Assembly (NCBI GenBank): GCA_019309045.1
Contig: JAFDGZ010000029.1
Coordinates: 1-34,183 of the forward strand
Length of the DNA: 34,183 nt
Direction of reading: 5' to 3'
DNA from: Deltaproteobacteria bacterium
GTDB lineage: Bacteria; Desulfobacterota; Syntrophobacteria; BM002
Position 1 is the stretch's first letter, and the number at the start of each line of letters is the position of its first letter. Below, piece after piece: positions 1 to 34,183 of this stretch. The notes beneath the pieces were generated by a model. It was not told the DNA's origin. It made no database searches and saw only the letters and a program-made list of their open reading frames with translations. A program made the position numbers and the translations under genes.

Positions 1-150
1 ACAATGACCATGACCTTGAGGTATGCCCACCTGAGCCAGGAGCACAAAAAGAAAGCGGTCAATCTGCTCAATGGATTGACCGCCTCGCCAATTTCTACAT
101 GTCACAAGAGTGCCACATTTAAAAAATCTTCAGCTGCAGCAAAAAGCTAA
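1..150 (+). CDS. Tyrosine recombinase / phage-type integrase, C-terminal end (5' partial)
   Basis: An open frame runs in from the window edge and stops with TAA at 148-150. Its 49 visible residues include LRYAHLS followed by a basic helix (QEHKKKAVNLL), which is the C-terminal signature of tyrosine recombinases; the Tyr of RYAHLS (residue 8 here) would be the nucleophile that attacks DNA. The catalytic Arg/His residues lie upstream of the window, so activity cannot be judged. The stop is 14 bp from the CCA end of a tRNA-Pro gene on the opposite strand, the usual position of an integrase that uses a tRNA 3' end as attachment site. A XerC/D-type or integron-type enzyme is possible but less likely in this context. 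Confidence 0.75.
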   Translation, partial: TMTMTLRYAHLSQEHKKKAVNLLNGLTASPISTCHKSATFKKSSAAAKS

Positions 151-164
151 GTATTTGATTTTAC

Positions 165-242
165 TGGTCGGGACGAGAGGATTTGAACCTCCGACCCCCT
201 GAACCCCATTCAGGTGCGCTACCCAGACTGCGCCACGTCCCG
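165..242 (-). tRNA. tRNA-Pro (anticodon GGG), CCA encoded
   Basis: The minus strand folds into a full cloverleaf. The acceptor stem is CGGGACG/CGTCCCG, the D arm is GCGC-AGTCTGGGTA-GCGC, the anticodon stem is CCTGA/TCAGG with loop ATGGGGT (anticodon GGG), the T arm is GGAGG-TTCAAAT-CCTCT, and CCA is encoded. G37 next to a GGG anticodon fits proline. The 3' end points left, toward the recombinase fragment. Confidence 0.95.
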
Positions 243-251
243 ACTGCTGGC

Positions 252-280
252 TATGTAACACTATCTCGACAGGGTGTCAA
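252..280 (-). promoter_or_regulatory. sigma-70 promoter of tRNA-Pro
   Basis: Read on the minus strand, a consensus -35 TTGACA (280-275) is separated by 17 bp from a -10 TACATA (257-252). This places transcription start a few bases upstream of the tRNA 5' end at 242. Confidence 0.75.
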
Positions 281-399
281 GCAGTTGCTCGCGTATGAGT
301 AGGACGGGGAGGGCTGCAGCTGCCTGTTACTACTGGTTGCCAGATGGTTATGGTGACAGCTGCTCTTGATGAATTAGCGTCACTTTTTCGAGGTCATGT

Positions 400-1350
400 T
401 CAACTGTTTTCATCGGCTGCAATTCTTTCCTTGAAGTACTCTATAGTACGACCAAGACCTTCCACAAAGGGCACCTCTGGCTGCCAGTTGAGTTTGCTTC
501 TGGCAAGGGTGATGTCAGGCTGCCTCTGGATTGGATCGTCAGGGGGCAAAGGGCCATACTCTATCCTGGCCTCGGAGCCGGTGGCAGAGATGATCTGCTG
601 CGCCAGTTCGAGAATGCTTATTTCATGCGGATTTCCTAAATTTACTGGTCCAAGGAGTTCATCTTGTTCCATGAGCTGCATCAGCCCTCGAACGAGATCG
701 CTCACGTAGCAAAAAGAACGCGTCTGCCTGCCGTCGCCGTAGATAGTCAGCGGTTGTCCCCGAAGTGCCTGAACAATGAAGTTGCTCATTACCCTGCCAT
801 CGTTGACTGCCATTCGAGGCCCGTAGGTGTTGAAAATCCGGGCGATTCTGATGTCCACCTGGTTCTGGCGATGGTAGTCCATCATCAGAGTCTCTGCAAC
901 CCGCTTGCCCTCGTCGTAGCAGCTTCGCAGTCCCACACAATTGACATTCCCCCAGTAAGACTCGGGCTGTGGGTGCACCGTTGGATCACCATAGACTTCT
1001 GAGGTAGAGGCCTGCAGAATTCGAGCCTTTACCCGCTTGGCAAGACCGAGCATGTTCAACGTTCCCATGACGTTTGTCTTGACAGTCTTTACAGGATTGT
1101 ACTGATAGTGGATGGGTGATGCTGGGCAGGCCAGGTTGTAGATCTGGTCAACTTCAAGAAGTATAGGGTTGACCAGATCGTGGCGAATGAGTTCGAAACG
1201 GTAATTGCCCAGGAGGTGTTTGATATTTTCCCTGCTGCCGGTAAAAAAGTTGTCCAGGCATATGACCTCATTGCCCTGTCGCAAGAGACTGTCACAGAGA
1301 TGACTGCCTATAAAACCAGCGCCGCCGGTTACCAGAACTCTTTTAGCCAT
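400..1350 (-). CDS. UDP-glucuronate decarboxylase (UDP-xylose synthase), NAD-dependent SDR
   Basis: A 316-residue extended short-chain dehydrogenase. The Rossmann glycine motif TGGAGFIGS is at residues 8-16, the catalytic Thr/Ser-Glu segment STSEVYGDP at 115-123, and the YxxxK pair at Tyr145/Lys149 within RSCYDEGKR. The RSCYDEGKR and YGPRM-NDGRV-SNFI blocks are those of UDP-xylose synthases rather than of GalE or RmlB. The family oxidises UDP-glucuronate at C4, decarboxylates it and reduces it to UDP-xylose, a nucleotide sugar for surface polysaccharide, in the cytosol. Length is normal for the bacterial enzyme. The ATG is preceded by CGGAG at 7-nt spacing. It stands alone, with no glycosyltransferase neighbour in the window, so the acceptor glycan is unknown. 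Confidence 0.9.
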
Positions 1351-1641
1351 GCGATTCTCCGTCTTTTATGCTGCCAGGGGTTCCAGAGCAAGACAGCACA
1401 TTGCCGGCAAGTAGCAGCAAATCCTCATGGATGTTGCTACTGATTTCGTTTATTAGAATATGTACACTGTATCACGCTCCACATCAATGCTCTTGGCAGA
1501 TTAGCCAGATTTGTGCCAAGCGGTCCGTGTTATTGGTTATCAGGTGGTCAGGAACAGGGCCTCCGGCAAGAATTGCCCGAAGCGCTGTATCTGCCTGGCG
1601 CCCAGGAACTTGCCACATGCACCCGTTTTTTCAACCCGGAT

Positions 1642-1693
1642 AACTCAACAAACTCAATAACCTATAAGCGTCAACCCGCAACTCGCAAACCGA
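1642..1693. repeat. Degenerate CAACAAACTC / AACCCGCAACTCGCA low-complexity repeat
   Basis: Two short phrases are strung together here. AACTCAACAAACTCAATAACC (21 nt in all, beginning at 1642) recurs in related form at 10867-10894, sharing the 12-mer AACTCAACAAAC. AACCCGCAACTCGCA at 1673-1687 recurs exactly, in inverted orientation, at 25108-25122. The rest of the 420-bp gap 1351-1770 shows only the aminotransferase promoter. Confidence 0.45.
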
Positions 1694-1706
1694 CCTCAAA
1701 TTATCC

Positions 1707-1735
1707 TTGAAGCACTGAGATCGTTTCGCTATAGT
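1707..1735 (+). promoter_or_regulatory. sigma-70 promoter of the aminotransferase gene
   Basis: TTGAAG (1707-1712), a 17-bp spacer, then TATAGT (1730-1735). A strong ribosome binding site AGAAGGAG follows about 20 bp downstream, ahead of the ATG at 1771. Confidence 0.7.
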
Positions 1736-1770
1736 AGCGGCACGCAGAGTTAGAAGAAGGAGAAGCCCAT

Positions 1771-2955
1771 ATGGCCGTTGCTCGGAGAATTCAGGAGGCG
1801 ATCGAGCGCTCTTCCTGGATACGAAAGATGTTTGAAGAAGGCGCCCGCCTCAAAGCTGTGCATGGTGCTGACAATGTCTTCGACTTTAGCCTGGGGAATC
1901 CTGATGTAGATCCTCCTGCTGCCTTCCGCCACACTCTGACCAGGGTGGCGGCAGAGGAACGCCCTGGCGTGCATGGCTATATGCCCAATGCCGGCTTCGA
2001 GGAGACGCGGTCTGCAGTAGCTGCCCAGGTAGGCCAGGAGCAGGGAGTATCGCTGGAGAGCAGGCATGTGGTAATGACCTGTGGAGCGGCAGGCGGGCTG
2101 AACTGTATATTCAAAGCACTTCTTGATCCTGGCGATGAAGTGGTGGTGCCGGCACCGTACTTCGTGGAGTATGGCTTCTACGCTGAAAACCATGGCGGCA
2201 GGTTGTCTGTGGTGCCTACACGAGATGATTTTACCCTGGATCTCGGCGCCATAGAGGCAGCCATTAATCAGAATACGAAGGCGGTTCTTCTCAATTCCCC
2301 CAACAACCCCACTGGACAGGTCTATGATGCCTCCAGCCTGAACAGACTAGGAGAACTCCTTGAACAGCAGAGCGGCAAGCTGGGGAAAACACTGTTTTTG
2401 ATTTCGGATGAGCCTTACCGCAAACTGGTATATGACGGCGACACCGTTCCCAGTGTGTTCAAAGCGTACCGCAACACCATTATAACCAGCTCCTATTCAA
2501 AGGACATATCACTGCCAGGAGAGAGGATCGGCTATCTGGCAGTTCATCCGGAAGCCGATCAGGTGACTTTGCTCATGGACGCCCTGGTGCTGGCAAATCG
2601 TGTTCTCGGATTTGTAAATGCCCCGGCATTCATGCAGAGAGTGGTCAGAGACCTGCAAGGCAGCTGTGTTGACGTGAACCTGTACCAGACCAGGAGAGAT
2701 TTGTTTTGCCGAGGCCTGACCGAAGCGGGATATGAAATGATTACTCCCCGCGGCGCCTTCTACCTTTTTCCCAGAAGTCCTATTGCAGACGATGTTGAAT
2801 TCGTGCGCATGCTGCAAGAAGAGAACATCCTGGTTGTGCCGGGGAGCGGCTTTGGCAAACCTGGCCATTTTCGAATTTCCTATTGTGTGAGTGAAAAGAC
2901 TATCAGCCGATCTCTACCGGGTTTTGCCAGGGCGCGATCGCGGGCTCTGTCTTGA
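1771..2955 (+). CDS. PLP-dependent class I/II aminotransferase
   Basis: A 394-residue fold-type I aminotransferase. SLGNPDVDPP (40-49) and HGYMPNAG (68-75) are substrate/cofactor loop motifs. NSPNNPTG (175-182) contains the Asn that binds the PLP ring, and DEPY (213-216) contains the Asp that pairs with the pyridine nitrogen. SYSKDISLPGERIGY (241-255) contains the Schiff-base Lys244. The LPGERIGY segment is typical of aspartate/aromatic-type aminotransferases, but substrate cannot be read from sequence. The start is well fixed by AGAAGGAG and the upstream promoter. The protein is cytosolic. The gene is followed after 135 bp by the SPOR protein, with no sign of co-function. Confidence 0.9.
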   Translation: MAVARRIQEAIERSSWIRKMFEEGARLKAVHGADNVFDFSLGNPDVDPPAAFRHTLTRVAAEERPGVHGYMPNAGFEETRSAVAAQVGQEQGVSLESRHVVMTCGAAGGLNCIFKALLDPGDEVVVPAPYFVEYGFYAENHGGRLSVVPTRDDFTLDLGAIEAAINQNTKAVLLNSPNNPTGQVYDASSLNRLGELLEQQSGKLGKTLFLISDEPYRKLVYDGDTVPSVFKAYRNTIITSSYSKDISLPGERIGYLAVHPEADQVTLLMDALVLANRVLGFVNAPAFMQRVVRDLQGSCVDVNLYQTRRDLFCRGLTEAGYEMITPRGAFYLFPRSPIADDVEFVRMLQEENILVVPGSGFGKPGHFRISYCVSEKTISRSLPGFARARSRALS

Positions 2956-3090
2956 GTTAGAAAATAATGGGCGTCCTATTGGGGCGGGGGGAAAGACTAT
3001 ATCCCATATTCAGACAGGGCCCTGGGCCATGAGCAACATCGAAGCAAGCATCGCTGAATCTGACCTTTGCTTCACGATGTTTGGTGGTTT

Positions 3091-3801
3091 ATGAGAGAAG
3101 AAATCTATGTGAAAAGGTATGCCGAGGGCGACATAGCTCCCAGGTCGTCGGGTTTCAAGAAGATGGCATTGATAGTGGGGGTCATGGCGCTGTTGACTCT
3201 TGCTGGTCTTCTTTCCTGGCAGTCGTGGAAGCAGAGGAAGAATGTCAGGCCTTTGCCTCTCGGGAGGACGAAAATAGTGCGCCGCATTCCACCGGCACCG
3301 CCAGGAGTCTCGATTGTAGTTGAAAAACAGAGGGCAATCGTAGCCGCGAAGCATGAACAGCATGTCAAGGCCAGGGGTGAGGCTTTGCCGAAGCCCGAAG
3401 AAAGTGCGGCGCTGGCAGCCAAGGAACCTCTGCAAGAAAAGACAGAATCTGCAAAGCCGCTGCCAGGGCCGGCTGCTGTAATGCAAGAAACAACAAAGGG
3501 AAAAAGCGAACCTCTACCTGCCGCCACGGTGGAAAAACCAAGAAGGAAACCTGCGGTTGCCAGCAAATTCGCCATTCAGGTGGGAGCCTTCAGATTGGCG
3601 GAGGGCGCAGAGAGACTTGTGAAGCAACTCAGGGAAAAAGGCTATGATGCTTATGTAGACAAGAGCCTGTTGAAGCAGGGGGGAAATATATATCGCGTCC
3701 GCATTCGCGGTTACAAAAACATAGAGCAAGCGAGGTCAGCCATAGCCAGACTGGAAAAGGACGAGGGAATGAAGGGGTTCCCGGTAACTCTCAATCCCTA
3801 G
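3091..3801 (+). CDS. Membrane-anchored SPOR-domain protein
   Basis: About 236 residues: a short basic cytoplasmic N-terminus, one hydrophobic segment (MALIVGVMALLTLAGLLSW, about residues 17-35), a long Ala/Pro/Lys/Glu-rich periplasmic linker, and a C-terminal SPOR domain beginning at FAIQVGAF and ending at the stop. SPOR domains bind peptidoglycan stripped of stem peptides, usually at the division site. A type II inner-membrane FtsN/DedD-like topology fits a septal role, although no catalytic domain or other division gene is nearby. The frame is open from a TTG at 3067; the ATG at 3091 is preferred because it lies behind GGTGG and gives a compact cytoplasmic tail. A GTG at 3109 is an alternative. 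Confidence 0.8.
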   Translation: MREEIYVKRYAEGDIAPRSSGFKKMALIVGVMALLTLAGLLSWQSWKQRKNVRPLPLGRTKIVRRIPPAPPGVSIVVEKQRAIVAAKHEQHVKARGEALPKPEESAALAAKEPLQEKTESAKPLPGPAAVMQETTKGKSEPLPAATVEKPRRKPAVASKFAIQVGAFRLAEGAERLVKQLREKGYDAYVDKSLLKQGGNIYRVRIRGYKNIEQARSAIARLEKDEGMKGFPVTLNP

Positions 3802-4269
3802 TCAGCTGTTTGACGAGTTCATTCGATAACGTGACTGCTGCCATCTCTTGGGCTGTCTTTATTGGCTCCCTCGAGCGTTGCCTCGACAGGCTCTCCACCA
3901 CAAGCTACCCTTGACAGCGTTACCTTGACAAACCAGGGAGAGGCGGCACGGGCGGAAGCGAGATGCCCGATGAGGTCGGACTCGGGCCCACTCCTGCGAT
4001 TGAATTGTCCCAATGCCAAGCGGCATGTGCCTCATGGTGGCTTCGCTGCGGCGATTTTTGAATGACACTGATCAGCGTTGCGCCAATGGTGCGAACACAG
4101 CACACCTTTTCAACGCACAGCAAACGATTCTTGTTGCCGAGAAAAGGCACAAATCCTGCTACTTCTTGCCGCATTGACCCATATCTGTGTGCAAGTTAGA
4201 CTGAAGTATACTGATGCTTTCAGTCTCAGCAACTGCTTGAATATAGAGGGATTGAAGGACATAAGCTGT
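3802..4269. other. Intergenic region, 468 bp, no supported gene
   Basis: Short overlapping open frames occur on both strands between about 3820 and 4070, but none has a ribosome binding site or a recognisable motif. The phrase CCTTGACA occurs twice within 20 bp at about 3908-3931. No clear promoter or terminator is seen. The frame of the downstream radical SAM gene is open back to 4078, but that extension is not protein-like for the family. Confidence 0.4.
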
Positions 4270-5217
4270 ATGAGCCAAGTGAACATGGAGCCAGCCTATC
4301 TGCAGAGCTACCAGAGCGGCGTCCTGGCAGAGCGCATCGAAGCTGCTCTCAGCATACTCGAGTGCTGTTGTCTCTGTCCCAGGCGGTGTGAAGTAAATCG
4401 TTTGGCAGGCAACACAGGCGTATGTCAAACAGATCGGCAAGCCGTGGTTTCCAGCTATAGTCCCCATTTCGGCGAAGAAGATCCATTAGTTGGCAGCGGC
4501 GGTTCGGGCACTATCTTTCTTGCTTACTGCAATCTGCAGTGCGTATTTTGTCAAAATTATGAGATCAGCCACCTGGGCGAGGGAAGCCCCGTTACTTCCG
4601 CTCAGCTTGCCGACATGATGATTTCTTTGCAGAAACGGGGATGCCACAACATCAACTTTGTTACTCCCACTCATGTGGTACCTCAAATTCTCGAGGCTCT
4701 GCCCGGGGCCATTGACAAAGGTTTGAGGCTGCCACTGGTATATAACTGCAGCGGCTACGAAGAAGTGGACACCCTGAAGCTGCTCGACGGTGTCTTTGAT
4801 ATCTATATGCCGGACTTCAAGTTCTGGCAGCCAGACGTTGCTGAGAAATTTTGCGCTGCGCCCGACTATCCTGAGAAGGCGAGAGCCGCGGTCAAAGAAA
4901 TGCACAGCCAGGTCGGAGACTTGCTGATTGACGAACAGGGAATCGCCTGCAGGGGACTATTGATACGGCATCTAGTGATGCCTGAGGGTTTGGCGGGTAC
5001 AAGAGATATCATGAGGTTTCTGGCCAAAGAGATCTCGACAAACACTTATGTCAATATCATGGCGCAGTATAGGCCTTGCGGCGAAGCGCACCGTTTTCGT
5101 GAGTTGAGCCGAGCCTTAACTTCAGACGAATACCGGGACGCTGTGCGGATTGCCCACGAGGAAGGCATTCATAGACTGGACGAGCGGCGGCTGGTGCGCT
5201 TGTTTCACTGGCTGTGA
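4270..5217 (+). CDS. PflX-type radical SAM protein (COG1313-like)
   Basis: A 315-residue protein. The radical SAM cluster motif CNLQCVFC places Cys87, Cys91 and Cys94 as ligands of a 4Fe-4S cluster that cleaves S-adenosylmethionine. A Cys-rich N-terminal region (CCCLCPRRC at 32-40, then Cys52 in GNTGVC) matches the extra Cys module of the PflX / AmmeMemoRadiSam-like branch and could bind another metal or cluster. These proteins resemble pyruvate formate-lyase activases, but their substrate is generally unknown. The ATG at 4270 was chosen because GAAGGA lies 10 nt upstream and the family begins near here; the in-frame ATG at 4285 lacks a site. A PPP-type phosphatase follows within 21 nt, so the two may be co-transcribed. 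Confidence 0.85.
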   Translation: MSQVNMEPAYLQSYQSGVLAERIEAALSILECCCLCPRRCEVNRLAGNTGVCQTDRQAVVSSYSPHFGEEDPLVGSGGSGTIFLAYCNLQCVFCQNYEISHLGEGSPVTSAQLADMMISLQKRGCHNINFVTPTHVVPQILEALPGAIDKGLRLPLVYNCSGYEEVDTLKLLDGVFDIYMPDFKFWQPDVAEKFCAAPDYPEKARAAVKEMHSQVGDLLIDEQGIACRGLLIRHLVMPEGLAGTRDIMRFLAKEISTNTYVNIMAQYRPCGEAHRFRELSRALTSDEYRDAVRIAHEEGIHRLDERRLVRLFHWL

Positions 5218-5238
5218 AAATTGCGGACCCTATCATTT

Positions 5239-5919
5239 ATGAACACTCCAGAGCGGACTATTGTTATTGGAGATATCCACGGATGTCTGCAAAAACTTGA
5301 AGCGCTGATGCAGCGGATTGATCCTCGTCCCGGTCGTGATCAGCTTGTTTTCCTTGGCGACTACATTGACAGGGGCGAAGATTCTTATGGTGTTCTCGAC
5401 TATCTCGTTGAGGTGAAGAAAAAATACCCACAGACTATTTTTCTCATGGGAAATCATGAAAAGATGTTTCTAGACTTTCTTGCAGGTGAGGAACAGGCGC
5501 TTTTTCTTCACAACGGGGGGGTGTCGACTCTGAAGAACTACCTGGACAAACTCGACAATTTCAATGCTGCCACCGGGGAGGATTGGGCTGCGCACGTTCT
5601 GGAGCATCTGTTGCCCGAGGCGCATAAAGAGTTTCTCGAGGATTTGCTGCCATATTACGAGACAGAAGATTTCATCATGGTTCATGCGGGCTTGCGGGAA
5701 GGCGTGCCACTAGAGAAACAGAGCCTGGAAGATCTGGTCTGGATTCGGGAGGAATTCCTGTATTCGGAAAAAGATTTTGGCAAGAGAGTAATTTTTGGCC
5801 ATACCCCTTTTGCCAGGCCTCTGGTACTTTTCAACAAGATAGGCATAGATACAGGGGCGGTGTACGGCAATACGCTCACCTGCGTCCTCCTGCCCGAGTT
5901 GAAATTTGTAAGCGTATAG
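5239..5919 (+). CDS. PPP-family metallophosphatase (PrpA/ApaH-like)
   Basis: A 226-residue calcineurin-like phosphoesterase with the PPP signature blocks in order: GDIHG (11-15), GDYIDRG (40-46), GNHE (71-74), then a C-terminal HAGL and GHTPF, which supply the remaining metal ligands. Bacterial members are serine/threonine (sometimes tyrosine) phosphatases or diadenosine tetraphosphatases; the short size favours the PrpA-like protein phosphatase group, but sequence does not decide. The frame is also open from a TTG at 5221. Neither start has a good ribosome binding site, so translation may depend on coupling to the radical SAM gene, whose stop is 21 nt upstream of the ATG. Confidence 0.85.
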   Translation: MNTPERTIVIGDIHGCLQKLEALMQRIDPRPGRDQLVFLGDYIDRGEDSYGVLDYLVEVKKKYPQTIFLMGNHEKMFLDFLAGEEQALFLHNGGVSTLKNYLDKLDNFNAATGEDWAAHVLEHLLPEAHKEFLEDLLPYYETEDFIMVHAGLREGVPLEKQSLEDLVWIREEFLYSEKDFGKRVIFGHTPFARPLVLFNKIGIDTGAVYGNTLTCVLLPELKFVSV

Positions 5920-6273
5920 GCAGAAGAACCGCCGCTACCTCAAAAAATTCCCAAGGCCCAGTGGACCTTGCAAGATTGATCTTTTTTGTTCTATATTATG
6001 GTCAGGCGACGACAGATCGCTCATTGCCAACTGAATATTTCGTGAATCGCGCTTGAACAAGAGTGCGGCAAATCTCAGAAAGTGCCTGGCATTCGAAGTG
6101 TTGGTGCTGATAGCCTGAAACAGTTTGGCCATTGCCAGGTGGGCGGCACGAGCGGTTCTGCGGGAGGCATGCAAGCTGAGAACACGTTCGTGTGCACCAG
6201 GGGTGGCAATTCACGAAATGCCCTAAAGAGCGATGGGCTGGTGTTTACCTCTGGATTCATTTTTTCGACCTCC
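5920..6273. other. Intergenic region, about 350 bp
   Basis: No gene with a ribosome binding site is seen. The frame of the next gene remains open back to 6082, so its true start could lie inside this stretch. No convincing terminator follows the phosphatase gene. Confidence 0.3.
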
Positions 6274-6909
6274 ATGCGGGCAGCCATCGATTCAACAGAA
6301 CTCAGCCTTGATTATCTCATCGCCAGAAGTGGCTTTATCGGCAGACTAATACTCAACCTCTATCGTTTCATGAGAGAGGGAGAGGAAGCATGTCTGCCGG
6401 CTGATTGCGGCGTCAAATCCCTCTGGTTGCGGCGCCAAAGGCTGCGGCGCTTTCTGGCGGTCTCCGGTATCAGCAGGCTGGTGGATATTCTTTATACTTA
6501 CTGGATCGGTGGTTCTCTTACCCGCAGTGATCAACTTACCTTTGCCAGACTGCACGGGCTCGAGGGTCGCGCCCACATACTCACTCTGGGCAACGCACTT
6601 GGCTGCGGCATCCCTTGCGGACTTGGCTATCTTGTCCTGGGGCATGGCTTTGATTTTCTGGCAGGCCTTAATTCATATGCTGAACTTGTATCGCTGCTGG
6701 CAAAGCACACTTCTGTTGGCATCGGTCTAGTGAGCCTGCTTGTTGACGCATTTCGGGCAATTGATGCATTGTGGCACCGGCGCTGTTGGGCACCATTTGG
6801 CTTTCTTCCCCTGTTAATCAATTTGCCGACCTATTTGAAAAGGTTCGCACAGGCCGTCTCTGCGGGGCCTGTTTCTAGAGCGAGGCAGGATACGGACTGC
6901 AGAGCCTAG
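6274..6909 (+). CDS. Unknown membrane protein
   Basis: About 211 residues from the ATG at 6274; the family is not recognised. The third-base pattern and composition look coding throughout. A basic patch (LWLRRQRLRRFL) precedes hydrophobic stretches: ILTLGNALGCGIPCGLGYL, a Gly/Val/Leu-rich segment near VGIGLVSLLVDAF, and FGFLPLLINLPTYL. Several membrane passes with short loops are therefore likely. No catalytic motif is visible. The start is uncertain: the ATG at 6274 lacks a Shine-Dalgarno sequence, a GTG at 6241 is an alternative, and the frame is open back to 6082. It is separated by 600 bp from the pilT cluster downstream, so a link to motility is not implied. Confidence 0.5.
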   Translation: MRAAIDSTELSLDYLIARSGFIGRLILNLYRFMREGEEACLPADCGVKSLWLRRQRLRRFLAVSGISRLVDILYTYWIGGSLTRSDQLTFARLHGLEGRAHILTLGNALGCGIPCGLGYLVLGHGFDFLAGLNSYAELVSLLAKHTSVGIGLVSLLVDAFRAIDALWHRRCWAPFGFLPLLINLPTYLKRFAQAVSAGPVSRARQDTDCRA

Positions 6910-7516
6910 CGCGGATCTTTCCAGGCACTACCCCCCGGGAGTGGCTGTATTACAGGACTGCCACTTTTGTCGGCTGGATTCGGTTTGAAAACCAAACGAC
7001 ACCGGATCTTGTAGGATCTGGCTACAAATTCCAGGGGAGCACGGCAGGAGGTTGCGGCAGGCGGCTCGAGCCGGTGCGCTGCGAAGGAGAACTCATGTCT
7101 GCAGCCCGGCCAAGCCCCTTGTAGATACATCTGTTCCAGCCACTCTTAAAGGGTGGCTGATGGCATAGCATGTGCATAATAAGCTTGCTGCCGAGCGCTA
7201 TCTAGAGAGCAACTGGCTGTCTACAGGAACTGCCGTCACACTGGCTGTTGGTGGTCGCTGTAGGCAGTGGAGAATAATATAGAAAATGAGAAATCCATGC
7301 CCACTAAGAGAATATTTCTTTGAAATACTAAAGAGTTAGGCTATAGGAGAGCCATCCGGTGGCCCGATTGCCGCAAGAAGCATGCTGCCCTTAGACGGCG
7401 GGGATTTTGCAGGTGAGCGGCAGTCTGCCTGCTGCAATGGAGCAAACACAACACTGCTGCAAAGGGGACCACGTCTGAGTGTCAAATAAGACATAGAGGA
7501 GGAGAGAGGCAAAACT
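6910..7516. other. Intergenic region, 607 bp, upstream of pilT
   Basis: It holds a perfect 7-bp hairpin CAGCCAC/GTGGCTG at 7137-7159 without a T tract, and a strong GAAGGAG ahead of a nine-codon frame at 7095-7124 (MSAARPSPL). It also holds a likely promoter at 7320-7347 that gives pilT a leader of about 160 nt. That leader contains small inverted repeats such as GCCA-TCCGG-TGGC but matches no riboswitch I can recognise. Confidence 0.4.
7320..7347 (+). promoter_or_regulatory. Putative sigma-70 promoter of the pilT cluster
   Basis: TTGAAA (7320-7325), a 16-bp spacer, then TATAGG (7342-7347). The start codon is 170 bp further on, so the transcript would carry a long leader. Confidence 0.45.
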
Positions 7517-8599
7517 ATGGCTCGAATTGATGCATTTTTCAAACTGATGCACGAGCAAAAGGCTTCCGATTTGCACCTGGTGGCGGGGCAACAACCTGTG
7601 CTCCGTGTTCGAGGAGAAATGGAGAGAGTTAAATACAAGGTGCTGGAGAATGACGAGCTCAAAGGCATGCTGTACGAAATTACCCCGGAAGAAAAAATCA
7701 AGATCTTCGAAGAGACCGGGGACATGGATTTCGCTTATGAAATTCCTGGACTTGCCCGCTACCGCGCCAACTACTTTCAACAGAAGAATGGCATCGGCGC
7801 TGTGTTTCGAGAGATCCCCAGTGAGATTCTTACAGTTGAACAGCTGCAGCTGCCTCCCGTTGTTGCCAAACTTGCTATGCTGCCGAGAGGACTGGTTCTT
7901 CTCACAGGCCCCACCGGCAGCGGCAAATCCACCACACTTGCTGCTATCATTGATGAAGCAAACCGCAAGCGCAAAGATCATATCATCACCATTGAAGATC
8001 CACTGGAGTTCGTTCACGAGAGCAAGAACTGCATCATCAACCACAGGGAAGTATTCACCCATACCAAGTCATTTGCCGCTGCTTTGCGGGGAGCCCTGCG
8101 GGAGGACCCAGATATAATTCTGGTAGGAGAACTTCGCGACCTGGAAACCATAGCGCTTGCCATCGAAGCTGCCGCCACCGGCCACCTGGTGTTAGCAACT
8201 CTGCACACCACCAGTGCTGCCAAAACTGTGGATCGAATCATCGAGGTTTTTCCTGCGAACGAGCAGGGCCAGATTCGCTCCATGCTGGCAGATGGAATTC
8301 GGGGGGTGGTATCGCAGACGCTGTTCAAACGGATAGACATACCAGGGCGTATTTGCTGCGCTGAAATTCTCATAGCAACGCACGCGGTGAGAGCTCTAGT
8401 CAGAGAGAACAAGACATATCAAATCCCAACAGCAATTCAGACAGGAAAGAAATACGGTATGCAGACACTGGATGACGCCATTATGGCCCATCTCAAGGCG
8501 CACAGGATCAGTGCGGAGGAGGCATACCTGAAGTGTGAAGACAAGGAAAAATTCCGGCCCTTCCTGCGCACTCCGCCGGCCGACTTTACTGAAGTCTGA
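7517..8599 (+). CDS. pilT: Type IV pilus retraction ATPase PilT
   Basis: A 360-residue secretion-type hexameric ATPase that powers pilus retraction for twitching and surface sensing at the cytoplasmic face of the inner membrane. The N-terminal PAS-like half begins with the PilT-typical KASDLHL (15-21). Walker A GPTGSGKSTT is at 131-140, the Asp box ITIEDPLEFVH at 157-167, Walker B DIILVGELRD at 199-208, and the His box TGHLVLATLHT at 221-231. The segment AVRALVRE (290-297) is a variant of the PilT retraction motif AIRNLIRE. Length is normal. The start has AGGAGGAGAG just upstream. It leads a three-gene set with a PilU-like paralogue and a zinc-ribbon/receiver protein. No pilus assembly genes are in the window. 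Confidence 0.95.
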   Translation: MARIDAFFKLMHEQKASDLHLVAGQQPVLRVRGEMERVKYKVLENDELKGMLYEITPEEKIKIFEETGDMDFAYEIPGLARYRANYFQQKNGIGAVFREIPSEILTVEQLQLPPVVAKLAMLPRGLVLLTGPTGSGKSTTLAAIIDEANRKRKDHIITIEDPLEFVHESKNCIINHREVFTHTKSFAAALRGALREDPDIILVGELRDLETIALAIEAAATGHLVLATLHTTSAAKTVDRIIEVFPANEQGQIRSMLADGIRGVVSQTLFKRIDIPGRICCAEILIATHAVRALVRENKTYQIPTAIQTGKKYGMQTLDDAIMAHLKAHRISAEEAYLKCEDKEKFRPFLRTPPADFTEV

Positions 8600-8837
8600 T
8601 GCGTTACCATGGGCGGGAGGCAGGAATTGGCAGGCTGAGTGCCCATGAAGTGCCCAGGAGATCAGGCCGGCTTTTTAGGAACTCTGCATGGGCGGTAAGT
8701 AGCAAGAGGCAAGGTATTCTCGCCGGGCAGACAGGAGTACAGTCCATGCCTGGCAGTTCAATGACATGCGGAGAGCTCCGTTGCTACGCGTCGTTGTTGA
8801 CAGAAAACACTTGTCAGAGCCGCCGGGAGAGTCTGAT

Positions 8838-10007
8838 ATGAGAAAGAGAGAAATTGACCATTTTCTTCGCAAGATGCTCGACCATCATGAAAATGTCTCA
8901 GACCTTATTGTGACCGTGGATCGACCATTTCAGGTGGAGTACGACGGCGTGCTCGACGCTGTACCCATGGATGTAGCTATGGACACCTTGACGCCTTTTC
9001 AGGCCGAGATATTTGCCCTCAACCTGTTGGATGGAGACCGCCGCAACATTGAAATGCTTCTCAGCGAGGGCTCATGCGACCTCTCATATCATCTTGCTGG
9101 CAAGGCGCGTTTCCGTGTCAATATCTTTACCCAACGCGGTTACTATTCAGTAGTGATGCGCAAGCTGGAGACACAGATTCCCACAATTGATGATCTTCGC
9201 TTGCCGACCATTTTTAAACAGATGGCTCAGGAGAAAAACGGTCTCATTTTTGTAACCGGTGCTACGGGGAGCGGCAAGTCCACTTCACTGGCGGCAATAT
9301 TGAACGAAGTAAATGATCACCGTCCTGTCCATATTGTAACTCTGGAAGATCCGGTTGAGTTTGTACACCACCATAGACTAGCCACTTTCAACCAGCGTGA
9401 ACTGGGCAGTGACTTCGATACATTTGCCAGCGGTCTGAGGGCGGCTCTCCGACAGGCCCCGAAAATTATCCTCGTTGGAGAAATGCGCGATCGAGAGACC
9501 GTGGAGATAGGCCTGAGTGCAGCAGAAACAGGACACCTGGTACTGACTACTCTACACACGGTCAATGCGGGACAAACCATAAACCGTATACTCGGCATGT
9601 TCGACACCGAGGAGGAGAAGCAGGTGCGGATTCGACTTGCCGACGCTGTACGCTGGGTGGTTTGCCAGCGGCTTCTACCGAAGGAAGGCGGCGGCAGGGT
9701 GGCAGCCTTTGAGATAATGGGCAGCGATATTCGCACCAGAGAGGTTATGCTTCAGGGTGAGAGTGAAGGGAAGACGTTTTACGAGATAATTGAGGCAAAT
9801 CGTTCATTTGGCTGGTGTACCTTCGATGATTCTATCCTGGGTCTGTACCAGGAGGGGCTCATAAACCAGGATACCGCCCTGGCTTACGCTTCCAAAAAAG
9901 CAGTGGTCAGACGCGGCATTGATCGCATCAAGGCAGCCCGCGGTGAGAAGGTGACTGACATCGAAGGACTCGAAATGGACAGGAGCTACGGCAGGGCGAT
10001 TCAGTAG
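8838..10007 (+). CDS. PilU-like second PilT-family ATPase
   Basis: A 389-residue PilT-family ATPase beginning MRKREIDHFL behind GGGAGAG at 6-nt spacing; the frame is open to 8766 but has no better start. Walker A GATGSGKSTS, the Asp box TLEDPVEFVHHH, Walker B KIILVGEMRD and the His box TGHLVLTTLHT are all present, so ATP hydrolysis should be intact. The PilT AIRNLIRE motif is not recognisable, and the C-terminal block (FDDSILGLYQEGLI) resembles PilU. PilU proteins usually support PilT under load rather than retract alone. The gene is 239 bp downstream of pilT and 27 bp upstream of the receiver-like gene, indicating shared function. Confidence 0.85.
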   Translation: MRKREIDHFLRKMLDHHENVSDLIVTVDRPFQVEYDGVLDAVPMDVAMDTLTPFQAEIFALNLLDGDRRNIEMLLSEGSCDLSYHLAGKARFRVNIFTQRGYYSVVMRKLETQIPTIDDLRLPTIFKQMAQEKNGLIFVTGATGSGKSTSLAAILNEVNDHRPVHIVTLEDPVEFVHHHRLATFNQRELGSDFDTFASGLRAALRQAPKIILVGEMRDRETVEIGLSAAETGHLVLTTLHTVNAGQTINRILGMFDTEEEKQVRIRLADAVRWVVCQRLLPKEGGGRVAAFEIMGSDIRTREVMLQGESEGKTFYEIIEANRSFGWCTFDDSILGLYQEGLINQDTALAYASKKAVVRRGIDRIKAARGEKVTDIEGLEMDRSYGRAIQ

Positions 10008-10034
10008 AACTGTCTGCATGCAGAAGGAGAAGTG

Positions 10035-10739
10035 GTGAGAATAAAATGCAGCAACTGCCAGGCGGTTTTTCATCTTGCTGACGATAAAGTGCCTCGAGGG
10101 AAGGCAATCAGAGCCACCTGCAAGAAGTGCAACCAGCTCATAACCGTTGAACCGCAGCCGGCAGGGGAGCGCGGAGGGAATGATGCCCTGGATGCAGAGG
10201 TGGGATTAGATGAGAGAGTGGCAGAGGTCACTGATGCTCCTACTGCCATCAGCATGGATCTGGGCATGGAAGGTGCCTATGAATCTCCACTGGAGGTTCT
10301 CGAGGAGGGGGCTCAAAGCGCCCTCGTCTGTGTTGATGATCCCGAGCGTTTAAAAGCAGTAAAAAGTGCTCTCAAGGAGCTGAAATACCACACCAGTGTT
10401 GCTAGTTCTGTCAAGGAGGCCCTCAGCAAGCTGCGCTACAATTACTATGATTTGGTAATGCTGGATGAACGGTTTTGCGGAGAAGAGCCAGAAAACAATA
10501 CCATCTTGCGGTATTTGCAGCCAATGCCGATGGCTACGAGGAGACGGATCTTCCTGGTGCTCATCAGCGGCGACATCAGAACGCTTGACAATCTCACGGC
10601 ATTTGCCAAGAGCGTCAATGCAGTGGTAAACGTTGCCGACCTCAATAAGCTGAAAATAGTACTGGAACGAGCTCTTGCCGAACATCGCCGTTTTTACAAG
10701 GTATTCCTGGATACGGTTGAAGCCTTCGGCACTATCTGA
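10035..10739 (+). CDS. Zinc-ribbon (MJ0042-type) protein with C-terminal receiver-like domain
   Basis: About 234 residues. The N-terminal zinc ribbon uses CSNC and CKKC pairs (VRIKCSNCQAVFHL...ATCKKCNQLITV), a form common at the start of deltaproteobacterial regulatory proteins. After an acidic linker, a domain from about SALVCVDDPERL shows the receiver pattern: an acidic pair (VDD), a phosphoacceptor-like Asp in LVMLDERF and a Ser in LISGD. The conserved Lys-Pro of true receivers is replaced near VVNVADLNK, so phosphorylation may be lost or altered. GTG at 10035 is preferred over GTG at 10032 because AAGGAG then sits at 5-nt spacing. Its position directly behind the two pilus ATPases suggests a pilus regulator. 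Confidence 0.75.
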   Translation: MRIKCSNCQAVFHLADDKVPRGKAIRATCKKCNQLITVEPQPAGERGGNDALDAEVGLDERVAEVTDAPTAISMDLGMEGAYESPLEVLEEGAQSALVCVDDPERLKAVKSALKELKYHTSVASSVKEALSKLRYNYYDLVMLDERFCGEEPENNTILRYLQPMPMATRRRIFLVLISGDIRTLDNLTAFAKSVNAVVNVADLNKLKIVLERALAEHRRFYKVFLDTVEAFGTI

Positions 10740-10849
10740 ATGCAGAAAGCGCTTGATCGGTATGAAACGAGCGTGTTTACAGGGGCCCTAGTCTCCTGAC
10801 GCTTCTCGCAGGCACAGCAGCAGCCGAGGCCAGATAGAAAACGCCAAGA

Positions 10850-10894
10850 ACCCAACAAATCCTCCAAACTCAACAAACCCAAGAAACCCCAAGG
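10850..10894. repeat. Degenerate A/C-rich tandem repeat
   Basis: Irregular reiterations of CCAACAAAT / CTCAACAAACC / CAAGAAACC occur here. The 12-mer AACTCAACAAAC is shared with 1642-1653. Confidence 0.5.
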
Positions 10895-10991
10895 AACACA
10901 TCAATCCGCAGCCCATAAATGGTGATTTGCTATCATATATCGCTGCCAGACAATCGCTCCTCCCGCATGATTCCCGATAGTGGATAACTGA

Positions 10992-11242
10992 TAATGGTTA
11001 ATGGCAAAATGAAAGTGCACCTGATAGCCAATATCGTCAACCAGGTGGGAGAGGGAATTGGAGGCACGGCAAAGAGTTGGTAGCCGCAGGCTTTAGACTG
11101 CGTTTTCCTGTGTTGATATCTATTTCGGCAAACAATTGCGCCATGGCGCCATTGTAATACTGGCGGCAGACTCGGCCTTCAGGTTAGCCGCCAGCAATCG
11201 GCTGGTGAAAGGGGTGCATTTTCATTTTGCCATCAACCGATA
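10992..11242. mobile_element. MITE-like inverted-repeat element, copy A (about 251 bp)
   Basis: Left terminus 10996-11021 and right terminus 11213-11238 are inverted repeats matching at 24 of 26 positions (GGTTRATGGCAAAATGAAAR core ending TGCACC). The interior is closely similar to 19955-20197 across its whole length. It includes a hairpin-forming GCAGGCTTTAGACTGC segment at 11085-11102 in which one arm base is changed relative to copy B. No transposase frame is inside, so it would need one supplied in trans. Target duplication could not be resolved; GATAATG occurs at both ends. Confidence 0.75.
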
Positions 11243-11405
11243 ATGAATACCCGCTCAGGCTGAATTCGGCAGCGAAATTCCTGTTGCCTTGCTGTCTCAT
11301 TCGACGTACATTATAAGCAGAACAACCTGTGGCTTGACAGGAAAGCATTTTGCTGGATTGCTCGAATTGGAGACGGCCAACTAGCCAGATGCCAGGTATT
11401 GCAGC

Positions 11406-11705
11406 ATGAAGTTTTTTGCCCTCTGGAAAAGAAAAAAGAGTGTTCACGAGTTGTATCTGAGAATTGACAATTGCCGCAGCACAATATCGCAAGTGACTGC
11501 AGCTTTGACAACCGAGCAGCTGGATCCTGCTGTGGCTTCACGCTTTCGTGAATTGCAGAGAGCTTTGCAGAAAGTGGACGTGGCCCAACTGCGTGAAAGA
11601 GATATGCAAAAGATTGAAAAGGCCACCAACAAGCTTCTTGCTGATTTTCGCAGTCTTTATCTTGTGGGCAAGCTGAAAAACATTCACGAGGGATTTTTGC
11701 ATTAG
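11406..11705 (+). CDS. Small helical protein of unknown function
   Basis: A 99-residue frame, rich in Leu, Arg, Lys, Glu and Gln with heptad-like spacing (for example FRELQRALQKVDVAQLRERD), predicted to be mostly alpha-helical or coiled-coil and soluble. No known family is recognised. A Shine-Dalgarno sequence is not evident before the ATG, and a TTGACA at 11333-11338 has no good -10 partner. The gene sits alone between the MITE-like element and the tRNA-Ala promoter. The coding call rests on length and composition only. Confidence 0.45.
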   Translation: MKFFALWKRKKSVHELYLRIDNCRSTISQVTAALTTEQLDPAVASRFRELQRALQKVDVAQLRERDMQKIEKATNKLLADFRSLYLVGKLKNIHEGFLH

Positions 11706-11788
11706 CAAAGATTTTCTCTTTACTTTTCTGACAGACTGCCTCCTTTTCAATCGACGAAGCGGCAAACAAGTAGAGTGACAAGATCTGC

Positions 11789-11817
11789 TTGACATGGTAG
11801 AAGGTTGAGTCTATAAG
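11789..11817 (+). promoter_or_regulatory. sigma-70 promoter of tRNA-Ala
   Basis: A consensus -35 TTGACA (11789-11794), a 17-bp spacer and TATAAG (11812-11817) lie 17 bp upstream of the mature tRNA 5' end. Confidence 0.85.
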
Positions 11818-11834
11818 AACGTCGACGAATCGTA

Positions 11835-11910
11835 GGGGACGTAGCTCAGTTGGGAGAGCGCAGCGTTCGCAACGCTGAGGTCGTGGGTTCGACTCCCATC
11901 GTCTCCACCA
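11835..11910 (+). tRNA. tRNA-Ala (anticodon CGC), CCA encoded
   Basis: A 76-nt cloverleaf: acceptor GGGGACG/CGTCTCC, D arm GCTC...GAGC, anticodon stem CAGCG/CGCTG with loop TTCGCAA (anticodon CGC, reading GCG), T arm GTGGG-TTCGACT-CCCAT, and CCA encoded. Confidence 0.95.
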
Positions 11911-11921
11911 GAAGTCAATCC

Positions 11922-11948
11922 ACCGCGGCTGGGGTCGCGGTTTTTTTT
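11922..11948 (+). terminator. Rho-independent terminator after tRNA-Ala
   Basis: Stem ACCGCG/CGCGGT with an 8-nt loop is followed by a run of eight T (11941-11948), 11 bp downstream of the tRNA. Confidence 0.85.
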
Positions 11949-11976
11949 GAGCCGAGATGGGCCACGTCTACATCTG

Positions 11977-12005
11977 TTGACAGTGCCGCAGCCTTCCTTT
12001 ATAGT
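11977..12005 (+). promoter_or_regulatory. sigma-70 promoter of hisB
   Basis: TTGACA (11977-11982), a 17-bp spacer and TATAGT (12000-12005) make a near-consensus promoter. It implies a 5' leader of roughly 55 nt before the GTG start. Confidence 0.8.
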
Positions 12006-12067
12006 GCCAACGACTAGAGACGGTTGTTTTCCTGGTAATTCTTGTTCACTACAAATGGAGATCGCTG

Positions 12068-12658
12068 GTGGCAGAGCGGACAGCAAGCGTGCAGCGCAAG
12101 ACAAAGGAGACCGAAGTCTCGGTGGTGCTTGTTTTAGGCGGTGCCGGCAAGAGTCGCCTGGAGACCTCCATCGGCTTCCTGGACCACATGCTCGATCTTT
12201 TTGCCACCCATGGCCGATTTGACCTGGAAGTACGAGCTCGAGGAGATCTGCAGGTCGACCAACATCATACTGTAGAGGATGTGGGCATCTGTCTTGGACA
12301 GGCCTTCAAGGAAGCACTGGGAGATAGACGTGGTATAGGTCGCTATGGTCAACAAGCAGTTCCGATGGACGAGGCCCTGGCCTCGGTGGTCGTTGATCTG
12401 TCCAATCGTCCATACCTGGTGTATCGGGTCCCGGAGCTGGCGGAGAGGGTGGGTGATTTCGAGACGCAGTTGGTGCGAGAGTTTTTCTACGCCTTTGCCC
12501 AGAACGCCGGGGCCACCTTGCACGTCAATGTGCTATATGGAGAAAACAGCCATCACATCCTCGAGGCTGTCTTCAAGGCGTGGGCGCACGCCATGCGCAA
12601 GGCGTGCCGCCTGGAGCCCGGAATGGGAGAAGTGCCGTCCACTAAAGGTGTCTTGTAA
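12068..12658 (+). CDS. hisB: Imidazoleglycerol-phosphate dehydratase
   Basis: A 196-residue monofunctional HisB that dehydrates imidazole glycerol phosphate to imidazole acetol phosphate, the sixth step in histidine synthesis. The metal-binding His/Glu clusters are all visible: FLDHMLDLFATHG, then DQHHTVEDVG, and the C-terminal HHILEAVFKAWAHAMR. MDEALA, which follows the first half, is also conserved. Length is normal and there is no phosphatase extension. The start is GTG with a GGAG-like site (AATGGAGATC) a little upstream. No other his gene is in the window. It has its own strong promoter and lies between two tRNA transcription units. Confidence 0.95.
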   Translation: MAERTASVQRKTKETEVSVVLVLGGAGKSRLETSIGFLDHMLDLFATHGRFDLEVRARGDLQVDQHHTVEDVGICLGQAFKEALGDRRGIGRYGQQAVPMDEALASVVVDLSNRPYLVYRVPELAERVGDFETQLVREFFYAFAQNAGATLHVNVLYGENSHHILEAVFKAWAHAMRKACRLEPGMGEVPSTKGVL

Positions 12659-12681
12659 GCATGGGAAAAGATGGTCGTTAC

Positions 12682-12710
12682 TTGACAAGCAGTCGAGCAT
12701 GGATTAATAA
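12682..12710 (+). promoter_or_regulatory. sigma-70 promoter of tRNA-fMet
   Basis: TTGACA (12682-12687), a 17-bp spacer and TAATAA (12705-12710) lie 17 bp upstream of the tRNA 5' end. Confidence 0.75.
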
Positions 12711-12727
12711 TGATCAGTAACAGCTGA

Positions 12728-12804
<77 letters not shown>

Positions 12805-12814
12805 GGCAAGATCA

Positions 12815-12845
12815 GGGACTTGCGGGAAGCCGCAAGCCCTTTTTT
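12815..12845 (+). terminator. Rho-independent terminator after tRNA-fMet
   Basis: GGG-A-CTTGCGG pairs with CCGCAAG-CCC around a GAAG loop and is followed by six T. The T tract overlaps the stop codon of the convergent kinase-like gene. The reverse orientation lacks a T run, so it should act only on the plus strand. Confidence 0.85.
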
Positions 12846-13533
12846 ATTTTAAATCTTCAGCTGCTTTGACTGCCTTGGTCACCTGGCAGGGTTGCATGCC
12901 GCCGGAAGTGTTGCTATCAAGCAGGTATTGTATAGAGATTGCCAGAAATGCAGCAGCTTTTTCCAGATCAATGAGGTCCATACTCAAAGTCAGGTGAAAC
13001 AGCTGCGGTTCACCGAATTTCTTACCGCAAATCGTCCGCAGGAACCACTCGTGATTTCTGTCTTTGGCCTCGAGAATCCTGGCCACCCGGGAAGGGAGGA
13101 TGCCGAGAGTATGGTGGGCGTAGTTTCGGCGCCACTCAAAAGAGGCGGCCAAGCGGACGTGCAGGCAGTCAGGTACATCCTGCAGGAAGAAGTGAGCCGC
13201 CCGTCCTACGATTACCACATTGTCCTTTTCTGCCACTGCCAGCAAGAGATCTCTGAGTGATTCCTGATACTGCTGATCTTTCACCAGAGTCTTGTCATAG
13301 GCGGCAATGCGTTCAATGTGGAGCCCGCTGAAGAACTTGAAGAATATGTCAGACACGGTGTGGCCGCTATGTTCTTCGGCTGGTTGCCAATTTTTTCCTT
13401 TGGCGTGAAACCTCTCAGCCACCAGTTGAAAATGAGACTTGTCCACGTATGCGTAGTTGAGGTTCTTGGAGAGAAGCTTCCCCAGTTTTCTCCCCCCGGA
13501 GGCATACTTGCGAGAGATTGTGATTACTGCCAC
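12844..13533 (-). CDS. Cytidylate-kinase-like family protein
   Basis: A 229-residue P-loop-like kinase family protein. The N-terminus MAVITISRKYASGGRKLG matches the form ITISR.xGSGG.xIG of the cytidylate-kinase-like family (Pfam Cytidylate_kin2 type), and VVIVGRAAHFFL matches the conserved VIVGRGANFIL block. In place of the strict GxxGxGK loop it has ASGGRKLG, as in its family. The true substrate of these proteins is unestablished. Most of the C-terminal half is helical and basic, with an ARILEAKDRN lid-like segment. The ATG is preceded by GGAA. It is convergent with tRNA-fMet and divergent from the PilZ region. Confidence 0.75.
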   Translation of the reverse strand: MAVITISRKYASGGRKLGKLLSKNLNYAYVDKSHFQLVAERFHAKGKNWQPAEEHSGHTVSDIFFKFFSGLHIERIAAYDKTLVKDQQYQESLRDLLLAVAEKDNVVIVGRAAHFFLQDVPDCLHVRLAASFEWRRNYAHHTLGILPSRVARILEAKDRNHEWFLRTICGKKFGEPQLFHLTLSMDLIDLEKAAAFLAISIQYLLDSNTSGGMQPCQVTKAVKAAEDLK

Positions 13534-14006
13534 GGAAGATTCCTTTCGTTATGTGGGAATAGGCGTCATGGTGGGAATCGGCAGACCCTCCTGACACTTA
13601 GCAGACGCTATTCCTTCCTTTGCTTCCGCCAAGGATGCATCTGCATAACTTCTGTTGAATCGTGAGATTATTTTTACCATAGCAGCCAGGGATACGTCAA
13701 AACTTGGGTAATGACTTTTCTCCACAGGAAAGCAGAAGATGAGAAGCCGTCACCCGAGTATGAAATTTGGGTTGCTGTGATATAGCAAGCATCCAGGGAA
13801 ACTTGTCTGAAAGCTCTTCTTAGAAACTGATGCTTGATATATTATGGCAGCCACCAATCAATTTTGCTGTTGTAAAAGTATGGCAAATTAAGTACATTAT
13901 TGCTATCAAATTATTCCCGCACATCAGCTATCCGTGTAAGAATTTCTTTCACATTGGGCACCGACCAAGCAAGGGCCAAAAGCTCCATCCGAAAGGGCGC
14001 CTCTGT
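13534..14006. other. Divergent intergenic region, 473 bp
   Basis: It contains the minus-strand promoter candidate above and A/T-rich DNA around 13830-13915. The PilZ frame is open back to 13830, but that part is not like the family. No RNA gene is recognised. Confidence 0.35.
13671..13700 (-). promoter_or_regulatory. Putative promoter of the cytidylate-kinase-like gene
   Basis: On the minus strand TTGACG (13700-13695), an 18-bp spacer and TAAAAA (13676-13671) lie about 135 bp upstream of the start codon. Confidence 0.4.
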
Positions 14007-14372
14007 ATGAATGCATCACCCAACAAACGGCAAAGTCCCAGGGTGCCGGTATCTTTTCTTGTACGGTGCGGTCTCGGTGGAATAGATGAAATGTGGGGGG
14101 AGGCTGCCAATCTGAGCACAGGCGGCATTGGCATCGGTATCAACCATCCGTTGGCTACTCGGGAAAAACTGGAAGTAGATTTTCTCTTGCCGGAAAAAAG
14201 ACGTACCCTGAGCATGAAGGGGGAGGTTGTCTGGTGCCAGTTTCACTATGACAGCGACTCCGAGTCGAGAACTCTTTTTACTGCTGGCATCAAGTTCCTG
14301 GATCTCGGCCAACCGGAGCGCAGTTTGCTAGAGGATTGTGTCTTGCGATTGCTTCAAGAGAGACAAAAATAG
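14007..14372 (+). CDS. PilZ-domain protein (c-di-GMP receptor candidate)
   Basis: A 121-residue single-domain PilZ protein. The two c-di-GMP contact motifs are present: the RxxxR element in KRQSPRVPV near the N-terminus and the N/DxSxxG element NLSTGGIGI about 30 residues later. The remaining beta-barrel strands (EVDFLLPEK..., KGEVVWCQF, AGIKFLDL) follow. The ATG at 14007 places the RxxxR motif directly after the start, as in compact PilZ proteins; GAAAGGG is upstream. In this motility-rich neighbourhood it may couple c-di-GMP to pili, but it is not in an operon with pilT. The frame extends further upstream without a recognisable domain. Confidence 0.85.
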   Translation: MNASPNKRQSPRVPVSFLVRCGLGGIDEMWGEAANLSTGGIGIGINHPLATREKLEVDFLLPEKRRTLSMKGEVVWCQFHYDSDSESRTLFTAGIKFLDLGQPERSLLEDCVLRLLQERQK

Positions 14373-14453
14373 GTGCATGGCTGCCAATTTTTGTCGTGGC
14401 AGCAATGATGAAATTTGCAGAGAGCTCCAGGTGTGCTCTGAGAAATATTCGCC

Positions 14454-14645
14454 TCAATCGGAATACTGGTGTATGGGTGCCCTCTCAATGCCCGGGATGG
14501 AGTATTCGCTTGGGTCTCCCCGCCACAATGAAAAATAGGGCAATTCCTCCTTGAACTTATCGAGCTTCTCACAGGATCCTGCACATGCCGCTTTAGGCTT
14601 GTCAGCCCTGTCACATTTCAGGCAAGGGCTTCTATCAATTGCCAT
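14454..14645 (-). CDS. Small Cys-motif (zinc-finger-like) protein
   Basis: A 63-residue frame on the minus strand whose ATG is preceded by CAGGGAG at about 6-nt spacing, a strong ribosome binding site. It carries CLKC and CAGSC (Cys8, Cys11, Cys21, Cys25), a CX2C-X9-CX3C arrangement suited to one zinc ion, then a charged helix (EKLDKFKEEL) and an aromatic tail. It resembles short Cys-cluster proteins common in deltaproteobacteria, but no named family can be given. A Cys-rich plus-strand frame at 14338-14538 overlaps its 3' end and is judged less likely because it starts inside pilZ without a good site. Confidence 0.5.
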   Translation of the reverse strand: MAIDRSPCLKCDRADKPKAACAGSCEKLDKFKEELPYFSLWRGDPSEYSIPGIERAPIHQYSD

Positions 14646-15155
14646 GACGCACTCCCTGCACAAGGTGAACGATAAATTGGCCTGCCCTGCATTGGTATCT
14701 TTACAGAGTGATATTGCAGAAGGTGTGCCAAACAGCCAGGCCATATCCCTGGATTGACATATCTTAATTACCAGGAAACCCTCTTTCCTGTATGGTGAGG
14801 GGCGCTGCTACCCAATAGTCGACAGTGTTGATTCCCCTACTGGGTGTGATCAGGATTGATGCGGCAGTGCCAGAGTGGCTGGTTTTCTGTTATGGGCCCC
14901 AATCGTCAGTGCTGCATGTAACACAGCCAGGCTCATCGCCGTCATTAGGTGCATGGCTGGACCAGAGACCTCTTTGCCGGGTCATGCAAAGCAGCAGGAT
15001 CTAGCCAGCCAAAGCGCGATACTATTATCGCGGCCCGAAAAACAGAGAAATTGTTGCTAGGAGCAATCTTGACATGACTTCCAATTTACCTGTAGGGTTC
15101 ATGGATGGAATTGGCACTCCCACAGCGGTGACACAGATGGCAGAAAGGTACAGCA
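14646..15155. other. Intergenic region, 510 bp
   Basis: A plus-strand frame at 14875-15060 has no ribosome binding site and no motif. A possible promoter for the response regulator is at 15069-15096. Nothing else is supported. Confidence 0.35.
15069..15096 (+). promoter_or_regulatory. Weak promoter candidate for the sigma-54 response regulator
   Basis: A perfect -35 TTGACA (15069-15074) is followed after 16 bp by a poor -10 TGTAGG (15091-15096). Confidence 0.3.
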
Positions 15156-16535
15156 GTGATTACTTCACAGGAAATTTACATTATCGAAGATGATGACGAT
15201 CTGCGAGATATCCTGGAAACTGGATTGCTGACGAGATATAGAGTGCGATCCTTTGCCAATGCCACCACCGGGCTGAAGGCAATACGGCAGCACCCTCCAG
15301 ATCTATTGCTGCTCGATGTTATGCTGCCAGATATCAACGGCATCGAGGTACTCAGAGAGGTCAGAAATATACAGCCACAGACAGTTGTTGTCATGATGAC
15401 AGCATCGGGCGATTTGCAGACTGCTGTGGCAGCTATGAAGTTAGGGGCTTACGACTACATCAGCAAGCCCATCAATATGGATGCCCTGGACATGAGCATC
15501 CAGAACGCCTTCGAAAAGATAAGACTGAGAAAAGAAGTACAGGCCCTGCAGGAAACCTACCTCCGGGAAAACGTTCCATGCTTTATTGGTGAAAGCAACG
15601 CTATTCAAGGGGTCATGCAGGTTGTGGACAAGGTGGCCAGGGCACAATATACCCCGGTGCTCATTGTCGGCGAAACAGGCACAGGCAAGGAGTTGATTGC
15701 CAATGCGATTCACTACAAGAGCCCACACTTCAACGGTCCTTTCATTACGCTGAACTGCTCAGCCATACCAAGAGAATTGATAGAGAGCGAACTTTTTGGT
15801 TATGAAAAGGGCGCTTTTACAGGCGCTCACACCTCGGGCAAGCAGGGGTTGGTGGAACAGGCTGCATCAGGCACCCTGTTTCTCGATGAAGTGGGGGACT
15901 TGAGTATTGAAGCACAGGCCAAACTGCTGCGTTTTCTCGAGGAAGGGGAATATTACCGGGTAGGGGGAACCAAAAAACTGCACATTCGCACCCGGGTTGT
16001 GTCAGCAACCAACAAAGACCTCGAGACCATGACCGAAGAAGGGCTGTTCAGGAGGGATCTCTACTATCGCCTTGCAGTAATCAAACTGGAAATTCCCTCC
16101 CTCAATGAGCGTCGGGAAGATATCGTCCCCATAGCGAAGCATTTTTTGGCAGAATTCAACCAGAAGCATGACAAGAGTTTTAGAGGCTTCACGAGAGAGG
16201 CCGAAAAGGGCTTGCGGGAACATGTCTGGAAAGGCAATGTCCGGGAATTGCGAAACGTAGTGGAGCGGGGTGTGCTGATCGGTGAGGGTTCTGAGTTGTC
16301 GATTGAGGATCTGGGGATCAAGAGTGGGGCATCAGGCGGTCTGCTGCAAGAAGAAGGAGATGCTGGGCAATTTCCACCTTTGCCTGAGAATGGCATAGAC
16401 CTGCAGGCCCTGGAACGTCATTATATGAAGGAGGCCTATGAAAGAGCAGGCGGCAATGAGACAAAAGCTGCTCGACTTCTGGGTATGACCTACTATCGCT
16501 ACCGATATCGCAGGAAAAAAATAAAAGATTTTTGA
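15156..16535 (+). CDS. NtrC-family sigma-54-dependent response regulator
   Basis: A 459-residue three-domain activator. The receiver has acidic residues EDDDD at 11-15, phosphoacceptor Asp54 (LLLLDVMLPD) and Lys104 in SKP. The AAA+ domain has Walker A GETGTGKE at 172-179, the GAFTGAH loop that contacts sigma-54, Walker B TLFLDEVGDL and an arginine-finger region. The C-terminal Fis-type helix-turn-helix contains NETKAARLLGMTYYRYRYR. It should drive transcription from -24/-12 promoters when phosphorylated. The start is GTG with AAAGG 7 nt upstream. No histidine kinase is adjacent, so it is an orphan in this window. Targets are unknown; one possible sigma-54 site lies upstream of the FHA gene. 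Confidence 0.95.
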   Translation: MITSQEIYIIEDDDDLRDILETGLLTRYRVRSFANATTGLKAIRQHPPDLLLLDVMLPDINGIEVLREVRNIQPQTVVVMMTASGDLQTAVAAMKLGAYDYISKPINMDALDMSIQNAFEKIRLRKEVQALQETYLRENVPCFIGESNAIQGVMQVVDKVARAQYTPVLIVGETGTGKELIANAIHYKSPHFNGPFITLNCSAIPRELIESELFGYEKGAFTGAHTSGKQGLVEQAASGTLFLDEVGDLSIEAQAKLLRFLEEGEYYRVGGTKKLHIRTRVVSATNKDLETMTEEGLFRRDLYYRLAVIKLEIPSLNERREDIVPIAKHFLAEFNQKHDKSFRGFTREAEKGLREHVWKGNVRELRNVVERGVLIGEGSELSIEDLGIKSGASGGLLQEEGDAGQFPPLPENGIDLQALERHYMKEAYERAGGNETKAARLLGMTYYRYRYRRKKIKDF

Positions 16536-16624
16536 GAGGCTGTCCCTGTGACCTGTAAATGGTGCTTACTGGCGACTGTCTGCTGATGCCACCATGCTGC
16601 AGGCGAGCGAAGAGAGAACTGACC

Positions 16625-17149
16625 ATGCGAACCAAGATAGTACTGCCGCTGCTTTTTGCCACCGTACTCCTGGGATGTCTACCATTGAGAAGACCAGGAG
16701 AAACAGTCCTCAATCCAAAAGGCGTGCCGCCACAAATCCTTGGCTATTATGCCGAGAAAGAGATCAGGCCCGGCCGCATCTGGAAAGTGTTCTTGAAAAT
16801 CTGGGATGCAGACTGTGATATGAGCTACATCATAACTGATATCTGGCAGCCAGGTGTTGGTCCCTATCCGGTAAGTTTTACCCCTGTTGCGGTGGCGGGA
16901 TGTGACATAGTTGTGGGCTACCTATCTTTACCCACCCCTATGGATGCAAATCTGGTGGGCGACCGATTGGAAGTGAAGATTGCGGTTCGCGATGAACAGG
17001 GGAATCATAGCGAATCGCTTAAACTGCCTTTACTGTTTGCGTGGAATGCCAAGGAAGAACTTCCCGCGGAGTGGCACAAGGCTGCGGCTCACTCCCTGGG
17101 GAGGATCAACGTGGCCCTTAAAAGCCCAGAGAGTGTGGGGAACCGTTGA
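16625..17149 (+). CDS. Putative lipoprotein of unknown function
   Basis: A 174-residue protein beginning MRTKIVLPLLFATVLLGC: a basic n-region, a hydrophobic core and a lipobox LLGC, so signal peptidase II should cleave before Cys18 and leave a lipidated N-terminus. The remainder is rich in beta-type residues (IWKVFLKIWDADCDMSYI, VEVKIAVRD-like strands), suggesting an Ig-like or beta-sandwich exported domain. No family is recognised. The frame is open from 16559, but the signal peptide fixes the start at 16625. It follows the response regulator by 89 bp and precedes the transglutaminase/TPR gene by 155 bp, all on the plus strand, so co-transcription is possible. Confidence 0.7.
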   Translation: MRTKIVLPLLFATVLLGCLPLRRPGETVLNPKGVPPQILGYYAEKEIRPGRIWKVFLKIWDADCDMSYIITDIWQPGVGPYPVSFTPVAVAGCDIVVGYLSLPTPMDANLVGDRLEVKIAVRDEQGNHSESLKLPLLFAWNAKEELPAEWHKAAAHSLGRINVALKSPESVGNR

Positions 17150-17304
17150 GTTGGCATGTTTGCCGACCTGCTCATACCAAGCAAAGATAGTCTCGACCTG
17201 GGGATGGTCGGTTGCGGGTTTATTGCTGTTCTCCGGCTGGCCAGTGCGGCTTCGCAACCTTTGGCAAGAGCTGCCATCGAATTCCGCAAGGGAGTTGAAG
17301 AAAA

Positions 17305-18222
17305 GTGAAGAGGTTGGAGGAGACAGTTGTCAAACAAGTAGAAATGGGCAGGGAGGTGGATCTCGAATACGGTCTTCTGGTGATCAGCGGTTTGACAAGG
17401 GATGAGCAGTTTGCGGAGTATGAAGAAAAGATTGGCGCTGTACAGCAAAACTTTCAAAGAAAACTAGCACGGCGTTGGCCTACTGCCCAGCCAAACAGAG
17501 AGTCGTCCCAGATAGCCCGGACCAGGCTGCTGTTCGATTACCTGTGGTTGAGCAAACCAAAGAGATGTAACGACAGCTATTTACTCACCCATGTAGTGGA
17601 CGCCCAGCTCGACTCCAATCTCCAGGTTACTGTGGGATCATGTGTGGGGCTCACTTCCCTGTTTACCGTGCTAGCCTGCCGAGAAGGACTTGAACTCACC
17701 GTAATGGTGAGTGACTCGCACATCATGAACCGTCTCAGCGTTGACAACTCTGTTATCAACATCGACAATACCGACCCTCTGGGCTTCAATTGTCTCATTG
17801 ACACAGACAGATTTCGCGAGTTTCCTGCTATTGGGCTGCTGGCCTGCGTAATAAACAGCCGCGGCTATGCAAAAGAAAAAGCAGGGCAGCTCGAGGCAGC
17901 AATGGAAGACTACAACCTGGCCATTCGCCTCAATCCTGAGTATGCCAAGCCCTACAACAACCGCGGCAGTATAAAATTCAAGCAAATAGACTACCTTGGC
18001 GCCATCCAGGACTATGAGCTGGCAATTGGACTGGATCCTTGCTTTGCCGATGCCTACTACAACCGGGGTCTGGCCAGAGCGAAGTTGCAGGACTTTCAGG
18101 GGGCCCGCGCAGACCTGCACAGGGCAGTGGAGCTGGACCCTGACAATGAAGATGCCATACAGGGTCGAGAGATCATCAAAAGGTTGTCGAAGGCTGTCAC
18201 AGCCCCAGATCAGGTTTATTGA
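17305..18222 (+). CDS. SirB1-like transglutaminase-fold protein with TPR repeats
   Basis: A 305-residue protein. The central region (about 70-180) matches the transglutaminase-like core of the SirB1 family: Cys113 in GSCVGLTSLF, His139 in SDSHIMNRL and Asp154 in VINIDNTDP form a plausible Cys-His-Asp triad. Residues about 183-290 hold three tetratricopeptide repeats (SRGYAKEKAGQLEAAMEDY; NNRGSIKFKQ...; YNRGLARAKL...), each ending in an LNP/LDP turn. The family's biochemical role is unclear; protein cross-linking or proteolytic activity, or a purely binding role, are all possible. The start is GTG with GGGAG about 10 nt upstream. No signal peptide is seen, so a cytosolic location is likely. 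Confidence 0.8.
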   Translation: MKRLEETVVKQVEMGREVDLEYGLLVISGLTRDEQFAEYEEKIGAVQQNFQRKLARRWPTAQPNRESSQIARTRLLFDYLWLSKPKRCNDSYLLTHVVDAQLDSNLQVTVGSCVGLTSLFTVLACREGLELTVMVSDSHIMNRLSVDNSVINIDNTDPLGFNCLIDTDRFREFPAIGLLACVINSRGYAKEKAGQLEAAMEDYNLAIRLNPEYAKPYNNRGSIKFKQIDYLGAIQDYELAIGLDPCFADAYYNRGLARAKLQDFQGARADLHRAVELDPDNEDAIQGREIIKRLSKAVTAPDQVY

Positions 18223-18328
18223 TTTTCTGAAGAGCGGCTGCCCTTGTGGAGAGAAAATCAAGACCTGTTGAAACGGCCGTCAGTGCTTGCTGGAATGTAT
18301 GAGATGGCATCTCTGGCAAGCGGCTTTG

Positions 18329-18946
18329 TCATTCCACCCTTATGGCCAATGAGATACCATCGTTTTCCGGAGAATGTCCGGGAAGGAAGCACAGCAGGTG
18401 TACCGCCCTCCATTGATTCTGAGATGATATTGTTTCGTTGAAGCCCCGGGCGCCTTCAAAGGAGACATTGTCCGCAATCAACAGACCTCCAGGTCTGAGC
18501 AGGCGGTGGCAATGAGGGAGTACCTCAGCGTAATCCTGCTTGTCAATGTCCATAAAGACGAGGTCGAAGCTCGGAGCCAAACCTGCCATTATATTGGATG
18601 CCTCCCCAACCTTTACCTCTACGCTGTCAGTTAAACCAGCCGCTTCGAAGTTGGCCTCTGCGCGGGCGGCCATGGCCGGGTCTCGTTCGATAGTAAGGAC
18701 TTGTCCACCATAACTACGACATGCCTTGGCCAGATAGATGGCCGAATAGCCCGTGGCAGTTCCCAGCTCGACAATAGCTCTAGCACCGGTAGAGCAGACG
18801 AGAATAGCGAGTAATTCTCCCATCACCGGTCCTATTATGGGGATGCCTTGTTGCCCTGCCTCTTCTTCCAACTGGCCGAGAAGGGCGTCTCTGTCCGGGA
18901 CAAACTGGCTGAAGTACTTCTGCAATTGGCCAAGAGTCTTTGTCAT
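18329..18946 (-). CDS. SAM-dependent O-methyltransferase (COG4122 type)
   Basis: A 206-residue class I methyltransferase. Motif I ELGTATGYSAI (60-70) binds S-adenosylmethionine. FDLVFMDIDKQDY is the motif with the metal-binding Asp of caffeoyl-CoA / catechol-type O-methyltransferases, followed by LLRPGGLLIADNV. The C-terminal DGISLAIRVE matches the family end. The physiological acceptor cannot be predicted. The ATG at 18946 gives the usual family length and lies behind GCAGGT; the frame is open to 19174 without family-like sequence. It is transcribed opposite to both neighbours. Confidence 0.85.
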   Translation of the reverse strand: MTKTLGQLQKYFSQFVPDRDALLGQLEEEAGQQGIPIIGPVMGELLAILVCSTGARAIVELGTATGYSAIYLAKACRSYGGQVLTIERDPAMAARAEANFEAAGLTDSVEVKVGEASNIMAGLAPSFDLVFMDIDKQDYAEVLPHCHRLLRPGGLLIADNVSFEGARGFNETISSQNQWRAVHLLCFLPGHSPENDGISLAIRVE

Positions 18947-19325
18947 GGGCGCACTACCTGCATCTACAGGAGTTGGGCGTTTTTGTGTGCATGCTAGCCA
19001 AATGCGCTGCAATTGGCAACCGTAAACAGTGGAATTTTCCCGGGATGGCTTGCCTTCTGAAATAAACCAGAACTTCATCAGGCCATTTTCCCCAAGAAAG
19101 GATAACCATTTTTCCAAAATGGCATGATTTGTGAACTGCATATACAGGGAACAGCAATAATGTTCGTCAGTCATACGTTGTCAGGAAAAAATGAAATGAG
19201 GCAGCAAATTGCCGTTTGGTTCTCTAGCGGAAATGATATATAATATGAATAAAAACATATTGTTAGCAGACCAGTTTGGCTGATGCTAACCAGGCAAAGA
19301 CCTGACTGATGGGAGGCTGACAGCA
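18947..19325. other. Divergent intergenic region, 379 bp
   Basis: It holds the promoter of the next plus-strand gene at 19216-19244 within A/T-rich DNA (19225-19265). No gene is supported. Confidence 0.4.
19216..19244 (+). promoter_or_regulatory. sigma-70 promoter of the gene at 19326
   Basis: TTGGTT (19216-19221), a 17-bp spacer and a perfect -10 TATAAT (19239-19244) give a leader of about 75 nt. Confidence 0.6.
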
Positions 19326-19931
19326 GTGAGGTCCGCAGCTCAAATAAGTTTGATGGAATATTTCAAGGAAGCGGTAGAGTCAGCTGTAGAGAAGTTGAGG
19401 CTTCAGGTGAGTGAACATACCGAATTCTACCTAGTCAATCTGCTGACCACCTTTGCTAGAACAGAGAAGATGAGAAAAGCTCCCACCGTAGGCGAGGAAA
19501 GGTCCTACGCTGAACTCTTGCTGGAGAGTCCAGGCTACGACCTGGTACAGCAGACCAAGATTCTGAAATTCATAGGAGACGTGACGCTTTTCAGGTCTGG
19601 ATACTTTTCAGACAGTTTCAAGAGGGGTCTGCTGGACCTCGATTATTACACTAGCCTGGGTACCATATCCTATAAACGCCTTTGCCAGATGCTGGGCGGC
19701 ACTAGCAGGTCCACAGGGCTTGAAGAGCTCTATACTGAACTTGCTGAACGGTTTATGGATCTGGTGGATGTTGTGGCTGAGGTGAGTGAGGCGGGACGTA
19801 CGAGCGGATCCATTGACCTGCTGCGAGTATATGAACGGTGGATTCGTACACGCAGCAAGCGAGATGCCGCCTTGCTGAAGCGTGAGGGCATCGAGCCGCT
19901 CACCGATATTTCTCCCAAGTTTATCCATTGA
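19326..19931 (+). CDS. Conserved-looking protein of unknown function
   Basis: A 201-residue soluble, mostly helical protein. The start is GTG with GGGAGG nine nt upstream and a TATAAT promoter further up. No catalytic motif or domain is recognised; no Cys cluster and no membrane segment are seen. Visible features are a basic C-terminal helix (VYERWIRTRSKRDAALLKREG) and a region LLLESPGYDLVQQTKILKFIGDVTLF that looks buried and structured. Codon pattern and the strong expression signals support a real gene. The MITE-like element copy B begins 23 bp after its stop codon. Confidence 0.65.
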   Translation: MRSAAQISLMEYFKEAVESAVEKLRLQVSEHTEFYLVNLLTTFARTEKMRKAPTVGEERSYAELLLESPGYDLVQQTKILKFIGDVTLFRSGYFSDSFKRGLLDLDYYTSLGTISYKRLCQMLGGTSRSTGLEELYTELAERFMDLVDVVAEVSEAGRTSGSIDLLRVYERWIRTRSKRDAALLKREGIEPLTDISPKFIH

Positions 19932-19954
19932 TCTTGCTAACAACTGTTGTCAGC

Positions 19955-20197
19955 TATCGGTTGATGGCAAGATGAAAGTGCACCTGTTAAGCAATATCGT
20001 CGACCAGGCGTGACAGGGGATTGGAGGCACGGCAACGAGTTGGTAGCCGCAGGCTTTAGCCTGCGTTGTCCTGTGTTGTTATCTATTTCGGCAAGCAATG
20101 GCGCCATTGTAGTACTGGCCGATGGCTCAGCCTTAAGGTTAGCCGCCAGCAATCGGCCAGTGAAAGGGGTCCACTCTCATTTTGCCATCAAGCGCTA
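19955..20197. mobile_element. MITE-like inverted-repeat element, copy B (about 243 bp)
   Basis: Termini 19959-19984 and 20168-20193 are inverted repeats matching at 22 of 26 positions, and the outermost bases read TATCGGTT. The interior aligns along its length with 10992-11242, including the shared phrase GAGTTGGTAGCCGCAGGCTT and the block TCCTGTGTTG. The central 18-mer CGCAGGCT-TT-AGCCTGCG (20048-20065) is a perfect inverted repeat here. There is no internal reading frame of note. Confidence 0.75.
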
Positions 20198-20208
20198 TCA
20201 GTTAGCAG

Positions 20209-20225
20209 TATCGGTTGATGGCAAA
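20209..20225 (+). repeat. Solitary copy of the element's terminal repeat
   Basis: TATCGGTTGATGGCAAA matches the left terminus of copy B (19955-19971) at 16 of 17 positions, in the same orientation, 11 bp after the end of copy B. Confidence 0.6.
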
Positions 20226-20275
20226 TAATGGTATACTCGGCAGACCATTCTGCTGTACTGCCAGACTGGCAACTT

Positions 20276-20291
20276 TGGCACGAATCGTGCT
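20276..20291 (+). promoter_or_regulatory. Possible sigma-54 (-24/-12) promoter of the FHA gene
   Basis: TGGCACG-AATC-GTGCT has the GG (20277-20278) and GC (20289-20290) at the exact -24/-12 spacing, with TGGCAC matching consensus; the -12 half is GTGC instead of TTGC. It would give a leader of about 48 nt. The same bases form a short GCACG/CGTGC hairpin followed by TTTTTCTTTTT, so a weak terminator is an alternative reading. Confidence 0.4.
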
Positions 20292-20349
20292 TTTTCTTTT
20301 TCAGTGTCAGCAGCAGAACCTCGGGCTGGTAGCTCCAGGGGAGGATGGC

Positions 20350-20895
20350 ATGGAGGAAGTGTATCAGGACAAAGCTATCGACTACCTGAATAGCCTGAAA
20401 GTGCTTGGGCCGAAGCAGTTTCTTGCCTTGCATCCCTGCCCAGTCTTGCTGGAAAACTACCGGGGGCTGTCTAGCAAGAGCAGCCTGTCACTGTTAAAGA
20501 CGGTTATAGGAGAGGTGAGCGGTAAGATTGGCTTGAAAAGTTCAGGGGTAGCAGCGGATCGGCTTCTCGAGGCAAGGGTCATTCCAGTAGAGAAAAGAGA
20601 AACGAATTCTCCTGAACACTTGATTTTTGTTGGCAGGTCGCAGAAGAATGATGTGGTCTTGTTGAACAAAATGGTTTCCAAATTACACGCCTATTTTGCC
20701 AGGATACCTGGGCGAGACAGCTTCCAGGTAGTTGATATGAATTCTACTAACGGCACTTTTGTAAATGGCCAGAGAGTGATGCCTTCAGTAAAGACCACCC
20801 TCGAAGACGAAGATGAGATTGCCTTCGGACCAGAGACAAGGATGAGTTTTTTTTCTGCTGCAGCTTTCTGTGAACTCCTGCAGCGGCTCGCCTGA
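20350..20895 (+). CDS. FHA-domain protein
   Basis: A 181-residue protein with a C-terminal forkhead-associated domain. The phosphothreonine-binding residues are in place: Gly95-Arg96-Ser97 (FVGRSQKNDVVL), Ser110 and His113 (MVSKLHAYF), and STNGT (132-136) in MNSTNGTFVNG. The N-terminal 85 residues are helical and unrecognised. FHA domains read phosphothreonine on partner proteins, so a Ser/Thr kinase partner is expected but none is in the window. The ATG at 20350 is fixed by GGGGAGG five nt upstream; the longer frame to 20215 enters the repeat region and is not used. No membrane segment is seen. Confidence 0.85.
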   Translation: MEEVYQDKAIDYLNSLKVLGPKQFLALHPCPVLLENYRGLSSKSSLSLLKTVIGEVSGKIGLKSSGVAADRLLEARVIPVEKRETNSPEHLIFVGRSQKNDVVLLNKMVSKLHAYFARIPGRDSFQVVDMNSTNGTFVNGQRVMPSVKTTLEDEDEIAFGPETRMSFFSAAAFCELLQRLA

Positions 20896-21065
20896 ATCAA
20901 AGTAAAAATTCGTGCTCTCCAACCTATACCTTAGTGCACAGCAGCAGTAACATGCCACGCGGCCGGAAGTTGCCGGCGCCGATTTCACTGCCGACAGCGG
21001 AACGGAAGAGTTCATTCGGGAAAAATTTCTTGACCATTTTCTGGTGATGTTATAGATTGCTCCAT

Positions 21066-21087
21066 AAGGGAGATGCCAATCTCCCTT
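21066..21087. other. Perfect 9-bp hairpin
   Basis: AAGGGAGAT and ATCTCCCTT pair around a GCCA loop. No T run follows on either strand. Confidence 0.6.
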
Positions 21088-21098
21088 GGTGCCCCTTG

Positions 21099-21128
21099 CC
21101 CCTATCGGTCTTTATTGGCCGATAGGGG
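21099..21128 (+). terminator. Perfect 10-bp hairpin, possible terminator
   Basis: CCCCTATCGG and CCGATAGGGG pair around a 10-nt loop and are followed on the plus strand by TTCCTATTTCTT. It could end transcription from the FHA side, although the T tract is imperfect and the distance from the stop codon is about 200 bp. Confidence 0.45.
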
Positions 21129-21319
21129 TTCCTATTTCTTGCCTTGGGGAGTTTGTGCCTGCCCCAAAGCGGCTGTCCTCGAAACGGTTGCCGTGATGGT
21201 GGATACTAGCCCTGTTAGCTCCTCCTTAATCTTCCTTTTTCAAAGGCAAATTTTAAAGCGCACCTTCTCTAATACTGTTAGAATGGCTGATAGCAGCTTA
21301 AAGAATCTCCCATTGGCTA

Positions 21320-22291
21320 TCAGTAAAAGATTGTCAGCGTTCTATGGTAGGGACGCTGCCGAAACCTCTGTTGCTGGCCCAGATGCCAGAGCCAATTGTC
21401 TATTTGGGCAGAGATTACCTTGTGGCCCCTGGAGGCGAGTTCTCTACGAAGCCATTCAACTACCCAGATTGTGGCAGCCCGTATTTCCACTTCCGCCTCG
21501 CTCCCTGGACTGATGGGCACAAGGTTGTCTACCTTTGCTGCCAGTTCTGGGGTGTATTCTATGAGGTGGAGATGCCTCAGCACCTGCGGGAGTTTATAGT
21601 CGGCAAAGGCGGTCAACTGGTCGAGGTCAGCAAATTGACCCGGGAACTCTCCAGAAAAGGTAGACCAGAGGTCTAGAGCCAGCAGCTGGGCTCGTTTATA
21701 GAAGTATACTCTGTTGTCACGGTAGGCGGCTACGTCATTGAAGCTTGGGAAATGCTGGACCAGCAGAAGCGTGAGGGCCACGGCAGAGCGGGCGGCTTCC
21801 TCGATAAGGTGAACAAAATTCCCCTGAAACCGTTCTATGAGGATACGGCCAGCCTGCTGCAGATTTTCCAGGCGGGCGTCCAGGAGGGGAATTTCCCCGC
21901 GGCCTCGAAACACATGCTGCAGGGTCTGCCGATCCAAATTGACAAGTGTAGTTGCCCTGTGGATCGTGATACCCTCTTCCATGGCTCGTTTCAAACTGGC
22001 CGCAAGGGCCCAGTAGCCTGAGAGCCGCCTGTTCTGGTATTCGATCTCCCATAGTTGTTTTCCTTTCCGGGGCCAGAAGCAATGGTTCAGAGTGTCGAGG
22101 ACAAAAAGCCACTGGGCGGTGACGGCGGTGCCATCGTAGTAATGATAAGGTGGAGGACCAGGCTGCAGCGGGGGGATCTTCAATAGAGGCCGGTCTGCAA
22201 CGAAATGCTGTACTCTTTCTACACCGGTCTGTACGAGTCTACTCTGGGCAACTACTTTCAGTGTGGACGGCAGCACTGGCAGGTGGGGCAA
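21320..22291 (-). CDS. Queuosine salvage protein (queuosine 5'-phosphate N-glycosylase, Qng1/DUF2419 family)
   Basis: A 323-residue protein with the diagnostic blocks of the queuosine-salvage family in order: YDGTAVTAQWLFVLDTLNHCFWP, ARLENLQQAGRIL, YRDNRVYFYKRAQLLALDLW (split here by a few family-variable residues), LTAFADYKLPQVLRHL, EVEIRAATIWVVE and a terminal YHRTLTIFY. Characterised members hydrolyse queuosine 5'-monophosphate to free queuine for reinsertion into tRNA by Tgt. The start is TTG with GAGGAA about 5 nt upstream, overlapping the stop codon of the cyclic-nucleotide-binding gene, whose stop lies 9 nt before. Length is typical. No que or tgt gene is in the window. Confidence 0.9.
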   Translation of the reverse strand: MPHLPVLPSTLKVVAQSRLVQTGVERVQHFVADRPLLKIPPLQPGPPPYHYYDGTAVTAQWLFVLDTLNHCFWPRKGKQLWEIEYQNRRLSGYWALAASLKRAMEEGITIHRATTLVNLDRQTLQHVFRGRGEIPLLDARLENLQQAGRILIERFQGNFVHLIEEAARSAVALTLLLVQHFPSFNDVAAYRDNRVYFYKRAQLLALDLWSTFSGEFPGQFADLDQLTAFADYKLPQVLRHLHLIEYTPELAAKVDNLVPISPGSEAEVEIRAATIWVVEWLRRELASRGHKVISAQIDNWLWHLGQQQRFRQRPYHRTLTIFY

Positions 22292-22300
22292 AGGAATTCC

Positions 22301-22693
22301 TCACGAGATGGCAAGTCTGGCAGCGATCAGGGCAGTCCGACGACTCCTCCTGGCGAGGCTTCTGATGATCTTGCGGAAGGCTGGCGAAAGGGACTCGTAT
22401 TCACGCTGGAGTTTGTCTCGATCCATGACTCCCAGTCGCACTTCACCAATAGCTGTTGCAGTAGCGGCCCTGGGCTGTTTGCCAGGGTCGAGAAATTCGA
22501 TCTCTCCTAGAAAATCTCCTTGTCGCAACCTCGCTGTGGTTACCTGGCCCTTGGGGGTGTTCTTGGTAATTTTCACCTGGCCTTCCAGAATTATGTAGAG
22601 CCAATCGCTGAAGCCGCCCTCCTCAAAAATAACCTCGCCGTCAGAGTACGATTCCTCGTCGCGGACATATACAAGGTCTATAGGTGTCGTCAT
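22301..22693 (-). CDS. Cyclic nucleotide-binding domain protein
   Basis: About 130 residues forming a single cNMP-binding beta-roll: FEEGGFSDWLYIILEGQVKI, then GDFLGEIEFL and the phosphate-binding-cassette region with PRAATATA, followed by a basic C-terminal helix pair. The cassette has GEIEFL and an Arg-Ala-Ala-Thr, which is close to the canonical GE-x(6-8)-RAA, so binding of cAMP, cGMP or a related ligand is plausible. No helix-turn-helix is present, so it is not a complete CRP. The start is ATG at 22693, with a TTG at 22702 as an alternative; neither has a strong site. It is co-transcribed with the queuosine-salvage gene (9-nt gap). Confidence 0.8.
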   Translation of the reverse strand: MTTPIDLVYVRDEESYSDGEVIFEEGGFSDWLYIILEGQVKITKNTPKGQVTTARLRQGDFLGEIEFLDPGKQPRAATATAIGEVRLGVMDRDKLQREYESLSPAFRKIIRSLARRSRRTALIAARLAIS

Positions 22694-23060
22694 TGTTTGC
22701 AAGTCATCCAGGTTGCTGGCAGCCTGGAGTCCAGAGTCGAGTATCCTGAGAGAGCCAGGGCTTGGCTTCTACTTGATTTCCTGGCAGTATAACATAGTCT
22801 CCAGTGCAGTAAAATAAATGAAAATCCAGGTCTGTTCAATAGAAGGCTCTGGAATTCGGCCAGTGTATTTTATGCAGCGAGACCGCAATGAATGACATAC
22901 AGCAGCTGTTTTTGGGAAATATACTAAGATTACAGATCAGTGCCTTCACGTTCTTGACATACGAATGGCAGCCGATTAATAACTGCGAATAATGAAACTG
23001 CCGAGTTAAGACTGGCTGCTGATAGCGATGTTAGAAAAAGAGTAGGCGAGGTAGAGTACT
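22694..23060. other. Divergent intergenic region, 367 bp
   Basis: It holds the plus-strand promoter at 22954-22982. No gene is supported, and no clear promoter for the minus-strand operon was recognised. Confidence 0.4.
22954..22982 (+). promoter_or_regulatory. sigma-70 promoter upstream of the gene at 23061
   Basis: A perfect -35 TTGACA (22954-22959) with a 17-bp spacer to TAATAA (22977-22982), or a 16-bp spacer to TTAATA. The leader would be about 70 nt. Confidence 0.6.
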
Positions 23061-23555
23061 ATGACAACAGCAAAGATGACCAGAGGATCAACATCTGCCA
23101 CAAAGAATGCTGGGCTATCCGGCGATGCTCTCATGGAGCTGGAATGCAATATACGGGAGGCCGACTTTCAGGAGACGGCTGAAGCTTTGCTTGCAGCTCA
23201 CCAGGATGCTTTGACTGAGGACGCCCGCATGAAGCTTCAAGGCATAATCACTGACAAGCCGCGGTTTGGCTACTGGACGAAAGGTGATGCCGAATATGAC
23301 CGTGAGTACGATGTGGCCATGGAACTGGCAAGGTTGAAAGTTTTCAAGGGAAATGTGGAGGGCGATCGCGACCAGTATGATCTGGCTTGTAGGCTAAGGA
23401 GAGAGAACCCTCATCTCGTGGGCATGAACTTGACTGACTACAGACGGCAATTCAGCGTCTTCCTGTCGCCGAGGGCTGAGGCCATGCGGCGCTTTGCTCT
23501 GGCAGAAATACATCGACAGAGACTGGCACTGGAGAAAAACTCTCTTGCTGACTGA
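23061..23555 (+). CDS. Small acidic/basic helical protein of unknown function
   Basis: A 164-residue soluble protein; no family is recognised. The first 20 residues are low-complexity Thr/Ser/Ala/Lys, then mixed-charge amphipathic helices (for example ECNIREADFQETAEALL, DREYDVAMELARLKVF) with a few aromatic anchors (RFGYWTKGDAEYD). The ATG is preceded by GAGG. It is 32 bp upstream of threonine synthase on the same strand and has a promoter of its own, so it probably leads a two-gene operon. The link to threonine synthesis is unknown. Confidence 0.6.
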   Translation: MTTAKMTRGSTSATKNAGLSGDALMELECNIREADFQETAEALLAAHQDALTEDARMKLQGIITDKPRFGYWTKGDAEYDREYDVAMELARLKVFKGNVEGDRDQYDLACRLRRENPHLVGMNLTDYRRQFSVFLSPRAEAMRRFALAEIHRQRLALEKNSLAD

Positions 23556-23587
23556 GGACAATTTAAAAAAGGAACAGGTCCAAAATT

Positions 23588-25099
23588 ATGCGTTTTGCTG
23601 AATTTCCTGATGATATAAAACCCTACCTGCTGCCCAAGTACAAAGGTGACCTCATATATCGCTGCCTGGACTGCAGTTGTTCATTCAATATTCAAGAGCT
23701 GCTCTACACCTGTCCAGAATGCGGCAGTGTGCTGTTGCTCGAGGATCGCCAGTGGCACAGCCTCAAGGAGGTTCCCGGACAATTGTGGCAGCGGCTGTTC
23801 GACTATCGCAGAATGCTGAACATCCCGGCGCTAAAGGGGATATTTCTCTATCACGAATTGATTGCCCCGGTTATACCTGCTGAAGACGTTATCTATTTAG
23901 GTGAAGGCCACACACCACTGGTGCAGGCTAATAATCCATTGAGGCAGTGGCTCGGTATGGATTTTTACTTCAAGAACGACGGTCAGAATCCCAGTGCCTC
24001 GTTCAAGGACCGCGGCATGGCCTGTGCTCTCAGTTATCTCAACCACCTCATACGCACTCGAGGTCTGAGTGAAGTGCTTGCTGTCTGCGCCTCAACAGGC
24101 GACACCTCAGCTGCTGCTGCTCTTTACTCGTCTTATCTCAGTGGACTGGTCAAGTCAGCGGTGCTGCTGCCTGCAGGTAAAGTCACCCCACAGCAACTAT
24201 CGCAGCCTCTCGGCAGTGGTGCTCGGGTATTCGAGATTCCGGGAGTTTTTGATGACTGCATGAAAGTTGTGGAATACCTGGCGGAGCACTACCAGGTGGC
24301 GCTCCTCAATTCGAAAAATGCCTGGCGTATACTTGGTCAGGAATCCTATTCCTTTGAGATTGCTCAGGATTTTGATTATGATCTTGCCGAGAAGGTGGTG
24401 GTAGTACCCATCGGCAACGCCGGAAATATCACGGCGGTGCTCGGAGGCTTCATCAAGCTGTTTGATCTTGGCATCATTGACACCCTGCCTAAAATAATAG
24501 GGGTGCAATCAGAGCATGCGGACCCGGTATACAGGTACTACCTAGAGTCAGATCCGGACAAGAGAGTGTTTCGTCCGGTAACTGTCCGCCCCAGTGTGGC
24601 TCAGGCTGCCATGATTGGCAATCCGGTTTCCATGCCCAGGGTAATCCGTCTGGTAGAAAGGTATGAAGAGCTGAGCAAAGGAGCAGCTGTTTTTGTGGTT
24701 CAGGTAAGTGAACAGGAGATCATGGACTGGCAGCTTACTGCCAACCGCAATGGGCACATTGCCTGTACCCAGGGGGGGGAATGTCTGGCGGGGCTTCGCC
24801 GAGCCAGGGCCGCTGGCTTGGTCGACTCGAGGGAGATCGCTGTACTGGATGCCACCGCTCATGCCCTGAAGTTTGCAGAGTTTCAGGAGAGATATTTTGC
24901 AGGAAGTTTGGACCCCGCCTATGAGATCAGCAGCAAGAGAGAACTGCAAAATACACCCCAGCTTGTCACTGCGCCAGGGATTCAGCGTTTTCCTCGAGCT
25001 GGACGTCCTTTGGAGCCCGGGGAATTTCAACGCTTCGTAGAGGCTACTGCCCTGGAAATTGCCCGGAAGCTCGGGCTGGAGGAAAAGAGCGCAGGCTGA
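23588..25099 (+). CDS. thrC: Threonine synthase
   Basis: A 503-residue PLP enzyme of fold type II that converts O-phosphohomoserine to threonine. The N-terminus carries a zinc-ribbon-like pair CLDC (26-29) and CPEC (42-45), found in one bacterial/archaeal branch of ThrC. The PLP lysine is Lys140 in PSASFKDRGM, GEGHTPL precedes it, and CASTGDTSAAAA and the phosphate-binding VVPIGNAGN follow. The sequence continues about 70 residues past QGGECLAGLRRA, where shorter ThrC forms end. The ATG is preceded by AAAAGGAAC. It is likely co-transcribed with the small unknown gene upstream; no other threonine gene is in the window. Confidence 0.9.
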   Translation: MRFAEFPDDIKPYLLPKYKGDLIYRCLDCSCSFNIQELLYTCPECGSVLLLEDRQWHSLKEVPGQLWQRLFDYRRMLNIPALKGIFLYHELIAPVIPAEDVIYLGEGHTPLVQANNPLRQWLGMDFYFKNDGQNPSASFKDRGMACALSYLNHLIRTRGLSEVLAVCASTGDTSAAAALYSSYLSGLVKSAVLLPAGKVTPQQLSQPLGSGARVFEIPGVFDDCMKVVEYLAEHYQVALLNSKNAWRILGQESYSFEIAQDFDYDLAEKVVVVPIGNAGNITAVLGGFIKLFDLGIIDTLPKIIGVQSEHADPVYRYYLESDPDKRVFRPVTVRPSVAQAAMIGNPVSMPRVIRLVERYEELSKGAAVFVVQVSEQEIMDWQLTANRNGHIACTQGGECLAGLRRARAAGLVDSREIAVLDATAHALKFAEFQERYFAGSLDPAYEISSKRELQNTPQLVTAPGIQRFPRAGRPLEPGEFQRFVEATALEIARKLGLEEKSAG

Positions 25100-25107
25100 A
25101 CTCAGTG

Positions 25108-25122
25108 TGCGAGTTGCGGGTT
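25108..25122 (-). repeat. Inverted copy of the 15-mer at 1673-1687
   Basis: TGCGAGTTGCGGGTT is the exact reverse complement of AACCCGCAACTCGCA in the gap before the aminotransferase. It lies just after thrC in a 283-bp gap that shows no gene. Confidence 0.4.
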
Positions 25123-25382
25123 ATCAATTACGGGTCTACATATTGGCAAAATGTAGGCAGGCGAAGATTTTTGCCCGTGTTGCTTTCTTCTGGTTGTCGG
25201 TTATTGGCCACAATTACGGAGTGCGCATCGGCAAGCGGTGACGGCTGCGGCAAGAAAGCGATGCAGGCAGCGGCCTGAAGAGATGGGCAGCGCAGCTGCT
25301 GCCCCGGCCGCCTGTTGGCTCCATGCTAGGCAGTCGACACCCGGTCAGTACACAGGTTAGGCGGGCCCGAGGGTATAAATAG

Positions 25383-25907
25383 ATGAATCTTTCGTACCAG
25401 GGTATGCAGCCGCAGATCGATCCCAGCGTGTATGTTGCTCCTGGAGCAGCAATCGTTGGAGATGTAGTAATTGGCAGGGACTCGAGCATCTGGTTTGGCA
25501 CTGTGGTGCGAGCGGATGTGCATTATATTCGCATTGGCACCAGAACGAACATTCAGGACCTGTGCGTACTTCATGTCACTGGCGGCACCTACCCGCTTGT
25601 TATGGGCCACGGTATAACTGTGGGGCACCGAGCTATTGTGCACGGCTGCACTGTTGGTGACGGTTGTCTCATTGGCATGGGTGCAGTACTGCTAGATGGA
25701 TGTCAGATAGGTTCTGAGGCCATTGTTGCTGCTGGTTCTGTGGTTGCAGAGGGCAGCATGATTCCGGCAGGCACCCTTGCTATGGGTGTTCCAGCGCGCC
25801 CCCGCCGAGAAGTGTCTGAAAAGGAATTGCAAAGAGCCCGCTACGCAGCTGAACACTATGTGGAACTGGCCAAAATCTATCGAAAGGAACATGGCAGCGG
25901 GGCGTAG
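25383..25907 (+). CDS. Gamma-carbonic-anhydrase-like hexapeptide-repeat protein (YrdA/PaaY-like)
   Basis: A 174-residue left-handed beta-helix protein with repeated hexapeptides (PGAAIVGDVVIGRDSSIWFG, TVGDGCLIGMGAVLL, GSEAIVAAGSVV) and a C-terminal helix. Three histidines sit where gamma-class enzymes bind metal across the trimer interface: His64 (VLHVTGG), His82 and His87 (GHRAIVHGC), with the 5-residue spacing of Cam. Members bind zinc, iron or cobalt; many have weak or no carbonic anhydrase activity and may act on thioesters or as structural proteins. No strong ribosome binding site is evident (GAGGGTATAAAT precedes the ATG). It is convergent with a small minus-strand gene. Confidence 0.85.
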   Translation: MNLSYQGMQPQIDPSVYVAPGAAIVGDVVIGRDSSIWFGTVVRADVHYIRIGTRTNIQDLCVLHVTGGTYPLVMGHGITVGHRAIVHGCTVGDGCLIGMGAVLLDGCQIGSEAIVAAGSVVAEGSMIPAGTLAMGVPARPRREVSEKELQRARYAAEHYVELAKIYRKEHGSGA

Positions 25908-25949
25908 AGCCAAACATGGCATTCCGCAGAGTGCGCCTCAGACTCTGCC

Positions 25950-26213
25950 TCAGGAGCAAGTGCGCTGCCAGAGATTTGCCGGATTCGGCAGGTAGTGAAA
26001 GACGAGATCATCGTTACATGACTCGCTAATAATGCGGTACGAGGCAAGCTCGTGCAGAGCTGCAGTCAGCTGCTTCTGGTCGCCGTTCCAAAAGGATCCT
26101 ACCTTCTCGAGACTGACTGGAGCCCCTTCTTCAGCAAGAGAGCAGATAAGGATATAGGCTGAAGTTGCTTCCACTGAAAGATTCATTCTGAAAATTTCCT
26201 GGTCCATCAACAT
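25950..26213 (-). CDS. Small winged-helix-like protein of unknown function
   Basis: An 87-residue frame with helix-strand composition resembling a small winged-helix fold: SVEATSAYILICSLAEEG, SLEKVGSFWNG, QLTAALHELASYRII, then a C-terminal beta segment (DDLVFHYLPNPANLW). Whether it binds DNA or protein cannot be told. Three in-frame ATGs lie near the N-terminus (residues 1, 3 and 9); the ninth has AGGAA upstream, the first a weak GAGA. It ends 42 bp from the gamma-carbonic-anhydrase-like gene and is transcribed toward it. Confidence 0.55.
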   Translation of the reverse strand: MLMDQEIFRMNLSVEATSAYILICSLAEEGAPVSLEKVGSFWNGDQKQLTAALHELASYRIISESCNDDLVFHYLPNPANLWQRTCS

Positions 26214-26566
26214 ATTTTCGTCTCGCTGGGGTTGAGGATGATGGAAGTCCCTGCAATGCGGAGAAGCAATAATTTACTGCAATACTAGCCAGGAGAAGCC
26301 GCCAGGTCAAGTGGGGTGAAGAGATGCTATGAGTAATCAGAGTGTTGGAACCCACAACGGCGCCGCAATCTTGCCTGGCAAGACAAACAGCTCATGCTTG
26401 CTGCTCTGTCGTGTTTGCCAACATAGCGGAAAATGGGGAAAATCGCGTGGTCGACATCCTTGAAAATTGGGTGGTTATCTAGTATGGTGCGGTATTTCCA
26501 GCTCTTTTCTATTGCAGCAACTAGATGTTCATCAATTGCACTGGCAACCACATGTGGGAATAAACA
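26214..26566. other. Divergent intergenic region, 353 bp
   Basis: It carries the promoter of the cysteine synthase fusion and a palindrome CCACATGTGG (26548-26557) that overlaps the ribosome binding region. A 74-codon minus-strand frame (26551-26327) starts with GTG and has no ribosome binding site. No T-box or S-box leader is recognised. Confidence 0.4.
26460..26488 (+). promoter_or_regulatory. sigma-70 promoter of the cysteine synthase fusion
   Basis: TTGAAA (26460-26465), a 17-bp spacer and TATGGT (26483-26488). The leader would be about 70 nt. Confidence 0.5.
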
Positions 26567-28879
26567 ATGAGTGATACATATGGCAGCATCCTCGAACTCA
26601 TCGGCAACACGCCCCTCGTGAGAATCAATCGCCTTTTCAACAGCCGTAAAGTGACAATTTATGCCAAACTAGAGATGCAAAACCCGGGCGGTTCTGTAAA
26701 AGATCGTATTGCCTTGTACATGATTGAGGCAGCGGAAAAAGAGGGCCTGCTAACCCCGGACAAAATTATTATAGAGGCCACCAGCGGCAATACAGGCATT
26801 GGCCTCGCTATGGTCGCTGCGGTGAAGGGCTATCGCATTACTCTGGCCATGCCCGAGACTGCCAGTCAAGAGCGGCAAAAGATTCTCAAGGCGCTGGGGG
26901 CTGAAATTATGCTCACCCCTGGTGCTCTCGGAACTGACGGGGCAATTGAGAAGGTGTATGAACTCGTGCGTCAATATCCACAGCGCTACTTTATGCCGGA
27001 CCAGTTCAACAATGAAGCAAATTGGCAAGCCCACTATCATGGAACTGGCCGGGAGATCTGGGAGCAGACAAAGGGCGAGGTCAGCCACGTGGTGGTGGCG
27101 CTGGGAACCACAGGCACAGCAATGGGCGTGGCAAGGCGGCTCAAAGAGTATAGCGACAGGGTGAGGGTGGTGGCCGTGGAACCTTACATGGGGCACAAGA
27201 TTCAGGGGCTCAAGAACATGAAGGAATCGTATGTTCCTGGTATTTTTGATAAGACCATACTTGACGAGGTAATGCACGTCGAGGACGAAGAAGCTTTTGA
27301 AACGGCGCGAAAGCTGGCGAAGGAGGAGGGAATTTTTGCTGGTATGAGTGCGGGTGCCGCCATGGCCGCGGCAGTAAGAATAGCCCAGAGACTGCAGGCC
27401 GGCACCATTGTTGCCATCCTGCCGGACGGGGGTGAGCGCTACCTGAGCACCAATCTTTTTACCGAATTACTCGAACCTGACATCCGTCTTTATAACACAA
27501 TAACCAGGCAAAAGGAGGAACTGAAGCCGCAGACGGAGGGCAAGATTTCCATATTCACTACCGGTCCATCCATGAGCGGGGCTGCTGACCTCAGTGAGTG
27601 TCGTCGTTTCGTCGTAACCGACCTGCTTCGCCGCTACCTGGAATACAAGGGTTTTGAAGTGAATCAGGTGATCAACGTCTCAGACATGGATGAGCGCTGC
27701 TTGCAAGGGCCCCCGGGAAGTGGCGAATATGGTGCCTCTCATCTCCTGGACAAGTGGTTGCAGGCCATGGATGCTCTGGGAGTTAAAAAGGCCAGCCATT
27801 ATCCCCGCAGCAGCGAACATCTGGAAGAGATGATCAATATGAGCCGGGCGCTGCTGGAGAAGGGGTACGCCTATGAAAAACTGCGGTCTGTCTACTTTGA
27901 CATTTCGAAGTTTTCAGATTATGGCAGGTTGTCCCGGGTAGATATCAGGAAAGTCAGGTTGGGGATGACGGTAGATCTGGACGCTTATGAAAAGATCAAC
28001 CCACGAGATTTCACCCTTTTGCGACGAGCTACTCTGGCGGAGTTGAAAAAAGGAATCTACATAAAGACCTCCTGGGGTAGTGTGCTGCCCACCCTTCACC
28101 TGGAAACTGTGACTCTGGCCAGAAAGTATCTTGGCGAAACAGTGGACATTCATACAAGCAGTCTGGATTTCCTCTTTCCCCACAATGAAAATGAGATCGC
28201 CCTTGCCAAAGCCGTCAGCGGCAAACCTCTGGCCAATTACTATCTCCACTGTGAGCGGGTGATTTTTCCGCAGGGGAAATTAGCTGAAGAGAGCCAGCAT
28301 GGGACCACAGTTGAGCAGTTGCTGAACAAGGGGTTCAGCGGCAGGCAGATTCGTTACTGGTTTCTTACCACGCACTACCGGAAACCCCTGCATTTCAGCG
28401 AGGAGAGATTGGCAGAGGCCTCTCGAAGTCTTGCCAGGTTGGATGAGTTTCTCATGCGCTTGCAACACACTGGGCCGGGAGAGGCAGCAGAAGAGGTGGA
28501 TCAACTCGTCTACCAGGTAGAGCAGAGTTTGGCCGAGGCAATGAGTGAAGACCTCAATACCTCTTCCGCTCTGGCTGCTGTATTCAGATTCATTCGAGCT
28601 ATGAATCCGTTGCTGACCAGGGGGGTGGTCAACGAGGAACAGAAGAGTTCTGCCATTGGTGCCATGCGCCGCCTCGACGCCATTCTGAACATTATGAGAT
28701 TTGAGGATCTCGAATTGGATGCAGAGTCTCTCGAGCTGATTGCTGCCCGCGAGGCGGCCAGGAAGAAAAAGAACTGGCAGGAAGCAGACAGGCTTCGGCA
28801 GCTTCTCAAAGAGAAAGGCATAGAATTGATTGATACTCCTCGGGGACCTCAGTGGCGCCGCACTACTCCTTCGACATAG
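26567..28879 (+). CDS. Cysteine synthase fused to a degenerate cysteinyl-tRNA synthetase-like domain
   Basis: A 770-residue fusion. Residues 1-305 are a complete O-acetylserine sulfhydrylase: NTPLVRI, Lys45 in GGSVKDR (PLP Schiff base), TSGNTG (72-77), GTTGTAMG (180-187), GMSAGAA and LPDGGERYLST. This half should make cysteine from O-acetylserine and sulfide. At 306 the sequence passes without linker into a full CysRS fold (RLYNTITRQKEELKP, DLLRRYLEYKGFEV, FPHNENEIALAKA, THYRKPLHFS, and the C-terminal DTPRGPQWRR). Its catalytic features are gone. Zinc Cys (CGP) is Thr332, the HIGH site is DLSE (341-344), the second zinc Cys is Thr514, and KMSKS is KLAEE (571-575); His539 and Glu543 remain. 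Aminoacylation is therefore unlikely, and the tRNA-binding part looks preserved. Confidence 0.9.
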   Translation: MSDTYGSILELIGNTPLVRINRLFNSRKVTIYAKLEMQNPGGSVKDRIALYMIEAAEKEGLLTPDKIIIEATSGNTGIGLAMVAAVKGYRITLAMPETASQERQKILKALGAEIMLTPGALGTDGAIEKVYELVRQYPQRYFMPDQFNNEANWQAHYHGTGREIWEQTKGEVSHVVVALGTTGTAMGVARRLKEYSDRVRVVAVEPYMGHKIQGLKNMKESYVPGIFDKTILDEVMHVEDEEAFETARKLAKEEGIFAGMSAGAAMAAAVRIAQRLQAGTIVAILPDGGERYLSTNLFTELLEPDIRLYNTITRQKEELKPQTEGKISIFTTGPSMSGAADLSECRRFVVTDLLRRYLEYKGFEVNQVINVSDMDERCLQGPPGSGEYGASHLLDKWLQAMDALGVKKASHYPRSSEHLEEMINMSRALLEKGYAYEKLRSVYFDISKFSDYGRLSRVDIRKVRLGMTVDLDAYEKINPRDFTLLRRATLAELKKGIYIKTSWGSVLPTLHLETVTLARKYLGETVDIHTSSLDFLFPHNENEIALAKAVSGKPLANYYLHCERVIFPQGKLAEESQHGTTVEQLLNKGFSGRQIRYWFLTTHYRKPLHFSEERLAEASRSLARLDEFLMRLQHTGPGEAAEEVDQLVYQVEQSLAEAMSEDLNTSSALAAVFRFIRAMNPLLTRGVVNEEQKSSAIGAMRRLDAILNIMRFEDLELDAESLELIAAREAARKKKNWQEADRLRQLLKEKGIELIDTPRGPQWRRTTPST

Positions 28880-28921
28880 TAAGGAAAGCTGGGCAGGGGT
28901 ACCACAAAGGACGCAGCAACA

Positions 28922-29662
28922 CTACTTGTCAGTGGTGACCACCACGATGCGAAGAGAAACTTGAGGCTTTTGCATGATCAGCTGCCGCGGGCTCAATTCC
29001 CTCGGATCCACTTCGCCGATCTTGACGAGTTCCCGAACCAGCAGAGGATAGCGTTGACTTGGCACTCTGAGCTGAATAAGGCGAGCTGCCCTGGGACGCA
29101 CCTGCAGCATTCGGGCACTGTCGTGGATATCTACAGCAGCGAACGACTGCAGCAGTGAAGCAAGTTCAGCATGGGCCTTAGATAAATCCTTCACCTGCAG
29201 TACCACGACTCTTCCCTCGGCAGTGTTGGCGAAATTGCGATCCGGAGCTGTCATGGTTACAGTATTGGAGAGAGGTGCTTCAGCCACCAGTGCTTTCCTG
29301 TCCAGATTGGCCTCCGTGAGACCTGGAAATATGGCAAACCTGGCTTGCCATCCCAGAACAGAAATCAGCAGGAGAGCGGCGATACTCATACCAAAGGCGA
29401 GCCAACGCTGATAGCCAGCAAGTTTTGCTTTCTGCCCGTATGATCTGTTTGCCACCCTGGCCGCCACCATGGCACTCATATGTTCAGGGGGATCGAGGGA
29501 AGGCAGTCCCCGCAAGGCGGATACACTCTTGTGGAATGAATTCCATTTGCGGTAGCAGGGCAAACATCTCTTCAGATGAGACTCTAAGGCCTGACGCTCT
29601 TCAGTGGTTACCAGGCTATCGAGTAAATCTGAAAATCTGGACTGGCAATCCTTGCATTCCAT
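28922..29662 (-). CDS. Anti-sigma factor with N-terminal zinc-binding (ZAS-type) domain
   Basis: A 246-residue membrane protein. The N-terminal cytoplasmic domain has the zinc anti-sigma pattern His29-X3-Cys33-X2-Cys36 (ESHLKRCLPC) with Cys3/Cys6 upstream. One membrane segment follows (about 88-106, FGMSIAALLLISVLGW), then a periplasmic domain of about 140 residues with no family recognised. Such proteins hold the cognate ECF sigma factor inactive until an envelope or redox signal. Its ATG lies 3 nt after the sigma stop, and the sigma gene's end (TTAGGA) provides the ribosome binding site, so translation is coupled. It is convergent with the cysteine synthase fusion, with a 42-bp gap. Confidence 0.85.
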   Translation of the reverse strand: MECKDCQSRFSDLLDSLVTTEERQALESHLKRCLPCYRKWNSFHKSVSALRGLPSLDPPEHMSAMVAARVANRSYGQKAKLAGYQRWLAFGMSIAALLLISVLGWQARFAIFPGLTEANLDRKALVAEAPLSNTVTMTAPDRNFANTAEGRVVVLQVKDLSKAHAELASLLQSFAAVDIHDSARMLQVRPRAARLIQLRVPSQRYPLLVRELVKIGEVDPRELSPRQLIMQKPQVSLRIVVVTTDK

Positions 29663-29665
29663 AGA

Positions 29666-30289
29666 TTATCCTAACCTTGTTGCCAAACATTCCTGCAGGG
29701 CAATTCTTGCTCGGTGCAAACGCGACTTCACCGTGCCTAAATTGAGTGAAAGCATGCTACACAGTTCCTCGTAAGAAAAACCTTGGACATCTCTCAGAAC
29801 AAGAATTTCTCGAAATTGCTCTGGTAGTTGATTGAGACAATCCTGAACCTGCCATGCCAGATTTCTGGCCACAGCCATCTGTTCAGGGGTTGGTCTCGTG
29901 TCTATTAGCTGTTCCACTGAGTCCTGAGAATAAGGGTTGTCCGGGTTGACTCTCTCATAGTCACGTCTCAAGAGTTGTCTTCGCGACAGATATTTGATTC
30001 GATTTCTGGTCTGATTCAGGGCTATTCGGTAGAGCCAGGTAGAAAAGCGTGAGGCACCGCGAAAGCTAGATATCCCTCGGAAAGCAGCCACGAAAACATC
30101 CTGAGTAAGATCCTCCGCCTCCTGTTCATTGCCGAGCATCCGATAGACGAAGTTGTATATTTGCCTTTCATATCGCTGCATCAAACGGGTGAATGCTTCC
30201 CTGTCGCCCCGCCGACAACGACTGACAAGGGCTTTTTCGTCTCTTGCTAGAGCTTTTGGGCCAGGTTCAGCCAATGGTATCGCGTCCAT
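29666..30289 (-). CDS. ECF sigma factor (RpoE-like)
   Basis: A 207-residue sigma-70 family ECF factor. Region 2 covers about 31-100 (FTRLMQRYERQIYNFVYRML, then DLTQDVFVAAFRG, and FSTWLYRIALNQTRN for promoter melting). A variable acidic linker follows, then region 4 at about 145-200 (LPEQFREILVLRDV, YEELCSMLSLNLGTVKSRLHRAR helix-turn-helix for the -35 element). It forms an operon with its membrane anti-sigma factor. The ATG has no Shine-Dalgarno sequence, and an ECF-type promoter lies just upstream, so the mRNA is probably leaderless or nearly so and the gene autoregulated. Confidence 0.92.
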   Translation of the reverse strand: MDAIPLAEPGPKALARDEKALVSRCRRGDREAFTRLMQRYERQIYNFVYRMLGNEQEAEDLTQDVFVAAFRGISSFRGASRFSTWLYRIALNQTRNRIKYLSRRQLLRRDYERVNPDNPYSQDSVEQLIDTRPTPEQMAVARNLAWQVQDCLNQLPEQFREILVLRDVQGFSYEELCSMLSLNLGTVKSRLHRARIALQECLATRLG

Positions 30290-30298
30290 TTGTTAGTG

Positions 30299-30325
30299 TT
30301 AGACAACAGCCGGCTGAAAAAGTTC
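30299..30325 (-). promoter_or_regulatory. ECF (sigma-E-type) autoregulatory promoter
   Basis: On the minus strand GAACTT (30325-30320), a 16-bp spacer and TCTAA (30303-30299) match the sigma-E consensus. Transcription start would fall about 0-4 nt from the ATG at 30289. Confidence 0.7.
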
Positions 30326-30369
30326 GCCAGCAAAAAAAGTCCTGCAAATAGAAGACCATTTCAAGGGCA

Positions 30370-30396
30370 GAACTTTTCTTTTTGCCACAATTCTGC
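30370..30396 (+). promoter_or_regulatory. Possible divergent sigma-E-type promoter
   Basis: GAACTT (30370-30375), a 16-bp spacer and TCTGC (30392-30396), against a TCTRA-type consensus, facing away from the sigma gene. No plus-strand gene follows before the antisense of the histidine phosphatase gene. Confidence 0.3.
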
Positions 30397-30663
30397 TTGT
30401 GTGCGGTGCGTGGTGTTTGCAAGCAATCTCCACGGCAAATCGTTCAGCGTTGATGCTGCCTCCAGGAAGGTGAGTATTAGTGTGCTGCCAGATGGCGTTC
30501 GCCAGGGAACTGCTCTGCTCACTGGCTAGCTTTCTCCAACTCTGCGGCGCAGTGGGCGTCTGCCCATTGCGGTTCTCCTGGTGTTCTAGAACTCAACTAT
30601 CTTGCCAAACTGCTCATAAAGCGGCTGTCACGGAGTACCCGCGGTTGCTAGTGGCTGTGTTGA

Positions 30664-31299
30664 CTAGAAATCAGCAAGGGGCTGTTTACCAAGCGCCTTG
30701 AGATAGGAAGTGTCGTTCAGAAAGGAGATGATCCACTGGTTGTTCTTGAAGATAAACAGATTAGTGCAGGCAGTGTCCTGTTGAATTCGCCAGAAATTGC
30801 TGTTGTCGATTCCGATCAGAGCGCAGCAAATTACTTTATTGGGCACCCGGTGGGCAACCAGGACAATGTTCTCCTCAGCATGCCTTGCAAGCAATTCTTC
30901 AATGGCCTTCATGGTTCGACTGCGGACCTCGTCCAGGCTCTCGCCGCCAGGAAAGCGGACTTTGTGAGGCTCCTCCAGCCACATTTTGTACAGGTCTGGA
31001 TATTTCTTCTGTACTTCCTGGTTGCTGACGCCTTCCCACTGGCCATAACTGATGTCAATTATTGCCTCGAGAGGCGTTACAGAGAGGTCGTGGAATTTGG
31101 CAATGTTTTCTGCTGTCTCCATTGAACGCGACAGGGGACTGCTATATACAGCATGCAAAGCCTCGTCCTTGAGAGCTTCTCCGGCCAGATGCACCTCTTT
31201 CTTCCCTGTGTCGTCCAGGGGAATGTCTGCCCGACCTCGAAATATTTCCTCCTTGTTCCAGGCGGTCTGGCCGTGACGGACCAGATAGAGTTTGGTCAT
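30664..31299 (-). CDS. Histidine phosphatase superfamily protein (phosphoglycerate-mutase/CobC-like)
   Basis: A 211-residue branch-1 histidine phosphatase. LVRHGQTAWN at the N-terminus contains the phospho-accepting His9 and flanking Arg8. SSPLSRSMETA carries the second conserved Arg, YGQWEG the acid/base Glu, and LVAHRVPNK the second catalytic His. The last motif usually reads HGG, so VAHRVPNK is a slight departure. Substrate could be a phosphosugar, alpha-ribazole phosphate or another monoester. The ATG has GAGGAG 8 nt upstream, and its site overlaps the end of the U32 peptidase gene, 16 nt before, so the two are an operon. Confidence 0.88.
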   Translation of the reverse strand: MTKLYLVRHGQTAWNKEEIFRGRADIPLDDTGKKEVHLAGEALKDEALHAVYSSPLSRSMETAENIAKFHDLSVTPLEAIIDISYGQWEGVSNQEVQKKYPDLYKMWLEEPHKVRFPGGESLDEVRSRTMKAIEELLARHAEENIVLVAHRVPNKVICCALIGIDNSNFWRIQQDTACTNLFIFKNNQWIISFLNDTSYLKALGKQPLADF

Positions 31300-31315
31300 T
31301 TTGCCGTCTCCTCAA

Positions 31316-32341
31316 TCAAAGTCCTCTAATCTGGCGATGCAGTTCTCTAGTCTTTTCCATTCGTGCCCGGTCGCGTTCTCTAACAATTGTCTGCAATTCT
31401 TTTTCAACAGCGGCCATCTCTGCATCAGCTGGATCTTTGCCAGCCAGATAACCGTCAATGAGGCTCCGGTAGCATTTGATCATTTGGCCGATGAGCCTTA
31501 CAGGATACTCGCGGCCCTGCACTTTGAGAGTTTGCAGGCCCAAGGCCAGATACTGCCGAAACTCATCCCCCATAATGGCAAAGGCGACATTGGGGTTTTT
31601 CCTGATTCTCTCATTTACGGCAGCAATTTCATCCCGGGTCTTGCCCTTGCGAAGCATAAGTTTTTGCCGCTGGGCCTCGCTGAGGAGACAGAAGCGGAAG
31701 CAGCTGCCGCTCATGTCTGGCCAGCCCTCATATTCGACAATTTCGTTGCCTTCTTCGTCTCTGTAGACTTTTTTCCGGTAAGAGTCGCTTATGATTTCGT
31801 GAAAGAGACAGTTTCCCACCCCACCTATACAGCGATTGCCATGAATGAGGACTTCAGTAAGCATGCCCTCTGCATCGGCGTCTTTCTTGAAACGCTGCAG
31901 CTTCTCGACCGTATTGATTTCGGTGCTGGCCACAACCTGCGTGGCGCCTGCCCGATGATAAAAAGCCAGTTCTTCCTTTGTCTGGATGTTGCAGCCTACA
32001 CTAGCGTGGATGATGAGTTCCGGATAGTTTTGCTTGATCAGCTCCATGAGCTTAGGCGTCTTGATAATTACACCCTCGACACCCCAGCGCGCCCATTTTG
32101 CTGCTTTGCTCAGCACTCGCAGGAATTTTGCTTCAGGCACTTCTGCATTTACTGCTACTCGAACTTTGCCGCCATACCGGCTGCCGATGTCAACAGCTTC
32201 CTTGATCTGACTGTCTTCCAGCTCCCAGGCACACTTTCTCCGGCTAAACCCCTTGGCGCCAACGTAGACGGCATCGGCGCCTTTGGCGAACACTTCCTCG
32301 ACCATTTCGAGGCTACCGCCTGGGGCGAGTAGTTCGTTCAT
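31316..32341 (-). CDS. Peptidase U32 family protein
   Basis: A 341-residue protein beginning [20 protein letters not shown], the standard N-terminus of the U32 family (KPELLAPAG...GADAVYVG). [15 protein letters not shown] is the next block, and the central Cys cluster [13 protein letters not shown]...SGSCFRFC resembles the U32 cluster region. Characterised relatives include collagenase-like proteins, the Fe-S proteins UbiU/UbiV and the tRNA hydroxylation factor TrhP, so the function may be redox or RNA modification rather than proteolysis. ATG at 32341 is fixed by GGAGG nine nt upstream; a frame open to 32410 has no better start. It leads an operon with the histidine phosphatase. Confidence 0.88.
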
Positions 32342-32460
32342 GGTTAGGATCCTCCTGAACCAACAAAATTTTCTATCACAATAACTGGAGCACAAGCCCC
32401 TATAAAACAAAATTAATCACTTGCCGCTGAAAAGCAATCGCTTACAGCCTTTATTGTGAA

Positions 32461-32489
32461 ATTGTATGCAATCTTTGCGGTAGTGTCAA
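32461..32489 (-). promoter_or_regulatory. sigma-70 promoter of the U32 operon
   Basis: On the minus strand TTGACA (32489-32484), a 17-bp spacer and TACAAT (32466-32461). The leader would be about 110 nt. Confidence 0.75.
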
Positions 32490-32602
32490 AAGTTTTTTCA
32501 GTCGCTGTCCCTCCTTATCACCTTGGCTGCTGCATTTTCGTGCCCACCGTAGCCAGCCTATCCGGAGTCGAAGCCGTCTCAAACGGTGCTGCCTGAACCG
32601 GT

Positions 32603-33016
32603 TCAATCGATCAATTCTGCCCTGCCATCGAGACGCATAAAGTAGGTGAGGATTTCTACTTCTGGAAAATGATCTTGTACGACGGCCCGGGCTGCACGAA
32701 GGTCCTTTGAATGCATAGCCAGCTCTTCTTCGCTGTCTTTTACATTTTCTGGACCATAAGCACCGCAGTCTTCATGGTTGACAAGGTAAAATTGTCTTGC
32801 CTGGTGAAGTTTGTAGGAAACCTGGAGCTGCTCGAGCAGGAACTGACGATCCCTGTCATCTTTGGGCCGCACCAGGCTTCTTGCTGCTCCGGCAACCCTG
32901 ATAATGTCAGTACCGTCAATATCGAGCTTCTGTTCCTTCATGAAATTGGCCAGCGGTGGATGCAGACGAAAATCCATACAATAAACCACACATGCTCTGC
33001 ACTGATGCATACTCAT
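32603..33016 (-). CDS. Beta-class carbonic-anhydrase-like protein (Pro_CA_2 type)
   Basis: A 137-residue small beta-carbonic-anhydrase-like protein. The zinc-site layout is present: Cys13-X-Asp15-X-Arg17 (YCMDFRL) and His81-X2-Cys84 (VNHEDCGAYG), with RVAGAARSLVRP following the substrate-binding strand. It is shorter than classical beta enzymes and matches the mini group whose activity is less studied. The expected reaction is interconversion of CO2 and bicarbonate in the cytosol. The ATG is preceded by an excellent AAAGGAGGAGCTC. It is transcribed away from the methyltransferase gene on the right and lies 261 bp upstream of the U32 gene. Confidence 0.8.
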   Translation of the reverse strand: MSMHQCRACVVYCMDFRLHPPLANFMKEQKLDIDGTDIIRVAGAARSLVRPKDDRDRQFLLEQLQVSYKLHQARQFYLVNHEDCGAYGPENVKDSEEELAMHSKDLRAARAVVQDHFPEVEILTYFMRLDGRAELID

Positions 33017-33408
33017 GAGCTCCTCCTTTTTTTTGCATTGTCATACTAATAAACCCAGATGGAGCAGGCACTGCAGGCCAGCTGCCAATGATGCACCCTT
33101 TTGCCTATAATTGGCCAGAGAAAGATCCTTTGGGCAGATTCCCCAGATTGAATCTCGCTGGTCAGCAGTGGGGCAGGTGAGGCAATATCAGATTCTGTGC
33201 CCAAAAGGCAGCCGCCATTTCTCACCTCGAGGCAAATTGCTGGAAGCTGCCGTCCTGGTCCCGAGGTTGCCAATAAGCAATACGTCGATTTTCTACTAAG
33301 CTTTTGCCTAAATTGCAAGCATGTGTTTAGATACTGGGTATCGAAGAGTAGGCGACACCAGCAGGCAGTATCAAGAGAGCAAGTAAGTTTGGCAAAGGAG
33401 AGACAATA
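33017..33408. other. Divergent intergenic region, 392 bp
   Basis: A weak plus-strand promoter candidate is TTGCCT (33304-33309) with an 18-bp spacer to TAGATA (33328-33333). A 90-codon minus-strand frame (33318-33046) has no ribosome binding site. Nothing else is seen. Confidence 0.35.
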
Positions 33409-34183
33409 ATGGTCGAAGGCGTAGTCTTGGCAGAGGTAAGGGGATTCCTGAAAAGCAGGATAATTTTATCTGCCGCTGAGCTGGACATTTTTACTCGTCT
33501 GGCGCGGCAGCCAGCTACAGTGGATGAACTGCTAGAAGAATGCAAATGCGATAAGAGAGGTTTGACCCGTCTGTTGGACTGCCTGGTAACTTTCGAGCTT
33601 CTCTACAAGGAGAATGGAAAGTACAGGACCAGTGAAAAGGGGAACATTTTGTCTGCTGATCATCCAGAGACCGAGTTGCCCATGGTACTGCATCTGAAGG
33701 GAATGTGGCAGAGCTGGAGTGGTCTTACTGAAACAGTCCGGCTGGGAAAGAATCCCAGGAGAAAGTCGATTCGTGAGAGAGACCAGGAGAGTTTGGCCGC
33801 GTTCATTGGGGCCATGCACGTGGTTGGCCGCAGGCTTTCCAGAGAAATTGCTGAATCTTATGATCTGACTCCTGGATGTAGGCGGGGCTACTGGAACATA
33901 CACCATCGCTTTCTTGCAAAAGAATCCTGAAATGACAGCCGTTCTATTCGACCTTCCAGAAGTTATTCCCATGGCGAAAGATAGACTTGCCAAAGAAAAA
34001 TTGCTGCCAAGAGTTGAGCTTGTTGCTGGCGACTTTTACGAAGATGAATTGCCGAGCGGGTGCGACCTGGCATTGCTGTCGGCAATAATCCATCAAAACA
34101 GTCCGAAGCAGAACCTGGAACTCTACCGCAAGGTGCACCGAGCTCTCCTGCCTGGCGGCAGGATTCTCATTCGAGATCACGTG
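33409..34183 (+). pseudogene. SAM-dependent O-methyltransferase with internal frameshift (3' partial)
   Basis: The reading frame starts at an ATG behind AAAGGAGAG and encodes a winged-helix dimerisation domain of the acetylserotonin / hydroxyindole-type O-methyltransferase family (ILSAAELDIFTRLARQPATVDEL). At about 33871 the protein-like sequence jumps one frame: frame one continues to a stop at 33930, while frame two from 33872 reads LDVGGATGTYTIAFLQ (motif I for SAM binding), VLFDLPEV and LLPGGRILIRD, and stays open to the window end. About four residues that normally lie before motif I seem missing, so a small deletion with net frame change is likely. It is either a true pseudogene or a sequencing error. 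Confidence 0.8.

Follow-up and report, generated by a model that had tools for sequence, protein, structure and literature searches.

The 34,183-nucleotide stretch of deltaproteobacterial DNA analysed here (the window) probably carries an autoregulated operon for an RpoE-like ECF sigma factor and its membrane anti-sigma factor, which would be transcribed as a near-leaderless mRNA and would have the protease gene degP as a further target. This reading is built from comparison of sequences: a promoter of the type recognised by sigma-E-like factors lies exactly 9 nt before the sigma start codon in every ortholog that could be read, and the same motif recurs upstream of degP in 10 of the 11 genomes that carry the operon. 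The promoter is well supported and the leaderless status moderately so, and the parts from which the circuit would be built are ordinary.

The sigma operon and its promoter

The sigma gene occupies positions 30289–29666 of the minus strand and encodes 207 amino acids from its ATG. The protein contains only Sigma70 regions 2 and 4 (Sigma70_r2, 9.5e-20, residues 36–103; Sigma70_r4_2, 1.5e-17, residues 147–198), as members of the ECF family (group IV) do, and scores 117.7 against a cut-off of 42.9 for TIGR02937. Its closest NCBIfam models are of the RpoE/SigW type, yet it stays below their cut-offs, reaching 148.7 bits with the RpoE equivalog TIGR02939 (curated cut-off 236.15 bits). As the earlier note had reported, an anti-sigma gene follows after a gap of 3 nt (minus strand, 29662–28922); eight of ten orthologs have this 3-nt gap, and in the remaining two it is 4 and 6 nt. 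The 246-residue product has a zinc-finger N-terminus of the HXXXCXXC type (HLKRCLPC; zf-HC2, 1.6e-06, 28.6 bits versus a cut-off of 22.2) and one hydrophobic segment, which hydropathy predicts to be transmembrane at about residues 87–105. Motif, predicted membrane segment and position beside the sigma gene together assign it to the zinc-finger (ZAS-type) class of putative membrane anti-sigma factors. Beyond it, on the plus strand at 26567–28879, a single 770-residue open reading frame fuses a cysteine synthase (CysK/CysM type) to a cysteinyl-tRNA synthetase; all 12 genomes of the order carry the fusion at full length, and a limited literature search found no report of it.

Direct reading of the minus strand bears out the promoter that the earlier note had described, GAACTT-N16-TCTAA at 30325–30299, placed 9 nt before the sigma ATG (30289–30287). 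Its −35 element GAACTT (30325–30320) and −10 element TCTAA (30303–30299) are separated by a 16-nt spacer (30319–30304) that ends in a conserved extended −10 sequence, GTTG, and the −10 element is joined to the ATG by the 9-nt region CACTAACAA (30298–30290). The TAA within the −10 element (30301–30299) is an in-frame stop for the sigma reading frame, its first T lying 12 nt from the A of the ATG, and therefore no sigma start codon is possible further upstream.

Ten sigma orthologs could be read, from three genera of one family (one genome of g1, eight of g2 and one of g3), with proteins 59–65% identical to that of the window. In all ten, both promoter elements are identical, the spacer is 16 nt long and exactly 9 nt separate the −10 element from the ATG. 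Between genera, identity is 1.00 in both hexamers and falls to 0.62 in the spacer and 0.42 in the 9-nt region; over the 100 nt further upstream it is 0.35, compared with 0.32 for shuffled sequence (17 pairs), and this region is unalignable between genera. The distance from the sigma gene to the next gene upstream also varies, from 172 to 962 nt across the nine loci where it was read. With flanks this variable and spacing invariant, the position of the promoter relative to the start codon is what stays constant, although this conservation is phylogenetically limited, all ten orthologs being from one family. Across the order, the sigma gene was detected in 10 of 12 genomes. One of the two others (G005) has a contig that ends at the anti-sigma gene, so that the absence of the sigma gene is only a gap in the assembly; in the second (G011; contig C454, 22100–26500), the sigma/anti-sigma operon is absent from between its usual conserved neighbours.

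That the GAACTT/TCTAA pair is a chance match and no promoter is extremely improbable. The bare pattern GAACTT-N15..18-TCTRA shows no enrichment: the window genome has 9 matches, fewer than the 17 of a reversed control, and the pattern would have been insufficient by itself to reject chance. The rejection comes from the fixed place of the pair in 10 of 10 orthologs and from counts of the extended motif GAACTT-N12..15-TTGTCTAA, which has 12 matches in the 12 genomes of the order and 1 in the control. Ten of the 12 are the sigma-gene site, one for each genome in which a sigma gene was found, and the other two, both in the window genome, precede a DegP/HtrA-type gene (contig C70) and an RpoD-type sigma gene (contig C68). 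The degP sites described below, which are absent from the genome without the operon, also speak against chance. Conserved in this way, co-occurring with the sigma gene and repeated before degP in relatives, the element upholds the proposal of a self-type promoter as far as sequence comparison can carry it.

Transcript leader and start codon

The constant 9-nt gap in 10 of 10 genomes predicts, in agreement with the earlier note, an mRNA whose 5′ end would lie within a few nucleotides of the ATG, with transcription starting in or near 30293–30291. For an ECF promoter mapped in vitro by primer extension, PMC3397946 places the −10 sequence TCTATA at −11 to −6; by analogy with that spacing, the sigma +1 would fall about 3 nt before the ATG, at position 7 of the 9-nt region. 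In all ten orthologs this region has a purine at position 6, a pyrimidine at position 7 and an A at position 8, which makes position 6 or 8, and thus a leader of 4 or 2 nt, the natural guess for +1.

The start codon itself fits a leaderless message. As the earlier note had stated, the ATG has no Shine-Dalgarno sequence: no Shine-Dalgarno-like triplet occurs in the 17 nt checked before it, and the same holds for 10 of 10 orthologs. The ATG is likewise conserved in all ten at its fixed distance, with GTG or TTG never substituted, so that an AUG start and the lack of a Shine-Dalgarno sequence, the two marks of a leaderless gene, occur together in every ortholog. Among 25 non-overlapping open reading frames of the window of about 180 residues or more, 14 have a Shine-Dalgarno-like core at a possible start (the starts being unverified), and absence of such a core is therefore weak evidence taken alone. 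The 3′ end of 16S rRNA was not found in the window genome, and only fragments were found in two of four relatives.

Two other accounts of how the gene is expressed keep the promoter and change what is made from it. The earlier note had named use of an internal start codon as an outcome that would count against it, and the candidate is an in-frame TTG at codon 6 (minus strand, 30274–30272). Were translation to begin at 30274, the promoter would still be real and autoregulatory, but the mRNA would have a leader of about 17–22 nt without a good Shine-Dalgarno sequence and the ATG would not be the main start. All ten orthologs have TTG here, the only fixed codon among 16 invariant leucine positions, the other 15 of which use several codons; a start there would also leave about 15 residues ahead of the core, an N-terminal tail resembling that of homologs in families f14 and f90. 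Two other invariant leucine positions, however, show one codon in nine of ten orthologs, so the fixation at codon 6 is not extreme, and most of the sequences have no Shine-Dalgarno-like purine run at the usual distance before the TTG. Codons 2–5 show no clear third-position excess in the eight g2 genomes, with 2, 2 and 3 variable sites (of 4) at the first, second and third codon positions, and are too few to decide the start. Because the ATG and its 9-nt distance are kept in 10 of 10 orthologs across genera with differing flanks, we regard the TTG start as unlikely; the ATG is clearly, though not decisively, ahead, the TTG being kept in all ten as well.

The second account places basal or main expression in a long-leader mRNA, made from an upstream housekeeping promoter or by read-through from a histidine phosphatase gene, to which the promoter near the ATG would only add. 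The upstream gene indeed runs in the same direction, at a distance of 374 nt in the window, and is syntenic in nine of the ten loci, which are those that could be read; in some g2 relatives a TTGAAA...TATGAT pair can be picked out upstream by eye. Against these points, no sigma-70-type promoter was found at 28500–31400 of the window, where shuffled sequences gave an expectation of 2.0, conservation of the upstream region does not extend from one genus to another, and the ATG within a long mRNA would have no Shine-Dalgarno sequence before it. We hold it to be quite improbable as the principal route, although a long-leader mRNA and a leaderless start may coexist. The reading that we prefer remains initiation at the ATG on an mRNA begun at the adjacent promoter.

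The degP promoter and homologs across the phylum

All 12 genomes of the order have a degP ortholog, and the sequence upstream of it follows the distribution of the sigma operon. The motif GAACTT-N16-GTCTAA is matched at 12 of 12 positions in nine genomes and at 11 of 12 in a tenth, giving a promoter match in 10 of the 11 genomes with a sigma operon; in the eleventh (G001), the contig breaks off 254 nt upstream. The genome that lacks the operon (G011) offers at best a 9-of-12 match before degP, within the range of shuffled sequences. In the window genome, the gene on contig C70 encodes a DegP/HtrA-type protease (TIGR02037, above cut-off) and has AAGGAGAGG before its ATG. E. coli sigma-E controls degP, and given the degP link, the window's sigma factor is best read as having an RpoE-like role in envelope stress. 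By arithmetic from their positions, the degP sites lie 44–351 nt from the most upstream in-frame ATG, far from the start codon where the sigma site is near; the same sigma factor therefore appears to make a leadered degP mRNA and a near-leaderless mRNA of its own.

We claim no regulon beyond sigma and degP. Searches for a wider one with two mismatches allowed gave no excess over the reversed control, either for a 17-nt spacer (5 matches versus 15) or for a 16-nt spacer (19 versus 17); the 19 include the 10 sigma sites and 3 degP sites. None of the four other ECF genes of the window genome has a matching element beside its start, apart from one chance-like GAAC...CGTT (L004). Separately, the RpoD-type sigma gene of the window genome has a near-identical promoter with a 17-nt spacer (contig C68, 12818–12845; L020, 1501–1528), followed by a purine-rich, Shine-Dalgarno-like leader and a GTG start 45 nt downstream of the promoter; with no mismatches allowed, this site was found in the window genome only and not in relatives.

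When 395 genomes of the phylum were searched with a profile, the sigma protein was detected in 45 (E ≤ 1e-45), 43 of them outside the family of the window. The downstream gene, examined in 28 of the 43, encodes a zinc-finger protein with a hydrophobic segment in 25 cases; one locus has a broken frame, and no open reading frame was read at two. A GGAAC...TC-type element lies near the start of the sigma core in 36 of the 43. Homologs of other families share with the window the ECF factor, the zinc-finger anti-sigma protein with its hydrophobic segment and a GGAAC...TGTCTAA promoter near the start, and differ in the gap, which is 9 nt in the window, 4–5 nt in families f14, f90 and f74 and about 25 nt in f11, with overlap of the start codon in some members of f57, f34 and f13. 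Among the 36 motif-bearing homologs, 13 have an in-frame start codon 1–13 nt after the −10 element, mostly at 4 nt, and 17 have one at 14–38 nt, including the eight f11 genomes with the motif, in which the gap is 24–26 nt and contains a purine-rich, Shine-Dalgarno-like stretch. The remaining six have start codons only inside or upstream of the −10 element, for example ATGTCTAA.

Of the 46 genomes of f57 and its class, 19 were matched. In each of these 19 the element lies 43–46 nt from the sigma core when the −10 sequence is scored loosely (4 of 6 or better), and this distance is fixed even where the only ATG overlaps the element or lies up to 83 nt upstream. At the loci of this class (L136–L154) and at L071, L079 and L125, GGAAC...TGTCT(A/C)A keeps its 43–46 nt to the core even where it covers the sole start codon or falls within the apparent reading frame. 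A transcript begun from the element in such places would, puzzlingly, be without a start codon; since the element sits over the only start codon in some distant homologs, its position alone is no proof of leaderless use. Sequence comparison thus presents a promoter near the start as common to the entire lineage, with leaderless placement as one of several states.

The proposed circuit and known systems

Taken together, the operon very probably forms an RpoE-like envelope-stress circuit that transcribes itself, and its own mRNA would have a leader of 0–5 nt. In unstressed cells, the zinc-finger anti-sigma protein would keep sigma at the membrane, from which an envelope signal would free it. Freed sigma would then transcribe its own operon and the DegP/HtrA protease gene from GAACTT-N16-TCTAA promoters, RNA polymerase starting 0–5 nt, most likely 2–4 nt, before the sigma AUG. 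Ribosomes would translate the sigma mRNA by leaderless-type initiation, with no Shine-Dalgarno sequence involved, and degP mRNAs would have ordinary leaders.

A more speculative possibility, to which we give little credence, is that the arrangement acts as a translational gate on positive feedback. The AUG, without a Shine-Dalgarno sequence, would be poorly translated in read-through or housekeeping mRNAs, and the 5′ AUG of mRNAs from the self-type promoter would be translated as leaderless. Sigma would then be made chiefly from self-started messages, also when stress hampers Shine-Dalgarno-dependent initiation; this gating would be why the spacing is fixed, and in related lineages the same promoter would have moved among positions that give a leaderless mRNA, give a leadered one or overlap the start codon. 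Should the mRNA prove leaderless, positive feedback of a stress sigma factor would be tied to non-canonical translation initiation, conserved in an uncultured delta-proteobacterial family. The system would also offer a clean test of why regulators keep leaderless mRNAs, the same sigma factor and promoter type being leaderless on itself and leadered on degP, and distant homologs, in which the element variously stands 4, 9 or about 25 nt before the start codon or overlaps it, would form a natural series.

The earlier note had called such an arrangement unusual for a gram-negative-type stress regulator. The predicted placement stands, but the word is too strong: a 2011 survey predicted leaderless genes in 8 of 33 delta-proteobacterial genomes, where their mean share is 15.8% (PMC3160421), and 13 of the 36 motif-bearing homologs in the phylum have the element 1–13 nt from a start. 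In Cupriavidus metallidurans, leaderless mRNAs, defined by a 5′ leader of less than 5 nt, are enriched in the transcription class, as given in the available text of PMC7563307. The accessible parts of the literature yielded no report of an ECF factor with a self-recognised promoter giving a leaderless mRNA in this group.

The E. coli system of sigma-E (RpoE) and RseA, in which sigma-E drives rpoE, rpoH and degP from promoters of the GAACTT/TCTAA type and autoregulates its gene through an mRNA with a conventional leader, is like that of the window in its ECF sigma factor, membrane anti-sigma factor and promoter type, and in the autoregulation and degP target that are predicted for the window. 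The window differs in the zinc-finger type of its anti-sigma protein, in the score of its sigma factor with the RpoE model (148.7 versus 236.15 bits) and in a promoter only 9 nt from the start. In Thermoanaerobacter tengcongensis, the ECF gene for RpoE1 is autoregulated and coupled, across a 2-bp gap, to the gene for the membrane anti-sigma factor TolB, but its transcription start was mapped 39 nt before its GTG, which leaves a conventional leader (PMC3397946). ECF sigma genes on leaderless mRNAs, like that predicted here, are described in the accessible sections of two papers for sigE p1 of Mycobacterium tuberculosis and sigJ of Streptomyces coelicolor (PMC4921905, PMC3160421). The M. tuberculosis promoter, however, carries a WhiB7 motif and is not of the self type (PMC4921905), and sigJ is under sigma-H according to a cited title, whereas the window's promoter is predicted to be recognised by the sigma factor that it serves. 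Leaderless mRNAs and autoregulated ECF factors are thus both known, and the locked spacing described here is a well-conserved variant rather than a new kind of system.
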